Positions 1-64,000 of a stretch of DNA of 64,000 nucleotides are shown here, in pieces. The stretch spans positions 62,001 through 126,000 of the forward strand of contig NZ_JACHEB010000010.1 of NCBI RefSeq assembly GCF_014201335.1, written 5' to 3'. A model generated the notes under the pieces. The model did not search any database. It had not been told where the DNA came from and was given only the letters and a program-made list of their open reading frames with translations. The stretch's first letter is position 1, and every line of letters starts with the position of its first letter. Both the position numbers and the translations under genes were made by a program. The DNA is from Tunturiibacter gelidiferens (GTDB taxonomy: Bacteria; Acidobacteriota; Terriglobia; Terriglobales; Acidobacteriaceae).

Positions 1-233
1 CTCGAGTCCGCTCGAAAACCGCTCAGATTCTGAAACGCCTTCACGAGCGTTTCCTGAACTACATCTTCTGCATCTGTCTCATTCCTGACTACTGCGAGCG
101 CCACGCGGCGAAGCCGGTGTTCATGGGGGCGAATCAGATCATAGAAGAGATTCGTCTCACCGGAAACGATAAGCGAAATGAGTCTGATTTCATCGCTTAC
201 CGTGGGTGTTTCAATGCACATGCTTACTCTCAT
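1..233 (-). CDS. ECF-type RNA polymerase sigma factor, N-terminal part (runs off the window)
   Basis: The reading frame is open from an ATG at 233 (or the in-frame ATG at 221) to the window edge. The translation carries sigma-70 region 2: an FYDLIRPHEHRLRRVAL stretch followed by DAEDVVQETLVKAF, the core-binding helix typical of extracytoplasmic-function sigma factors. Only about 77 residues are present, so region 4 and the -35 recognition helix lie outside. Neither start has a strong ribosome site; the one at 221 has a GAGAG just upstream and may be the real one. ECF sigma factors direct RNA polymerase to stress promoters. The family is certain enough, but the subgroup cannot be told. No anti-sigma gene is visible on this side. 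Confidence 0.8.
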   Translation of the reverse strand, partial: MRVSMCIETPTVSDEIRLISLIVSGETNLFYDLIRPHEHRLRRVALAVVRNETDAEDVVQETLVKAFQNLSGFRADS

Positions 234-500
234 AGTGATAACTGGATTGACATCTCGTGATCTTTGGTTTCGACGATTCAAGGGATATAGCTGAGTCGCG
301 CTTCTCCGTTTTTGTCTCAAATTGCCGTTTGGTCTGTTTTTGCTGTGGCGTCATGGTCAGTTACTCCGGAGCGTATTTATCTCCACTAAACTCTGAGTTG
401 GCACTGCTTGTTACTCCGTTCGTCAAACCGGTTCAGCAACGATCCAAGCGAATTGGTTAGGAACACTTTCTGAGTGTGCGCTGAGATCAGGAACCGGCAC

Positions 501-541
501 ACCTGAAAATCATTAGGTATCACACTGCAATTTGTGCAGGT
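501..541. promoter_or_regulatory. Operator-like inverted repeats upstream of response regulator 1
   Basis: ACCT(N10)AGGT spans 501-518, and a perfect CTGCA-N5-TGCAG repeat followed by GT spans 525-541, ending 44 bases before the ATG of the response regulator. The second repeat matches the one at 16730-16748 at 15 of 19 aligned positions. The rest of 234-585 holds no convincing gene. A regulatory role is inferred from position and symmetry only. Confidence 0.35.
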
Positions 542-585
542 CTAGGAGGTTGGACGAGCGGTAGGAATCAAGAAGGGGGGGTGGC

Positions 586-1212
586 ATGATGTCGGGACAA
601 ATCAGAATCCTTACGGTCGATGACATGCCCGTATATCGGGAAGGTTTGGGAATGATCATCGCGACGCAGCCGGACATGTTGAACGTTGCTCAGGCTTCCG
701 ACTCGGCTGAGGCGATTGCGGAGTATCGTCGACATCAGCCAGATGTAACGCTCATCGATCCTCGTCTGCCGAGCTGCTCTGGAATCGAAACAATGTCCAC
801 CATTCGCGGCGAATTTCCAAAAGCAAAGATCATCATGCTTGCGACCTTCGATGGAGACATAGAGATCCAACAGGCCCTACGAGCAGGTGCTCTCGCTTAC
901 GTGCTGAAGAGTGTTGCGAAGAACGAGCTGCTCGATATTATTCGCAAGGTGCACAGTGGCCGAAGATGCATTCCTGCAAATATTGCGACCAGATTGGCGG
1001 AACACATGGGACATGAGAGCCTGACGGCTCGTGAACTGGATGTTCTTAGGCTTATTGGCATTGGCCTGCGCAACAAACAAATTGCCAGTGACCTCGGAAT
1101 CTCCGAAACAACCGTGAGTTTTCACATCAAAAATGTAGTCGATAAGCTCGAGGCAAACGACAGGACCCATGCGGTAACGGTGGCACTACGAAGAGGTCTG
1201 CTGCATATGTGA
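586..1212 (+). CDS. NarL/FixJ-family response regulator (orphan), receiver intact
   Basis: This 208-residue protein has the two-domain layout of NarL-type regulators. The N-terminal receiver has the acidic pair D12-D13, the phospho-acceptor D58 in LIDPRLP and the conserved Lys in AYVLK. A C-terminal LuxR-type helix-turn-helix follows (LTARELDVLRLIGIGLRNKQIA, then SETTVSFHIKNVVDKL). It should bind DNA as a dimer once phosphorylated. The start has a G-rich ribosome site directly before it, and two ATGs stand in tandem (586 and 589). No histidine kinase gene lies nearby, so its partner is elsewhere. It is a clear paralogue of the regulator at 2649, with near-identical domain order and C-terminus (RTHAVTVALRRGLLHM). 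CTGCA/TGCAG repeats in front of it could be an autoregulatory site. Confidence 0.93.
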   Translation: MMSGQIRILTVDDMPVYREGLGMIIATQPDMLNVAQASDSAEAIAEYRRHQPDVTLIDPRLPSCSGIETMSTIRGEFPKAKIIMLATFDGDIEIQQALRAGALAYVLKSVAKNELLDIIRKVHSGRRCIPANIATRLAEHMGHESLTARELDVLRLIGIGLRNKQIASDLGISETTVSFHIKNVVDKLEANDRTHAVTVALRRGLLHM

Positions 1213-1312
1213 AGACATCAGCGTATGGCATGCCGTTCTGAGGTACATTGAGGCCGCGCGGCCACCGCAAATGCTACGGCTGATGTGACATCAATCATCG
1301 TTCCGGTAGTAC

Positions 1313-1621
1313 TCACGCCGACTGGGGCTTGGCTGGTTGATAGCCACGTCTCCCTACCAGAGGCCTGTACTCGGGATTCTTGGTGAGGAAATGGAAGACA
1401 ATAGGGCAGACGATATCCACTTTAAGTTTATGGGCCTTTGCATATTCGAGTCCCATCTGAGCAAGCTCATTGGCTATGCCATGACCGCGGAGTACTGGAG
1501 GAACTTCCGTATGGAGAAGGGATATCCATCCTTCTCCGTCGGTTTCGTAGGCGAGATATGAGATGCCGCCATCTCGTTCGATTTCAAATCTTCCCTTCGT
1601 TGCTTCCATCGTTTCAGCCAT
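1313..1621 (-). CDS. GNAT-like N-acetyltransferase, short PF14542 type
   Basis: The 102-residue protein matches the small GCN5-related acetyltransferase family (Acetyltransf_CG, YidJ-like). It starts with a beta-hairpin region (ISYLAYETDGEGWISLLHTEVP), followed by the acetyl-CoA pyrophosphate-binding loop RGHGIANELAQMGLEYA, and ends with VDIVCPIVFHFLTKNPEY. Length is normal for this family, which lacks the N-terminal part of full GNATs. Substrate is unknown. An AGGT lies 6 bases before the ATG. It stands alone between the first regulator and the DUF417 gene and points the opposite way, so it is probably its own unit. Confidence 0.85.
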   Translation of the reverse strand: MAETMEATKGRFEIERDGGISYLAYETDGEGWISLLHTEVPPVLRGHGIANELAQMGLEYAKAHKLKVDIVCPIVFHFLTKNPEYRPLVGRRGYQPAKPQSA

Positions 1622-1794
1622 AAAGGTACCTGGGACTTGTGTTTTCGCTGATGAACCTCAGGATTCATCAGCGCGACTTAGGCGTGTAGTAGTCAGATGA
1701 GTCTTCTACCTGACTGTGACGTCATCATCTACGCAAAGATGACGGATTCCTCCTTCTATTTAACTTCAAGCCTAAAGATCGTAGATCGAACTTC

Positions 1795-1826
1795 TTGCAG
1801 GTTTGGACCTGTGTTTTTATGCAGGT
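1795..1826. promoter_or_regulatory. Second GCAGGT/ACCTG repeat, upstream of the DUF417 gene
   Basis: Two GCAGGT units (1797-1802 and 1821-1826) flank an ACCTG (1807-1811). The stretch 1807-1826 reads ACCTGTGTTTTTATGCAGGT, close in layout to the repeat at 16730-16748. It lies about 230 bases before the DUF417 start and is probably a binding site for a dimeric regulator. Apart from this, 1622-2055 shows no convincing gene. Confidence 0.35.
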
Positions 1827-2055
1827 GTATCCTACGTTGATCTGTCTCCTCGCTCAATCGTCCTCGCTAGACCCTCAATGAATCCTAAAGAAACTGCAGG
1901 TTGATTACTGCACTTTTTCGGAAGACGTCTGCCATGAGCAGTCGGCAGAATACGAAAGGAGAGAAGGGGCTTACTCGGCTCATACCGAACTGGCATTCTT
2001 CGGATCAAGAATAAGATGGCGGCTAGATATGGCTCTCCCAGACGAAAGGACCTCA

Positions 2056-2570
2056 ATGAATACATCAGCTTCAGAATCGTACGTCATGGCGCGCAGAGTA
2101 GCTCGATTCGAATTGATTGCCAAGTTGCTCCTACGCTATGGACTTGTTGTCGCGATCGGGTGGATTGGTGCGTGAAAATCACGCACTACGAGGCGGTTGG
2201 AATCCAGCCATTGATTGCCCACAGCCCCCTTCTGAGTTGGGGGTACAGCATCTGGAGCTTGGATCACTTTACGATGATTATTGGGGCGACAGAACTCATC
2301 ATTGTTGCGCTGCTCGCGGTAAGACCATGGTTCCCACGCGCTTCGGCACTTGGAAGCCTGGGTGCCATATGCATGTTTCTGACAACGCTTTCCTTCATCC
2401 TCACGACACCAGGTTGGGAACCAAGCCTTGGCGGATTTCCAGCTCTGTCCGGTGGCGTCGGCGAGTTTTTGATTAAAGATTTTGTTTTGCTTGGCGCCGC
2501 GATCTGGACCTTAGCTGATTCCCTAAGGGCTGCTTATTCTCTGCCGGCAGATACAAGAAGCAGCTTCTAG
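2056..2570 (+). pseudogene. DUF417 (RclC/YkgB-like) membrane protein, broken by a one-base frameshift
   Basis: From the ATG at 2056, which has a good AAAGGA site, the frame reads through FELIAKLLLRYGLVVAIGWIGA and then hits TGA at 2173-2175. The matching continuation lies in another frame from 2173 on: KITHYEAVGIQPLIAHSPL, then three more hydrophobic segments with TTLSFILTTPGW and GEFLIKDFVLLGAA. This is the normal order of the DUF417 family, so one base is missing near 2173. E. coli RclC of this family belongs to the reactive-chlorine defence set RclABC. Methionine sulfoxide reductases and an RclA-like enzyme in the same window fit that role. It may be a true pseudogene or a consensus error. 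The reading that begins further upstream with MAARYGS is not the natural N-terminus. Confidence 0.8.
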
Positions 2571-2648
2571 CTTCGATGCCATGTCCCCCACTGTGAACGA
2601 GGACAGGGTTGGCGTAGACAATTAGAAAGCGGTTCGTGATTCACGAAT

Positions 2649-3293
2649 ATGATGCAACAACTTGATGACCGCAAGAAGCCAATTCGAGTCATGACGGTTG
2701 AGGACCACCCCATCTTTCGGAGTGGTCTCGAAACGCTTATATCCTCTCAACCGGATATGGAACTGGTTGCCCAGGCAGAAACAGCTGATGGGGCACTCAG
2801 TGAATACAGGCGTCTCAAGCCAGATGTTGTTCTCATGAACCAGAGGCTTCCAGGTACGAACGGTACAGAAACTCTGCTCGCGATCCGTAAGCTATCCCGC
2901 GACAGTCGCATTATCATCGTGACAACTTCACGAGGAGACATCGAGATTCAACGTGCGCTACGGGCCGGAGCCGCTGGTTATGTCCTGAAGAACACATCTA
3001 AAGATGAGTTGATCAAGAGCATCCGAACCGTCTCGAAAGGGAAGAAATATATCCCTCCCGAGGTTGCCGGTATGGTGGCTGAACATTGGGGAAAGGAAGA
3101 ACTCACTCTCCGCGAGACCGAAGTGCTGTCGCTCATCCGGGATGGCACGAAAAACAAAGAGATAGGAAGTCAGTTGGGTATTTCGGAGACGACAGTCAAC
3201 TTCCATATCAAAAACATCGCGGACAAGCTTCAGGCGAGAGACCGGACGCATGCTGTAACGTTGGCGGTCCGTAGAGGTTTGCTTGAGATGTAG
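2649..3293 (+). CDS. NarL/FixJ-family response regulator with Asn in place of the phospho-acceptor Asp
   Basis: This 214-residue paralogue of the regulator at 586 keeps the acidic pair (E18, D19), the conserved Thr region (IIIVTT) and the Lys of GYVLK. The phospho-acceptor position, Asp in VVLMDLRMP-type motifs, is N64 here (VVLMNQRLPG; codon AAC at 2838-2840). The LuxR-type DNA-binding domain is complete (LTLRETEVLSLIRDGTKNKEIG, SETTVNFHIKNIADKL). Phosphorylation in the usual way is therefore not expected. The protein may be always active, respond to another signal, or work as a heterodimer with its paralogue. No clear ribosome site precedes the double ATG. Confidence 0.92.
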   Translation: MMQQLDDRKKPIRVMTVEDHPIFRSGLETLISSQPDMELVAQAETADGALSEYRRLKPDVVLMNQRLPGTNGTETLLAIRKLSRDSRIIIVTTSRGDIEIQRALRAGAAGYVLKNTSKDELIKSIRTVSKGKKYIPPEVAGMVAEHWGKEELTLRETEVLSLIRDGTKNKEIGSQLGISETTVNFHIKNIADKLQARDRTHAVTLAVRRGLLEM

Positions 3294-3326
3294 TCACTAT
3301 CTTCGAGTCTGTCTTGGCGAACTTGC

Positions 3327-3989
3327 ATGAGTCCACGTATGACATCCACCGTGAACCGATTGGAGCCTCGATGGCCTGCATCTATTGCTCTCCTTTCAGT
3401 GGGCGGGTTGCGTCTGATCTTACCCAGGGCCTTTTCGTTTGGTCCAAATTGGGTGCTCCTTGTGGTGGTCGGATTGTTGGTTGTTCCTATCGTTTGGGCT
3501 CATTACGGAGGTCTGGACGTTCTCAACAGAATCCTTGGCCACTTAGTGACCTCGATCGTCACGGCCGACATGATCTGGTCCCTATCCTTGCTGATCACGA
3601 CAATTCCAGATCGCAAAATCGCTCCTCAGGAGATGCTTCGTTCCGCTGCTGCTCTCTGGATAGCTAATATCCTTGTCTTCGCATCCTGGTATTGGCGCCT
3701 CGATGCGGGTGGCCCTCGCGAACGCGAGATGCGTGGTGTTCACACCGATGGGGCTTTCCTGTTTCCGCAGATGACGCTCGATCGGGACGCAAAGCGAGAT
3801 ATGGGCGAGGATCAGTGGAGTCCAGGTTTTATCGATTATTTGTTTCTCGCGTTCAACGTAAGTACAGCATTTTCGCCCAGCGATTCGCCCATTCTCTCGC
3901 GTTGGGCAAAGACTTTGGTGATGATTCAGGCTCTGATTTCTTTCACCACGGTGGCACTACTTGCGGCTCGCGCAATCAATATTCTTTAG
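3327..3989 (+). CDS. Integral membrane protein of unknown function, DUF1345-like C-terminus
   Basis: The 220-residue protein has about five hydrophobic segments: roughly residues 18-32, 40-58, 70-90, 108-124 and 195-218. A conserved-looking block FIDYLFLAFNVSTAFSPSDSPILSRWAK precedes the last segment. That pattern (a membrane helix, then S-x-S-D-x-P, then a final helix) resembles the end of DUF1345 membrane proteins, but I would not assign it firmly. Two ATGs (3327 and 3339) are possible starts and neither has a strong ribosome site. The gene begins 33 bases after the second response regulator ends and may be cotranscribed with it. Confidence 0.7.
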   Translation: MSPRMTSTVNRLEPRWPASIALLSVGGLRLILPRAFSFGPNWVLLVVVGLLVVPIVWAHYGGLDVLNRILGHLVTSIVTADMIWSLSLLITTIPDRKIAPQEMLRSAAALWIANILVFASWYWRLDAGGPREREMRGVHTDGAFLFPQMTLDRDAKRDMGEDQWSPGFIDYLFLAFNVSTAFSPSDSPILSRWAKTLVMIQALISFTTVALLAARAINIL

Positions 3990-4195
3990 GTCGGTATCAG
4001 GAAGGGTCCGATGAAAACTACAGCAAATGTACTGAATCTTTAGATTTGTGAACCGGAACGCTTCGAGACACAATCCAAATGCCCTTGAACGTTTACTCGC
4101 CTCGTGAGCTTAGAACTGTGAACTTGTCAAGACCTCGATTGCGGATCGTGCTTCGAGCCATTTCAAGATAGATCAACCGTTAGAGAAAGGAAAAT

Positions 4196-4654
4196 ATGCC
4201 CGAATATCAGAAGAATCCAGACGCCCTGTCCAAATTGTCTCCGGAACAGTATCGTGTCACGCAGCGTGATGGTACGGAACGCCCATTCGAGAACGAATAT
4301 TGGGATAACAAGAAGCCTGGCATCTACGTGGATGTTGTATCTGGCGAGCCACTCTTTGCCTCGACCGACAAGTTTGAAAGCCATTCCGGATGGCCGAGCT
4401 TCACAAAACCTATCGATTCCGATCATGTCATCGAAAATACGGATACAAGTCTGGGGATGGCGCGCACTGAAGTGCGCTCAACTCACGGGGACAGCCACCT
4501 CGGACATGTTTTCCCTGATGGGCCCCGAGAAGCCGGTGGATTGAGGTATTGCATCAACTCCGCTTCTCTTCGTTTTATCCCCCTCGACGAGCTCGAGAGC
4601 GAGGGTTACGGAAAGTTCAACAAGCTATTCGAATCATCCGAAGGGAAAGTCTAA
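4196..4654 (+). CDS. msrB: Peptide-methionine (R)-S-oxide reductase MsrB
   Basis: The enzyme reduces the R epimer of methionine sulfoxide in oxidised proteins, using thioredoxin. The 152-residue sequence has the family motifs in order: [56 protein letters not shown] and [15 protein letters not shown], where the Cys is the catalytic nucleophile. The two CxxC zinc pairs found in one class of MsrB are absent, so this is the zinc-free type. An AAAGGA ribosome site stands before the ATG. It is followed two bases later by msrA, forming a tight operon. No signal peptide is present, so it is cytoplasmic. Confidence 0.96.
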
Positions 4655-4656
4655 AC

Positions 4657-5157
4657 ATGAATCAAGCTAATGAGACCGCAATTTTGGCCGGAGGTTGTTT
4701 TTGGGGGATGCAGGATCTGCTCCGTCGTTACTCTGGAGTCATCTCGACGCGGGTGGGATATACCGGAGGAGATGTTGCTAACGCGACCTATGGCAACCAT
4801 GGCACCCACGCGGAAGCCATTGAGATCATTTTTGATCCCCAAAAGCTAACCTATCGGAACGTCCTTGAATTCTTCTTCCAGATCCACGATCCGACGACGC
4901 CGTACAGGCAGGGCAACGATCAGGGAGCCAGCTATCGATCTGCCATCTTCTATCGCAATGAGGAACAACGGCAGATCGCGGAGAAGACGATCTCAGACAT
5001 TGAAGCCTCTGGAATCTGGCCGGGCAAGATCGTCACCGAGATCGCTCCAGCGGGGCCCTTTTGGGAAGCGGAGCCAGAACATCAGGACTATCTCGAGCGT
5101 CATCCCAACGGTTACACGTGCCATTTCATTCGACCGGCATGGAAGATAGCCAGCTAA
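4657..5157 (+). CDS. msrA: Peptide-methionine (S)-S-oxide reductase MsrA
   Basis: This 166-residue protein reduces the S epimer of methionine sulfoxide and complements the MsrB directly upstream. The catalytic motif GGCFWG is near the N-terminus, followed by VGYTGG, the substrate loop [17 protein letters not shown] and the [21 protein letters not shown] block. I chose the ATG at 4657, two bases after the msrB stop, over an upstream start that would lie inside msrB, because family members begin just before the GCFWG motif. The ribosome site (AAGGGAAAG) lies in the msrB tail, so the two genes are translationally linked. With DUF417 and the RclA-like enzyme it points to oxidant damage repair. 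Confidence 0.96.
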
Positions 5158-5347
5158 GCACATTGGAGAGCTTCAGCAGCGAAGCAGAGGGCAGTCCATT
5201 TGCGCGCTCACGGCTTCTGAGTGTGACCTCGATGAAAAATGGACTCGTAATGCGGGCGTCCTCAAAACTCTTGGTTTACGGGTAGCGTTCATCGCGATAA
5301 GAACGCTAAGCTATCTGCCGCAAACCTGTTGGAAGGTAATACATGCG

Positions 5348-7100
5348 ATGAAGCTGGTATCAATCAACGCTGGTCTTCCTCGCGATGTGGAGTGGGGAGG
5401 CAAGATAGTCAGGACGGGAATTTGGAAAGTTGCCGTCAGTGGGCGTGTCTTTGCGGGAAAGCACGGACTTGAAGGAGATGGACAAGCGGATCTGGTAGGG
5501 CATGGTGGAGAACATCGCGCCTTAATGGTCTATCAACTCGAATCCTACCGTTATTGGGAAGCTCATTTGGAACGGAGCGATTTCGTGTTCGGCCAGTTCG
5601 GAGAGAATCTCACCGTCGACGGTTTGGCAGACAACGAAGTCTGTATTGGTGACCGGTTTCGCATCGGAGGTGCCGTTTTTGAGATTACACAGCCCAGGGT
5701 CACCTGTTACAAAGTCGGCATCCGGATGAATGAGTCTCGGATGCCCGCACTCTTGGTAGCGCATCGGCGTCCGGGTTTCTACTTCCGCGTAATTGAAGAG
5801 GGGATAATCGAGGCCGGAGATTTGATTAAGAAGATTTTGGACGGCCCCGAGCGAATGACAGTGGCCGAGATCGACTCACTTCTCTACACCGCAGACCATC
5901 CGGCTGTTTCCCTCGCGAAGGCCCTCAGTATCCCTTCGTTGAGCCAGGGATGGCAGAATTCGTTCAAGGATCTGTTGAATTCCGCTGCCTCAGGTGAAAC
6001 ATCGGGGAATGCGGATCTGGTCGCGCAGCCTCTTGCTCCTCCAGCCTGGACTGGGTTTCGTAAGTTACGAGTGCAAGCGGTGAAACAGGAGAGTGAAGAC
6101 GTTCGTTCCTTTGAACTGGCAATGGAAGATGGTACCCACGTTCCCGATTTCTTTCCCGGACAACACATCGCAGTGAAGTTGCGGATCACTGCATCGAGCT
6201 CACCTATCACCCGTATGTACTCCTTAAGCGGAGCAGTGGGCGACCCAATCTATCGAATCGGAGTAAAGCGCGAAAAACAGGGAGTGGCGAGCGGGTATTT
6301 GCACCAGAGCGTGAAAACTGGCGATCTGATCGAAGCAAGTGCACCAAGGGGAACATTTGTCCTCGTCGAAGAATCGAATCCACTCGTCCTTTTAAGCGCG
6401 GGCGTTGGGATTACGCCAATGCTGGCGATGCTGCATTCGGCGGTCTCGAACCTCTCTCGAATGTCACGGGAGATCTGGTGGATTCATTCGGCACAGAATT
6501 CCAGTCACTATCCCTTCGCGAAGGAGGTCTCCGATCTCATCGCCGGCATCACACGGGTGCATTTTGCCCGGATCTTTAGTCGGCCAACCGGTGAAGAACT
6601 CCAGGGACGCGATTTCGAAGAACTGGGCCATCTTGATATGTCGATGCTCGAGAGGCTCGGGGTGCCGAAGAACGCTGCTTTTTACATGTGCGGACCTGGT
6701 GCTTATCTCACGAGTCTTTCAGAACTCCTTCTCGTATGCGGCATTGCGAACTCTGATGTCCACGTCGAAGCCTTCGGGCCATCTGCCGCACCAGCCGGTC
6801 AGTCCGCGCACTCCAAACCATCCACCTCAAGACCCGGGGGAATCCGGTCCACTCGTAACTTTCGTCAAGAGTGGCGTTTCCTTTCATTGGGCTGCGCAGT
6901 TTCATAATCTGCTTGAGGCAGCGGAAGCATGTGACGTTCCTGTGCGGTGGTCTTGCCGTTCGGGAGTCTGTCATAACTGCGAGAGTGGCGTCATTAGTGG
7001 CGAGTTGAAGTATTCGCCGGAGCCAATCGATCCACCCTCCTCTGATCGGGCTCTTATCTGCTGCGCGTGTCCGACTTCAGATATCGAGTTGGATTTGTGA
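5348..7100 (+). pseudogene. MOSC domain plus flavin/2Fe-2S oxidoreductase fusion, frameshifted at a G5 run
   Basis: The first 519 codons hold a YiiM-like MOSC domain (HGLEGDGQADLVGHGGEHRA with the Cys of PRVTCYKVG, residues about 1-160). A ferredoxin-reductase FAD domain (RMYSLSG) and an NAD domain (LLSAGVGITPMLAML, FYMCGPG) follow. That frame ends at 6907, but the expected plant-type 2Fe-2S domain (CRSGVCHNC, then CCACP) continues in the next frame to the TGA at 7100. Dropping one G from the GGGGG run at 6836-6840 joins the parts cleanly (SRPG-ESGPLVTFVKSG). Such fusions are thought to detoxify N-hydroxylated or electrophilic compounds; the substrate here is unknown. Either the gene is inactive or the run length is an assembly error. 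Confidence 0.85.
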
Positions 7101-7197
7101 GGCTTCTTCGAGCGCCTCCGGATGAAGGCGCTCAAAGAAGTATGTCTTCTCAGAACGTTGTGGGCCGAGCAATTGCGGCCATATCGTCGGGTTACGC

Positions 7198-8088
7198 CTA
7201 CTTGTGAAAGTAGCGGTTGATGTGGTCCGCGATCTCGTCGCAGTGCGTCTCAAGCGCGAAATGCCCGGTGGGGAGCATATACGTCTCAAGGTTCTTCAGG
7301 TCCTGCTTATAGGCTTCGGCACCCGGCGGCGGGAAGATGAAATCCTTCTCCCCCCAGACGATCAATGTCGGGGGTTGGTATTTGCGAAAGAACTCCTGAA
7401 ACTGGGGGTAAAGAGGAACGTTCGTCCTATAGTCGTAAAACATGTCGAGTTGAACTCTGTCGTTGTCGGGCCGATCAAGTCCGTATTGATCCAGTATCCA
7501 GGCCGTTGGATCGAGTAGGGAAGTATCGGAGACGCCATTCTGGTATTGCCATTTCGTCGCGTCCAGTTTGACGAGATGCGCAATACCAGCTTCGCTCTCG
7601 GGGGAATGATCGTTCCAATACTTCTTGATGGGGTCCCAAAATTCTAGAAGACCACCGTCATAGGCGTTCCCGTTCTGAATGACGAAGCCCGCGACCTTTT
7701 CAGGATGGCGCAATGCAAGCCGATAGCCGATTGGAGCGCCGTAGTCCATAACGTACATGAAGAACTTTGTGAGTCCAAGATGCTTTACAAGCTTCTCGAC
7801 AAAGTTAGTTTGGTTTTCGAAGGTGTAAGCGAATTTCTTCGGATCAGGCATGCTGCTGAGTCCGTATCCGACGTAATCGGGCGCAATTACATGGAAGTTC
7901 GGGGAGAGTTTCGCAATCAGGTTCCGAAACATGTTCGAGGAGGTTGGAAATCCGTGCAGAAGGAGCATCACCGGAGCATCGGGTGATCCTGCTTCACGGT
8001 AGAAAACCTCCTGCTCATCTATGGCTACGGTCTTGTAGTGGACGGGATAAGACTTGGTTGGGGATGATGGTGTGGCAGTGGTCGTCAT
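7198..8088 (-). CDS. Alpha/beta hydrolase, epoxide hydrolase/haloalkane dehalogenase type
   Basis: This 296-residue cytoplasmic protein has the alpha/beta-hydrolase core: the oxyanion loop LLLHGFPTSSNMF, a nucleophile elbow VMDYGAP with Asp as likely nucleophile, a late acidic position after LIVWGEKD, and the catalytic His in LPTGHFALETH. An Asp nucleophile points to epoxide- or halide-cleaving enzymes rather than esterases, but the substrate cannot be read from sequence. I set the start at 8088, which has a GGAG site; the longer frame upstream has none. The gene at 8728 is a clear paralogue pointing the other way, with the same HGFPTSS, QNGNAY and GHFALETH blocks. Confidence 0.9.
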   Translation of the reverse strand: MTTTATPSSPTKSYPVHYKTVAIDEQEVFYREAGSPDAPVMLLLHGFPTSSNMFRNLIAKLSPNFHVIAPDYVGYGLSSMPDPKKFAYTFENQTNFVEKLVKHLGLTKFFMYVMDYGAPIGYRLALRHPEKVAGFVIQNGNAYDGGLLEFWDPIKKYWNDHSPESEAGIAHLVKLDATKWQYQNGVSDTSLLDPTAWILDQYGLDRPDNDRVQLDMFYDYRTNVPLYPQFQEFFRKYQPPTLIVWGEKDFIFPPPGAEAYKQDLKNLETYMLPTGHFALETHCDEIADHINRYFHK

Positions 8089-8132
8089 TAGGCTTCTCCG
8101 GTGGATGCTGTTGGTTATGGTCAACGCAAAAA

Positions 8133-8387
8133 CTACTGCTCTTGCGGTTGTTTCGGCGCACAGGAAACTCCCGTCGGCCCGCCACAAAGGGATTGCGTTG
8201 TCGCGGCCCCTTTGGAGAGGATCTTTCTGGAAATGACCCAATCAGTGGCAAGATAGCCGAGGGTCATGGCTACGACGAGAAGCGCCCCTTGAATCTTTGG
8301 CGGACTAGGTAATGGAATATCGACCCAGCGGCACATCGCTCCAATCGCGAGCGACAATGCACATCCAATTGCAAGTTTCCCTATCAT
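8133..8387 (-). CDS. XapX-like (DUF1427) small membrane protein
   Basis: The 84-residue product has two hydrophobic segments separated by a short CRWVDIPLPSPPKIQGAL linker, the hallmark of the XapX/DUF1427 family of unknown function. Its C-terminal tail is polar and unusually long for the family. The start at 8387 has a GGGAG ribosome site; the longer frame to 8450 has none. It ends 45 bases before the hydrolase at 8088 and probably shares its transcript. Confidence 0.75.
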   Translation of the reverse strand: MIGKLAIGCALSLAIGAMCRWVDIPLPSPPKIQGALLVVAMTLGYLATDWVISRKILSKGAATTQSLCGGPTGVSCAPKQPQEQ

Positions 8388-8479
8388 TCGTGCTCCCATC
8401 GTGGACTGAATATCCAGGTTCCGGCGCGTAACTCCCTTTCTCATGGGCACAGACTTCCGTCACCGATTACTGAATCTTT

Positions 8480-8553
8480 TGTCCGAGATGAGAGCTCCAC
8501 GTTGGATGCGGGGTTACATTTTATTTGCGAATTTTCACGTTAGCTCTCGGACA
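8480..8553. repeat. Inverted repeat in the leader of the second hydrolase
   Basis: TGTCCGAGA (8480-8488) is matched by its exact complement TCTCGGACA (8545-8553), and GAGCT/AGCTC sits beside it. It lies in the 340-base stretch between the divergent XapX gene and the hydrolase start at 8728. It could be an operator or a leader hairpin. Confidence 0.3.
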
Positions 8554-8727
8554 TGGAATGACCAGAATCGCTTCAAGATTCAAAAACCAGATCCCGAAAC
8601 TGTCGAGTCTCTCTGGGACTGCTTCGGATCAACTCAAAGATTTTGTAACCCGCGCACCTATTCCAGGCTCTTATCTGGGCAATTCATACCGTATTGCACA
8701 ACATACTTTCGATTGGGGCTTTCTACT

Positions 8728-9612
8728 ATGTCAACTTCCAAGAGCATGATCCCTCACACATCCCTGCGCCGGGTGTCAGCGGACGGCGTTTCCGTTTTCT
8801 ATCGTGAAGCGGGGCCGGCTGATGGCCCGGTCGTTTTGCTGCTTCACGGATTTCCAACGTCCTCATTTCAATTCAAGGAATTGATCCTCCGTCTTGCGGA
8901 CAAGTACAGGGTGATCGCTCCGGATCTTCCCGGTTTCGGATTCACCGAAGTACCAGCCGAGAGAAAGTACACCTATACGTTCGACTCCCTCGCGAAGACA
9001 ATCGAAGCGTTTACAGATGCGCTCAACTTGCAGCGATATGCTCTCTACATCTTCGACTTTGGCGCGCCTACCGGACTTCGTCTGGCACTCTCACGTCCCG
9101 AGCGAGTATCCGCGATCGTTTCGCAAAACGGAAATGCATATGAGGAAGGCCTGGGCGAGCCATGGGCACCTCTTAAGAAGTGGTGGAAAGAAGACACGGC
9201 TGAGAATCGCGACGTGATTCGAGGGTTTCTTGGGGCGGACGGAATTCGATTTCAGTACTTTACCGGTATGCCTGAGCCAGACCGGGTCTCGCCAGAGAGC
9301 TACACCCTCGACATCGCGCTCGTTGAGCGTCCTGGGAATATCGACATCCAGCTAGATCTTCATTTCGACTACCGCAATAATGTAACGATTTATCCGAAGT
9401 TCCACGAGTACTTCCGGACACATCAGCCTCCGTTCCTTGCAGTCTGGGGCAAGAACGACCCTTTCTTTATACCTGCAGGGGCAGAAGCCTTTAAGAAGGA
9501 CCTTCCAAAGGCCACAGTTCAATTTGTTGACGCAGGACACTTCGCGCTCGAAACGCATGTTGTGGAGATTGCGGAAGCAATGCGTAGTTTCTTCGAATCA
9601 GCCAAGATATAA
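8728..9612 (+). CDS. Alpha/beta hydrolase, paralogue of the one at 7198
   Basis: The 294-residue protein carries LLLHGFPTSSFQF (oxyanion loop), IFDFGAPTGLRLAL (nucleophile elbow with Asp), LAVWGKNDPFF (acid region) and DAGHFALETHV (catalytic His). As in its paralogue, the Asp nucleophile suggests an epoxide or halide substrate, which remains unknown. I chose the ATG at 8728 because similarity to the paralogue begins soon after it. The 95 codons upstream in the same frame are low in family signal and contain the inverted repeat at 8480-8553. The ribosome site is weak (TTGGGG). A two-tier palindrome starts 38 bases after the stop. Confidence 0.9.
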   Translation: MSTSKSMIPHTSLRRVSADGVSVFYREAGPADGPVVLLLHGFPTSSFQFKELILRLADKYRVIAPDLPGFGFTEVPAERKYTYTFDSLAKTIEAFTDALNLQRYALYIFDFGAPTGLRLALSRPERVSAIVSQNGNAYEEGLGEPWAPLKKWWKEDTAENRDVIRGFLGADGIRFQYFTGMPEPDRVSPESYTLDIALVERPGNIDIQLDLHFDYRNNVTIYPKFHEYFRTHQPPFLAVWGKNDPFFIPAGAEAFKKDLPKATVQFVDAGHFALETHVVEIAEAMRSFFESAKI

Positions 9613-9650
9613 GATCGACGCGAAAGATCCTGCGATAAAGGCGTGTACGG

Positions 9651-9709
9651 ACGACCAAAGGTGTTCCGAGGGCGCTCTGAAATGACGTTTCAGAGCGGCC
9701 TCTGGTCGT
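9651..9709. terminator. Two-tier palindrome after the hydrolase gene
   Basis: An inner perfect 10-bp stem (9673-9682 with 9688-9697, loop TGACG) sits inside an outer 11-position stem with one mismatch (9651-9661 with 9699-9709). No T-run follows on either strand, so it is not a standard intrinsic terminator. It may be a bidirectional transcription end, a structured RNA or a protein-binding site. Confidence 0.45.
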
Positions 9710-9814
9710 TCGACTGGATCGCAGGCAATCATTTCAACGCATCCCGAGCGAGCTCTAACAAGGGGCGGAGGATATTGTTGGAAGCAAACAGGAGGCTGCA
9801 CTCTTACCGGCCAG

Positions 9815-10000
9815 TCAGCTTAGTTTGGCGAATTCATCTTCGAGGTGTTTCACGGCATCCTGCAAGATGGCCTCTACTTTTTGAAGAGTAGTCGAATTTC
9901 CGCTACCTTCTTCGTCAATTTCAATGTCGAGATCTGCGATCTGTGACTGGAGGGCTAGTATCGTTTTGCGGATGATGATCTTGTCGTCGCTGGCACTCAT
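9815..10000 (-). CDS. Small hypothetical coiled-coil-like protein
   Basis: The 61-residue frame is rich in Glu, Asp, Lys and Leu with heptad-like spacing (ILALQSQIADLDIEID, QKVEAILQDAVKHLEDEFAKL). This suggests a short helical protein. I do not recognise the family. No clear ribosome site precedes the ATG. Composition is protein-like and no better frame overlaps it, so it is kept with moderate confidence. Confidence 0.45.
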   Translation of the reverse strand: MSASDDKIIIRKTILALQSQIADLDIEIDEEGSGNSTTLQKVEAILQDAVKHLEDEFAKLS

Positions 10001-10089
10001 GTGAGCGAGAGTATCACAAACATATTCGCCAGATCAGCGGCATCCTATCCGAGACAGCAGTAGCAATAACGAACCAGAACGGAGTCAAT

Positions 10090-10625
10090 ATGAACGATAT
10101 CGATCAACATAAACAGATTGCCAGACATCTTGCTGCACGCGCCCTGGTCGCTCTGCGTGCGAACTTCCGCGTTGAACGCATTGCCGTAGTCGACGCGGGC
10201 GAACCAACAAGCGGAATCACTTGTGACTGGACGCAGGCGAGGGAGCCTTATCGGAACGATATGAAGCTGATACAACGAGGCTTTGCTTTCGTCTATGTCG
10301 GTACGATCGTTGATCAGAAACAGACGGAACCGCTATCGGAGTCGATCTCGAAGCACTGAACTCCGACATGACGAGCGCGCAGGAGGCGCGTGAAGCTGCA
10401 GTGCAGTGGGGGCTTGTTCCCAGTCTCAGAGACACCAACCCATTTGCTCATGTCGGCTACAAGCTCGCTTCGCGATTCATCAGAGTGGACGAAGCTGCAA
10501 TTGATCATCTCGCCGACTATCTATTGGCAGAACGCACACTCGATGAGCAGCAACTCCTCGCCCGGTTCGAGCGTCATGCTACCCCGCTGTCACTCGAGGA
10601 ACTGGAACAATCTATTACCTACTAA
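10090..10625 (+). pseudogene. Unknown protein, split by a frameshift at an AAA run
   Basis: The first frame (10090-10359) and the second (through 10625) fit together if one A is added to the AAA at 10318-10320. The junction then reads VDQKTDGTAIGVDLEALNSD and runs on without a stop, giving about 178 residues. The N-terminal part (HLAARALVALRANFRVERIAVV) has the size and rhythm of the first helix and strand of M41/M50-like peptidase proteins, but no HExxH is present. I therefore give no function. Translation could also restart at the ATG at 10368. Confidence 0.55.
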
Positions 10626-10732
10626 ACATCGGGACAGGGTGGGTCTTCAAGCCTAGCCTGCCGCGTGAATGGCTAGACAGCTGGATAGTCTGATAGAAGC
10701 GATGACCCTTGCGAATCTGGCGACGACATGAT

Positions 10733-12193
10733 CTACGTTATTTCGCTACCGGTCAGCTGCGACAAGAATAGGAACTTCAGCCCTTCTGCCATCGTCGGAT
10801 GGGTAAGAATGGCATCCGTAAGCGCGATGTAGGGAAGTCCAGCAATCATTGCCATCTGTACCGCTGCCATGACTTCGCCTGCGTTGGCACCGAACGACAG
10901 AAAGCCGATAATCTTACCGGAGTCGGGTGCCACCAGGGCCTTCATGAACCCTCGTTTCTCCATCGTTGCTCGTGCGCGAAGTACGACACCTATCGGCAAT
11001 TTGAAAAGACGATACTTGATACCGCGGGCCTTGGCTTCCGTCTCATTCAATCCGACACGGGCCAGCTCCGGATCAAGAAAGAGACAGAAAGGAATCAGTC
11101 TTCCTTCGGTACTCTTGTGGCCGCCGCTGACGTTGTCCGTGAATACCTGAAAGTCGTGGAAGGCCGCGTGAGTGAACTTTGGGGTTCCGGCAACATCGCC
11201 CACTGCCCAGACGCCGGAGGCCGTCGTCTGAAGGTGTTCGTTGACCCGGATGTATCCCTCCGCATTGGTCTCGACGCCTGCCGAGTCCAGTCCAAGTCCG
11301 TCTGTGTTTGGGATCCTCTTCGTCGTAACTAAGATGTGAGTCGCATTGAGGGTTACTTGTCTGCCGCTCTGATCGATCGTGAGAGACACCTGTTTCCCTG
11401 ATTCACCGGAGACATAGGCAACTGTCGCCTCAAGAAGCAATTCGATACCCTCGTAGCGCAGCAGATCAAGGACTGCCTCACTGACGTCCGGGTCTTCCTG
11501 CTTCAAGATCCGCTCGCCCCGATCGATGAGGGTAACTCTGCTGCCGAGGCGTCTCATAGCCTGTGCAAATTCCAACCCAACATAACCAGCTCCAAGAATC
11601 ACGAGATGATCTGGAATAATGCCCAACTCGAGTGCTTCAATGTGGGTTAGGGGATTCGATTCCCGTAACCCAGGCGTCTCATCGATGACAGCGCGGCTAC
11701 CCGTACCGATCAATATTTGAGTTCCCTCGAGAAGGCGCTTCTTGCCGTCATTAGTGATGACTTCTACCAGCTTCGGACCGACCATGCGCCCGACTCCTAG
11801 GATGAGCTCACCTCCTGTCAAGCGAAACAGATTCGAGTCCCCTTCGATCTCGCCATTGACCATCTGCCGTTTTCGTTCGCGGACTCCGGACATATTAACT
11901 GTGAGGTTTGTGGCCTCCATCCCGAATTCCTTGAGCCGATGCGCATACGAAGATATCTGCGCTGTGTAAATCAGGTTCTTTGAAGGAAGACAAGCAATGT
12001 TGTTACAGGCACCTCCGATGTACTGACGTTCAATGACTGCAATGCGCCATCCCAGCTTGCCAAGCGTCCATGCGGAAAGTTTGGCTCCCGTACCACTGCC
12101 TATGATGACAAGATCGTACTTTTCAGGCGAGACTTCAGGCGTGGTCTGAACGGCCGTCGACGTAACGTGAGCTTCCTGACTCCTTGAATCCAT
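10733..12193 (-). CDS. FAD-dependent pyridine nucleotide-disulfide oxidoreductase, RclA/MerA-like
   Basis: The 486-residue flavoenzyme has an N-terminal FAD fold (VIIGSGTGAKLSAWTLGKLG), a redox-active CxxxxC pair in GGACNNIACLPSKN, an NAD-binding fold (LVILGAGYVGLEFAQAM), the second FAD motif ending in VWAVGDVAG, and a C-terminal dimer domain with HPTMAE, where the His-Glu pair assists thiol chemistry. The C-terminal Cys pair and the N-terminal HMA domain of many mercuric reductases are missing, so an RclA-like reductase is as likely as mercuric reductase. RclA reduces copper(II) and protects from hypochlorous acid. MsrAB and a DUF417 gene nearby fit that setting. The start has a GAGG site 7 bases before the ATG. 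Confidence 0.88.
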   Translation of the reverse strand: MDSRSQEAHVTSTAVQTTPEVSPEKYDLVIIGSGTGAKLSAWTLGKLGWRIAVIERQYIGGACNNIACLPSKNLIYTAQISSYAHRLKEFGMEATNLTVNMSGVRERKRQMVNGEIEGDSNLFRLTGGELILGVGRMVGPKLVEVITNDGKKRLLEGTQILIGTGSRAVIDETPGLRESNPLTHIEALELGIIPDHLVILGAGYVGLEFAQAMRRLGSRVTLIDRGERILKQEDPDVSEAVLDLLRYEGIELLLEATVAYVSGESGKQVSLTIDQSGRQVTLNATHILVTTKRIPNTDGLGLDSAGVETNAEGYIRVNEHLQTTASGVWAVGDVAGTPKFTHAAFHDFQVFTDNVSGGHKSTEGRLIPFCLFLDPELARVGLNETEAKARGIKYRLFKLPIGVVLRARATMEKRGFMKALVAPDSGKIIGFLSFGANAGEVMAAVQMAMIAGLPYIALTDAILTHPTMAEGLKFLFLSQLTGSEIT

Positions 12194-12322
12194 GGAAAAT
12201 CCTCATAAATCCTGGCACAATCGCCTTTGTCTTGGAAAGATCGCTGAGATGGTTGGGACCACCCCAAAGTTGGGGGATATATCAGTCAGCGTCCAGGGGC
12301 GGATCGTACTCTCCGCGACGGG

Positions 12323-13084
12323 CTAGTCTGTTTTGGCTTGCACAGTCGAAGAGCGCCTGTTGCGCCTTTGGAATATTGGCTGGGTAGGCCTTCTTAGGGC
12401 TTCCGGATCCTCCCCCATCAGAATCGAACAAACACCTTTGTTGCTTTGGGCCACCAGGATCGAGCCCAACGAAGCTTTGCCGATCGCGAAAAAAATGTCT
12501 GTGTCGGATCCACCTTCACGAAACTTGGTCGGCGTCATCCCGAGGACGCGGTTTGTAGTCTCGTAAAAACGACCGCTTGAATTAAAACCTGCGTCATAAA
12601 TAGCGTCTGTCACGGTGGTACTCCTCTCTAATGAGGCTCGCACCCGTTGATTCCTGTGCGCCTTCGCATAGGCCGTGGGTGTAAGTCCGGTTATTGACTT
12701 GAAGGTTCGGTGAAAATGAAACGGGCTCATCTCAGCCTGTTTCGCAAGATGTTTCAGCGTCAGCACCTGTTCGGACCTCTCGATCAAACGACATACTTTG
12801 GCGATCTTGAGTGAGTTCTCTGCAGCCAACCCTATCCGATCTGGCTTGCAGCGTTTGCATGCTCGAAATCCAGCTTTTTCCGCGTCTTCGCACGATAAGT
12901 GATACTGCACGTTTTCGGGGCGAGCAAGGCGAGCACCACAGGAAGGGCGACAGTACACTCCGGTTGTTTTGACCGAATAGAAAAATTTTCCGTCAGCCTT
13001 GGAGTCACGATCGACCACGGAGTGCCATCGTGGATCCTGCTGAGTACTGTTTGCGAGTTCAAGGTTTGTCGCTGCCTTGCTCAT
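12323..13084 (-). pseudogene. ada: Ada regulator with degraded C-terminal methyltransferase domain
   Basis: The 253-codon frame has the Ada N-terminal phosphotriester-repair domain with its four zinc cysteines (C45, C49, C76, C79; C45 is the expected methyl acceptor). An AraC-type helix-turn-helix follows (VLTLKHLAKQAEMSPFHFHRTFKSITG). The O6-alkylguanine transferase domain has only its beginning (FAIGKASLGSILVAQSNKGV, then GEDPEALRR), after which the frame breaks into unrelated residues. The PCHR active-site region is absent and the next gene begins 130 bases away, so it was lost rather than merely shifted. The remaining part could still work like a B. subtilis AdaA-type sensor. The start at 13084 has an AAGGAA site. 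Confidence 0.85.
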
Positions 13085-13311
13085 CGGAGGTTCCTTTCTG
13101 CTTACATAACCAACTTTAGCGACGTTCTTAGAACGCCACACTCCGATTCTTGCTTTTGAATTCAATGATCGAAAGGGGACAGTGCAGGATGGAATTTGAG
13201 ACGTACCGTAGAGAAGCAAAGATCATTTCGAAAGCGCGCTATACCGGACTCTATGAGGCTCACCACCCTTAGTTCGCCAGAGAATAACTATTTTGGTCGC
13301 TTGGGTTGCGC

Positions 13312-14094
13312 TCAGCCTAGTCGCTTGGCTTTTTTTACGTGAATCCCACGGTCAACGAAAGGTTTGATCGCTCCTCGTGGTGCATCCGGCTCGACGATCA
13401 ATACCGTAATCGATTTAACCGGGCAGACACGAAAGGGGGCTGACGCATCGAGCTTTTCATTCAAGGCGGCCGTCACCGTCTGCCGCGAGTTTTTTACCAG
13501 ACACTGCTTAAACGCAGCGTCTTCGGCATCGAAAGCCCATACTCCAGTTTTGGGGTCCATCGCACATAGTCCCAAAAGCAACAGGTCAGGCCGAAGATCC
13601 ATCATCTGTCGTGTCGCCTCAACTCCCACGGCGGAACCGAGGTGAGGCTTTATCTGTCCACCGATCAAGATCAGTGTGACATCCTCTCGCGTAGCGAGAA
13701 CTGCGGCGATGGCTGGGTCTTGTGTCGCCACCGTCAAGCCGAAGTGTTTAGGGATCTTACGGGCAGCAGCCAGATTCGTTGTGCCGCCATCGATGAATAC
13801 AAATTGTCCTTTTGTCACTAGTCCTGCCAGTGCCGTTCCTAATGCGGCTTTCCGATCCGTATTCTCTGCATTTCGCACCGCGATTGCTTCGGAACCTGTC
13901 GAAATTGCTAAGGCACCACCGTAGACGCGTTTGCAGAGCCCTCGTTCTGCTAGTTCACGAAGAGCGCGCCGAATCGTGTCCTCCGAGGTCTCGAATTCGA
14001 TCGCAAGTTCGTTGGCCAGGACACGGCCGTTTCGGCGTACCCGCTCAAGAATCGCGGCCTGACGTTCGGCGGCCATGAGGTCCATTTGGGCCAT
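13312..14094 (-). CDS. DeoR-family transcriptional repressor
   Basis: The 260-residue protein has an N-terminal winged helix (ERQAAILERVRRNGRVLANELA, then SEDTIRRALRELAERGLCKRVYGGA), the classic DeoR/GlpR signature, and a C-terminal sugar-phosphate sensor domain with FIDGGTTNLAAA and TVATQDPAIAAVLA. Such regulators respond to a phosphorylated sugar, but no sugar operon lies beside it and the ligand is unknown. It is divergent from the AraC-type gene at 14191 with 96 bases between them, which suggests a shared control region. The ribosome site is weak. Confidence 0.92.
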   Translation of the reverse strand: MAQMDLMAAERQAAILERVRRNGRVLANELAIEFETSEDTIRRALRELAERGLCKRVYGGALAISTGSEAIAVRNAENTDRKAALGTALAGLVTKGQFVFIDGGTTNLAAARKIPKHFGLTVATQDPAIAAVLATREDVTLILIGGQIKPHLGSAVGVEATRQMMDLRPDLLLLGLCAMDPKTGVWAFDAEDAAFKQCLVKNSRQTVTAALNEKLDASAPFRVCPVKSITVLIVEPDAPRGAIKPFVDRGIHVKKAKRLG

Positions 14095-14190
14095 ACCATA
14101 ACTCTATCCCAGGCAAGAACATGCAGCAACAGGCAGAAACGTGCAATAATTGGTAATTGAGATTGCCAGGGGGTCTAAACTCGGAGATCG

Positions 14191-15153
14191 ATGGAAAACG
14201 GCTCAGGGAAGCCAATCTTCGAGAGCAGAGTATGCGGATGGAATAAGAAGACGATGAGCGTGATTTCACGAATCCCGAAGAGCATTGACACCAGCCATGA
14301 GCTGATCGGAGATCGGGAGTATTACATGCTCAATCGTACGTGGAACGAGGTCAGCATCCGCTACAACCACTGTCTTCCAACCGCAGAGCTCTCGTGCCTG
14401 GATCTCTCCTGCAATACTTTCAAAGTAGTTACATTATTGGGGCGTGCGGGAGGCAGACTTAGCCCAAGGCTCGATCCCAAAAAACCGCTTCCTATGGCGA
14501 GTCAGCGACCGGGGTTCTTCTTCTGGATTCCGCCCAACGTGACCTATTGGAGTTGGGCAGAGAAGGTTCGAGCCCTAAGATATCTCGAGGTGCAATTTGA
14601 CCTTCAGCAGCTCGAACGGATTCTCGGCGATGATCTTGATTTAAAGCGGATCAACCGCCCGAGCGACCCGCGTCACGACGAGCGAATCACAACCTGCGCC
14701 GATTTGCTTTCAAACGCATGTCTGGCGGGAGCGGAGGACACACTATATGGGGATAGTCTTGTGACTGCCTTTCTCGCAGCGACTCACAAGGAGTTGAGTC
14801 GAGAGGCAACCTCAAACGAAAGCGGCCTTGTGCCGTGGCAACTAAGGCTCGCGAAGTCCTATATCGAAGAATATTTCCGACAAGACATTAGCCTGGCAGA
14901 GCTGGCGAAGCTGACGCGGCTCTCGCAATCACGTTTCGCACGTGCATTCCGGATTTCCACGGGTATACCACCTTATTCGTGGGCTCTGCGACGCCGTATT
15001 GCAGCTGCTGAACAACTGCTAGCGAACACAAACACGCCGCTCTCGGAGATCGCGATCCAAGTCGGTTTTGCCGATCAGAGCCATCTGACCAAAGCATTCC
15101 GAAGAGCAGTGGGGGCGACGCCCGCGACGTGGCGAAGAGACCAAAAGAGGTAA
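14191..15153 (+). CDS. AraC-family transcriptional regulator
   Basis: This 320-residue protein carries a C-terminal AraC/XylS DNA-binding domain with both helix-turn-helix motifs (SLAELAKLTRLSQSRFARAFR and LSEIAIQVGFADQSHLTKAFRRAVGATPATWRR). The N-terminal 200 residues are unlike the usual cupin sensor by eye; an aromatic patch (GFFFWIPPNVTYWSW) stands out. I keep the start at 14191 because GGAG lies 4 bases upstream; an internal ATG at 14254 is possible. Its target may be the convergent NTF2/flavoprotein pair or the divergent DeoR gene. Confidence 0.9.
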   Translation: MENGSGKPIFESRVCGWNKKTMSVISRIPKSIDTSHELIGDREYYMLNRTWNEVSIRYNHCLPTAELSCLDLSCNTFKVVTLLGRAGGRLSPRLDPKKPLPMASQRPGFFFWIPPNVTYWSWAEKVRALRYLEVQFDLQQLERILGDDLDLKRINRPSDPRHDERITTCADLLSNACLAGAEDTLYGDSLVTAFLAATHKELSREATSNESGLVPWQLRLAKSYIEEYFRQDISLAELAKLTRLSQSRFARAFRISTGIPPYSWALRRRIAAAEQLLANTNTPLSEIAIQVGFADQSHLTKAFRRAVGATPATWRRDQKR

Positions 15154-15161
15154 GTTCATCG

Positions 15162-15626
15162 CTAGAGACCTAGCTGCGAAAGTCCCGGATGATCGTCGGG
15201 ACGTCGACCAAGAGGCCACTGGTGGAGCCGGTCGTCTTCCTTGATCGGCAGATCATTGATGGAGGCGTGGCGGTGACGCATGATGCCCTGCTCGGTGTAC
15301 TCCCAGTTTTCATTTCCATACGAGCGATACCACTGACCGGCGTCGTCACGCCATTCGTACGCGAAACGTACGGCAATTCGGTTCTCCCCAAAGGCCCAAA
15401 GCTCCTTGATCAACCGGTAGTCGAGCTCGTGGCTCCATTTCTTTTTGAGAAAAGCGACGATTGCTTCTCTCCCATTCACGAACTCAGCTCGATTGCGCCA
15501 GAGGCTGTCGACTGTATATGCGAGAGCAACCTGCTCCGGATTGCGCGAATTCCATCCATCTTCCGCTTTGCGCACCTTGGCGATCGCAGTCTCACAGGTA
15601 AATGGTGGGACTAGTGGCGTATCCAT
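15162..15626 (-). CDS. NTF2-like protein, DUF1348 family
   Basis: The 154-residue protein fits the DUF1348 branch of the SnoaL/NTF2 superfamily throughout: [48 protein letters not shown] and [27 protein letters not shown]. The cone-shaped fold usually binds small hydrophobic substrates, and the exact reaction is unknown. The ATG at 15626 has a strong AAGGAGG site with 6-base spacing, so I prefer it over 15641. It lies 11 bases downstream of the split-barrel flavoprotein gene and belongs to the same operon. Confidence 0.9.
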
Positions 15627-15637
15627 GGAAACCTCCT

Positions 15638-16282
15638 TCACTTCGTTTTTGAGTTGGATTGTTGTTGTGGTGTTCTTCTCGACTTCGGCGGATTCTTCGC
15701 TGCTTTCATCTGTGCAAGTTCATCCAGAGGTAGGAATTGCAGGATTTCGTCGACGGTGAAGCGTTGTGTGATGTGTTGAGGGCAATTCCAATCGAAGGCA
15801 TCGATCTGGATCGTAATCACTCTCTCCGGTACGGCGGAACGCTCAGCCGTCTTTAACGTGCGAATCAATTCATCGGCTTCGGATGTGTTTTCAACGATTC
15901 GCGCATGACCGAGTATCTTCAACGGTTGTTGGCGAACGTAGTCCATGAGGAACAACGCTACCCGACTATCGGTCTGGAGATTCCCGACACTGATGTATTG
16001 TTTATTGCCTCTCAGATCGACAAATCCAATCGTATTGTCGGTAAGGATGCGCAGAAAACCCTTTGGACCCCCTCGATACTGAATGTAAGGCCATCCGGAC
16101 TCGCTGACGGATGCCATGTAAAATCCATCGCGCTCCATGATGAATTCCTTTTCATAAGGACTTAGGACGTTCCCATCCTCCGCGAAGTCCTCGACACGCT
16201 GATATTGTCGCCGACTCCCATGCATCTCTTGGTTGCGCTTCACTTGAGGAGTAAAAGCAATCTGTGCGAATCGCCGCCCCAT
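15638..16282 (-). CDS. Pyridoxamine 5'-phosphate oxidase-like FMN-binding split-barrel protein
   Basis: The 214-residue product has the split beta-barrel of the PNPOx-like flavoproteins: [19 protein letters not shown], then [19 protein letters not shown] and [23 protein letters not shown]. Proteins of this kind bind FMN or F420 and reduce or sense small molecules. C-terminal residues are basic and probably disordered. The ATG at 16282 has a GGAGAG site; the longer frame to 16345 has none. It leads a two-gene operon with the NTF2-like gene, and a 45-bp element shared with the gene at 18112 lies 136 bases upstream. Confidence 0.87.
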
Positions 16283-16417
16283 GCATCTCTCCATCCATAA
16301 TGACCTATCAGGCCTGTAATGTCCTCGACGCTCGCACGCCGCCACATTGCAGCGGCAACGGCGCGAGACGCTGCAGAAGACCCACCATTGAGAAGCTTAT
16401 GCTCGATAGGGAAGGAT

Positions 16418-16462
16418 GGTCTTGTCTAATCGGCCACTTTAGAATGATCGTGCGGCCTCAGC
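16418..16462 (-). promoter_or_regulatory. Shared 45-bp upstream element, copy 1
   Basis: This segment matches 18925-18969 at 36 of 45 positions without a gap. Both copies sit upstream of a minus-strand gene start in the same orientation, at 136 and 112 bases. The best conserved parts are GATCGTGCGG and GGTCTTGTC on the plus strand. It is probably a promoter/operator region read by a common regulator. The stretch 16463-16729 shows nothing else. Confidence 0.6.
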
Positions 16463-16729
16463 ATCCGCTCATGTTTGTTCCCAACAGGCTTCGCAAGGCG
16501 ATCCTCTCGAATGATGCGAGACATAACAATCCTGGAATTGCTTGAAAGGATTGATTGGATTTGTGAATAGACGCGCGACAATTTGCGTTATGCGCGTTTT
16601 TCAAAAGAACGAAGCTCGATTGGTTTTATTTCGAACAAGGGCACTCTGTACTTGGATAATGCGTGAACAATAGAGAATGATCGCCGATCGAACGTGGCGC
16701 CAATAGAGTAGGTAAGAGAAAAGTGAGAT

Positions 16730-16748
16730 ACCTGCATATTTTGCAGGT
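16730..16748. promoter_or_regulatory. Perfect 7-bp inverted repeat, lux-box-like layout
   Basis: ACCTGCA-TATTT-TGCAGGT is a perfect inverted repeat about 210 bases before the Tat-exported hydrolase. It resembles the repeats at 501-541 and 1795-1826, which flank the two LuxR-type response regulators, and has the spacing of LuxR-family operators. Binding by those regulators is a guess. Confidence 0.45.
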
Positions 16749-16958
16749 CGACGCCTAATGGTTTCAAGATTGGCCAGACCGTAAAATGCGGCGATACTGT
16801 ACGAAGCCTACGCGGCCGTACCTCAAACTCACAGCTAAGGCCTGCCTTAAATTAAGGCAACTTGTCACATTGACATTAATAGGCTAGCCGCCATTGCACA
16901 AAAGGCGTGGAGTTTTTGGTGTTCGTTGGTCGAAGGTTAGCGATTGTTGGGAGGACAC

Positions 16959-17918
16959 GTGTTCAATCGGAGAGTATTGCTAAAAGGGACTGGACTGTTC
17001 GCAGGCGCACTCGGACTCGGATCCGTTTCCACGACATCTGCCAGTGCGGCTACAAGATTGAATGCCGCTGCACCTACGATACAAAACCTCCTTCTCCCGG
17101 TTGGACCCTTTGTATTTTACGCGATTACCTGCGGTCCAACGACTGGTGAGCTGGTATTGTGTCTCCATGGATTTCCAGAATTCAAGGAAGCATGGATACC
17201 GGTACTAGAGTCACTGGGAGCGCTTGGATATTACGCGGTGGCTGTCGATCAGCGAGGCTATTCAGCGGGAGCTCGTCCAGACTCAATAGCGGACTATGCC
17301 ATTGCCAATCTTGTTTCCGATATTGTGGGAATGGCGGCTACGCTCTTAACCCAAACTGGGAACAATACGAAGTTTCATCTCGTCGGTCACGATATGGGTG
17401 GTTCGGTAACGTGGGCTGTTGCAGAGCAGCACCCGGAGCTGTTGATTTCTACGACAGTACTTTCGACGCCACATAAAAACGCCTTCGCGGCCGCGTATAA
17501 CATGAGCGGAAATCCCCAGCAGGCGGCATCTAGCTACATTTCCGTATTGCAAGGAAGTGGAGGGGAAGCATTCATGTTGGCCAATTTCTACGGTTCCTAT
17601 GGCGGAGTGGTGCCGGATGCAACGTTGTTTGTAAGTCGGTTTCAGAACGATCCTGGCGCATTGACTGCCGCATTGAACTGGTATCGCGCCGAGAACTTCA
17701 CGGCTGAGGATGGCACGGTTGTCACTGCGCCGGTGACCTATATCTGGGGAAGCCAGGATCCATTTTTATTGAAAGAGTCGGCTGTAAATACGGCGAACTT
17801 CTGCTCTGGGCCGTATCAGTTTGTCCAGCTCCCCGGACATGCACACTTTTTGGCCGACGAGGTCCCTCAAGACATTGCAAGCTTGCTTCAACAGCAGTTC
17901 GCCGCCAAGCTGACCTGA
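16959..17918 (+). CDS. Tat-exported alpha/beta hydrolase, epoxide-hydrolase type
   Basis: The GTG at 16959 has GGGAGG 4-5 bases upstream and starts a protein with a twin-arginine signal: NRRVLLKGTGLFAGALGLG, then an Ala-rich cleavage region near residue 30. The mature part has LCLHGFPEFKEAW (oxyanion loop), the nucleophile elbow LVGHDMGGSV with Asp, VTYIWGSQDPF (acid region) and LPGHAHFLADE (His). The HGFPE plus GHDMGG pair is typical of soluble epoxide hydrolases. Tat export suggests the folded enzyme acts in the periplasm, unlike its two cytoplasmic relatives at 7198 and 8728. It is 319 residues long. Confidence 0.9.
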   Translation: MFNRRVLLKGTGLFAGALGLGSVSTTSASAATRLNAAAPTIQNLLLPVGPFVFYAITCGPTTGELVLCLHGFPEFKEAWIPVLESLGALGYYAVAVDQRGYSAGARPDSIADYAIANLVSDIVGMAATLLTQTGNNTKFHLVGHDMGGSVTWAVAEQHPELLISTTVLSTPHKNAFAAAYNMSGNPQQAASSYISVLQGSGGEAFMLANFYGSYGGVVPDATLFVSRFQNDPGALTAALNWYRAENFTAEDGTVVTAPVTYIWGSQDPFLLKESAVNTANFCSGPYQFVQLPGHAHFLADEVPQDIASLLQQQFAAKLT

Positions 17919-18111
17919 CATGATTGGCGGTCCGTCAGATTCCGATACGGAACCATGGAATAGTAACAAAACGGGGGAAGTTTTCGTCGCAGCTTTGATC
18001 TTCCCGATGTCGCTTGGGTACGCAGTAACCCTTACCACTCGTCTGGGTCAGCCTCCTCTTCACGCTCCGCAGCGGCCAGGCGATATCGCGCCAAGCTAAA
18101 AGTCAACTGCA

Positions 18112-18813
18112 TCATCGTACGAGGTAGTTGCCGATTTCGATCCACCAGGTTGATTGGTGAGCGTACGTATACTCTGCGATGACTTGCATGAAGATCATCG
18201 TGGGGAGAGCATAGAGATAGACCCTGTGAATACGGCGTTCCACGATCATGTCTCGGAGTACGCCTAAGAGAATCAAAGCATCCACCCCAGCTGGAGCAAA
18301 GAGGTTGGGCAGACTTGGAATGCGTCCGAAAGCTGCTTCCGTGAGTGCACATGTGGCGATCAGCATAAGACGGCGATGAAAATCTGGACGCCTGCGCCAA
18401 TAGATCGCCAAAGCAAATGGAACCGCAAAGCAGACCAACTCCATCACTTCAACAATCAAGAAGGATACGGTTGGAAATGGAACTTGGCGCTGAATCGCCA
18501 ATTTCAGAACGGCGGTCGACGTCGTATAGCCGAGGACGACGATGGAGACCGCGAGCCCAGCGCCTACCCAGCCCAGCGTGCGATGCAGACGCACATTGCG
18601 CGAGCGTACAAGGGCGGATTGCAGGATGAAAAAAAGCAACCACGCAGAGAAGACAAAGGAGTGCAGATAAACGATCTGCGGAGGCCGGACACGAGGATGG
18701 AGCAGATTTTCGTTGATGGTATAGCTAAAGCCGTAGACAACAACGACCGTAATCAACAACGACATGAAGAGATAGAAATAGCGTTCCAGGACGCTCGTTC
18801 GCTTTGTTGTCAT
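18112..18813 (-). CDS. Six-helix membrane protein of unknown function, DUF2306-like layout
   Basis: The 233-residue protein has about six hydrophobic segments. An early His-containing helix (YLHSFVFSAWLLFFILQSALV) is followed by VRLHRTLGWVGAGLA; this His-rich helix pair resembles DUF2306 and other heme-binding-like membrane proteins. I do not assign a function. The ATG at 18813 has a TAGGAGAG site. Copy 2 of the shared 45-bp element lies 112 bases upstream, which suggests common control with the flavoprotein operon. The 17919-18111 gap holds nothing recognisable. Confidence 0.75.
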   Translation of the reverse strand: MTTKRTSVLERYFYLFMSLLITVVVVYGFSYTINENLLHPRVRPPQIVYLHSFVFSAWLLFFILQSALVRSRNVRLHRTLGWVGAGLAVSIVVLGYTTSTAVLKLAIQRQVPFPTVSFLIVEVMELVCFAVPFALAIYWRRRPDFHRRLMLIATCALTEAAFGRIPSLPNLFAPAGVDALILLGVLRDMIVERRIHRVYLYALPTMIFMQVIAEYTYAHQSTWWIEIGNYLVR

Positions 18814-18924
18814 ACTCTCCTACAGCCGCCTGGCTGGTCACTTGCTTTTAGTAGTTAATCTAAAACGATAGGCGACAGCAACAAAGGGCTCTCTCCTAAA
18901 GAGGGTACGCCCCATGGGGAGAGT

Positions 18925-18969
18925 GGTCTTGTCGAATGCGCCGCTTTGGAGCGATCGTGCGGTATCAGC
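18925..18969 (-). promoter_or_regulatory. Shared 45-bp upstream element, copy 2
   Basis: It is the partner of 16418-16462: 36 of 45 positions are identical with no gap and the orientation to the downstream gene is the same. The 18970-19505 stretch beyond it has a 62-codon frame at 19178 with a GGAG site, but nothing recognisable in it. Confidence 0.6.
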
Positions 18970-19505
18970 CTACAACTATCAATGTCTATTCTTCACAAGA
19001 AATGAATCACTTTCCTGCAAATAGTCCGGGCGGGATTGCCAGGTCATGAAGCGATGCTTCCCAGTTGTTACCAGACTGTACCGGATAATTTCACGGCTCT
19101 AGACCTGTAGTTTTTACGGTTAGTCCGAAGGTGGTGTATGGCACAATCTCTCCTTTACCAACCAGGAGACCTCTTCAATGGGCATGGCTCAATCCCGCGC
19201 CGCCGAGTTTGTACATAGGAGGGCTATGACCGTTCTTCGAACTCATCAGTGGGAGACGGCAAGCAGATGGACGGCAGTCAATCGTCAATTAGGACCCAAG
19301 CCTTCTAGGACGTTTGCGGTGCTGCTTGCTATGGATTGCGCTGCTCGGCACAGCTCGTATTCCTAGTTGGAATAACGCTCACCCTGATTTTCATTGGACG
19401 TGTAGCCACACTTGTCACGATCATTGGCTCAATTCGAGTGTTGAGCGGCAGACCTCAGAAGTCTTGATGATGACGCATTTCGACGCTTGGCTTTGGAGTG
19501 GCCCA

Positions 19506-19763
19506 ATGGCACAGACGCATTACCTTCTCGATGCACACGAAGCTGCACAAATGCTCCGCATGGATAGGCGGACGCTAGTTCGATGGGCACGTCTCGGCCA
19601 AGTCCCGGCTCATCCTATGGGAGAGGGCGAACGGAAGCTCTGGCGCTTCGTAGAACATGAGCTTCTACAGTGGGTTGAAGCCCGTACAATCAGCTCGGAA
19701 CGGCGACCGCCCGGGAGTACCATCGAGACAGTCATCAGCGCTCATGCGAGGAGAACAGCATGA
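19506..19763 (+). CDS. Excisionase/MerR-like DNA-binding protein
   Basis: The 85-residue protein has the HTH_17 excisionase fold: YLLDAHEAAQMLRMDRRTLVRWARLGQVPAHPMGEG, then a wing ending in LWRFVEHELLQWVEA. It would bend DNA at an attachment site to steer the integrase toward excision. The start at 19506 has GGAG upstream. Its stop overlaps the integrase start (ATGA at 19760-19763), so the two are translationally coupled. Confidence 0.85.
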   Translation: MAQTHYLLDAHEAAQMLRMDRRTLVRWARLGQVPAHPMGEGERKLWRFVEHELLQWVEARTISSERRPPGSTIETVISAHARRTA

Positions 19764-21018
19764 GCCGTTTTCAACAAGGAAGTCTCTTGAAACAGAAGCG
19801 TAAAAGCGGTCCGGACGTATGGGTGTTTCGCTGGTATGACGAGACCAGCGGTAAGCGCACATGCAAGAAACGCAACCTCGGCACAGTGAAGGATCTTCCT
19901 TCACGCCGGGATGCGGAGCAGGCCGTGGCCGACTTTCGCGCAAACATCAACGTCGAGGTCAGAGTTCCCTTTACGGTCTCTGAACTCATCGCCCACTATC
20001 GCAAACACGAGTTAACCGAGAATAAGAAAGCATTCGCCACGATTGCATCAACCTCGATCTATCTGACCAACCACATCGCTCCGAAGTGGGGTGAGAAGTG
20101 GTTGTCAGATGTTCGAACCGTGGAAGTCGAAGAGTGGCTACACTCTCTCCAATACGCTCCGGCCACAAGGAGCAAAATTCGGAACATCATGTCTGCGGTC
20201 TTCAACCATGCCATCCGGTATGAATGGATGCTTCGCAACCCCATCACCAAGGTTCGGGCTTCGTCAATGCGGCTTCGGGAGCCAGATGTACTGACGCCCG
20301 CCGAATTCGCAGCCTTGGTGGACGAACTGCCACTTCGCGTAAAGCGATGGTGATTTTGGCGGGGAGTACGGGTTTGCGACGGTCGGAACTTGTTGCCCTT
20401 ACATGGCGAGATGTCGACACGCTCCTGATGCAGGTCAACGTCCTTCGCTCGTGCGTTCGGGGCCGCTTCGGGGATACCAAGACCGAAGCGAGCCCAAAAC
20501 CTGTTCCATTGCACACGTCAGTCGTCGAGTGTCTCGACGCCTGGAGGAGGGAGTCGCTGTACAACGGCGACGACGATTTTCTCTTTCCGTCAGTTCGAAA
20601 TGAGGGAAGAACGCCGGTGACTCCCGACATGATTCTGAAAAAGATCATTCGCCCCGCACTCGTCCGGGCGAAGATTACAGGGAAGAGAATCGGATGGCAC
20701 AGCTTCCGTCACTCTCTGGCGACGAACCTGAGAGCGGCTGGTGCGGATCTGAAGACAGCCCAGGAACTCGTGCGTCACGCGAACTCGCGGATCACCCTCG
20801 ACATCTATACACGGGCGATCTCAGCGACCAAACGTGAGGCCAACAATAAAGTCATGGAGATGGTGATTGAGGCCGGCAAGACCAGGCTTTCAGCACCCTC
20901 GCCCGCACCCTCGCGACGGGAAGCCCACTCATTAGAAGGCAGCAAAAAAGGTGCCGTAAACTCTCAGCACCCTTCAGCACCCTCGCGGGCTACAACTAAT
21001 CTTGTCACTGTGCCATAA
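19760..21018 (+). pseudogene. Tyrosine recombinase (integrase), frameshifted at an AAA run
   Basis: The N-terminal part, with an arm-binding region and a SAM-like core-binding domain, runs to a TGA at 20353. The catalytic part continues in another frame: Arg in GSTGLRRSELVAL, HSFRH with His and Arg, the second His in VRHANSRITLD and the nucleophile Tyr in IYTRA. Adding one base at the AAA at 20341-20343 restores a full enzyme of about 420 residues (LPLRVKAMVILAGSTG). The C-terminal tail is Ser/Pro-rich. The 3' end runs into a 9-bp hairpin (21013-21021 with 21035-21043) and a tRNA-Asp fragment, the usual place for an integrase beside its attachment site. As read here it would be inactive. Confidence 0.88.
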
Positions 21019-21040
21019 ACCTTTTATTTTCTTTGGTTTA

Positions 21041-21086
21041 TGGCGGGGGAAGCCGGGGCTCGAACCCGCGACCTCTGCCGTGACAG
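21041..21086 (-). other. Attachment-site remnant: tRNA-Asp 3' half
   Basis: Read on the minus strand, the segment has a CTGTCAC anticodon loop (GUC, Asp), the variable stretch AGGTC, a T-arm GCGGG-TTCGAGC-CCCGG and a 3' end GCCA. The T-stem is one base out of register and the 5' half of the tRNA is missing, so it is not a working gene. It is the copy of the target tRNA left by integration, right after the integrase. Confidence 0.65.
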
Positions 21087-21177
21087 TGAACTGGAAATAC
21101 GTAACTTATTGGAAACAGGCGTAGCGGATGGCTCCTTTAGCGCCCTGAGACACCCAAAGTAACCCTTATTGCACCCT

Positions 21178-21250
21178 TATCGAACCCACGACCTCTTTCC
21201 TGTAGACCTCTGCCCACGACCTCTGCCTTAAGGCAGAGGTCGTGGGTTCG
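21178..21250. repeat. Tandem tRNA-like fragments with a 34-bp perfect palindrome
   Basis: The block CGAACCCACGACCTCT occurs at 21181-21196 and a related CCCACGACCTCTGCC at 21213. The latter is followed at once by its exact inverse, giving a 34-bp perfect palindrome at 21213-21246 whose right end reads GTGGGTTCG. Every unit resembles a tRNA variable loop plus T-arm. They look like repeated attachment sites from serial integrations. Confidence 0.65.
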
Positions 21251-21262
21251 TTAGCGATTTTT

Positions 21263-21360
21263 TGCGGAGATTTGCCCAAGTTATCTCCGCATGTCCCGCG
21301 GAGACAATCTTTCCTAATGCGGAGATTAGGCCTATAATCTCCGCAAGGGGTGCGGAGATT
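21263..21360. promoter_or_regulatory. Operator array and promoter of the fic gene
   Basis: Six GCGGAGA-type half-sites lie in 98 bases. TGCGGAGAT (21263-21271) faces ATCTCCGCA (21283-21291). TGCGGAGATTA (21318-21328) faces TAATCTCCGCA (21335-21345). Single copies lie at about 21298 and at 21351, the latter inside the first codons of fic. A TATAAT (21333-21338) sits within the second pair, so a bound repressor would cover the -10 box. The start codon lies only about 11 bases after it, which suggests a leaderless or nearly leaderless mRNA. Confidence 0.65.
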
Positions 21361-22468
21361 GAGCAGGTACATCCATGAGCTCAAGGCCTGTCCCAACTTC
21401 GATTGGGATCGCAAACGCCTGATTGAACCACTAGCTACCGTGCGCCATGAACAGGGGCGATTACTGGGCCGGATGGAAAATCTCGGCTTTCGGCTTCAGC
21501 AGGAGGCCCTCTTGATGACCCTCACGGAAGACGTTCTCAAGAGCAGTGAGATCGAGGGCGAAAAGCTCAACGAAGAACTGGTTCGGTCCTCCATCGCAAG
21601 ACGACTGGGCATGGATATCGGCGGCCTCCAGACCGTCGATCGAAACGTCGAGGGTGTGGTCGAGATGATGCTCGATGCGACGCGCCAATATGACGAGCCC
21701 CTGACTGGGGAGCGGCTCTTTGGATGGCATGCCTCGCTCTTCCCAACCGGCCGGAGCGGAATGAAGAAGATCGCTGTCGGCAATTGGCGCAACGATGCTG
21801 AAGGTCCCATGCAAGTAGTCTCAGGTCCGGTAGGCCGGCAACATGTTCACTTCGAGGCGCCGGTCGCCAAGCTGCTGAATCACGAGATGCAGACCTTTCT
21901 CGACTGGTTCAACGAAGCCAACGAAAAAGACTGGGTCGTGAAAGCCTCCCTGGCCCATCTCTGGTTCGTAACAATTCATCCATTCGACGATGGCAATGGC
22001 CGCATCGCGCGCGCTATCGCAGATATGAGTCTTGCTCGGTCGGAACGAAGTTCACGGCGCTTCTACAGCATGTCGGCGCAGATCCAACAAGAACGACGCG
22101 CTTACTACGATCATCTTGAGCAGGCCCAGCGCGGCACGATGGACATCACGAATTGGATGGCATGGTTTCTCGACTGTCTGGGTCATGCCATTAACGGCGC
22201 GCAAACGACCCTCGCGACCGTACTTGTCAAAGCCCGCTTCTGTGAATCCATCGCCGCCGTTTCCCTCAATGAGCGCCAGAGGCTCGTCCTCAATCGCCTT
22301 CTGGACGGATTTGAGGGAAAACTCACGACGTCAAAGTGGGCGAAGCTGGCGAAGTGCTCACAGGATACGGCCACTCGCGACATCCTTGCCCTCGTCCACC
22401 AAGGTGTCCTGAAGCGCAATGCCGAGGGTGGTAGAAGCACGAGCTATTCAATTGCTCTCCAACCATAA
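21350..22468 (+). CDS. fic: Fic-domain AMP-transferase with N-terminal inhibitory motif and C-terminal winged helix
   Basis: The 372-residue protein has an N-terminal helical part with the inhibitory motif SSEIEGE (residues about 65-71) and the catalytic loop HPFDDGNGRIARA (about 210-222). Its C-terminal winged helix-turn-helix is LNERQRLVLNRLLDGFEG, then LTTSKWAKLAKCSQDTATRDI and a wing GRSTSYSI. Fic enzymes transfer AMP from ATP to Ser, Thr or Tyr of target proteins; the inhibitory helix here marks the class II, self-restrained type. The C-terminal domain could bind the palindromes in front of the gene, making it its own repressor. The start is a GTG inside the last half-site. It lies just beyond the tRNA-like attachment repeats, so it is likely cargo of an integrated element. 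Confidence 0.93.
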   Translation: MRRLSRYIHELKACPNFDWDRKRLIEPLATVRHEQGRLLGRMENLGFRLQQEALLMTLTEDVLKSSEIEGEKLNEELVRSSIARRLGMDIGGLQTVDRNVEGVVEMMLDATRQYDEPLTGERLFGWHASLFPTGRSGMKKIAVGNWRNDAEGPMQVVSGPVGRQHVHFEAPVAKLLNHEMQTFLDWFNEANEKDWVVKASLAHLWFVTIHPFDDGNGRIARAIADMSLARSERSSRRFYSMSAQIQQERRAYYDHLEQAQRGTMDITNWMAWFLDCLGHAINGAQTTLATVLVKARFCESIAAVSLNERQRLVLNRLLDGFEGKLTTSKWAKLAKCSQDTATRDILALVHQGVLKRNAEGGRSTSYSIALQP

Positions 22469-22797
22469 ATCCGTTGATGAACGATCAGCGGAACTTGCCA
22501 TACAAGGAATAGCGACCAGAGTCTGAGAATCTGCGTGGCACAAATGAACAGGGTCAGCGGCATTCTCAAGCAAAGGGTTCCTGAGCCGTCAGATCATATG
22601 TCGGTTCATCAGAACCTCACAGATTACAGGAACTCAGCCCATCCGCTCCACCGTGGAGCTTAGCATCGCAGATTGTTCCGCTATATCCAGAGAGGAAGTA
22701 GCGAGTGAGGAAGGCGTTGAGCATTGGCGCTTAGGAAGGTTATCGGGCGGTTCTGGGCGGACTGTATGTCATAGCGCAGCGGGGTGAGTCATGAGCC
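22469..22797. other. Intergenic stretch without a gene
   Basis: I see no convincing reading frame, RNA gene or repeat in this segment after fic. Confidence 0.5.
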
Positions 22798-22935
22798 TCA
22801 CTTCTTCGGGATCTTCGGCTCGGGGACCGGTGGTGGAATTGGACCGATTTCCGTTCCGCCGTCCTTCGTGCGCTTCATTATCAGTTTTGGAGGTGTCTTT
22901 TTATCGGGCAGCTTTGCGGGTTCTGCTTTCCTCAT
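22798..22935 (-). CDS. Small basic, proline-rich protein (45 residues)
   Basis: The short frame begins at an ATG with a strong GAGAGGA site 7 bases upstream. The product is rich in Lys and Pro: it starts MRKAEPAKLPDKKTPPKLI and ends GPIPPPVPEPKIPKK. It has no membrane segment or Cys and is probably disordered. I do not recognise it. The good ribosome site and the even composition argue that it is real. Confidence 0.5.
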   Translation of the reverse strand: MRKAEPAKLPDKKTPPKLIMKRTKDGGTEIGPIPPPVPEPKIPKK

Positions 22936-22991
22936 GCTTTTGTCCTCTCGATTCGAGCAAATATCCTACTCCTTAAAACAGTGGCTCATAC

Positions 22992-23333
22992 ATGACCGAC
23001 CAGTCCCGCCGTCGCGCCTTGGTGTTCGGTAAAACAGTGGATTTTCAATCCCGCAATATTCATATCAGCACAGTGCGGTGGCATAGCAGATTCAAAGAGG
23101 AGTACGCGAGCGGCCGGGACGTAAAGATTGCCGTCCATGCTTGGCTTCAGTGCGGGAAAACTTTCTTCGCGGGGGAGATCAGCGACGGCACATGGCTCGA
23201 AGATTTGAATATCAGTGCTCCGCTCCGAAAACAGTCAGAGATCGGTTCACTAGAACGGAGGAAGGGTACTCGTGCTTTCGTACGCACCGTACGATGTCCC
23301 ACAAAATGCATGAAATTTGCATCGAAGCCTTAG
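22992..23333 (+). CDS. Hypothetical protein (113 residues)
   Basis: The frame starts at the ATG at 22992 and has a plausible codon pattern through about residue 85 (VKIAVHAWLQCGKTFFAGEISDGTWLEDLNIS), then becomes basic. I recognise no domain. No clear ribosome site precedes it. It is divergent from the 45-residue gene with 56 bases between them. The 23334-23610 stretch after it shows nothing. Confidence 0.35.
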   Translation: MTDQSRRRALVFGKTVDFQSRNIHISTVRWHSRFKEEYASGRDVKIAVHAWLQCGKTFFAGEISDGTWLEDLNISAPLRKQSEIGSLERRKGTRAFVRTVRCPTKCMKFASKP

Positions 23334-23610
23334 ATCTTGCGCGGTTGCCATAAGGAACATACGAGAAATGGTCACCGGAAATCGAGGCCGCCGACTCCGC
23401 TTCTCACGAGTTGGCGGGCTCATCAACATTGGTATTGAGTATTTGGTTCGATGGAGTCGGCGTTGCTTGCTGACGAATGATTGAGGGTGTGCTCCTATAT
23501 AAGGTAAAGGAGTCGAAGCTACCCGCCAGGGTCAACTACTACTCGTCGACAATTGCGTCCTAAGAATCATCAGCGGCCCTCAAGTTTAGAGAGCCGCTTC
23601 ATGCTGAGCG

Positions 23611-23889
23611 CTAGGGAATCGCGGCTAACTCTTGCTCAGCCCGGAACCAATCCTGCTCGTGAGAGCCGTGCTGCCTTCCACGTTGCTCGAAAAACCGATG
23701 CGCCAACGAGGATACCTCTTCGTGACTTGGCTCCCGGCGCGATTTTGATGAAGCTGCTTCGTTGCTAGACTTGGCAGAGCCAGACTTTGGTGTACTTGTG
23801 GCCCTAACCGCTGGCGCGGCGGGTGTTTTCTCCTCGCCTCCCGCTGTTTTCTTTGCCGCCTTCTTTGGCTTTTTTTCGGTAGTGCTCAT
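23611..23889 (-). CDS. DUF2934-family small protein
   Basis: The 92-residue protein has a long Lys/Ala/Ser-rich, probably disordered N-terminus (residues 1-50). The DUF2934 motif follows: SHEEVSSLAHRFFEQRGRQHGSHEQDWFRAEQELA. This domain is common in soil acidobacteria and proteobacteria and its function is unknown. The start at 23889 has a GGAG site; the longer frame does not. A broken paralogue lies at 57948. Confidence 0.8.
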   Translation of the reverse strand: MSTTEKKPKKAAKKTAGGEEKTPAAPAVRATSTPKSGSAKSSNEAASSKSRREPSHEEVSSLAHRFFEQRGRQHGSHEQDWFRAEQELAAIP

Positions 23890-24154
23890 GCTGATCTCCT
23901 GATTTGGATAGACTCCCGCGTACATGGCCAGTTCTAGAATAGTGGATGAAGAGAACTTCATGTATCAACAACTGCGGATTTAAGGCCTAGTACAGCGGTC
24001 AGTCGTATCTGCACAATGCACCCTGGAACGTTTGTTGCGGTGAGCGCATCACAGCATGGCAAGGGAGAATCGCCGTGGGCATCGATCCGTGGGACGATGC
24101 AAGCTATGTCACCGCGGAAGTGTTCCCCGCAACGGGTGGAAGGAAACCATATTA

Positions 24155-25072
24155 GTGGCCGGTAAAGTTCATATTGGTATTTCAGGATGGCGCTATGCTG
24201 GTTGGCGGGGCGTGTTCTATCCGCCGAAACTGCCGCAACGCAGCGAGCTAACGTTCGCGGCGAACAACTTCAACTCCATTGAGATCAACGGGACGCACTA
24301 CTCCCTTCAGAAGCCCGAATACTTCGCAAAATGGGCCGCAGAGACGCCAGATGATTTTGTCTTCGCGGTGAAGGGATCCCGCTTCATCACGCATATGAAA
24401 AAGCTCCGGGACGTTGAAGAAGCTCTTGCGAACTTTTTCGCACAAGGGGTTCTGCGTCTTGGGAAGAAGCTGGGCCCGGTGCTATGGCAGTTTCCGCCAC
24501 AGTTTGTATTCGATCCAGTAAAGCTGGAGACTTTCTTCAAAATGCTACCGAGGACGATGAAGCAAGCAGCTCAACTCGCAGGCGCACATGGGCCGAAGTT
24601 GCATGGCCGGGCGCATACAACAGTCGAAGGAGGAACCGCAAAGCAGGAGATCCGGCATTGCGTCGAAATTCGGCACGAGAGTTTTGCTGTCCCGGAGTTC
24701 ATTCAACTACTACGACGACATCGCATTTGCTCGGTCGTGGCCGACACGGTGGAGTGGCCCTTATTGATGGACGTGACTACCGACTTCGTCTATTGCAGGC
24801 TACATGGGTCGGAACAGCTTTACGCCAGCGGCTACGGCGATGCAGCACTTGATCTCTGGGCCGACCGTGTCGCTGCTTGGGCGGGAGGAGAGGATGCGCC
24901 GAGTGGCCGGTTCGCTTGCGGGGAACGGTGCAGGAAGATTTCGGCACGCGATATTTATGTTTACTTTGATAACGACACGAAGGTGCGGGCTCCTTTTGAT
25001 GCAAAGAGCCTGCGGGAACGGGTACAGCGGCGATTGGATCTGCAGACAACGATCGAGCGTCGCTTGATTTGA
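24155..25072 (+). CDS. DUF72 (YecE-like) TIM-barrel protein
   Basis: The 305-residue protein starts like the family (VHIGISGWRYAGWRGVFYPPKLPQ), then has FNSIEINGTHYSLQKPEYFAKWA, FVFAVKGSRFITHMKKL, GPVLWQFPPQF and CVEIRHESF, ending with DIYVYFDND. DUF72 proteins are TIM barrels of unknown activity. I chose a GTG start at 24155, where family similarity begins; an AAGGAA lies upstream. Upstream codons in the same frame look random. It ends 38 bases before the DUF763 remnant. Confidence 0.85.
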   Translation: MAGKVHIGISGWRYAGWRGVFYPPKLPQRSELTFAANNFNSIEINGTHYSLQKPEYFAKWAAETPDDFVFAVKGSRFITHMKKLRDVEEALANFFAQGVLRLGKKLGPVLWQFPPQFVFDPVKLETFFKMLPRTMKQAAQLAGAHGPKLHGRAHTTVEGGTAKQEIRHCVEIRHESFAVPEFIQLLRRHRICSVVADTVEWPLLMDVTTDFVYCRLHGSEQLYASGYGDAALDLWADRVAAWAGGEDAPSGRFACGERCRKISARDIYVYFDNDTKVRAPFDAKSLRERVQRRLDLQTTIERRLI

Positions 25073-25110
25073 AGCGAATAAAGAGCGAAAATAGTCAACG
25101 AGGCGACGAT

Positions 25111-25380
25111 ATGAAGCGCTCAGGTACTGCCGATCTTCCACTTCACGGCGGACGTGTGCCTCCTTGGCTCGCCAGCCGGATGACAGAGCTGGGGACTGCC
25201 ATCGCCGAACAGGTCATCCTGAACTACGGGCAATCCGAGTTCCTTACGCGACTGAGCGATCCGTTCTGATTCGAGGCATATGGTGCCGTGATCGGTATGG
25301 ACTGGCACTCCTCCGGTATTACAACCTCGGTGCTCGGCGCGCTAAAGCAAGGAATGAATTCGGGTTACTCAGATTTGTAA
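25111..25380 (+). pseudogene. DUF763 protein, nonsense-mutated and truncated
   Basis: The frame starts MKRSGTADLPLHGGRVPPWLA, a near-exact DUF763 beginning, and runs to LSDPF. A TGA then replaces the Trp expected in DPFWF (25267-25269). The same frame continues with FEAYGAVIGMDWHSSGITTSVLGALKQG before a TAA at 25378-25380. About 300 residues of the family are missing after that. The remains show a nonsense mutation plus loss of the 3' part. Neighbouring DUF72 is intact. Confidence 0.85.
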
Positions 25381-25396
25381 AACTGTTACGGGATCT

Positions 25397-26141
25397 TCAA
25401 ACGGATGTTGACCCCGAGCCCGAGCGGACTCGTAACGCATCGATCGAATTTGTTCTATTCCCCGTGCGTAATCGACTTCCAATGGCACGAATTGCAAGCA
25501 AGTGCAGAACGACGGCAAGCGGTACCAAGAATCCTGGAATGAGCAGGAACGGAAATGTACTTATCATTCGATCGGGAATTTCGGAGTGGATAAGATGGAG
25601 TGGTCCGGGAGCTGTCAGTACGGCGCGAGTGACAACATTTAGCAGTGCGAGAAGCCCCAGGATGTTCCAGGCGCCCGCAAGTTTGAGCCCCCATCGTTCG
25701 CGTATCGACAACCATGCAATCAGGGGTGCCGACAGTCCTATATAAATGTCGACGTTGGCTCCACCGAACGTCAGCATCTTCGGTACCAGGCCCTCGATCC
25801 AGAGCTGATGCAGGAACAACTCCACGCCGACGCGAAAGCATTGCGTGCCCAGGATTAGCCAGAGCGGAAAGGCCAGTATGCCCTGTGCGCTAATAGACGG
25901 TCGCACAATGACAAAGATGAGGAACAAAAGGACAGGACCCACGATGAAAGCGATTCCCGGCCGCCGCATTTTTGAATTACCCGAGAATGCCGAAGTGTGC
26001 CATCAGGCCGGCGTAGAGAAACCATACGACGAGGCCAGCCAGCACGCCAAGTGCGACTCGACGATTGATGTAACGGTCAATCATCGCGACGACGAATGCT
26101 GTCATCAACGCCACGAATCCGAGAAAGAGCGCGGAGGTCAT
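25397..26141 (-). pseudogene. Multi-pass membrane protein, split by a frameshift
   Basis: A 54-codon frame from the ATG at 26141 (GAGG site) has two hydrophobic segments and ends FGILG at a TAA. Seven bases later a second frame begins MRRPGIAFIVGPVLLFLIF and runs 190 residues with about five further segments (FGGANVDIYIGLSAPLIAW, NVVTRAVLTAPGPLHLIH, IPGFLVPLAVVLHLLAIRAIG). Dropping one base at the junction fuses them without a stop, giving a seven-segment protein of about 245 residues. I believe the fused form is the family's normal state, from memory of similar unnamed proteins. Function is unknown. The two parts could also be translated separately. Confidence 0.55.
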
Positions 26142-26408
26142 CTGCAATCCTCATTCCTGATCTAGACGACTTCTTTGTGCATCATTGCGATTTTGGAGTC
26201 ACAACATACCGAGAGGCAGCAGAGGTCCGATCGGCATCAGCTCAAAGGTCAACAGATTAGCTTGCCCAAGTGGCAGGCCTTTAAGAAGCTTGTCCGCCTC
26301 GTCGACCGAGTCGACGTTCATATTGCTGTCGTTGTTCCTGCGAGAGAGGCTTCAATGTGCCGACTGCCATTACCTTCATAGTTTTCTCCAATAGATAAAG
26401 CTTGAAGA

Positions 26409-26984
26409 TTATTCGTGTACGGCAACAGGCGCGCGAAACAGCGCCTCGTTCTTGACTATGTAGTCCATCATCTCGAGTGGATCCCGGCCGGTGAGCTTCT
26501 TCACCATGTCGTTGGTTCCGGAGAAGACTCCGTCGAGGCAATCCTGGCAGACGTATCCCATGTGCTGTTGGAAGTATGGCGTAAATCCACTCTTTTAAGA
26601 GAGTCTTGAACGCTTCTATCTCCATAGGGATGTAGGTGATTTTGTTTCCCAAGACCTGCGTCAGCATGTCCGCAATTTCGTACTGGCTCAGTTCCTTAGG
26701 ACCATAGAGCGGATAGGTCTTTCAGGCGTGTTGGGCTGGATCCTTGAGGATGGCGGCGATGACTCTGCCGAGGTCTTCTCCTGCGGCAGGGGCGTACCGG
26801 GCGTCGCCAAATGCGAGGGGGAGGATCTTCTTATCCCGGATGGCACCTGCCATATACATGATCCATTCAGAAAATAAGGTCGGACGCAGATGGGTGACCG
26901 GAACTCCTGAGCGGTCGAGTAGGCGTTCTGCGATCCAATGATTCTGAGCAGCGTGACTCTTCGCAGATCTTCGCGCTGAGGCAG
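26409..26984 (-). pseudogene. NmrA-like NAD(P)-binding protein remnant
   Basis: Only the C-terminal two thirds of an NmrA-type atypical SDR remain. AAQNHWIAERLLDRSGVPVTHLRPTLF begins near 26984. A TGA at 26722-26724 then replaces one residue before KTYPLYGPKELSQYEIADML. A frame change near 26592 follows, after which FTPYFQQHMGYVCQDCLDG and MMDYIVKNEALFRAPVAVHE run to the TAA at 26409. The N-terminal Rossmann motif is gone; the gene is cut where the oppositely oriented glycosyltransferase fragment begins. Confidence 0.8.
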
Positions 26985-27454
26985 TCGGACTCATGCCCGA
27001 AATCCAAGTCGTCCTCGCCAAAGGCAGCAACATCGAGCTCGCCGATCTCGGTGTCATCCCGTCCAACGTCATCGTCGTCGACAAAGCGCCTCAGATGGAG
27101 CTTCTCAAGCATTCCGCGCTCTGCATTACGCACGCCGGACTCAATACGGCGCTTGAGGCGCTCATACAGGGCGTGCCCATGGTGGCCATTCCCATTAGCT
27201 ATGACCAGCCCGGCGTCGCAACCCGCATCGCTTATCACGGAGTCGGCGAGTTTCTGGAAGTGGATAACATCAGTATCGATAGCCTCCACGAGTCAATTCA
27301 AAAAGTTCTGCGCACCCCGTCGTATCTCGAGAAGGCGCCGTACTTCAGCGAAGTGATCGCGAAGCGCCGTGGGCTCGACGTTGCCCCCGAAGCGATCGAG
27401 CGTGCCTTCGAACAAGCTATTGCGAACCGTCCTCTGGAGCTTTCCCGTACCTAA
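26957..27454 (+). pseudogene. UDP-glycosyltransferase (MGT/GT1 type), C-terminal half only
   Basis: The frame is open from 26957 and matches the donor-binding half of GT1 macrolide-type glycosyltransferases: VDKAPQMELLKHSALCITHAGLNTALEAL, then GVPMVAIPISYDQPGVATRI, ending with a normal C-terminus. The N-terminal acceptor half is missing. The left edge meets the NmrA remnant head to head around 26957-26984, so a recombination event probably joined two truncated genes. An ATG at 26993 could start a short product, but it would lack a full active site. Confidence 0.8.
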
Positions 27455-28263
27455 GGAAAGACCTTTAGCCCCCACGAACAAACCCGCCAAACTAAGGTCG
27501 ATACATGTGGCGGCGAGACTAGGCCTCGACGATCGTGAGACGCACATATAGAAGCCGAGCAGAGCGAGGATACCGCTGGCAAATAACGGCAGCCGACAGC
27601 GGCGTCTTAGGAGCTGCACGCTGCTGGGCCTTTTTGACAGCACGTGAGAAAGGTGGCACGAGAAAAGAAGAAACCGATAGGTGCACCCCAGCTGCGGGAA
27701 GCCAGGTTCGCTTGCCCTGCGGTGCATTCTCTCGTGCTAGCAGGACTCCCAAGACCAATGCGTGGCCGACCGGCGGAGCGCCAGCAGGAGCGAAGCGAGT
27801 TTAACCGCGACCTTGTAGTCGGCAATGCGCCAACCTCGAAGGTCGGCAACCCCTTGATCGAGCGCAAGAACAGCGTGGTCGTTCGGGCGACTCAATCGCC
27901 GAAGCCTCAGAAGAGGGAGAGTCGCCGCAGCGGGCGTCAGTAAAGGGAAACAACTTGGGAAGGACAATAACCGCGGCGGTGGCATAGAGTCGAAACTTGA
28001 AGGAATCGACGGAAGTGCCGACTTGTTGCACGACGAACGTCGTCACAAGCAAGTGCTTTTTATGGGGCGACACCTTAGTGCAGCAGGGATAGAGCGGCAT
28101 GTCACCGAGGTCCAGCAGTGTATAAGATGACCGACCGAGGTTGAACTTCAGCCCAACAGTGAGCGAGTTCCCTGAGACCATTTTTCATTCAACCCCAGCC
28201 GAGTCTGACCTATGACATAAAATGTTCGATCTGTTCTTGTCGTTATCGAAGGATGACACGAGC
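27455..28263. other. Stretch without a convincing gene
   Basis: Both strands carry overlapping frames with no recognisable domains. The best hint is on the minus strand near 27950-28180 (SLTVGLKFNLGRSSYTLLDLGDMPLYP), which looks protein-like but has no start or family I can name. It is probably degraded coding DNA. Confidence 0.4.
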
Positions 28264-28634
28264 TTAGCGAGTTGGACTTGGACAACTTGCCGCTCCTCGG
28301 CTGCGTGATGCCTCGAGATTCTCAGTGATCCGCTGTCCGGCCTGAATTGACCGGAGATAATACGCATCAGCACAAATCTCGAATTTCAAGTTGAAATAAT
28401 GCTCCGCTGGATCAGCGGAGAGAAGTACCTCTCTGATTATTTTGCTACGGTCGTTCTGATTGACCATGGTCACGAAGCCTGAATCTACAATGAGTTCATA
28501 ATTGCCGGCTGGTAACGTGTGACCCTTAGCCACAAAATTACCCGCCACTTCACTCGTAGATCGGTCTCCGCCGCTGCAGCAATCGCGCCGAAGAGCGCGA
28601 ATGTTAGTAGAGTTTTTATCATGGTTGATCGCAT
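28264..28634 (-). pseudogene. Exported small protein, frameshifted
   Basis: An ATG at 28622 (or 28634) opens a signal peptide, MIKTLLTFALFGAIAAAAETD. The mature part is in another frame: STSEVAGNFVAKGHTLPAGNYELIVDSGFVTMVNQNDRSKIIREVLLSADP, and so on. The switch lies around 28561-28575 and needs one base. The mature part is beta-strand-like. I know similar short exported proteins from acidobacteria but no function. The region 28635-29541 shows no gene. Confidence 0.55.
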
Positions 28635-29541
28635 TTAATCTTCCTCTGCAAAAAAAACACTTGTCCGCGCTATTTATTCCATACGCCAAGTTGCTGTCCT
28701 TAGTGCCGATGAATGGAACCGATTTAGAAATGTTCGAGAGATCAGTAAACTTCTCGTGTTTCCCGTCTGACAACTAGTCGGCCCCACAAGATAAGTGTTT
28801 CGCCGCGCGCGACATTTATCCTCTAACAAATCAAGTCGGGGCATACTGAGATGCGATAGCTTGTTTGTCCGGAGAACCAACGTCTCGATGGCCCAACAAG
28901 CAGATTGTCTCTGCAGTTTGCTCGCTGGTTTTGATCAGCCCAGTCAGTTCTGGACAGACACCCCGGATGCCATTGAAAAGCGTCTGACTTATCCCGCCGT
29001 CTCATACATATGTGGCGATATCGATCTGCACAGCATCGGGCCGTATCCTTATTGAAACAAAATCCGGCCCGTCGATATAGATCAGGAACTCGAAAAAGCG
29101 CGGAATCACTGTCGTGATTTTAAGCACGCTGCCTAGGCATCGGGTTAAGAGGTGACACGAGATGCAGTGGTCAGAGTCGATCGAGAATGTTAGCAAGTCT
29201 TGGTCGTCCTGCCACCACCACATCCTTGAGATAGTCACCTTGGCTGTTGACCGACTCAGATGGCGCATGTCAGGGATGCTGCGACCGATATCTTGCCAAC
29301 GTGGTTCCAACTTTTACCCACTGTGCCTTCAGCTTGATGACTTGCGAGTGGAAAAGACAGAGGGCTAATAGTCTTTCCTTGTGAAGCATCAATATTCGCG
29401 TATCGGTTGGTTGAGGGTGGGGAAGGAGCGTGCCCGGGATTCTGACTAGGCTGTCCCAGGTCCGTTCTTGAACGACGACAGACCGCCACAGTGGGTGTGC
29501 GGCGCAAGAAGTTTGTCTACCTCCGCGAAGCGCTTCTGTAC

Positions 29542-30513
29542 TTATGGGAAGATCAACGGCTCCCAGCGTCTCAGGGTCTTTGCGTTCACATCGTTCACTT
29601 GTATGACCAGATCTCCATGATGTTGCTTCAGGACCTGATGCCACGCAACGAGCTCCGCAAAATCCTCTTGGGCTGACGCCGTCGCATATAAACTCACAAA
29701 TGGAGTCTGAGCAAGCGCATCGTATAAGGTTGCAGCCTGCCTAACCGCAAACGGGCGCCCTCCACGGAAGAACGTTGTCGCCGCGACCGAAGACGCCAGC
29801 TGGGGGACCATCCTTCTTTGACTCGTCCAGATATCGGCAACAAATCGGCTGCGCGGCTCCGTCGTGATGCCGCAAATCCTGTCCATCACATGCGTGGATT
29901 CATGAAGCAGCACGTAAGTCAGAGCATCGGTGCCTGTACCTTCGACCGTGACTGTAATGCCGGAACCATCGTCTGTGAAGACCCTGCGCTCTTTGGTTGT
30001 TAGAAAAGTCGAAAGCGACTCTTCCAAAATGCTGGCGCGAAGCGTAATTTCATAGAACCCTGTCTTTGCAGTTTGCGAAGTCAGCCCCGTGCCTTCACCC
30101 GGAATGCCGTCGACAAACGCGAGGAGGTGCATATCGTTCTCGAGCACCCGCCTGTTCAGAGTAGGCAGGGAAACCAGCACGGCCTCAATCTTAGCTCGCT
30201 CGGCGGCAGTTAGCATGTGTGGTCTGACATCTTCCATTCCGGCTTTTTTGAACTCGTCGACAGCCTCGTCAGATGGTGGCCCTATTCGGGCCATCAACGC
30301 TTCCACTCCGACGGGTTCGCTCAGCGGAGAATTTTGCTGCGTTGCGTGCGCCAACGGCATCAAGGCGATGCCCAGTGCGGCGATCAAAATCCGCCGGCTC
30401 GTCCATCGAAAAAATGCTCTAGATTTGTGAGAACCATTGCGATTGCTATCTTTGTACTCAGTATTCGTCCGTGAGCAGCTTGAAATCTCAGAATTGCAAA
30501 AGTTCGATATCAT
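29542..30513 (-). CDS. Exported HExxH zinc-metallopeptidase-like protein, probably C-terminally shortened
   Basis: The frame has a hydrophobic export signal (RRILIAALGIALMPLAHA) after about 40 unlikely N-terminal residues, so the true start is uncertain. The zinc motif is HESTH in TYVLLHESTHVMDRI, and a later Glu in QEDFAELVAWH may be the third ligand. It ends at a TAA (29542-29544), but the same frame goes on with VQKRFAEVDKLLAPHTHC for 30 more codons. This may be the original tail cut off by a nonsense change. It is likely periplasmic. The substrate is unknown. Confidence 0.65.
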   Translation of the reverse strand: MISNFCNSEISSCSRTNTEYKDSNRNGSHKSRAFFRWTSRRILIAALGIALMPLAHATQQNSPLSEPVGVEALMARIGPPSDEAVDEFKKAGMEDVRPHMLTAAERAKIEAVLVSLPTLNRRVLENDMHLLAFVDGIPGEGTGLTSQTAKTGFYEITLRASILEESLSTFLTTKERRVFTDDGSGITVTVEGTGTDALTYVLLHESTHVMDRICGITTEPRSRFVADIWTSQRRMVPQLASSVAATTFFRGGRPFAVRQAATLYDALAQTPFVSLYATASAQEDFAELVAWHQVLKQHHGDLVIQVNDVNAKTLRRWEPLIFP

Positions 30514-30791
30514 TGTATCCTTGGCCAGGCGTTCTTTATATTCCTAGTTCCGCTTACTCACTTTACTTCAGCATCTCTTTGCTCCTGGGTCAACTGATCC
30601 GATCACCCTGCCTTGCTCAGACCTTAGGGAAGAAGCCTCCGCTGGCGACGCCCGTCTGACCTGCAGTTGTCATAGACAATCTTCAAACCTGCGAAGCGTT
30701 GCGCACTAAGGCAAGCCTTGTGGGAACGCTGGCACGATTGGCAGATCGGCAATTACCTCGTGCTCTTTGGAGCGCCCTGCCGACTAATAGG

Positions 30792-31373
30792 TTAGGGAGC
30801 TACTGTATCGAGATAGGAGTTGAGGTGCCTCCCGGCTCCCTTGAGAAAGCCTGATTTCCCATCTACTCGGTCTAGGGCCATCGCTCCCTCAAGCAGAGCG
30901 ATTATAAGGGTAGCCGCTTCTTGAGGGTCAACTGCCGCCCTTATCTCCTCTCTGTCCTGACCATCTTCAAAGATTTTTTGTAGATACAGGCGCCATTCCT
31001 TAAGAGCTTTTCGGGCCATTTTCTTGAGCGCCGGGTTGCCGTTATCATTGTCGGTAATCGCGTTGAGCAGGGGGCACCCACCGTCAAAAGACGGGAGTGT
31101 CACAACGTTTGCGACATGGACTTTCAGCTTCTCGATCGTATTCGTAACATTATCCATCCTCGCCATTCGCGCGCTGCTGGTTTCGTTCCACGCATATTCG
31201 AAGGCTGCAACAGCAAGAGCCTCTTTATTGGGAAAATGGCCGTAAAGGCTTCCCTTTTCCAACCCGACCGCCTCCACAATATCCTGCATGGTACAGCCTT
31301 CGTATCCCTTGCGATTGAAAAGCGGTGCAGCCTTGGCGATGATCCTGCTCCGAGTCTCCGTTCCCTTGCTCAT
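30792..31373 (-). CDS. TetR-family transcriptional regulator
   Basis: The 193-residue repressor has an N-terminal TetR helix-turn-helix (SRIIAKAAPLFNRKGYEGCTMQDIVEAVGLEKGSLYGHFPNKEAL). The all-helical ligand domain contains GGCPLLNA, as in the AcrR-like subgroup that often controls efflux or redox genes. It is transcribed away from TonB receptor 1, with 1.4 kb between. Two TetR-sized palindromes lie in that gap (32150 and 32452). The start has only a weak ribosome site. Confidence 0.92.
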   Translation of the reverse strand: MSKGTETRSRIIAKAAPLFNRKGYEGCTMQDIVEAVGLEKGSLYGHFPNKEALAVAAFEYAWNETSSARMARMDNVTNTIEKLKVHVANVVTLPSFDGGCPLLNAITDNDNGNPALKKMARKALKEWRLYLQKIFEDGQDREEIRAAVDPQEAATLIIALLEGAMALDRVDGKSGFLKGAGRHLNSYLDTVAP

Positions 31374-32149
31374 ATCGATCTTAATCTCTTCCTTTTAGTG
31401 TGACATGACAACTGGCTTGATGAAGGCGCCCCGACACCAATCACGCTGGTTAGGCGAACGTACTCTTGATATAGCGGTACCTACGTTATTTGTCACGACT
31501 TGGTTTAATACTTCACATTTTGATGTCAATGACCTCAGGTAGATGTTTCAGACCATCGACAGCGTCCCCAACTTTTGTACCGAGACTGACATTATCATCC
31601 AACCGTGCGGAATGGGTGGCAGCATCGGCGCAGAGTAGCGGGGGCTGTCTTCAGATTCATACAGGAATAAATCCTCACCAGAAAATGATCTTTGTTCATG
31701 ACGTAGGAATTGTTGTGTGAGACGGAAAGACGCAGAAGACGTAGCCGTTCATCGACAACCTTGGCCGGAAAAGAGTTGGTCTCGTCGACGGCGATTCGAG
31801 CGAGCGGCGGAAATAACGGGCCTCGTCACGGACGCCACTGCTGATATAGTGCAGAGTTCGACGACACTGCATGACCGTTACTTGTGCTGGCGAGGATGCG
31901 CTCGGGTTGGTGAGCTTCATGGTCAAGCTATAGTTTCGGGAGGCTTATGGGTCCAAGACCGCGTTTCTCCGGAGCATCAGAAGACTAAAGCCAGTCAGGT
32001 ATGAATTCTAAAGAGAGATGTTCTAGCCGAACAGGGAAGAGAGGCGCCGATTGTGCCCTCTAGAATAACTGGCGGATCCTGCCGCCGGTAGGATCTCGCG
32101 ATCTCAGCACCTCACCACAGACGTTGCCTCAAACGCATCGGATACATAA
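31374..32149. other. Intergenic stretch, possible decayed coding DNA
   Basis: The minus strand around 31520-31700 has protein-like pieces in two frames (SFSGEDLFLYESEDSPRY and KVGDAVDGLKHLPEVIDI) without a start or family. I call no gene here. Confidence 0.4.
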
Positions 32150-32167
32150 TTACCGACCGTTCGATAA
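32150..32167. promoter_or_regulatory. TetR-type operator candidate 1
   Basis: TTACCGACCGTTCGATAA is self-complementary at 14 of 18 positions, with the CGA/TCG cores usual for TetR-family sites. It shares 13 of 18 positions with the palindrome around 32450. Its place between the TetR gene and TonB receptor 1 suggests either gene as target. Confidence 0.35.
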
Positions 32168-32451
32168 TTCTATACAAGTAGACAAAAACGTGACAACTAA
32201 AAGCCGGCCTGCTGTTAATACTATTATTCAGTCGGTTTTCCTGAGCACGTGACTTGCTGCTACGCGAATGCGTTTTCAGCAATCCTGCCTGCGGCATCTG
32301 AAGGTTCGTCTCCTATGGTCTTGGACGGATCGCTCTGCTGTACTTCTTGCCCGTTTTCGCGGGCGATGCTTATTCAAAATGCAGGCTAGCTGAGCAACCA
32401 CTTCCGGCATAGCGATTAGGGATACTTGGATCACGGTGATCGGATCTGATT

Positions 32452-32465
32452 ACTGAACGTTCAGT
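32452..32465. promoter_or_regulatory. TetR-type operator candidate 2 (perfect palindrome)
   Basis: ACTGAACGTTCAGT is a perfect 14-bp palindrome about 345 bases before TonB receptor 1. With flanks it reads TTACTGAACGTTCAGTGA. The remaining leader to 32807 has no gene. Confidence 0.45.
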
Positions 32466-32807
32466 GAGGGCGAGGTAGCTGTTCTTTTTCGTTGAAACTC
32501 ATTTGAGTTCTAATGGTGTTTTTGCTTTTGCAACAACCGACTGGTCGGAAGAGCTCTGGTTTTTTTGCGGAGGCTCTTGTTTTCTTGGGTGGCCCGGAGT
32601 TTCATGGAGAGAATTCGATGTACAGAAAGGCATATTGGTCCAATCGTCAGAATCGATATTTCCAAAACGTGTTTAAACCCCTGACATCGGATATCTCAAA
32701 TAGTGACCAATATTTGAGAATAGCTTCTCAATTACATGCGTGGGATTGAGCATCTTCTCTACTTGGTTATTGAATGCATGAATTCTTACTAGAAGTTCGG
32801 AGAATAA

Positions 32808-35800
32808 ATGAAAAAACTAATAGTGCACGCAGTCTTCTTCTTCGTTACGGTTGGTATCAGTTGGGGACAGGCTACGTCGGTAAATGGCGGATCGATCCAA
32901 GGAACGATCACGGACTCTTCAGGCGCAGTTGTAGCCGGTGCGACTCTTATTATTGTCGATCCGGATACCGGTTCGAATAAGGCGGTAAAGACGGACTCAG
33001 CTGGTTTCTACAGCGTGGGCCCGCTCAATCCAGGCAACTACACGGTCAATGTGACTGCAGAGGGTTTTAATCGCTTGTCTACTAAGACGGTGATACGTAC
33101 TGGCACGGCCACGAGCGGCAGCTTTCGGCTGCAGCTCGGTTCGACCACTGAGACGATAGAGGTGAACGCCACCGCTCTTCAGGTGAACACCGACCAAGCT
33201 GGGGTTAGTGACGTCATCACCAAAGAACAGATCGATTCGCTACCAGTGAACGGGCGTAACTTTTTAGATCTTGCTCAGATTGAGCCGGGTGTCATTCTTC
33301 AGAGCGGTGAGTCGTTTGATCCGACGAAAGCTGGCTATTCTGCTATTTCGACCAGCGGCATTTCGGGTCGTACGACCCGCATCCTTCTGGATGGACAAGA
33401 TATTACAGACGAAACTGTTGGAACGACGATCTTCAATGTGTCGCAAGGCGCTATCGGAGATTTTCAGCTTAACCGCTCAACGCAAGACGTTTCAGGTGAT
33501 GTCACTTCCACCGGTCAAGTGCTGGTCTCCACCAATTCCGGAACAAATGCCTTCCATGGCCAAGCCTTCTATCAATTCCAGGACCACGATGCGCTATTTG
33601 CGAGAACTCTGGGCGGCCTCGATACCCCATTCCAACGCAATCAATTCGGTGGGAGTGTTGGTGGGCCCCTCATCAAGGACAAGCTCTTCTTCTTCGGAAA
33701 TGCGGAGCGTATTAAGCAGGAGTCCCCACTTGCCGTTCCGCTGGCTTCTACCTTTGCTGCAATCAAGGCTGCTTTTCCGTCGGTTCCGTCTCCCTATAGA
33801 GAGACATATTCGACAGTTCGTATCGACTATAATGGACCTAAAGTGGTTCATTTGTTCGCTCGCGCCAACTACGACGTGAATAGTTCCAGTTCGAACTTCG
33901 GCCAAGGCTACGAGATTTACAACAATCGGGATAACACACCAGGTCTTGCCGGCGGAGCCGACTTCTCCACTGGACATTTCACCCACTCTTTCAGAGGCAG
34001 CTATGAGAAGTTTCATAACCTCCTGCTCGACGGAACCCTAGGAAACAATGCCGTCTACAACGGTTTCCCTGGTTTGAACTTCCGGCTGGCAACGGCCAAT
34101 CTCTTCTCGGGCCCGAACGTCGATGCTCCTCAAAATACTTTCCAGTCGGACAAGCAGGTTCGCTACGACGGTAGCTGGACTAAAGGCTCCCACCTTATTC
34201 GCTATGGTTATAGTTTCAATCGCATTCTTGGCGGTGGCTTTGCGAATTTCTTTGCGCTCGCTCCCCGTATTACGCTCCTCACCAGCACACAACTTGCGAA
34301 TTGTGGGGGGGATCCTAGTCAAGGATCCTGTCCTTCAGATCCTTTGAATGGGTATTCTGCGTCGACAGCACGTTTAGGAAATGGTCAAGGCTTCTCTACA
34401 GAGAAACCGGGCTTTAATCTGCCGGGCGGTGGAACTGAAGACTGGCGTCAGGGCGCCTATATATCCGATAACTGGAAGATCCGACCAAGCTTCACGCTGA
34501 CCGCGGGTCTCCGCTGGAGCGTGGACACAGATCGAGCGAACCAGGATCTGCCGACTCCGCTTTGCTCCGATGTGGCCCCCTCGCTTACCGCTCCTTGTTC
34601 CGGAAATGCACCTCTTCTTGACCAGTTCTTCCCCGGCTTTGGCAAGAAAGTGCACCAACCCTACGCGAACTTCGGACCTCAGCTTGGCTTCGCGTTTAGC
34701 CCTGGTGACCATAAGACTGTCGTCCGCGGAGCTTTTGGTATCTTCTACGAAAGCGACGTCTTCAACAATACTACTAACGCGCGCGCAAATATGATCAAGA
34801 CGGGCCTGTTTGAAAACGATCTATCCATCTGTGGCGGCGCCAATACACTGAGTTTGCCTGATGGCACGGTAGTGTCTGAGGATGGTGGAGTTTCTATCGC
34901 AACAATTTGCTCAGAGCCTCTTAGCCAATCCGGTCAGCACTTTATTAATTTACAGAACAGATTCCAAGCTGTGACGAAATCGGTGGGGCCTGCCAGTAAC
35001 GGCAGCTTCGTTGGAAACACCCTCACTGTTAGTAGTTCAGCCTACGCTGCTCCCTATCGAACCCCATATTCTGAACAGTGGAATGGCGGTATTCAACGCG
35101 AACTCTTTAAGGGGGGAATACTGTCGGTCGATTACGTCCACAATTCAACGCTTAAGATCCCACAGCAGATCGATGTGAACCGTGACGGCGCCGCCCGTAC
35201 ACTTAATCCTACGGCGGCTCGAAACGCCATAACCGCCACAACCATCGCCCGGGGCTGCGCCGGAGGAGCAAGTGGCGCGGCGATCAACTGTTCTATTGCC
35301 GCCGGAGCTTCGATTATTGACTTTGCCGGAAATGGTCTTGATTCGGGTAACAACTTTCTCAGCGCCAACCCTGCTTCCTTCAAAGGCGAGACTGTTGCAA
35401 CAGGGGCAGCGTTTCCGGGGATCAATCCGCTTCTGGGCGAAGGCCTGTTTCTCCTTCCTGTCGGTCGTTCAGGGTACGATGCGTTGCAAGTCGTTCTTCG
35501 TCAACAGAAGGCACACCCGGCTCCCGGAATCATGTCTTCCAATGTGCAGATCTCATACTCGTTGTCGCGTATCGTTTCCACGGCAAATCCTGCGATCAAC
35601 AACGGTAATACCGGCATCGGCGATCAGTTCTTCTCGTCTTCATCGTATGACTACGACCATCCCACAGCATTCCAGGGGCGGAATGGATTGAATCATACCC
35701 ACCAGGTTTCTTTCGGCGGTTCGGCAACTTTGAAGTACGGCCCGCAGATCGGGATCATTGGCCATTTTTATACGGCAGCAGCGTCTGATCTGAACCTCGA

Positions 35801-36389
35801 CAACGGTGGAATTACTGGCGATCCTACGGCTGGCATCTTCATGTCCGATGTGACTGGCGACGGTACCATCGGCGACCTGGTTCCTGGAACGAATCCTGGG
35901 GCGTTTATGCATCAGTTCAATGGGAGAAACCTAAATAAGTTGATCTCTCAATACAACGCAACGCAGGCTGGGCAGCTAACGCCGGCGGGTCAGGCTCTGG
36001 TCGCCGCAGGGTTGTTCACACAGGGGCAACTCAGCGCTCTTCGGGCCACACAGCAGCCGATCGCACCGTTACAGGAAGCGATCGGACCTCAGAATTCGTT
36101 TTATCGGAGTCTTGACTTGAACGCTGCCTACCCCATCCGACTAAGTAGGTTTCGGGAAGGCATGTCGCTGGTACCAGCAATCGCATTCTACAACGTTGGT
36201 AATTTCTCAAACTTCACCGACTATAGCAATGGCACCTTGGCAAACACCACAACCGGCAGTTCCATTGGCCTGCTAAATGGTCCAAATGGCTTCGATGTTC
36301 ACGATCAAAATCGCGTCCAGCGCGGTTCAGGTACGTCAGACATCGGAGGTCCCCGTACGACCGAATTCCAACTTAAGTTGAACTTCTGA
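32808..36389 (+). CDS. TonB-dependent receptor, Oar-like, with carboxypeptidase-regulatory-like domain (receptor 1)
   Basis: The 1193-residue outer-membrane protein has a signal peptide (KKLIVHAVFFFVTVGISWG). A carboxypeptidase-regulatory-like Ig domain follows (GTITDSSGAVVAGATLIIVDPDTG...GFYSVGPLNPGNYTV, about residues 28-110), then a plug region (ITKEQIDSLPVNGRNFLDLAQIEPGV) and a long barrel ending in Phe (EFQLKLNF). Oar-like receptors of acidobacteria import large substrates or act in surface functions; the cargo is unknown. GGAG lies 6 bases before the ATG. The frame is intact and a strong terminator follows, so it is a single-gene unit. Confidence 0.93.
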   Translation: MKKLIVHAVFFFVTVGISWGQATSVNGGSIQGTITDSSGAVVAGATLIIVDPDTGSNKAVKTDSAGFYSVGPLNPGNYTVNVTAEGFNRLSTKTVIRTGTATSGSFRLQLGSTTETIEVNATALQVNTDQAGVSDVITKEQIDSLPVNGRNFLDLAQIEPGVILQSGESFDPTKAGYSAISTSGISGRTTRILLDGQDITDETVGTTIFNVSQGAIGDFQLNRSTQDVSGDVTSTGQVLVSTNSGTNAFHGQAFYQFQDHDALFARTLGGLDTPFQRNQFGGSVGGPLIKDKLFFFGNAERIKQESPLAVPLASTFAAIKAAFPSVPSPYRETYSTVRIDYNGPKVVHLFARANYDVNSSSSNFGQGYEIYNNRDNTPGLAGGADFSTGHFTHSFRGSYEKFHNLLLDGTLGNNAVYNGFPGLNFRLATANLFSGPNVDAPQNTFQSDKQVRYDGSWTKGSHLIRYGYSFNRILGGGFANFFALAPRITLLTSTQLANCGGDPSQGSCPSDPLNGYSASTARLGNGQGFSTEKPGFNLPGGGTEDWRQGAYISDNWKIRPSFTLTAGLRWSVDTDRANQDLPTPLCSDVAPSLTAPCSGNAPLLDQFFPGFGKKVHQPYANFGPQLGFAFSPGDHKTVVRGAFGIFYESDVFNNTTNARANMIKTGLFENDLSICGGANTLSLPDGTVVSEDGGVSIATICSEPLSQSGQHFINLQNRFQAVTKSVGPASNGSFVGNTLTVSSSAYAAPYRTPYSEQWNGGIQRELFKGGILSVDYVHNSTLKIPQQIDVNRDGAARTLNPTAARNAITATTIARGCAGGASGAAINCSIAAGASIIDFAGNGLDSGNNFLSANPASFKGETVATGAAFPGINPLLGEGLFLLPVGRSGYDALQVVLRQQKAHPAPGIMSSNVQISYSLSRIVSTANPAINNGNTGIGDQFFSSSSYDYDHPTAFQGRNGLNHTHQVSFGGSATLKYGPQIGIIGHFYTAAASDLNLDNGGITGDPTAGIFMSDVTGDGTIGDLVPGTNPGAFMHQFNGRNLNKLISQYNATQAGQLTPAGQALVAAGLFTQGQLSALRATQQPIAPLQEAIGPQNSFYRSLDLNAAYPIRLSRFREGMSLVPAIAFYNVGNFSNFTDYSNGTLANTTTGSSIGLLNGPNGFDVHDQNRVQRGSGTSDIGGPRTTEFQLKLNF

Positions 36390-36410
36390 TTGTTATTCAT
36401 CTGCCCCCAA

Positions 36411-36438
36411 AGGGGAGACTTCGATCTCCCCTTTTTTT
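36411..36438 (+). terminator. Intrinsic terminator of TonB receptor 1
   Basis: The stem AGGGGAGA/TCTCCCCT, with loop CTTCGA, is followed by a run of seven T (36432-36438). It lies 22 bases after the receptor stop. The segment 36439-37221 holds no convincing gene. Confidence 0.9.
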
Positions 36439-37221
36439 CCTAGACACTGTTCAAAGAGTTCTTCACCGCGTCGACAGCAGGACACCGGTACTTGCTTACT
36501 GTCAGAGTAAAAGTGGCGGCCGCAATTGAAGCTTATGAAACCCCACAGTGCTGCACTCCCAGACCCACTCGAAAATACAACACAGCTTGTGAAGAAGAAG
36601 ATAAAACGTCTCTTAGATCAAGACACTGCAGAGCACTGACCAACATTGAGGAAGCATCCCGTGTGCCGCTTGCAGGCGGTCGATCCGAAAAGATTAAGAC
36701 CGCAAATAGAGTTTGGGCAGCGTGGAAGCATTCGATTCAAAGTCTGACATAGTTTAAGACAATTAGCTGACACCTTCTCCTTGAGTTTGGAACAACATTA
36801 GTAAACGTGTCGAGGGACGCATCATAATGATGCCAGCGAAAAGCGAGGTTGGAACGGTATAAACCGCAGTGGCGTAGCAAACAAGGATCGATAGATGCCA
36901 TCCCTGATAATTGCATCAAGCCTGATCGGGACGCATACCATAGAGATTGCGGGTTGAGCCGCTCTGTTATTTCTTACAGTCCAAAGAGCTCGCGGCGGAT
37001 ATCGAACAACTGCGACACAGCCCCCGTAGCGCTATGAAATCTATCCTTACAGGATCGGCGGCGCGCGGCCATTGCGCTGCCGTGGGCCGATCATGACCTC
37101 ATGGCAGTAGGATTTGTAACCAAAGATGAGAATATATCCTGAAAAACCATCGAAACCATGTGGGTCTTACCAACTCCCAAATCGATTTTCGAAGGCAGCG
37201 TCAGACAGGCTCGCTCAGAGG

Positions 37222-39162
37222 ATGACAGGAGTTCGCCGGCTTTATCGGCGGTTGCGGAGCATGCGAAGACCGCTGATGGTTGCCTTGGCGCTGACGCCTT
37301 TCCTTGCTCCGATGAGTTGGCTCAACGCTCAGTCTTATCACTTGGTCGCTCCGGGGCAGTGTGTCTTCCGCGCTGGCGACAATCCTCGATGGGCGGATCC
37401 GAGTCTCGATCAATCGCAATGGAAGCCCTATGAGACTTGGAAGCTGACGCCGGACGAGCCTTCCCTCTGGGTTCGTTGTCATATAGCCGGAGCGACGTTG
37501 CAAAGCTTGTCTCATCCAGCGTTGCAGGTCAGCGCGAGCGCCGGTTACGAGCTTTTTCTAGAGGGCACATCGATCGGCGCCAGCGGCAATCTGAGGACCG
37601 GCCAGTTTTCTGAAGCCAGAGCTCAGACCTTCGCAGTGGCAAGCCGCAATAACGCAACTCCATCCGGCGACAACAACGTCATCGCGGTGCACGCAGTGTA
37701 CGGCAACCTCGATGCGTCCGATCCTATTGAACTTTTCGTGGGGGAGCAGCGAAGCCTTGGCGAACGGTATGACGCACTCGTATTGGGGGCAATCAAGAAG
37801 TATTCGTTTTTTGTAATAATATTCGGGATCGTCGGACTTACCGGTTGCGTGGTCTTCGGTCTCTATTTGAATGACCGCAGCCGTCTCGAGTTTCTTCTTC
37901 TGGCCATCGCCTGCTGGTGCGTGGCAATCTTTCGCATTGCAGGAGCTTGTACGAGTTTTGGGGTCCCATTCTCCTCCGTCACGTACTTGGTTATTGTAGC
38001 GATCGGCCAGGCGTCGTTAGTTGTCGTGCAGCCCTGGTTTATGTTCCGGCTTGCAGGTAGACCCGTTCCGTGGTTCACCCGTGTCGCGGCGCTTTTAGGA
38101 CTTCTCACCCCACTGGAGCACGTTTCGGCCTTTCTGCCTGCTGCCGCTAGCCTACATCTGCAGGCAGGCTTCGCTCCCATCTATGAAAAGCTCGGTCTGT
38201 GCACAGTTCTGATCTCGCTGTCACCCTTCTTTGCATTCGCGCCGCTGTTCCGGAACCGAACGTCGTCCGGGTCTGAAATGCGTGCCGTTGCCATCTGCTG
38301 CATGGCTTGGGGAACGGCAGATGCTGTCTTTTTCACTGGCGTTTTTCTCGCAGACAACACCTCCTTACAAGCGGCGTTTCATCGGTATTGGGAAGACCCT
38401 CTTCTTGAGGCTCGCGTCTTTACCACCGTAACGGCTGTGATTGCATTGCTGGCGCTGCTCTTCCGCAGCCAGCGCGCCGTAGCTCAGGAGCGGGCTCTGC
38501 TCGCCGGCGAGATGCAGGCTGCGCGGGAGATCCAGGGCTTGCTCGTCAACTCCACGGTGCAAGTGGCGCGAGGACTGACCATGGAAGCCGTCTTCCATCC
38601 TGCTAGAGAAGTCGGCGGAGATTTCTATCGCTGCCGCCTGCTGCCGGATGGCACTCAGCGCATCCTGCTCGGCGACGTCAGCGGAAAAGGCGCGGCCGCA
38701 GCCATGACTGCGGCCATGCTGCTTGGCGCGACCGAAGGCCATGACAACGATTCGCCGTCGACCCTTCTCGGCCATCTCAATCACGTCTTCAAACACAGCG
38801 GTCTCGGCGGATTCGCCACCTGCCTCTGTCTCGATGTCCGTGCCGACGGTCAAGCCACGTTCGCCAACGCCGGCCAACTTGCCCCTTATCGCAATGGCAA
38901 GGAGCTTCAATGCGATCCCGGTCTTCCGCTAGGCATCCTTGAAACTGTCTCATACTCTGAGACGACGCTGCAGCTCGCTCCTGGCGACCAATTGACCCTT
39001 CTTTCTGACGGAATCCTCGAAGCTCGCAGCGCCTCCGGCGAACTCTTCGGCTTCGACCGCACCGCGGCCATCAGCACACAATCGGCAGAGACCATCGCGC
39101 GTGCCGCACAGGCCTTCGGACAGGACGACGACATCACCGTCCTTACTCTGAGTAGGCTTTAA
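37222..39162 (+). CDS. Membrane-bound SpoIIE-type PP2C serine phosphatase with 7TM sensor
   Basis: From the ATG at 37222 the protein has 646 residues. It begins with a signal-like helix (PLMVALALTPFLAPMSWL) and has a beta-rich periplasmic part to about residue 190. Some seven membrane helices follow (about 210-440), then a short coiled linker (LLAGEMQAAREIQGLLV) and a PP2C/SpoIIE domain with REVGGDFYRC, LLGDVSGKGAAAAMTAAML and LSDGILEARS. The layout is that of 7TMR-DISM-type receptors. It would dephosphorylate an anti-sigma-factor antagonist in response to a periplasmic signal. ATGs at 37126 and 37261 are alternatives; none has an ideal ribosome site. Confidence 0.88.
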   Translation: MTGVRRLYRRLRSMRRPLMVALALTPFLAPMSWLNAQSYHLVAPGQCVFRAGDNPRWADPSLDQSQWKPYETWKLTPDEPSLWVRCHIAGATLQSLSHPALQVSASAGYELFLEGTSIGASGNLRTGQFSEARAQTFAVASRNNATPSGDNNVIAVHAVYGNLDASDPIELFVGEQRSLGERYDALVLGAIKKYSFFVIIFGIVGLTGCVVFGLYLNDRSRLEFLLLAIACWCVAIFRIAGACTSFGVPFSSVTYLVIVAIGQASLVVVQPWFMFRLAGRPVPWFTRVAALLGLLTPLEHVSAFLPAAASLHLQAGFAPIYEKLGLCTVLISLSPFFAFAPLFRNRTSSGSEMRAVAICCMAWGTADAVFFTGVFLADNTSLQAAFHRYWEDPLLEARVFTTVTAVIALLALLFRSQRAVAQERALLAGEMQAAREIQGLLVNSTVQVARGLTMEAVFHPAREVGGDFYRCRLLPDGTQRILLGDVSGKGAAAAMTAAMLLGATEGHDNDSPSTLLGHLNHVFKHSGLGGFATCLCLDVRADGQATFANAGQLAPYRNGKELQCDPGLPLGILETVSYSETTLQLAPGDQLTLLSDGILEARSASGELFGFDRTAAISTQSAETIARAAQAFGQDDDITVLTLSRL

Positions 39163-39920
39163 TGGCCTGAAAATTTCCTTGCCTCAACGCACTCGTCGTA
39201 TGTTTAGTCTGGTTGAGAAGATCGTCGATTGTCTTGGTTGATGGTAGAAGGCCGGGGTTGGTGGAAGTACGGTCGCCCCAGCGAGGGTGACCGTCTCCAG
39301 GTTACGTATGTGGATCAGGCTCAGCGGAGTCTCGCGTGTGACGGCTACGAGCTTGCGGCGCTCCTTAAGGCATACGTCAGCGGCGCGAGTAAGCAGGTCA
39401 ATGCTGGTGCCCGCGGCGATCGTGGCTTTGCATCAAAGGCCTTTCCAAACTCCGGGAGATTCGAGACGACGCCATTGATGCGAGCGTAGTTGGGGGAATG
39501 AGTTCTGTCGCCACTGTGGTATCACCTACCAACCTGATCCGCGACTGCCGGGAAAACAATCCTCGACGAGTCGTGCCTGAATGGATTTACGATACCGAGA
39601 CCAATAGACGGAAGGATGGTGGATGACTAGAACAGATTGACATGCAACGTTGTTTGGGCCACGGAAGATAAGGGGCCTGCTCGCGCGGATCTGTGGCATA
39701 GAACCAGTTCAGAGGTGTGGTTAAAACTATACCCAACAACACACGCATTCCCTTCGCGTGAGACGATCGCGTCCTTTCGTGCCTTGAACCTGTGCCATCA
39801 ATCAGATTCGCGCGGCGTTGAAGGACGACGCGGTAGGTGCCTTCCGGCAGTTGTGCGAGATCGAGAGTTTCGCCGTAGTGCGATATGCAGCCGGTGGCTG
39901 ATCAGCAAAGGCGGCGTAAA
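39163..39920. other. Stretch without a convincing gene
   Basis: Frames on both strands are short and show no domain. This is probably degraded DNA beyond the glycosidase remnant that follows. Confidence 0.4.
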
Positions 39921-40025
39921 TTACTGGCCATCACTGAACTGATCTACGAGCATGAAGTAAATGACTTGATCGCGCCGATCCGCGGGAGGTGGGCTGTATG
40001 ATTCGCGACGTGGCAGAGAGACCGC
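39921..40025 (-). pseudogene. Fragment of an alpha-amylase-family (GH13) N-terminus
   Basis: The minus-strand frame ends SYSPPPADRRDQVIYFMLVDQFSDGQ before a TAA. This matches the opening strand of GH13 barrels (DEVIYFLLVDRFSDG). No further family sequence follows in any frame, and the codons upstream are not family-like. If correct, it is a short relic at the edge of the glycan locus. Confidence 0.4.
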
Positions 40026-40230
40026 ACGCACGCCCTGCGAGCGGCAGGGAAAGCATTTGGGTGTAAAGCTCAAGAGGTAACCCCCGATTACTCGTCCTGA
40101 AGAAATTATTCTCTGGGCCGATGGCTGAACTGTAACACGGGACTTCAAGTAAATCGGTAAACATTTAGCGATTCCTGGCATTTCTGGGCGGCCTGCCACC
40201 TCGATGTCATGCGCGTACATTTCGGTGTTG

Positions 40231-41733
40231 TCAAAAGCTTTGGTTTGGTTTGAGCTGTTCTGCAATTCGCAATTTGCGAAGGAGTTCTCCAAGGTTGTCC
40301 TTCATGATCTTGTACTTCTTGTATTCAGCAACTTCGCGCTTGGCATCTTCGGTTCTGCGTGCATCTCTATACAGCAAGCCGAGTCTATAGTGAGAACCAG
40401 CATTTGTAGGATCTAGCTCTACAGCTCGCTCCATAAGCGCCAGTGCCTTCTCGGACTGGCCCATCCGCTTTAGTGCACTAGCTAACCCCATCGCCGCTTC
40501 TGCATCTTTGGGTTGAAGATCGAATGCGTGCGAGTAGTCAGCGTAGGCAGTTTTAGTGTCACCGCTCTTCGCGGCTATCTCTCCCAATCTGACTTGCGCC
40601 TTCTCTTGATTCGGATCTTCAATGAGCGCGGCGTTATACTCCGCCTCCGCTTGCTCCTGGAGGGTCGGAGAGTCGGAGGTGTAAAGCATTTCTCCTAGTT
40701 CAAAATGAAGATTTGGGTTATTTGGGCTCAGTTTCAAGGCCTGATGGTAGCTTGCAATCGCTGCTGTTGAGAATCCCTGTTTGGCTAAAATATGTGCGAC
40801 TGCCTGGTATATTTCGGGAGTGTTCGGTGAGCACGTCGCCAGCTGGAGAATTGTTTGATCAATGAGATCAGAGTACAGCCGGTACACCTTAAAAAGGCTA
40901 TTGCTATCCAGCTTCGTCGGGTCGGAGGCTGTAGAGAGGTAGTTGTTTGAATCGGGCCTCGGAGGTTGGGGGTTCGCAATGAGTGACAGACGAAGCTGTT
41001 CGGCAACCTCTGCGCTATCCGGGTGCTTAGCCAATTTCTGTGCCATTAGATGCTCGGCAAGTTCGTGCACCGCCGCCTGATGCATCTCGTCGCTGTCGGG
41101 CGCCATCATTGCCATCGTCAGCACAGCTTGGCTGGAGAGATCCGAGTAGACTCTGAAGGCTGTGTACAGCAGCTTCGCGTCCTTGGCACTTACACTAAGC
41201 ATGGCAGAGATGATCTCGGCGGCCTTATCGAGATCCCCCGTCGACGAGTAGCTTGTTATCAGATCATTACCGACATCAATTTGTATTTTTTTATCAGTCA
41301 GGTTTGGAAAGGCTGCTGCAAGGTCGTTGCGGCCCGCACTGTCCTCCCCAACGCGCATCTCAGAGATACCAAGCAACGCCTGAATCTTCCACAGGTTAGG
41401 CTTCAATTCCAACGCGACCCGTAGATGCGGTAAAGCGCCTGCATAGTCGCCACGAAAGAAAAGCAGTACACCAAGATTTCCACGTGCCACAATATTCTTT
41501 GGATCGAGCGAAATGATTGCATCAAGTTCCGAAAGTGCCAGTTCTGGCTTTCCTTCAGCCAGATAGTGTTGCGCTGAGAGGGCATGAGCTTCCACTCGGC
41601 GCTGATTATCCAAATCCGTTTGAGATTGTAAAGGTCTAACCATCTGGACCAAAAAAATTATTAATGTAATAACTTTCCGCGCAGAAAACCTTCGGCGTGT
41701 CGTAAATCCCAATCGGTCGGCAGCTGGGTTCAT
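40231..41733 (-). CDS. Exported or membrane-anchored TPR protein
   Basis: The 500-residue protein has an N-terminal hydrophobic segment (VITLIIFLVQMV) and then tetratricopeptide repeats: two near residues 50-120 (AEGKPELALSELDAIISLDP, RGDYAGALPHLRVALELKP) and four or more near 315-470. The middle is a diverged duplication: YTAFRVYSDLSSQAVLTMAM and FKVYRLYSDLIDQTILQLAT are counterparts. TPR proteins are scaffolds; in acidobacterial glycan loci they often stand next to glycosidases. It is last in the five-gene minus-strand run that begins with TonB receptor 2, 121 bases after the preceding gene. Confidence 0.85.
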   Translation of the reverse strand: MNPAADRLGFTTRRRFSARKVITLIIFLVQMVRPLQSQTDLDNQRRVEAHALSAQHYLAEGKPELALSELDAIISLDPKNIVARGNLGVLLFFRGDYAGALPHLRVALELKPNLWKIQALLGISEMRVGEDSAGRNDLAAAFPNLTDKKIQIDVGNDLITSYSSTGDLDKAAEIISAMLSVSAKDAKLLYTAFRVYSDLSSQAVLTMAMMAPDSDEMHQAAVHELAEHLMAQKLAKHPDSAEVAEQLRLSLIANPQPPRPDSNNYLSTASDPTKLDSNSLFKVYRLYSDLIDQTILQLATCSPNTPEIYQAVAHILAKQGFSTAAIASYHQALKLSPNNPNLHFELGEMLYTSDSPTLQEQAEAEYNAALIEDPNQEKAQVRLGEIAAKSGDTKTAYADYSHAFDLQPKDAEAAMGLASALKRMGQSEKALALMERAVELDPTNAGSHYRLGLLYRDARRTEDAKREVAEYKKYKIMKDNLGELLRKLRIAEQLKPNQSF

Positions 41734-41854
41734 AGGAACTACCTGCTCTTATCGTTTAGATGTGCCAATTAGTGAACATTTCGCCGGGAATTTTCGTGCT
41801 GCTTTCTCCGCGTTTAATGACGACCATGCGAATGCAAGTAGAAATCACTCGTCG

Positions 41855-44227
41855 TCAGAAAAACACATTCCATTCCACATCCTTGGATACTGAAGCTGTG
41901 AAGTCCACCGTAAGTAGACTTCCATCCGTTCGCATTGTCGCGCCCTCCGGGCGGTTCCCCATCTTCACAGACTTCCCGCTGAAGCCGTCTGGAACATAAA
42001 TGCGCAGCTGATAAGGATCTCCCGCAACTGCTCGCGAGATCCCTTGGAGCACTTTTTTCTCTGCATCGTATCTTGAATCTTTCACGTCGAACGCCATGTG
42101 ACGGACATGCCGACTCGTCGAGACTAGCGTCGGATAAGGCTGCCTCTCGACGATGCTGTACACGTCGCAATCGTAGGGATTCAAAGGACGGATCGTGAAC
42201 GTTCCTTTGAAGCTCCCAATCAACTTCTTGGTCCAGAATTCATACACGATGTACTCCTTGTCAGGGGCGAGGCGAAGATCGTCCGCCGCGTCTAACTTCG
42301 CTTCGAAGATATCGCGACTCACTTTTCCGGTGAAATTGAATACAGCTAGAACATTCCATTGCCCAAACGCCCGCTCTATGGGCATGTTCCAGATATGAGC
42401 CGGCTTGCGAATGAATAAGTCCACTGGATAAGCCACGTCCATGGTGGGCGGGCTGATGCGTTTCATCAACTCAATCCGATCTTCAGGATATGGCACGTCG
42501 AACGCCTCTGAGATGAAAAGAGTGCTTCCCGCAATCGCATGAAACACCGCTGTAACTTTCGCTTCGCCATAGCTATAAAGCTTTCCATCCGATGAGTTGT
42601 ATTTATAAATATGGAAGCCGTCACCATCGTTCCAGAACACCCGACCATTGTAAAAGGCGCGGTTGGCAGAGCCTAAAACCGATTCGGTGAAGAGTCCAGT
42701 GAACTCGGTCTGCGTGAGCGGAGAGATGCTAGCCTCGTAACCATGGTCAGCATCTTCTGAGATTCGGCAGATATCGACAATGCCGTAAGAATGATCTACC
42801 GGTTGCATGTTTGAACGGACAACTTTGCGAGGAGACCTCTGATCGATAGCTTCACGCCATGGCATGCCGCCCGCGTGATAGGTCTCCATTGAACTCATAT
42901 AGGGATTGAACTGTCCCGGCCACCTATCCCACCAATCTGCAAAGTCCATCTCTGCCCTACCCGTCTCGCCCGGATCCGTGCAGGCCCATTGAAGCGCACG
43001 CTCTCGCTCAAGCCTGATGGTTAGGGGATTGGAGAAATCGATGACGCGTTGGCCCCCGTATTTTGGTGTGCGAATAGGCAAGAAGCACTCGACGGGGTAT
43101 GTGACTCGTGAAGGCCGGCCCTGTGTTGCTCCGCCAGAACCATAAAATCCGAATGTCCCCTGCTGCCCGGGTCCACCCATGCCCCAGTAAAAACTGCCCA
43201 GGCCGTTATCCTCAAAAAACTTCTTGGCATTGGCAGCGCTTCCGCCTGACATCCACCCGTGATACCGACTATAATTGTTCGCCACCAGCTCTTGGTCGTC
43301 TAAATTGATCGGCCGTCTCTCCTTCAGCCGAATGTCATGTGCGATCGAGATCAGGTCAGCCTGATGCTCCATCGCACGCAACGCATCGTAGTTGAAGCTG
43401 ATCAGCAGCTTCTCCCCCTTGAAATTAGCTCCCTTGGGGACGGTCACTTTATAGCTGCAGTATCCTCGAACCTTCATTCGGTCTGGGCCTTTCCCTCGCC
43501 AGCCCTGCGTCACTTCGAACCTTGATGCGCCCTTCGACGTTGTTATATGCCCCATCAGCAAAGAATTGCCCGTATCCATATCTCGTACCACATGGTTCAC
43601 GGCATAAACTTTGGATGTAATCAAGCACTCCACTGGCAAGAGATCGTAGTAATCACGATTACGGGACTGAGTGCCGAAGCTGATCCATTTGTCCGTGGTT
43701 CCACCGAGACGCACGTCCGACGAAACAAAATAATCCATATCCTCGAGATCGATCGGCACCTCGGTCTGGTTGCTGCGACCCAGACTTACCAAGATATCGC
43801 TTCCGCTTTTGCTGCAAGAAAGCTCAAACTCGAAGTCGAGGTGCCCCGCCTTCGCGCCATGCAACGTCACTTTATCGAATGACCCGAATTTGGTTGATTC
43901 ATTCCTGCGAAACGAACTGCTTACTTTCCATCCCACAAAATCGTCGCCAGGAAGAAAATGTACGTTGTTGATTTGCATTTCGCTTCCCTTTAATTCAGCG
44001 GACCATCGGCATGTAACAGGATCCACGGTCACTTTAAGCTTGTCAGTTTCGAACTCGATGATCTTCTCTGCCGGATAACTAGTCTTATTGCTGGGCGCCG
44101 AAGCAACTTCCGCCGGAAGCAGGTTGTTCAGAAATGAAATCGATACCATAGCTGCGCCTTGCGCGGCTTGCGTAAGTACTTTCCTTCGTGTAAACGGTTC
44201 GCCTGAAGCGCTCTTTTTCTCCGACAT
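41855..44227 (-). CDS. Tat-exported glycoside-hydrolase-like protein (alpha-galactosidase/raffinose-synthase-like barrel, catalytic motif not found)
   Basis: The 790-residue protein starts with a Tat signal (TRRKVLTQAAQGAAMV). An N-terminal beta-sandwich (residues about 50-290) precedes a barrel-like part with NNYSRYHGWMSGG, GSFYWGMGGPGQ, MDFADWWDRWPGQ and FTESVLGSANRAF. A C-terminal beta domain has AVFNFTG and YIVYEFWTKKLIGSF, and that domain order resembles clan-D enzymes (GH27/GH36). The KWDYN and SDNTD-type catalytic motifs of the GH36 gene at 53588 are not present, so it may be another family or a new branch. An SD GGAGA precedes the ATG. It stands between the MBL-fold and TPR genes. Confidence 0.7.
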   Translation of the reverse strand: MSEKKSASGEPFTRRKVLTQAAQGAAMVSISFLNNLLPAEVASAPSNKTSYPAEKIIEFETDKLKVTVDPVTCRWSAELKGSEMQINNVHFLPGDDFVGWKVSSSFRRNESTKFGSFDKVTLHGAKAGHLDFEFELSCSKSGSDILVSLGRSNQTEVPIDLEDMDYFVSSDVRLGGTTDKWISFGTQSRNRDYYDLLPVECLITSKVYAVNHVVRDMDTGNSLLMGHITTSKGASRFEVTQGWRGKGPDRMKVRGYCSYKVTVPKGANFKGEKLLISFNYDALRAMEHQADLISIAHDIRLKERRPINLDDQELVANNYSRYHGWMSGGSAANAKKFFEDNGLGSFYWGMGGPGQQGTFGFYGSGGATQGRPSRVTYPVECFLPIRTPKYGGQRVIDFSNPLTIRLERERALQWACTDPGETGRAEMDFADWWDRWPGQFNPYMSSMETYHAGGMPWREAIDQRSPRKVVRSNMQPVDHSYGIVDICRISEDADHGYEASISPLTQTEFTGLFTESVLGSANRAFYNGRVFWNDGDGFHIYKYNSSDGKLYSYGEAKVTAVFHAIAGSTLFISEAFDVPYPEDRIELMKRISPPTMDVAYPVDLFIRKPAHIWNMPIERAFGQWNVLAVFNFTGKVSRDIFEAKLDAADDLRLAPDKEYIVYEFWTKKLIGSFKGTFTIRPLNPYDCDVYSIVERQPYPTLVSTSRHVRHMAFDVKDSRYDAEKKVLQGISRAVAGDPYQLRIYVPDGFSGKSVKMGNRPEGATMRTDGSLLTVDFTASVSKDVEWNVFF

Positions 44228-44308
44228 GTAAATTTCTCCGCGAATCCTCTCCTAATGGCATCCGCTTATAGCGGTCTATTTATTGTCGGCCTGCAAGCAC
44301 GGCCTTTT

Positions 44309-45487
44309 CTAACGCGCGATATATGTAATGGCTTCTCCAATTCGATCGTTCACTATATTGAACTGCCCCTCTCGAAACACGTTCGCTTCGAGCATGAATC
44401 CTTTATCGTCGGTTTGTGTAGCGCCATATCCTGCTGGACCCACGAGATTGGCAATTCGCGGGGCTTCTGTGTTGTGACCATCAGCTTCCTGAGCATAATG
44501 AAGCTGCCACAGGACCGGCTTGTTAGGGGCAGTGCGGATCAGATCGAGCACACGTACGGTAGCGCCTTTTGTGGATCCGTTGTCCATAATGGCAACCTGC
44601 GGAGCGATGCCGTCTACAAGCGCTGGGCTGGTGCTCGCCATCATTCCATGGTTGCCGACAATAAAGATATTGACATGTCCAATCTTGTTCATGGGGCACA
44701 TCAGCATACGCTCGCGATCCCAAGTCAGATCGCCCGCATCCAATATGCGCACGCGCCCGAACTGAATGACCACCGCAAGGGATCGCCGGTTCTCCGTCAT
44801 ATCTGGGTCTTCAAGACCGGCGATAGTCTGATCTATTACTCCGCAGGAAGGATTCGCGGCGCCCGCCCTAGGGAGCGAATGATCAATCACGTCCCCATCA
44901 CCGCTGACCACCATTGCGTCGAGACCGCGAACTGGCAGCCTCTGTCCTGGGTGAAGAATGATGTGCGTGTAGTTCATCGTGGAGAGTATTTTTTGATATG
45001 CATCGTAACCGGCCTGCGTAGATTGCCAGCCCTTTTCCGGAGCTTGCTCCCGATTTGGCCCATGATCTAAAAATGTTCCTATGGGTATTCGTGCAGCGAG
45101 TTCGGGGACCCCTCCCACATGGTCCCCGTGATAATGAGTAATCAGGACGTAATCCAATCGCTGTACACCGGCCTTTCGGGCCGCAGCAACAATTCGATCG
45201 GCATCGCGGCTGCCGTGGCCCGCAAATCCTGTATCTATCAACAGCGACAGTCCACTAGGTGTTATGAAGAGGGTCGCCTGGCCGCCTTCCGTATCGACAA
45301 AATAGATTCGCAGCGCAGCCCGACCGTGACCATCTTTTCCCTTAGCAGATAGTGGTCCCAGTAGAACCAAGCAAAGCGCCGCCATCGGAGTGAATCGCTT
45401 TGACTTCAACCTCCGCACCTGAAAGTGTGCAGATGCTCTCATGCGACACGTCCGGGCACCTAATAGTTTTTTGATCGCTGCAATCAT
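44309..45487 (-). CDS. Exported metallo-beta-lactamase-fold hydrolase (ComEC-like type)
   Basis: The 392-residue protein has an N-terminal hydrophobic segment (FTPMAALCLVLLGPLSA) and the MBL fold: IYFVDTEGGQATLFITPSG, LLIDTGF, the zinc motif THYHGDHVGG, DAGDLTWDRE and VGNHG. The sequence is closest in feel to the competence-type ComEC C-terminal domain family, but exported as a stand-alone enzyme. Its substrate in a glycan locus is not known. The ATG at 45487 has an AGGTGA site 5 bases upstream. It ends 81 bases before the Tat glycosidase-like gene. Confidence 0.85.
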   Translation of the reverse strand: MIAAIKKLLGARTCRMRASAHFQVRRLKSKRFTPMAALCLVLLGPLSAKGKDGHGRAALRIYFVDTEGGQATLFITPSGLSLLIDTGFAGHGSRDADRIVAAARKAGVQRLDYVLITHYHGDHVGGVPELAARIPIGTFLDHGPNREQAPEKGWQSTQAGYDAYQKILSTMNYTHIILHPGQRLPVRGLDAMVVSGDGDVIDHSLPRAGAANPSCGVIDQTIAGLEDPDMTENRRSLAVVIQFGRVRILDAGDLTWDRERMLMCPMNKIGHVNIFIVGNHGMMASTSPALVDGIAPQVAIMDNGSTKGATVRVLDLIRTAPNKPVLWQLHYAQEADGHNTEAPRIANLVGPAGYGATQTDDKGFMLEANVFREGQFNIVNDRIGEAITYIAR

Positions 45488-45655
45488 AAGCTCACCTTCA
45501 CCTCTCACGGTTGAAGCTTCATTTCCAGACGATCAAGCAGGGACACTTAGCTTGTCTGTATTAATAGATCAGCACTCCTCGAAAGAGGAGTGCGACCATG
45601 CTCGGCAATAAAGATTTGAGATCTCCAGATCATACTCAGTCGACCTCCATCTGCA

Positions 45656-48154
45656 TCACGCACGATCCTCTGTCGTGATCGTGACTGATGCGCCGGTAAG
45701 CGACAACGACGACGCCGTGAGCCGGATCTCACCCGGCCGGCCGTTCGATTGGACCAAAGCCAATGCTCGGCCAAGGAAAGCTCTGCGTTGGGTTCCCTGA
45801 TAACTTTCGTGGCTGTCCTGCTGGCCGTTGTCTAATCCGACTATTCGTCCTGGCCCGCTGAGTTCGAAGACAACATCGTTGTCGGAAGTAGGAACGACGC
45901 GGCCGTTCTTGTCGATAATCTCAACGGAAACATGGGAAAGATCGTCCCATCTGGTGTTGATGTGTGTTCGGTCGGCGGTCAGCCGAATCATCGCTGGCTC
46001 GCCTGTGGTGATTTGTTCCACTGTCAGCACAACCTGACCGTCTTTCGTGCCGACGGCTTTCAGGGTACCTGGCTGATATGGCACATACCATGCGAGATGA
46101 AGATCGCCCGTGGTTTGCAGTGCCTTCGTCCGGAGTGGAAAATTTGAGTACTTACCCTCCATCCCGGTTTCCGGAAACATGAAACCCTGCGCACCGAGGC
46201 TCTTATCATTCAGGAATAGCTCGACCGTGTCGCAGTTCGTAAAGCAAATCACAGGAATGATCTCTCCTTCTTTGCCGGCCCAGTCCCAATGGGGGGAGAG
46301 GTGCAGCACAGGGGACTTCGTCCAGATACTTTGATAAAAGTAATAACCATCTTTCGGCATGCCACAGGTATTGATCACACCGGAACTAGATCCCTTCGCT
46401 GGCCATTTTGCTTCACCGAGGTAATCAACGCCAGTCCACATAAAGTCGCCACTCACGTAATCATTGATTTGCGTGATTCGTTGCAATTGCTCGACCTCGA
46501 TACGTGTGTTCGAGAAGGGCCTCCCATGGTAAGGTGAAGTGTTGTGCCCGGGTGAGAAGCTGGGCATCGCTCCATTTTCCGTTCCAATGAAACGCCGGTG
46601 GGGGAAATCGTGGCGATCGATGCTGTAGAACTTCTCGCGTCGGTCACGCCAGCGGCTGACGTAGTTGTATCCCACAACGTCGAGTTCAGCGAGAAACTGC
46701 GGGAGCGCCGAATTAGGCTCTGCGGCGATCTGGTCGCACGCCACAGTAACCAAGCGTGTTGGATCGTTCTTGTGAAGGATATCCACCAAGCCCTTCAACG
46801 TTTCTGTGCCTCGGGACACATCCTGGTCCGGAACCTCGTTTCCAGCACTCCAGATGATAATCGACGGATGATTGCGATCTCGGGCGATCATGTCTGTAAG
46901 GTCACGCACCGACCATTCATCGAAATACCGATGGTAGCCAAAGACAGGCGTCTGTGATTTAGGCTCGCGCCACTCGTCGAAAGCCTCGGCCATCACAAAA
47001 AAGCCCATAGTGTCGCAGAGATCGAAAAACTCGGGCGCGTGTGGGTTGTGACTGGCACGGATTGCATTACAGCCCATTTCTTTAAGAACCGACAATCTTC
47101 GCTCCCAGATTCTCACCGGAACCGCAGTTCCCACACACCCCCCATCGTCATGCACACATACGCCATTGAGCTTGACCCGCTCTCCATTTAGAAGAAATCC
47201 CTTGTCCGCATCAAATTCAACCGAACGAATTCCAAAGCGAGTAGTCACGCCATCCACCTCTACACCTCCATGACTCAGCGCTTGGCGAGCGGAGTAAAGT
47301 ATGGGCGTGGAAGTGGACCACAGCTGAGGTTTCGGTACCTCCATATGTTGTACAAACACATGATCGCCACCTGCCGGAATCTCCGATTCAATCTGCGCAG
47401 ACTGAATCTCGCTGCCACTCTGGTCGACGATGGCCGTGGTCAACCTACAAGTTGCCGGATTTGCAAGCTCGTTCCGTACACGTGTGGAAACCTCGACCAT
47501 TGCGCTCTGTAGATTGATCTGAGGAGTGGTGATACCTGTACCCCACTGCTCGATGTAGACCCTTCCCGTGTTGATTAGCCAAGTATGACGGTTGATCCCA
47601 GAGCCCGAGTACCAACGCAGATTTGGCTGATGTGAGTTATCTACGCGCACTGCGACAACGTTTGACTCCCCGCCAAAACGAAGATGCAAGCTGAGGTCAT
47701 AGTAGAAGGTCGTGAAACCGTAGGGACGCATCCCGAGATGCTCGCCGTTTATCCAAACATCGCTGCACTGGTAGATGCCGTCAAATTGCAGCAGAATACG
47801 CCGGCCTTTAAAGCTACGGGGAAGCCGGAAAGACTTGCGATACCAACCGATGCCGGTAGGGAGGTAAGCACCCTCACTCCCTGAAGGTTCATCTTCGTTG
47901 AAAGGTCCGGCAATACTCCAGTCGTGGGGCAGCCTCGTAGGCGTCCAGTTTCCATCTTTAATAATCGGAGATTGCGCATTGACGATGTCTCCTTTCGAAA
48001 AGCTCCATCCGTCATCGAAGGTCGATAGACGAGCAGGCGTATCGTGCAGTAGGATTTCGCCATGAACAGGATCGTTGTCCAGTCCTATCGCCGACGCGAC
48101 CCCGATAATCGATGCCTTTTCCAAAAACGCTCTTCGCGTCAGCTCGTATGGCAT
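45656..48154 (-). CDS. Tat-exported glycoside hydrolase family 2 (beta-galactosidase-like)
   Basis: The 832-residue enzyme begins with a Tat-type signal (TRRAFLEKASIIGVASA). The GH2 order follows: sugar-binding jelly roll (DGWSFSKGDIV to WINGEHLG, about 45-200), Ig-like domain (about 205-310), TIM barrel with the acid/base E440 in WSAGNE and the nucleophile E526 in IGTENG, then C-terminal Ig-like domains (FTNCDTVELFLNDKSLG and RLTADRTHINTRWDD). Subfamilies with this tail are mostly beta-galactosidases. It would release terminal beta-linked sugars in the periplasm. It lies 186 bases after TonB receptor 2 in the same direction. Confidence 0.93.
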   Translation of the reverse strand: MPYELTRRAFLEKASIIGVASAIGLDNDPVHGEILLHDTPARLSTFDDGWSFSKGDIVNAQSPIIKDGNWTPTRLPHDWSIAGPFNEDEPSGSEGAYLPTGIGWYRKSFRLPRSFKGRRILLQFDGIYQCSDVWINGEHLGMRPYGFTTFYYDLSLHLRFGGESNVVAVRVDNSHQPNLRWYSGSGINRHTWLINTGRVYIEQWGTGITTPQINLQSAMVEVSTRVRNELANPATCRLTTAIVDQSGSEIQSAQIESEIPAGGDHVFVQHMEVPKPQLWSTSTPILYSARQALSHGGVEVDGVTTRFGIRSVEFDADKGFLLNGERVKLNGVCVHDDGGCVGTAVPVRIWERRLSVLKEMGCNAIRASHNPHAPEFFDLCDTMGFFVMAEAFDEWREPKSQTPVFGYHRYFDEWSVRDLTDMIARDRNHPSIIIWSAGNEVPDQDVSRGTETLKGLVDILHKNDPTRLVTVACDQIAAEPNSALPQFLAELDVVGYNYVSRWRDRREKFYSIDRHDFPHRRFIGTENGAMPSFSPGHNTSPYHGRPFSNTRIEVEQLQRITQINDYVSGDFMWTGVDYLGEAKWPAKGSSSGVINTCGMPKDGYYFYQSIWTKSPVLHLSPHWDWAGKEGEIIPVICFTNCDTVELFLNDKSLGAQGFMFPETGMEGKYSNFPLRTKALQTTGDLHLAWYVPYQPGTLKAVGTKDGQVVLTVEQITTGEPAMIRLTADRTHINTRWDDLSHVSVEIIDKNGRVVPTSDNDVVFELSGPGRIVGLDNGQQDSHESYQGTQRRAFLGRALALVQSNGRPGEIRLTASSLSLTGASVTITTEDRA

Positions 48155-48340
48155 ATATCTGTCATTCCCCCTTGCGTTCTATTGAGATAAACAACTCACA
48201 CGCGAATCTAATCGCGCAAACATCCCCCCTGCTTTCATTCATATGCAAGCGATGCGCTCCTGCTCAAATGGCGCGGTCGATTCGGCTAACCACTAATGGA
48301 TAAGGATCAATAACGGAGGCTCCGTCATCTAGCGCAATCA

Positions 48341-51300
48341 TCAGTAGGTCAGACGTCCGGACAGTTGCATGGTTCGACCTCCCACCGTAGTTGTACTGAT
48401 CACTCCGCCACCCTGATTGACGTCTTGGCTCGGCGGCCCGAAACTGGGGTGATTGATCACATTGACTGCAGATATACTTGTCTCAAAGTTAACGCTTTCC
48501 CATATATGAAAGGTTTTAGCCAAAGAGGCGTTGAAGCTGGTAAACGCCGGACCGATCAAGCTATTCCGGCGAGAGTTACCAAACGTACCCGGTGCTGGAA
48601 CTGCCCATGCTGGTGTGCAACCGGGCGTCGATAGACTGCCGTTGGCCAGAATGGTGCAGCTGTTGAACCATTGCGTAAGGGAATGATGTTGCGACTGTGA
48701 ACCCCCCACGATGTTTGGATACCAATTTCCGGCTTGGGAAAAAGAGTTATTGGGGCCGCCAATCAATGGGGTGAAAGGATTGCCACTCTGTACGATGAAA
48801 TCGGCGGATACTCGCCACCCACCTACTATCCGATCTGCGAGCTGATTGTTGTTCAGGAACATCGCACTTTTCCCGAACGGCAAGTTATAGATCACACTTC
48901 CCTTAACTGCATTGCGGATGTCGAAGTTTGACGACCCATAGTTTGCGCTGGGATTATAAGAATTCTGGAACGGCTGGACACCGCCTCGCCCGTTCTGAGA
49001 TCCCGAATCCATGTCATCCAAAAAATGCGACCAGACGTAATTCGCATTGAAGCTCACACCGTGACTCGTGCGCTTTTGCATCGTCATCTGTAGCGAGTTG
49101 TAGTTTGAGACTGCATTATTAGTACTACCGGAGATTCCTTGGAATTGGGGATAAGGCCTAAAGGCGAGATCGTGTGCAGACAGATCTGCCTCCGGTATCT
49201 GATTGATATCGACCGGGAAGTTCAGGTTTACACCATGACTAGCCACGTACGCGATTGTTGCCGACAGGTTTGATCCCAACTCTTTCTGTATTTCAACGTT
49301 CCATTGGTATATTTTGGGCACCGGGGTGTGGTACTGGTTGTAACTAACGCTTTGTCCATTGAATGCGGTTGGCGATGTGGTCGGTGCGTTATAGGGCAGA
49401 TTAGAACCATTGCCGGATAGTATGAGTATGGGTGTAACACCATTTGTTTGATCAGTGAGGCTTCCGCTCGAATTGAATGCCTGGCCCTGACCGACGCCGT
49501 AGCTGTCTAGACTCCAGTTATAGGCATACAGTCCCCATCCACCCCGAACAACGAGATCGGGACGTAGCTGATAGGCGAAACCTAGCCGCGGCAGAAATGT
49601 ATCGTAGATTGTGGACTGCAACGCAGTTCGGCCGTTGGCAGCTGTCTGCGCATACCACATCGCGCCGAGGTTGTTGGAAGCAGGGTTAGAAATAGTCGGA
49701 TCGAAGATTCTCTGATTCTTCTTGGCGTCGCTCCAACCTGTCTGAATCTGATACCGCAGTCCGATATTCAGTGTCAGATTCGGTCTGACTTGATAATCGT
49801 CCTGGATAAAAACTTGCGGCCCCTTTTGGCGTGCGGCATACTCCGGCGATACGCTCGCCGACCAGTTCTGGGTTTGTCCCAAAAGAAAATCAGCATATGA
49901 CACTCCGGTGGAACTATCCCCAATGGTTGCTTGTGTATAAGCTCCGGTATATCCCACCGTAGCTCCATTGATGTTGTTCCACGGGGCCGAATTGGATTCA
50001 TACATCAACAATTCGCCGCCAAAATGCAATATATGTTTTCCGCGGATCATGCTTATCACATCCGATGGATCAAAGACATGTTGTCGAAATGCCGCGTTCG
50101 TACCCACAACAAGGCCGGTAAGTGTCGTTATATTGACGTTCGGAAAGATATCGGCTTTCGAGTATCCGATGCCAAGCTTGGAAGGGAAGCCTTGGCCAAG
50201 CGTTTGGGACGCATCTGTAATGTCTTCCCCGGTATAGCCCATACGAGCTTCGTTGATTAACTTCGGACTAATTGTCCAGACATCACTGATCTGGGCATTT
50301 GTCCTGTCGGTCCTGCCGGTATAGCAGCTGACAGGACAGTTGCCGTCGCCAGGGACCAAAGCCGAAGGAGAGTGGCGCTGAGTGACGCTGAACGTAAGCC
50401 GGTTGTTCGAGTTGACGTTATAGTCCGAGCGCACAAAATATGACACTTGAGGTGCAGTATTCGCAACTTGGTAATAATAATTGTTAGTTGTGATCCCATT
50501 TATGGTTGTACCGGGAACATTGGGTAGCGGGAAATAGTTAGCGGTCGCGACCGCAGCCGTATCGAAGAGGCCCGAAGGGATCTTATTGCCGTTGTTATAT
50601 TCGCTCGCGAAAGACTGGCGTTGAACTACAGGACCACTTGCAGTTTGAACGACGGTCTGAGTTGTAGGATCGTAGACCGTTCGCTGGCCAGTGAAATCGC
50701 CGGCACGCATAGCCAGCGTAGGTTCGGTCTCGAAACCGGTGGATTGAGTGTGATCTACGATCTGATCGTAATCGAAGAAGAAAAAAAGTCTTTTTTTCAG
50801 AATCGGGCCTCCGATAGAAGCGCCGAAGTTGTTGTATCGAAGAAGCGGAACTGTCTTCAAATTAAAGTAGCTCCGCGCATCGAGGGCGTCATTCTGCCAA
50901 AATTCGTAGGCTGCGCCGTGAAAACTATCTGTTCCGCCCTTCGTAATCTGGTTAAAAATGATGCCTCCGACTCCGTATTGGGCAGAGAACGTCGAGGTGC
51001 TCGCTTTCACCTGGTCGATCGTCTCAAAGATGAGGGCATTTGCGTTTCCGCTCTGGGCGAGTATGGCGGACGCACCATCGTTGAGCATGCTGCTGTAAGG
51101 CAGATTGCCGTTCGATGACACGTTCTCTATTCCCGTTGCTCCATACGTGTAGGAGGACGTCGTTGTAGTTCCGGGCATCAGCGTGGTGTAGTTCTCCCAA
51201 TCGACAGTCGGTGATCCCACCAGTGGAAGTTCGCGCATTGTCTTGGCGTCTAAGGTCGTGGATTGTTCCGCATCCGTCGTATTCAGTAATGGAACGTTCT

Positions 51301-51670
51301 CACTGTCCACCACGACCGATTGATTGACCGAACCTATCGTTAGTTGAGCATTCACCATTGTCGTTCCTACTTCGACCGTGACACCTGATCGTTCAAACTT
51401 CGAGAATCCACCTTTCTCGAAGAGAATTTGATAGTTGCCTACGACGATCGAAGACGTGTCGTATAAACCTTCTTGGTTCGTCATGTAGTTTTTCGAGATA
51501 CCGGTGGCGGTATTCGTAACGGTCACTTTTACCTCGGGTAAAGATGCTCCTGATGTATCGGTGACAGTACCGCGTAAATCGCCCGAGTTGGTACTCTGCG
51601 CGAATGCGACTCCCAACCAAGCCGCCGATAAAAGCGCTGACAATAACATGACTGACCGTTTTGTTCGCAC
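48341..51670 (-). CDS. TonB-dependent receptor, Oar-like (receptor 2)
   Basis: I choose the GTG at 51670, which has AAGGAG 7 bases upstream, giving 1109 residues. A signal peptide (MLLSALLSAAWLGVAFAQ) is followed by a carboxypeptidase-regulatory-like domain (GTVTDTSGASLPEVKVTVTNTATG, about 35-115), a plug (LDAKTMRELPLVGSP) and a large barrel with a GGPILKKRLFFFFDYD loop. The protein ends SGRLTY. It is the outer-membrane gate of the glycan locus and leads the five-gene run. A sigma-70-like promoter with a LacI-type operator stands upstream (51738-51800). Confidence 0.93.
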   Translation of the reverse strand: MRTKRSVMLLSALLSAAWLGVAFAQSTNSGDLRGTVTDTSGASLPEVKVTVTNTATGISKNYMTNQEGLYDTSSIVVGNYQILFEKGGFSKFERSGVTVEVGTTMVNAQLTIGSVNQSVVVDSENVPLLNTTDAEQSTTLDAKTMRELPLVGSPTVDWENYTTLMPGTTTTSSYTYGATGIENVSSNGNLPYSSMLNDGASAILAQSGNANALIFETIDQVKASTSTFSAQYGVGGIIFNQITKGGTDSFHGAAYEFWQNDALDARSYFNLKTVPLLRYNNFGASIGGPILKKRLFFFFDYDQIVDHTQSTGFETEPTLAMRAGDFTGQRTVYDPTTQTVVQTASGPVVQRQSFASEYNNGNKIPSGLFDTAAVATANYFPLPNVPGTTINGITTNNYYYQVANTAPQVSYFVRSDYNVNSNNRLTFSVTQRHSPSALVPGDGNCPVSCYTGRTDRTNAQISDVWTISPKLINEARMGYTGEDITDASQTLGQGFPSKLGIGYSKADIFPNVNITTLTGLVVGTNAAFRQHVFDPSDVISMIRGKHILHFGGELLMYESNSAPWNNINGATVGYTGAYTQATIGDSSTGVSYADFLLGQTQNWSASVSPEYAARQKGPQVFIQDDYQVRPNLTLNIGLRYQIQTGWSDAKKNQRIFDPTISNPASNNLGAMWYAQTAANGRTALQSTIYDTFLPRLGFAYQLRPDLVVRGGWGLYAYNWSLDSYGVGQGQAFNSSGSLTDQTNGVTPILILSGNGSNLPYNAPTTSPTAFNGQSVSYNQYHTPVPKIYQWNVEIQKELGSNLSATIAYVASHGVNLNFPVDINQIPEADLSAHDLAFRPYPQFQGISGSTNNAVSNYNSLQMTMQKRTSHGVSFNANYVWSHFLDDMDSGSQNGRGGVQPFQNSYNPSANYGSSNFDIRNAVKGSVIYNLPFGKSAMFLNNNQLADRIVGGWRVSADFIVQSGNPFTPLIGGPNNSFSQAGNWYPNIVGGSQSQHHSLTQWFNSCTILANGSLSTPGCTPAWAVPAPGTFGNSRRNSLIGPAFTSFNASLAKTFHIWESVNFETSISAVNVINHPSFGPPSQDVNQGGGVISTTTVGGRTMQLSGRLTY

Positions 51671-51737
51671 AAGTAATCTCCTTATCAATTTCTAATCAGG
51701 CTTCCGCGAGATAGATTTCCTACATGCGAGGAAATCA

Positions 51738-51800
51738 TTGCAATCGTTTGCAAGAGTCTTGGACCCGAACTTTATACTGATCTCAAGGAGAGGCTGTCAA
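51738..51800 (-). promoter_or_regulatory. Promoter and LacI-type operator A, for the receptor 2 run
   Basis: On the minus strand, TTGACA (51795-51800) and TATAAA (51771-51776) are 18 bases apart. Downstream of them lies TTGCAAACGATTGCAA (51738-51753), the palindrome used by LacI-family repressors with a central CG. Its inner 14 bases, TGCAAACGATTGCA, recur exactly at 53400-53413. The rest of 51801-52041 is empty. Confidence 0.8.
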
Positions 51801-52041
51801 GAAGTAATTTTTTGTTGAACAAAAACTATTTTTGTGAAGTAACTACTACGCGTTCTAGACGCAATCAGTGCACCATTCACCTCATGCAGGACTGCATTGC
51901 GCAGTCTACAATCCTAAGAAATGAAACAGCTGGAAGTTCATTTATCTGTGGTTTGCATCAGCCTAAACATTGTCAGGTGGAATCATAAGGTGCCCGAAGA
52001 GCCTTGTCTCAATCTGAAAGGGCTAGAACCACCCCATACAT

Positions 52042-53067
52042 TCATCGACTGGAGCGTTGGTTTTTCTTCACTTTGGCCGGGCCTGTCGAATCACGTATCA
52101 CAAGACTTGTTTTTACGGTGTATTGCTGCCCTATACTTGACGGCCGCGATCCGAAATAATCCAATGCGTCGAAAAACGCCCGGGCCATTCGGGGACGAGA
52201 GAGACGTAAGGTGGTCAGGGCAGGCGTCGTCATTTCGGCGAAGGCAATGTCGTCCAGGCCTATGATCGAGATATCTTCACCTACCTTGTACCCCATTTTT
52301 TGTGCCGCATGCAGCGCGCCAATTGCAGTCATATCGTTGGCAGTGAAGATTGCTGTCGGTGGATCGTTCAGCACTAGTAACTCTTGTATGGCTGCTGCGC
52401 CTCCGCTTATCCTGAAGTCCCCTGCTTTGATATATTCCGACCGCACTGCGAAGCCTTGCTTCTTCAAGGCGTGAATGAATTCGCCACGGCGATGCTTTGA
52501 AATTGCTTCCCCCGGCAAGCCACCTATATAGCCAATTTTCTTATGGCCAAGATTGTCGAGATAAGCCATTCCTTGAATCATGCCTGGAAGGTTGTCGACA
52601 GCAATGTCGCTTAAACCAGGTCCCAAAAGCCTACGGTCCAACGTCGCCATGGGGATGGAGTTCGCTGTTAGATCGTCCATAGACCTGCGATCGGGATTGG
52701 AAGTGAGGATCGCAACCCCATCTACCTTCCAGGTCAACAGCCGTCTTACAGAATCACCCATTCCGTTTTTATGGAAATCTATATTCGTCAACATGATCTC
52801 GCGACTTCGTTCGGCCGCGATAGACTCGAACTCTTTCACGATCTCGGGAAAAAATGGATTCGTGATGTCAGTAATCACTAGACCGTAGATATTGGTAATT
52901 CCTGATTTCAGGCCCCTCGCCAATCCGTCGGGAATGTAACGCGAGTCGTTGAGTACGGCTCGTACGCGCTGTGCGGTCTCCTCATTTACGAGTGGTGAAC
53001 CGTGGAAGACCCTCGATACTGTTGACGTCGATACTCCCGCGAGCCTTGCTATATCCGTCATTCGCAT
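52042..53067 (-). CDS. LacI-family transcriptional regulator
   Basis: From the ATG at 53067 the protein has 341 residues. It opens with a LacI helix-turn-helix (MTDIARLAGVSTSTVSRVFHGSPLV) and hinge helix (GLARGLKSG), followed by a periplasmic-binding-protein-like sensor (GLVITDITNPFFPEIV, IGYIGGLPG, TAIFTANDMTAIGAL, SIIGLDDIAFAEM). It should repress the surrounding sugar genes until an inducing sugar binds. The two identical operators on either side of it (51738 and 53399) are its best candidate targets. Confidence 0.94.
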   Translation of the reverse strand: MRMTDIARLAGVSTSTVSRVFHGSPLVNEETAQRVRAVLNDSRYIPDGLARGLKSGITNIYGLVITDITNPFFPEIVKEFESIAAERSREIMLTNIDFHKNGMGDSVRRLLTWKVDGVAILTSNPDRRSMDDLTANSIPMATLDRRLLGPGLSDIAVDNLPGMIQGMAYLDNLGHKKIGYIGGLPGEAISKHRRGEFIHALKKQGFAVRSEYIKAGDFRISGGAAAIQELLVLNDPPTAIFTANDMTAIGALHAAQKMGYKVGEDISIIGLDDIAFAEMTTPALTTLRLSRPRMARAFFDALDYFGSRPSSIGQQYTVKTSLVIRDSTGPAKVKKNQRSSR

Positions 53068-53368
53068 TAGTGAATCACCCGCTATCAGTTTCACGCAAGA
53101 ATTTTACCGATGACACAAAGAATAGACGTTCTGCATATGCGTACCATCGAATGGTGTGAATACCCGTTAAGTAACACAAAGCTGGGCATTGTGTGTCCCA
53201 CGTTTTTCGTTAGTCAGGCCTGACGATAAGCTTCTGTAAGAGCGGAGCGTCTGTCGATTCATACCAAATTGCCGAAGAAATTCGACTATCCTGCACCAGA
53301 CTATCAGTCAACGCTCGCCTGGCTGTTTCTATTAAGTACATTTGGCAATCTGCCGGACCGCCTTACTC

Positions 53369-53414
53369 TTGACAAATATCGAGTAGGGTCATATCGTTCT
53401 GCAAACGATTGCAT
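53369..53414 (+). promoter_or_regulatory. Promoter and LacI-type operator B, for the GH36 gene
   Basis: TTGACA (53369-53374) and TATCGT (53392-53397) are 17 bases apart. TGCAAACGATTGCA (53400-53413) begins three bases later, over the expected transcription start. It is identical over 14 bases to operator A. The transcript would have a leader of about 185 bases before the GH36 start. A 12-bp palindrome GTCAGGCCTGAC lies further upstream at 53213-53224. Confidence 0.8.
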
Positions 53415-53587
53415 AAATTTTACAACGATTTGGGTGAAGAAGGATGACGCCGTTCTTAGAACCGAACTTTCGATCGCTGAAGCAAACAACGTTCGATCTT
53501 CTGCCGAACGAATGGGACATATGTTGCCGCTTTAGCTCAATATATGGCACGTCAGACTTGGGCTCCGCCCCTGAAAACACGGTTACG

Positions 53588-55867
53588 ATGAACTGTTCTA
53601 TCCCTGGGCTTTCACCAACAAGTTGCCTGAAGAGGAGGAAGGGCAGTCTGCCGTTCGCACTTGTCGCCATTCTCGTTCTGGTATGGTGCGGCAAAAACTC
53701 AATGAGAGCTCAAGCGGTCACCCCGGTTCAGTTTAATCCACAAAGCCGTACCTTCCGTATAGACGCTTCGGATATGACCTATGCGTTCGCGATCAATGAG
53801 CGTAACGAGCTCCAGACTATCTACTGGGGACGGCGAATCGCTTCCGGCGATCCTCTTTCAGTGTCTAAGGCTCCGGTGCGCGGCGCCTCTTTTGATACGC
53901 CCGCTTCGACGACGCAACAGGAGTACTCCGGTTGGGGGGGCGGCATGTACGTCGAACCGGCCCTGAAAATCACATTTCCCGATGGTAATCGCAATCTCGT
54001 CCTTCATTATCTCTCCCACGTCCTCAGTAATGGCGGACTAACCGTGACCCTCAAGGACATCTCACAAGATGTCTTCGTGGAATTGAACTACACGGTGGAC
54101 ACTGCCACAGGCATACTTGGTCGCTCTGCCGTCATCATCAACCGTACAAAACTGCCGTTGACGATAGAACAGGCCGCTTCCGCAAGCTGGAACCTTCCGC
54201 GAGGTATGGATTACACCTTGCGTTATCTCTCCGGACGCTGGGCGGCGGAGGACACGATGAATGAAGAGAACGTTCGACCAGGAAAGACAGTGCTCGAAAG
54301 TCGGAGAGGTTCCACTGGCCATCAAAATAATCCTTGGTTTGCGATCGAACGCGGCAGTTCAGACGACGAGGAGGCTGGTCAGGTATGGTTCGGTGCTTTA
54401 TCGTGGAGCGGTTCCTGGAGCATCAGCGTTGAACAGGACCAGCTTCGCCAGGTACGTGTTACCGGAGGCTTTAGCACCTTCGATTTCGCGTACCGGCTCG
54501 ATCCCGGAGAACGGCTTCGTACACCGATCTTCTACGCTGGCTACTCCTCGAACGGGATTGGAGGAGCCTCACGCCTTCTGCACCGTTTCGAGTTCACGAA
54601 GATTCTGCCCCACGCCCCCGAACCTCACCTTCGTCCTATTGTTTATGATTCTTGGGAAGCGACTGGATTTAAAGTAGATGAGTCTGGCCAGGAAGAGCTT
54701 GCCGCAAAAGCTGCAAGTATCGGTGTGGAACGCTTCGTCATGGACGACGGCTGGTTCGGACAACGCAAAGACGACCACGCTGCTCTTGGCGACTGGTACG
54801 TCAACCCAGAGAAGTTTCCGAACGGGTTGAAACCATTGATCGACAAGGTTCATTCGCTCGGGATGGATTTCGGCCTTTGGGTAGAGCCTGAGATGGTGAA
54901 CCCTGATAGCGATCTCTACCGAAAGCACCCTGAGTGGGCGCTCAATTTTCCGGGAATGCCTCGTAGCGAAGCTCGGAATCAGCTCGTTCTCAATCTAGCC
55001 CGCAAAGACGTTCGCGATTATTTGTTTCACTTCCTCGATGACCTACTCAGCAAGAACGACATTGCCTTCCTCAAGTGGGATTACAACCGGAATTGGTCGG
55101 AGCCGGGCTGGGATGCGGTTGCCTCGGACAAACAGAAGGAGGTATACGTCAAGTATGTCGAGAACCTTTATGGCATTCTCGAGCAATTGCGCTCCAAATA
55201 TCCGCATGTGGAGATTGAATCCTGCTCTGGCGGCGGCGGCAGGGTCGACTTAGGTATACTTGGCTACACCGACGAGGTCTGGCCTTCCGACAACACTGAC
55301 CCATTTGACCGGCTCACCATTCAGGACGGTTTCAGCTATGCCTACGCCCCGGGCGTCATGATGGCATGGGTCACCGACTCCCCGAATTGGGTTAACAACC
55401 GGAGCACCTCGATCGAATACCGCTTCCTGTCTTCCATGCAAGGTTCGCTGGGCGTGGGAGCCAATTTAGCGGAGTGGACCCCGGCTGACTTCGCAAAAGC
55501 AAAAGAGATGATAGAGACCTATAAGCATATCCGCGAAACCGTGCAACGTGGTTCCCTCTATCGGCTTATCTCCCCGCAGCATGACAGCCAATATTCTGTG
55601 ACAGAGTCCGTCTCGCTCGACAAAAAACAAGCTATTCTCTTCACCTTCTTGCATTCGAGTCAGAAAAATTACCCCTTTCCCCGGGTCTTTTTCCGAGGTC
55701 TGGATCCCGATAAGCAGTACCATCTGCGACCGATCGGCAATGCCACGAAGGAAGATGCTCCCGAAGTTGCGAGCGGAAGATACTGGATGAATCGCGGAAT
55801 TGATGTCACACTCCGTGGCGACTTCCAGGCGGCTGCTTTTCTCCTGGAGAGTGAGGCACCTCAATAG
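53588..55867 (+). CDS. Exported GH36 alpha-galactosidase
   Basis: The enzyme removes terminal alpha-galactosyl units. From the ATG at 53588 it has 759 residues: a signal segment (LPFALVAILVLVWCG), an N-terminal beta-supersandwich, the barrel and a C-terminal beta domain. The nucleophile is Asp about 498 in FLKWDYNR; the acid/base is Asp about 568 in WPSDNTD. ESCSGGGGR and DDGWFGQR are further GH36 marks. An upstream start at 53444 is less likely because the signal peptide would be buried. The gene stands alone on the plus strand and meets the sugar transporter gene head-on at its 3' end. Confidence 0.95.
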   Translation: MNCSIPGLSPTSCLKRRKGSLPFALVAILVLVWCGKNSMRAQAVTPVQFNPQSRTFRIDASDMTYAFAINERNELQTIYWGRRIASGDPLSVSKAPVRGASFDTPASTTQQEYSGWGGGMYVEPALKITFPDGNRNLVLHYLSHVLSNGGLTVTLKDISQDVFVELNYTVDTATGILGRSAVIINRTKLPLTIEQAASASWNLPRGMDYTLRYLSGRWAAEDTMNEENVRPGKTVLESRRGSTGHQNNPWFAIERGSSDDEEAGQVWFGALSWSGSWSISVEQDQLRQVRVTGGFSTFDFAYRLDPGERLRTPIFYAGYSSNGIGGASRLLHRFEFTKILPHAPEPHLRPIVYDSWEATGFKVDESGQEELAAKAASIGVERFVMDDGWFGQRKDDHAALGDWYVNPEKFPNGLKPLIDKVHSLGMDFGLWVEPEMVNPDSDLYRKHPEWALNFPGMPRSEARNQLVLNLARKDVRDYLFHFLDDLLSKNDIAFLKWDYNRNWSEPGWDAVASDKQKEVYVKYVENLYGILEQLRSKYPHVEIESCSGGGGRVDLGILGYTDEVWPSDNTDPFDRLTIQDGFSYAYAPGVMMAWVTDSPNWVNNRSTSIEYRFLSSMQGSLGVGANLAEWTPADFAKAKEMIETYKHIRETVQRGSLYRLISPQHDSQYSVTESVSLDKKQAILFTFLHSSQKNYPFPRVFFRGLDPDKQYHLRPIGNATKEDAPEVASGRYWMNRGIDVTLRGDFQAAAFLLESEAPQ

Positions 55868-55928
55868 ATCAATAACAGACGCCGTGTTTCAGGCATCGGT
55901 CTTGCTCAGGGTTACCCTCTCTCACCGC

Positions 55929-57299
55929 TCACTCAGCATCCCGTTTGGAGTTGCTGGTCAGCCCAAGGCCCGCACCCTTCGTCTCCGGATACCACAGCAG
56001 TACAACGGCGATCTGGAGGATCATCATCGTCGCGAAGAAATAGAAGCTTCGTCCCGATGAGCCATTCTGGACAATGGGAAACACTCCTATCAGAACGGCA
56101 GTCGCAACCCAAAGTACCGATGTGCCATAACCCTGACCTGCGCCTCGGACCGCGAAAGGGAATAATTCGCTAAGGTACACCCAAATAACCGTGCCTTGGG
56201 AGAACGCAAAAAAGGTGTTATATCCGATCAGTAAGAGCAGATACCATACCGACGCAAAGTGATGTGGAATCGAAAGCCCCAGCGCGAAGAGGCACACAGA
56301 CATCCCAGCAGCCCCCCAAACCAGAAGTGGTTTTCGCCCTACCTTGTCTACGTACAGCATGCCCAGCAGAGTGGTCCCTATATTAAGGCACGAAATCACA
56401 ACCGTGCAGGTGTGGCTAGATAGATGATCGACCCCGGCGCTAGACAGAACATCCAGCAGATAGAATAGCAAGACATTCGCGCCTGAAAGTTGATTAAACA
56501 GCGCCACGCTCGTCGCCAGAAGAATGGGCCGTGCATACTTGGGTGAGAAGAGACGCTCTGCCAGAGTAGCTGGACTCTGGGGAGCATCATGTTTGCCGTC
56601 GTCTGGGTGCCAGTCTGCATAAGAAAGCCCAAGCAACTCGGCGTTGGCGCCTGCTCTCTGCCATTCGCCTTTCGCGGCAAGCCAGCGCGGTTCTTCAGGC
56701 ATAAATCTCAGAAGAAAAAGCAAAGAGCAAGAGAAGACAGCGCCTCCGCCGAAACACCACCTCCAAAAAAGGTGGGTGGAGAATAAATGAGCAGAAAGTG
56801 ATCCAACTCCGAATCCAAGCGCCACTCCCGTCGCAACCTGAAATTGGAAGAGGCTTACAAAACGACCGCGAAGAGCATTTGGAGCCAACTCCGCTAGATA
56901 GAGAGGACAGCCTACAGTAAAACCGCCAATTGTGATTCCGGTCAGGAATCGCAATCCTAAGACCAGAATCCAACTCGTTAGGAGCGATTGAGCGAGCATG
57001 CCACAGGCAAGCGCGTAGAAAAGCGCGCATCCACCAATGACGTTACGCCGCCCGACCCGATCTACTATCCGACCGGCCAGCAGAGCACCGCAAATAGTGC
57101 CCCACAGCGACAGAGAAACCGTCAACCCTAAAGAAGCTGAAGAGAGACCGAAGTGCTGTCTCAGGCTCTGATTTGCTGCTGAAAGCGCTCCGAGATCATA
57201 CCCAAAAATCAATCCTCCAAGCGAGCAGACGCATGCAGCCAGCATCAGGCGAGAGTTCAATTCTCTATGTTCGACAAAAAATGGGGGGCAAAGCCGCAT
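55929..57299 (-). CDS. MFS sugar transporter, sugar-porter family
   Basis: The 456-residue inner-membrane protein has twelve hydrophobic segments and sugar-porter signatures: GGLIFGYDLGALSAA in helix 1, GRIVDRVGRR after helix 2, LAELAPNALRGR before helix 5, FNQLSGANVLLFYL in helix 7 and YLSELFPFAVRGAG before helix 11. It likely imports a monosaccharide released by the glycosidases, such as galactose or glucose, by proton symport. It converges on the GH36 gene with 61 bases between. No LacI operator is visible upstream of it. Confidence 0.92.
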   Translation of the reverse strand: MRLCPPFFVEHRELNSRLMLAACVCSLGGLIFGYDLGALSAANQSLRQHFGLSSASLGLTVSLSLWGTICGALLAGRIVDRVGRRNVIGGCALFYALACGMLAQSLLTSWILVLGLRFLTGITIGGFTVGCPLYLAELAPNALRGRFVSLFQFQVATGVALGFGVGSLSAHLFSTHLFWRWCFGGGAVFSCSLLFLLRFMPEEPRWLAAKGEWQRAGANAELLGLSYADWHPDDGKHDAPQSPATLAERLFSPKYARPILLATSVALFNQLSGANVLLFYLLDVLSSAGVDHLSSHTCTVVISCLNIGTTLLGMLYVDKVGRKPLLVWGAAGMSVCLFALGLSIPHHFASVWYLLLLIGYNTFFAFSQGTVIWVYLSELFPFAVRGAGQGYGTSVLWVATAVLIGVFPIVQNGSSGRSFYFFATMMILQIAVVLLWYPETKGAGLGLTSNSKRDAE

Positions 57300-57947
57300 A
57301 TGTAGGCCGAAATTAATCGTCTTACCGCAACAGAGTTTCGAACGTAAGAACTTTTGCGAGAGCTATAAGAACTTTACACTCTCGGTCGGAAACAATACGT
57401 CAAAATGTGCGGCGTTTATTTAGAGGCTTATTTTGCATCTGAAACTGGCAAGCCTGCAAACGAGTGGCTGAAGAACCGTCGCGAAGAATAGCGTCTGCTA
57501 CATTGAATGCGTGAACTTTAGAGGCTGGTAAAAGGCAGGCGGCACTTCAATGACGGTGGGAAATGGCCATAACATATGATGGCCTGGCAATTTTGTACAG
57601 GTACAGCAATGCCAGTGATGCTCATTAACTGATGCAGTTCATCCTAGTGGAGTGCAATCGGGTCACCGATTCCACGAGTGTCTGCGACCTCGTAATCGAC
57701 CATCCAACCAAACTCGCTTACAAGAGCTGACGTAGGAGAGGGTGCATGTTAGTCCCCTGGGGAGGGCTTAAACTTTACAGTTGGGCATAATACTAGTTTT
57801 CTAAGAGAAAAATAATAGTAATCTACTCGACACAACTCCGTTTTTCGAAGAATTTCCCCTCCTGTATAGAACACCTATTATTGGGCTGAAGCAAGAAGTC
57901 ATAGTCCCATCGGATACTGGCCCCCTCACTTGATTCTCGAATTTCGC
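57300..57947. other. Intergenic stretch without a gene
   Basis: No convincing frame is seen. A weak copy of the TGCAGGT-type repeat, with ATTTTGTACAGGT as its right end, lies near 57585. Confidence 0.4.
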
Positions 57948-58187
57948 TCATGGGGCCGGTGCACGTAACTCTTGCTCAGCGCGAAGCGAATTCTACTCTG
58001 CGTATCCATCTTGCCAGCCTCGCTCCGCCCAGAACTTCTGCGCAAGTAGGGCGATCTGCTCGTGTGAAGGATCTGTTATCTTCGACTTTTCTTCCGTCTT
58101 TGTTGCTGTTTTCTTCGGCTTAGCCGGCGCTTTACCTTCTTTACTATTCTGCCATTCGAGTCTCCTTTCATGTTCTGTTCGACGCAT
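57948..58187 (-). pseudogene. DUF2934-family protein, doubly damaged paralogue of 23611
   Basis: The domain SHEQIALLAQKFWAERGWQDGYAE stops at a TAG (57993-57995). The same frame goes on with NSLRAEQELRAPAP to a TGA at 57948, matching the end of the intact paralogue (DWFRAEQELAAIP). At the other end, the only ATG with a strong site (AAAGGAG) is out of frame by one base. So the gene has a nonsense codon and a start-region indel. Confidence 0.75.
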
Positions 58188-59176
58188 CGGAATTTCTTTC
58201 AGAATAAGAGACGTCCGTCTTCGATGTCAGCACAGCCGGTCTCCCGAACGCTCTGTTTACTCGCTTCCTCCGGCAACGTACAGTGAGCACGATCGGGGAA
58301 ACTATAAGGATTCGAACCCTCTTCATTTAGGCCACTCGGTGCGAACCGGGGAAGGGCAAGAGTCAGAAGCTCAGCGATATCGAGCTATTCGACGTACGCG
58401 TCCCAGGACGGCGTAAGCTTCATCGAGTTAAATCCAAGTGTGGGTTTGGTCCGGCGTTTTAGTTTGCCGTACTCGGCCTCAATCACCGGCTCGCATCGGT
58501 TGATTCTATCCATTGAGACATTCTAGCGACCCCAATCGCAAAAAAGACCCCCACGATCTGGGGTGAGGGCCGTGGGTTCAAATTATTCTGCCTCTTATAT
58601 ATTTTCAGACCTGGGAGTCGTCGATCCAGACCTAGCGCAGATACGTCTGGTTGGTTGAAGTAGCGAGATGATTAGCTCTACTTCAACACTAGGCACATTA
58701 CCGGCCCAAGGACATAGCGCTATCGTTCGTCCATCCCGGAGCTGTCGCCAGCTCGTGGCATAATCCGGGGTGCTCAGGGTTCCGGGTCTGACTAATGGAC
58801 GGGCTCACTCGCACCAGTGAAATGGACGACCTCGGTGCCGACGGCGCAACAACACCCTACGCTCAACAACGGACCCTTTCATCACCGCGGGTCGGCAAAC
58901 GCCGATGCCAGACTGATGGGCGGAGCCATGACATTTCTATCGGGTCGCGAACAAGCTGACTATACTTAATGGCGTTATCGGACTTATAATCAAAAACTTA
59001 CAACATATAGTGAAGCTATCACATATAGCAACTGCAATGGTGACTACTTTTTCTCAAAAAGCCGAGGATATGGTTTCGGATCTGATGTCTTGAGTCAGGT
59101 TTGAGAGCGGTAGCATATGTCTTCAGGAGCGTCACTTGCGGATATTGATTAGCGTGGTATTTCAGTTGGATGAGGC
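58188..59176. other. Stretch without a convincing gene
   Basis: Short frames only. A tRNA-T-arm-like ATTCGAACC (near 58313) and GGGTTCAAA (near 58574) occur but no tRNA folds around them. Confidence 0.4.
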
Positions 59177-59389
59177 AAGGCGATCTTGGCAAAACCGTTG
59201 AAGTATCTCCACAAGTACCGCAACGAGGCTTACCATAGCGCGGAAGTGCGCCCGAAAACAATCCTCACTGCTGCTCTAATCTTTTGGAAATTAACTGTCA
59301 GATGTTATTGACTCTTACGATTGATTCGCGTGGGAGGGATCGCAGACTGGACACCTCTTGGCTTGAGGAACGGTTTGGTGTCCCTATCC
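59177..59389 (+). pseudogene. Remnant of a HEPN-like protein
   Basis: The frame reads LAKPLKYLHKYRNEAYHSAEVRPKTILTAAL, then needs a one-base shift near 59280 to continue LEINCQMLLTLTIDSRG and LDTSWLEERFGVPIR. RNEAYH has the R-x4-H form of HEPN ribonucleases. The start is lost and the end is cut at the left 29-bp inverted repeat. Confidence 0.4.
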
Positions 59390-59793
59390 GCTTCCTCATT
59401 CATGTGTTTGGCCGGAGCCTTTATGCAAACAGTTCCCAGCTTATAGGGGTCACTACACCAAACGTCAAGAATCGTACGCTCAGCAATTTTGATCACTCGT
59501 TTGAGACTGCAAATGGTCGCAGAGGCCTGAACGAGCCATTGCGGAGCTTTCCGGCAGCCTGCCAGGTGTAATCGCCGGTCGGGTTGATTTGCTCCCACCC
59601 GATGGGTGAGAGGTGGACCAGGGCTTCATCTTCGATGGAGATTCCATGCTCCCTGCAAAGCCTTAAGGCCTATCGATAGGACCGATACTACGCTTCTTGT
59701 GCAAATAAGTAGTCTAGCTTTGAGGAGTATTTCGCATGGCACGCCGTCCAGGCGATCTACGCAAGCTCCGGCCAAACACATGAATGAGGAAGC
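59390..59793. repeat. 404-bp segment bounded by 29-bp perfect inverted repeats
   Basis: Positions 59390-59418 and 59765-59793 are exact reverse complements (starting GCTTCCTCATTCATG and ending TGAATGAGGAAGC). The left copy interrupts the HEPN-like remnant. No clear target-site duplication flanks them. Inside is a Tn3 transposase fragment. A CCTATCGATAGG palindrome lies near 59669. Confidence 0.65.
59493..59669 (-). pseudogene. tnpA: Tn3-family transposase (TnpA), C-terminal fragment
   Basis: The minus-strand frame reads ALRLCREHGISIEDEAL, then HLSPIGWEQINPTGDYTW and NGSFRPLRPF before a TGA at 59493. This is the conserved end of Tn3-family transposases (SPLGWEHINLTGDY, FRPLR). The catalytic DDE part is absent. 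It shows that a Tn3-type transposon was once here. Confidence 0.75.
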
Positions 59794-59938
59794 TTTTATC
59801 GACTCAGTTTATTTGTCGGATGAATACATAAGTCTATACTCCTTTGCAGTTGGCCGCGGATGCCGAGAGGTTCCTAGAGGAGATGTTATGGCCGTATTTA
59901 GGATTCTGTTAGTGGAGAGTTCATAAGTTCAGAAACTT

Positions 59939-61047
59939 ATGACGTGCTTTGAGACCGATTCACAATTGAGCTATGCCTTGCGTGCTGTGCGGATCATCAA
60001 CGCCTGTCTTTCGCTGGCAATGGGCGCCACCTTTTATGTATTGGTATTCTCGGTCGCGGCAATCCGATCCGCGCACTGGGAGCAGCGGGGATGCAGGAAC
60101 GGCGCTTTTTCTACATCATTTCGATCTTCATGTGGATCAACACGGTCTTTCCCGCGATCCACAATCACATTTTGATCAAGCATGATTTTGTGTGGCTGGA
60201 CCTGTTCATCTCGGCCCCATATTTGTTGCTCGTGATTCTTATCGCACAAATTCGTTCCGCTGATCTTTGTTTTGCAAAGCCTTCCTCACGGGTGGCTCGC
60301 TGGGTTCGCAGTGGAAGCCCCATCTTTGTCAGTTTTGGGCTACTTCTTGCGGGGATGCTAGTCTTCCGGACGCAACTCTACGTTGGCGCGACTGCCATTC
60401 TGATGGCGATTATCTGTTATGGTGCCTTGAATGTGCTGACACAGACTCGGGGGATCGAAGCGGAGGAGTCTCTAGTAGCCGCCAAAAAACATCTCGAGAG
60501 TTTGGTTGGCGTCGATAGCCTGACTGGGATTGCGAATCGTCACACGTTTGACCAGATGATCGACGCTGATTGCCGCGCTGCGAAACGGTCCGCGTTGGCG
60601 ATTTCGTTACTGATGATCGATGTGGACTTCTTCAAGCAGTTCAACGATACGAATTGGCACCTGGCGGGAGATGAATGCCTCGTTCAAATAGCGCGTGCCC
60701 TGCAGGGAACGTTGCCCCGCACCAACGATCTTGTCGCGCGTTATGGAGGCGAAGAGTTTGCTGTTCTGCTTCCCACCACGGGGGAGTCGGGAGCTTCGGC
60801 GGTGGCGAGAAAGCTCCACGATGCGGTCGCCAAGCTTCGCCTTCTGCACTCGGCGTCCCCCCTGGGCTTCGTTACAATCAGCATTGGTGTCTCGTCATGC
60901 GACAGTTCGATCGCTCCATCTCCGACGCGATTGGCTCACACCGCAGATCTCGCACTCTACAAGGCAAAAAGGCATCGGGGCGAAACCGGACGGAGTTTCT
61001 CGCTATCGAAGAAGAAGCGGGTGGCAAAAGAGGGAAGCTATTGCTGA
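59939..61047 (+). pseudogene. GGDEF diguanylate cyclase with membrane N-terminus, frameshifted near its start
   Basis: A first frame from the ATG at 59939 holds one membrane helix (INACLSLAMGATFYVLVFSVAAI) and is shifted relative to the second by one missing base near 60075. The second frame (from 60091) has four more helices, then a complete GGDEF domain: DSLTGIANRHTFDQM, LLMIDVDFFKQFND and the active-site RYGGEEF (residues about 225-231 of this frame). The enzyme makes cyclic di-GMP from two GTP. Translation from the ATG at 60091 could still yield an active 318-residue enzyme lacking the first helix. No EAL domain or downstream partner is nearby. Confidence 0.82.
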
Positions 61048-61126
61048 AAAAGTGCTGAAGGTGATCTCAATCTGAGAGAAGGTTTGGGAATAGGAGCGAT
61101 TTGAAGAGAAAGGACTAAGGCGCGAT

Positions 61127-61354
61127 GTGTTGTCCCTGCTGGCGACGGAGATCCTTGCGCTCGGGCTGTGCCCCTCTTGTTGCTCACTGAAGCGCCAGGA
61201 CGAACAATCTTACGGGGGACTGGGTGAGACGGTCCTGAACCGGGACGGGCGACGGTGTCGCGCTTGTCCGAACTTAGAACCTCGCAAGCTGGCGGTCCAT
61301 CATCGGGTGCCAGGCGTCTCTAAGCTCGAGCTGATGATTACACTCTGTGCTTGA
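61127..61354 (+). pseudogene. HNH endonuclease, truncated
   Basis: The frame contains GLGETVLNRDGRRCRACPN and LAVHHRVPG, the first Cys pair and the HH of an HNH nuclease. It ends LITLCA-like at a TGA just where the second Cys and the last His should follow. The first 25 residues do not look like the family. It is probably a relic. Confidence 0.6.
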
Positions 61355-61574
61355 GTAATGCTATCGCTGAGCAGACGTATCATACGTATAATCAGTAGCT
61401 TAAAATGTCTACATCATGTGATACATGAAAACAAGAGAGCCGTCAAGCAAGAATGAGCATCCTAAGATTTGATGACGGTGTCGCCCTGGGTTAGCCCAGC
61501 ACCGGCTGGAGGATACTCTCGATTGAGGCGAGTTCGGGTCCGGCGCGGCACCCGATCCTCAATTTGCGACAGAG

Positions 61575-61603
61575 AAAAAGCCTCCTACGGAGACGTAGGA
61601 GGC
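61575..61603 (-). terminator. Intrinsic terminator of the small membrane protein operon
   Basis: On the minus strand GCCTCCTACG-TCTC-CGTAGGAGGC is a perfect 10-bp stem followed by TTTTT. It lies 22 bases after the stop of the gene at 61625. Confidence 0.92.
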
Positions 61604-61624
61604 TGTGTGTGGCTGATGCGAATC

Positions 61625-61813
61625 TTATTTTCTCATCGCTGCTTTTCGCATCGATTCGCGCTTTGAATAATGGGGGATCTCCATCCCGCCCACCGCCGCC
61701 TTGTGAAAATGCTGGTAAATGAGCTGGCCTACCTTCATGAGACCGGTCAGGGCGAGGGCTGAAGGTACCGCCCAGGCAAAGGAGGTTAGCGCATTGTGTA
61801 CTGAAGCTCCCAT
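61625..61813 (-). CDS. Small membrane-associated protein (62 residues)
   Basis: The ATG is preceded by a strong GAGGAGGAGG site. The protein has one hydrophobic stretch (AWAVPSALALTGLMKVGQLIY) and a basic tail (KRESMRKAAMRK). I do not recognise a family. It is the second gene of a two-gene operon, 24 bases after the gene at 61838, and a perfect terminator follows, so it is surely expressed. Confidence 0.75.
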   Translation of the reverse strand: MGASVHNALTSFAWAVPSALALTGLMKVGQLIYQHFHKAAVGGMEIPHYSKRESMRKAAMRK

Positions 61814-61837
61814 GATTGCCTCCTCCTCTTTAGATTC

Positions 61838-62206
61838 TTAGACGGCCTTGAGGGTCCAAATGATTGCCACGAGGCCTAAAAGCAATTCTATAGCAGCCGT
61901 CCACCATGCGACGGGTGGCGCGTCTTCCGCCGACAGTTTACCACGGTGCAGCGCCCTAACATAACGGATAAACACCAGAATGACAGCTATCACTGCATTC
62001 CCGACCCCGGCATCGAACGCAGTCTCGGCTGACCGTCCCTTCATGTAGAAAGCACCCAGAGCGCCAACACTGATCAGTACCAGATCCAAGGCGACGCCGT
62101 TCGCCTCATCGAAGCTGGGCTCCTTGCGATCCCCAATAATCTTCAACGCCGTCACACACAAACCGAGAAGGATCGGGACGACGAAATTGTGAAAGAGTTC
62201 CATCAT
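61838..62206 (-). CDS. Four-helix membrane protein of unknown function
   Basis: From the ATG at 62206 (GGAT nearby) the 122-residue protein has hydrophobic segments near residues 5-24, 40-55, 68-85 and 103-120. Charged loops lie between them (GDRKEPSFDEANG and HRGKLSAEDAPP). No catalytic motif is seen. It leads the small operon and may form a complex with the 62-residue partner. Confidence 0.75.
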   Translation of the reverse strand: MMELFHNFVVPILLGLCVTALKIIGDRKEPSFDEANGVALDLVLISVGALGAFYMKGRSAETAFDAGVGNAVIAVILVFIRYVRALHRGKLSAEDAPPVAWWTAAIELLLGLVAIIWTLKAV

Positions 62207-62956
62207 GAGTCGTGATCCTACCAGTCTCTCTGCGGCTTGACTATCAGCGTTTCCCCGCACCGGCTAGAAGACTATCGATCGGGCAAGGCACTTATTCTTC
62301 CAAGGCGCTCTAACACTACTTCAACCAATCAAGTTCCGGGTTATCGTGCAATTTTTCTTCTTCGGTGAGAGCAATCAATTCTTCAAAAACGATCAGATCC
62401 AACCGCTACCATCTGGTGACGTCGTTCAATGTCTGAGCAATCTGGTGAATATGGCGCATAGTCTCCTACACAGCTTTGCAACAACTTCGGGTACGACGAA
62501 GTCGGGACACTGATGAGAGTTCCACATCATGGCGCGTGGAGAACCATGCATCGGGGAATAACAGGGATTTTAGTGAATGAAGGTCCTCGTCGCTGATCGA
62601 GCATGGAACGAGATCAGGAGTTCCGCCGCCTCACTTGTCTTGCAATCAAGCCCGGTCTTATAGGAGAGATAAAGCAACAGGCTTGACGTGAGCGCGCCGA
62701 CGCGCAGGATATCTGTCGTTATCAGCATTCTCGCCGATCCGCATAGTTACGAGATCGATCGCTGAGATGATCGGTATGTTCATGTATGAAGTTCTCCTGT
62801 AGACACGACCAGTCGGAAGGAAACGCAATTCTGGCTCATCCTGATCAGCTCTGTTTCAACACAGACGGAGGCCACAAAGGTCGCAGCTGACAATGGTTAT
62901 CGACTGTTCCGTGGAATCGACATGGGTTGGCCCCGCTTCGGCTCAACAACAGCTCC
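62207..62956. other. Intergenic stretch without a gene
   Basis: No recognisable frame or RNA is seen in the 750 bases before the HNH nuclease gene; the missing N-terminal part of that gene is not found here. Confidence 0.45.
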
Positions 62957-63646
62957 ATGCGACGTCTTTATTTCGTGCCGTTGCCGGCCACTGGCTACTC
63001 TATTGAGCACGCTGGGGTAGCTCGCGAATTGCCTGAAAGCAAGTTACCAGGTCCGGGAGCGAAAACGATCGCTATTCGAACTCTTTACGAATTACATCGG
63101 GCACTCGATCGAACCTATCGCCTGATCGTTAGTCTGCCGACCGTTCCACTTGTTGCGTTTGAGCACGGAACCGCCGATCTTCCGCGAACGACCGAGGCCG
63201 AGCGGCTAGTCGTGATGCGAGTGGGACAGGAGATATTTCGCAAGGCACTCATGGACTACTGGAGTGGGACTTGTCCGTTAACTGGCATAACAGATCCAGC
63301 ACTGCTGCGCGCATCGCATATTGTGCCATGGGCAGAATGCGAAACGGATTCGCTACGACTCGACGTCTATAACGGCTATCTATTGTCGTCACTATGGGAC
63401 GCTGCTTTTGACGCAGGCTTGATCACGTTTAGCGGTGAAGGAAAACCCATTGCCGCGCCTGCCTTGGGTGCGAGCGCATTTCGCGCTCTCCGCCTCGACG
63501 AGTCTCCGGTGGTAAAGGGAATAACGAATGTTCACGAACTAATGCTCCTACGGCATAACACGCTGCCGACTAAGAACTGCCAATTCGCTTGTGACGCTTG
63601 GGAAAGGCTGCTCCATCTCAATCCAGTGACGATATTCCACGTATAG
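62957..63646 (+). CDS. HNH endonuclease (HNH_2 type)
   Basis: The 229-residue protein has an N-terminal region ending TTEAERLVVMRVGQEIFRKALMDYW. The HNH_2 core is CPLTGITDPALLRASHIVPWAEC, DVYNGYLLSSLWDAAFDAGLITF and a tail VKGITNVHELMLLRH. SHI supplies the first His and NGYLL the Asn. Such nucleases occur in restriction systems and as stand-alone defence genes. The family usually has a longer N-terminus, so this copy may be cut. The last 20 residues diverge. Frames after 63647 to the window end show no family. Confidence 0.8.
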   Translation: MRRLYFVPLPATGYSIEHAGVARELPESKLPGPGAKTIAIRTLYELHRALDRTYRLIVSLPTVPLVAFEHGTADLPRTTEAERLVVMRVGQEIFRKALMDYWSGTCPLTGITDPALLRASHIVPWAECETDSLRLDVYNGYLLSSLWDAAFDAGLITFSGEGKPIAAPALGASAFRALRLDESPVVKGITNVHELMLLRHNTLPTKNCQFACDAWERLLHLNPVTIFHV

Positions 63647-64000
63647 ATGCTTAAGTGGAATGTCGCGCCCCTGGCGACTAGCGAGGAAGTGCTGCATGAA
63701 CAGATCGCTTCTGGGACGAACGAGACGCCCTTGTTTACCTCCTCGCGCCAAAACTCTTCATCAAACCCTGACCAAAATTTCTGGTACACGCCTCGACATC
63801 GACGCCCTTTTCACGGCCTGCACGGAAAAACACGTTATTACGGAGCAGATCGGCGGGCAGGAGTGGTTCGCCACGGGCATTGAGGGTTTCGAAAATCACC
63901 TAAGGATCATCGTCCTTTTGGAGGTCTATAACTACGATCATTAGGCCATTCTTCAGGGTCTGAAAGCACTCACCAACGCGCGTTGGGAGAGGATGTTCGC

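What the first reader, a model, noticed from the sequence alone, without database searches (positions are those of the whole stretch)
21263..22468. Fic protein that may repress itself through an array of GCGGAGAT palindromes
Six half-sites in under 100 bases, two of them arranged as long palindromes, precede fic. One palindrome covers a perfect TATAAT and the last half-site is inside the coding start. The protein ends in a winged helix. Together this suggests a single-gene autoregulatory module in which the AMP-transferase is also the DNA-binding switch, with a nearly leaderless mRNA.
Basis: partly seen in the sequence, partly recalled or inferred. Interest (0 to 1): 0.72.

Follow-up and report, generated by a model that had tools for sequence, protein, structure and literature searches.

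The report
Fic enzyme with its own operator array
This gene makes an AMP-transferring enzyme that ends in a DNA-binding domain, and in front of it lies an ordered set of short repeats, also found in front of related genes in many bacteria, that is best read as the switch by which the enzyme turns down its own gene.

Summary
Five exact GCGGAGAT half-sites and one with a mismatch lie in 96 bp (21264-21359) before a DUF4172-Fic-winged-helix gene; one palindrome covers TATAAT. Half-sites recur within one base pair at six offsets around the -10. More distant DUF4172 Fics carry the same 28-30 bp unit with other half-sites. Half-site type follows recognition-helix residue 339 (Asp with TGC, 42 of 42; others with TGA, 39 of 39; 18 of 99 loci not callable), though few independent switches support this. 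I conclude that the protein represses its own promoter (0.8). CccR is a proven Fic autorepressor and CbFic2, the closest solved structure, is switched by DNA of unspecified sequence, so the principle is known. New, as far as nine searches of an open library show, are the six-half-site operator, its spread and a candidate recognition code. 22 of 80 palindromes stand without such a fic. Binding is untested.

The parts
21264..21271 (+). half-site 1 (>), left arm of upstream palindrome (21263-21291 with outer T/A); offset -73
   Evidence: family offset -74/-73
21283..21290 (-). half-site 2 (<), right arm of upstream palindrome; offset -54
   Evidence: family offset -55/-54
21298..21305 (+). half-site 3 (>), GCGGAGAC, one mismatch; offset -39
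   Evidence: family offset -40/-39
21310..21315 (+). candidate -35 (TTTCCT), weak, 17 bp before the -10
   Evidence: not found by the consensus scan
21319..21326 (+). half-site 4 (>), in the -35/-10 spacer; offset -18, one base less than the family's -19
   Evidence: family offset -19
21333..21338 (+). -10 element TATAAT, overlapping half-site 5
   Evidence: YATAAT-like at this place in relatives
21337..21344 (-). half-site 5 (<), anchor, offset 0
21352..21359 (+). half-site 6 (>), at the translation start; offset +15
   Evidence: family offset +15
21350..22468 (+). DUF4172-Fic-winged-helix gene; start GTG 21350 or TTG 21359
21542..21559 (+). inhibitory motif SSEIEG (residues 65-70), class II Fic
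21977..22012 (+). Fic motif HPFDDGNGRIAR (residues 210-221)
22271..22453 (+). C-terminal winged helix (residues 308-368); recognition helix 338-350 at 22361-22399, Asp339 at 22364-22366

Best explanation
The gene is a one-gene autorepressed Fic module. The protein dimerises (inferred from CbFic2 and CccR) and each winged helix reads one TGCGGAGAWT half-site. A dimer would fill a 28-30 bp convergent palindrome, whose half-site centres are about 19-20 bp apart (my estimate, roughly 65-68 A). The second palindrome lies on the -10 element and the third half-site of that triad covers the translation start, so occupancy excludes RNA polymerase. The upstream triad probably adds cooperative binding. 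When the protein falls or is titrated, the promoter reopens. By analogy with CbFic2, the DNA-bound dimer may also be the de-AMPylating state, which would couple gene control to enzyme control. Shown here: the array, its near-fixed geometry, its conservation with fic, and the match between half-site type and recognition helix. Inferred: binding, repression, dimer-per-palindrome, cooperativity, enzyme coupling.
For: 51 of 80 listed genome-wide palindromes are -3 to 87 bp upstream of a fic homologue (some of these fics broken or cut by the locus end), 22 of the 51 at 3-5 bp and 15 at 57-60 bp. In 297 genomes of the phylum not chosen for the array, 8 have the looser palindrome and in 5 of these (the window's own included) it lies at fic; the reversed control pattern occurs in one genome. 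47 of 52 protein-found fic genes have an upstream inverted repeat against 236 of 1593 control segments. Of 59 fics of at least 44% identity found by protein search (window included), 55 could be anchored, and half-sites recur at > -19 in 42, > +15 in 43, < -55/-54 in 24, > -40/-39 in 27, > -74/-73 in 21. Half-site type follows residue 339 in 81 of 81 callable loci of 99; with at most one mismatch in the palindrome, in 59 of 59. One genome (G054) holds two GCGGAGAT-type fics and a distant fic with its own TGATTGATAG pair. Apart from the fic promoter, the 29-bp form matches the window's genome at up to 2 mismatches only once, inside a reading frame. Direct precedent: CccR binds palindromes in its own promoter and represses it (PMC9755527).
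Against: No binding or expression data for this protein. The residue/half-site match rests on few evolutionary switches: 3 on the best tree, 1 independent pair on supported branches, too few to reach significance; one of the three (L231) rests on a weak two-mismatch site. The half-site caller imposed outer TG...CA and a length of 27-31, so only the third base and beyond were free. 22 of 80 palindromes have no DUF4172 fic beside them, and 5 of 52 fics lack the repeat. CccR's footprint is a different layout (two half-sites, N26). CbFic2 bound random DNA with nanomolar affinity (PMC10628234), so specificity in this branch is not proven. The -35 here is poor.
Confidence: 0.8

Rival explanations
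1. The array is the operator of another regulator encoded elsewhere, and the Fic winged helix serves only to hold the enzyme on DNA.
For: CbFic2 binds random DNA (PMC10628234); 22 of 80 palindromes lie without a DUF4172 fic, and 14 of those 22 genomes show no fic at E 1e-20 (L039's genome was not among those searched, L038's was).
Against: The array travels with fic across phyla and plasmids; 13 plasmid loci that I picked show no shared neighbouring gene. The half-site changes with the Fic subfamily, even within one genome, and half-site type follows the Fic recognition helix.
Confidence: 0.08
2. The protein activates rather than represses its promoter, or does both depending on which triad is filled.
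For: The upstream triad lies upstream of the -35, a possible activating place, and the -35 here is poor.
Against: The most regular part of the array is over the spacer, -10 and start (offsets -19, 0, +15), where occupancy should block polymerase; the upstream triad is less regular (21-27 of 55); CccR is a repressor.
Confidence: 0.08
3. The repeats act in RNA (hairpin, attenuator) or are a mobile-element end or dispersed repeat.
For: Palindromes can fold; the window's locus is beside an integrase and tRNA-like repeats, and 4 of 13 plasmid loci have a recombinase, integrase or transposase gene in the stretch shown.
Against: Most of the array is upstream of the place where transcription would start from the -10; an unpaired third half-site recurs at a fixed offset; the palindrome is not dispersed in the genome; 9 of 13 plasmid loci show no recombinase in the stretch shown.
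Confidence: 0.03

Closest known systems
CccR (YPK_0951) of Yersinia pseudotuberculosis (PMC9755527; passages and section 10 part 1 seen)
   Same: Fic domain plus C-terminal HTH; binds palindromes near -35/-10 of its own promoter; autorepressor; dimerisation needed.
   Different: Reported operator is two half-sites AGATAATCAT-N26-ATGATAATCT, not a six-half-site array; a T6SS effector beside effector genes. A secretion context was not looked for here.
CbFic2 (CBU_0822), PDB 8cil (PMC10628234; abstract, outline and passages seen)
   Same: Same DUF4172-Fic-wHTH architecture, closest solved structure (E 9.1e-100; TM-scores 0.83-0.88), class II motifs; DNA binding through the wHTH drives dimerisation and the switch to de-AMPylation.
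   Different: Only random DNA was used, by the authors' own account; reported to modify host histones. Its gene was not fetched here.
SoFic / PADLOC SoFic, 3eqx
   Same: Fic fold with C-terminal winged helix; the PADLOC SoFic model matches (E 2.5e-43).
   Different: 15% identity in the structural match to 3eqx; NCBIfam SoFic equivalog 44.4 bits against a cut-off of 550. E. coli Sofic has a small antitoxin gene downstream (PMC12249575, passages); I did not search for one here.
Autoregulated type II toxin-antitoxin operons (recalled)
   Same: Operator palindromes over the promoter, bound by the module's own product.
   Different: No second gene is evident in the layout: catalytic and DNA-binding domains are one chain, and the inhibitory motif is internal.

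Membership tests
Class II Fic AMP-transferase | Fic motif HPFx[DE]GNGRxxR | tested here: met
   HPFDDGNGRIAR, residues 210-221; H210, P211, F212, D214-R218 and R221 invariant in 35 sequences
Class II Fic AMP-transferase | inhibitory motif [ST]xxxE[GN] N-terminal to the Fic core | tested here: met
   SSEIEG, residues 65-70; I68 E69 G70 invariant
Class II Fic AMP-transferase | AMP-transferase activity | not testable with these tools
   needs an assay
DUF4172-Fic-wHTH (CbFic2 type) | DUF4172 + Fic + C-terminal wHTH, full-length homology | tested here: met
   PF13776 E 2.4e-30, PF02661 E 1.4e-13; 8cil over residues 4-368; model and Foldseek
SoFic defence protein (NCBIfam equivalog NF046030) | score above curated cut-off | tested here: not met
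   44.4 bits against 550
SoFic defence protein (PADLOC) | match to PDLC03963 | tested here: inconclusive
   E 2.5e-43, no curated cut-off shown; defence not tested
CccR-type Fic autorepressor | palindromic half-sites near -35/-10 of its own gene | tested here: met
CccR-type Fic autorepressor | two half-sites with an inner gap of 26 bp | tested here: inconclusive
   by coordinates the divergent pair 21282-21291 / 21318-21327 has a 26-bp gap, but CccR's gap is 28 if its half-sites are started at TG, and the window has four other half-sites
CccR-type Fic autorepressor | protein binds the site and represses | not testable with these tools
   needs EMSA and reporter

The most novel reading that the evidence does not exclude
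DUF4172 Fic proteins form a large, phylum-crossing class of one-gene toxin-repressors whose operator specificity diversifies in concert with the recognition helix, like phage immunity groups. A resident copy would silence an incoming copy of the same specificity but not one of another, and the operator-bound dimer would also be the enzymatically 'off' state, so that one piece of DNA controls both synthesis and activity.
Probability: 0.2. Interest if true: 0.78.

Novelty: new variant of a known kind. Interest (0 to 1): 0.55.

Why it matters
CbFic2 showed that DNA flips a DUF4172 Fic between AMPylation and de-AMPylation, but only random DNA was used. The recurrent 28-30 bp unit in a near-fixed six-half-site layout gives a ready ligand for that question in environmental relatives, and predicts which protein should bind which operator. 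If the residue 339/342 correlation holds, the family becomes a natural set of orthogonal repressors and a case of a toxin-like enzyme that carries its own transcriptional brake without an antitoxin gene.

Tried and rejected
RNA-structure and dispersed-repeat readings were set aside because most of the array is upstream of any transcript from the -10 and the exact palindrome is confined to fic in this genome but for one copy; no RNA folding was run. That copy (C12) overlaps the end of a reading frame, and the 2-mismatch match on C4 lies inside a 155-aa mechanical reading frame: both treated as chance. Two 3-mismatch matches (C6 and a second on C10) were not examined; one search tested only the 29-bp spacing. 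SoFic equivalog: not met. Phage records: 17 matches, all under 60% identity. The phylogeny-corrected test of residue 339 was too weak to count as proof. In one search, 18 of 99 loci were not callable: 13 had no palindrome with at most two mismatches (10 of them with Asp339), 2 lacked the C-terminal residues, 3 gave TGG or TGT. L200 (VHRDTARRDI) has, by eye, a shorter TGCAAATA-type palindrome. The literature search for GCGGAGAT with Fic matched 935 papers; the 15 listed looked like substring noise by title.

Full report
What is there. The window holds a 372-codon gene (GTG 21350, or TTG 21359, to 22468) for a protein with DUF4172 (residues 7-88) and a Fic domain. Its Fic motif HPFDDGNGRIAR and inhibitory motif SSEIEG are intact. 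An AlphaFold2 model from 35 sequences (mean pLDDT 89.8) ends in helices 308-318, 327-334 and 338-350 and strands 354-356 and 366-368, a winged helix. The best PDB match by sequence and by fold is 8cil, CbFic2. Upstream lie six half-sites in 96 bp in the order > < > > < >, with TATAAT at 21333-21338 overlapping the fifth.

Is it more than chance? In the window's genome the exact palindrome occurs three times, twice here and once over the end of a reading frame. My rough estimate of chance matches for a whole scan is about six (uniform base composition; not a tool result). Of the 80, 51 have a fic homologue whose extrapolated start is -3 to 87 bp from the palindrome; 22 of the 51 lie at 3-5 bp and 15 at 57-60 bp, the places of the second and the first palindrome. 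The 51 include broken genes (L046, L091) and genes cut by the end of the locus (L036, L067). By phylum of the record title (many are metagenome bins): Pseudomonadota 32, Bacteroidota 6, Spirochaetota 3, Acidobacteriota, Planctomycetota and Thermodesulfobacteriota 2 each, Nitrospirota, Chloroflexota and Myxococcota 1 each, one unassigned. Two more (L042, L053) are cut just after the fic start, and five carry fic remnants (L038 by eye, L055, L066, L080, L084). The other 22 have no DUF4172 fic beside them; in two of these (L040, L111) a frame that matches only the Fic core of the family profile begins 137 and 261 bp away.

The solo sites. On the matched strand, 12 of the 22 keep a third half-site at the usual spacing with at most two mismatches, 3 of them exact (no control run), and four more (L040, L060, L103, L111) show an exact one on the other side (by eye). 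This suggests scars of lost fic genes. One search covered 22 genomes, those of 21 solo loci (all but L039) and of L038: 8 of the 22 have a fic at E 1e-20, some broken, and 14 have none; L038's genome is one of the 8. I could not show that any solo site is a regulated target.

Samples not selected by the palindrome. (a) Of 199 related genomes, 41 have a match at E 1e-30. From 39 of their matches and 13 plasmid loci that I picked to span identity (of 60 listed, 428 records found), 52 upstream regions were tested: 47 have an inverted repeat (9-nt arms, at most one mismatch, spacer 6-15) against 236 of 1593 control segments from the same loci. (b) Of 297 genomes of the phylum, 8 have the looser palindrome and one has the reversed control. 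In 5 of the 8 it lies at fic (the window's own among them, which also holds the C12 copy), one (L191) looks like a relic with a third half-site, and two look like chance.

Geometry. Taking the half-site on the -10 as zero, half-sites recur at > -74/-73, < -55/-54, > -40/-39, > -19, < 0 and > +15 (62 of 68 loci anchored, pattern-selected ones included). In the protein-found set of at least 44% identity, 55 of 59 anchored: > -19 in 42, > +15 in 43, < -55/-54 in 24, > -40/-39 in 27, > -74/-73 in 21. The window has -73, -54, -39, -18, 0 and +15, so its inner palindrome is one base shorter than the rule; its 98% relative L006 has the rule's -19. At the -10 the commonest bases are T/C (27/23), A 51, T 44, A 50, A 39, T 55 of 55; at the first three -35 positions, 17 bp upstream, T 40, T 34, G 32 of 55. 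The window's own -35 is poor. The first in-frame start is at +14 in 23 of 55 and at +23 to +30 in 15 of 55. With a start of transcription about 7 nt after the -10 (rule of thumb, not tested), leaders would be about 5-20 nt: very short rather than strictly leaderless.

Other half-sites in other subfamilies. Fics of 30-46% identity carry arrays built of TGAGCGATAG, TGAGCCGAAT, TGATTTGAAT, TGAGGCATAA and others. One genome, G054, has two close copies of the window's locus and one distant fic with its own TGATTGATAG pair. Across 99 protein-found loci, Asp at residue 339 goes with TGC in 42 of 42 callable loci and other residues with TGA in 39 of 39; 18 were not callable. With at most one mismatch the counts are 27 of 27 and 32 of 32. 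On a tree of residues 1-300 each trait changes 3 times and the two agree in 82 of 82 rows, but only one independent pair lies on supported branches, so this is a lead, not proof. Among Asp339 loci, base 6 of the half-site is A in 78 of 89 half-sites when residue 342 is G, H, I, Q, S, T or Y and in 25 of 81 when it is L, N or V; half-sites of one locus are not independent and no tree correction was made.

Mechanism. I read the array as the protein's own operator. CccR does this with two half-sites (PMC9755527: passages; section 10 part 1), and its DNA-binding helices are reported 70.2 A apart, close to my estimate of 65-68 A between half-site centres of the unit. CbFic2 dimerises on DNA and then de-AMPylates; its authors used random DNA (PMC10628234: abstract, outline and passages). 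Repression by blocking the -10 and start is inferred, and coupling to enzyme state is more speculative.

Novelty. Nine full-text searches of the open library showed no account of this operator in what they listed; DUF4172 occurs in three papers. Subscription journals and preprints are not held there. The principle is known from CccR; the multi-half-site operator, its spread and the candidate code appear new.

Noticed in passing
19314-21018: An HTH_17 gene and a tyrosine integrase that reads in two overlapping frames (19760-20353 and 20224-21018), apparently interrupted, just upstream of fic.
   Followed up: partly
21061-21253: Nested direct and inverted repeats of CGAACCC(A/G)CGACCTCT(GCC), tRNA-like to my eye, with a perfect 17-bp inverted repeat at 21213-21246; possibly attachment-site remnants. 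ARAGORN finds no tRNA in the window.
   Followed up: partly
L160, L161 (G054): A same-genus genome holds two copies of the integrase-end-plus-fic block, matching the window at 90.5% over 5.9 kb and 95.6% over 3.0 kb of DNA: probably a mobile block.
   Followed up: partly
L039, L040, L050, L059, L060, L065, L068, L071, L072, L073, L077, L079, L082, L086, L087, L089, L102, L103, L105, L109, L111, L114: Palindromes without a DUF4172 fic beside them, most with a third half-site: possible operator scars, or targets in trans.
   Followed up: partly
L040, L111: A frame matching only the Fic core of the family profile begins 137 and 261 bp from a solo palindrome.
   Followed up: no
L200: A fic with an altered recognition helix (VHRDTARRDI) has, by eye, a different and shorter palindrome (TGCAAATA type) at its promoter.
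   Followed up: no
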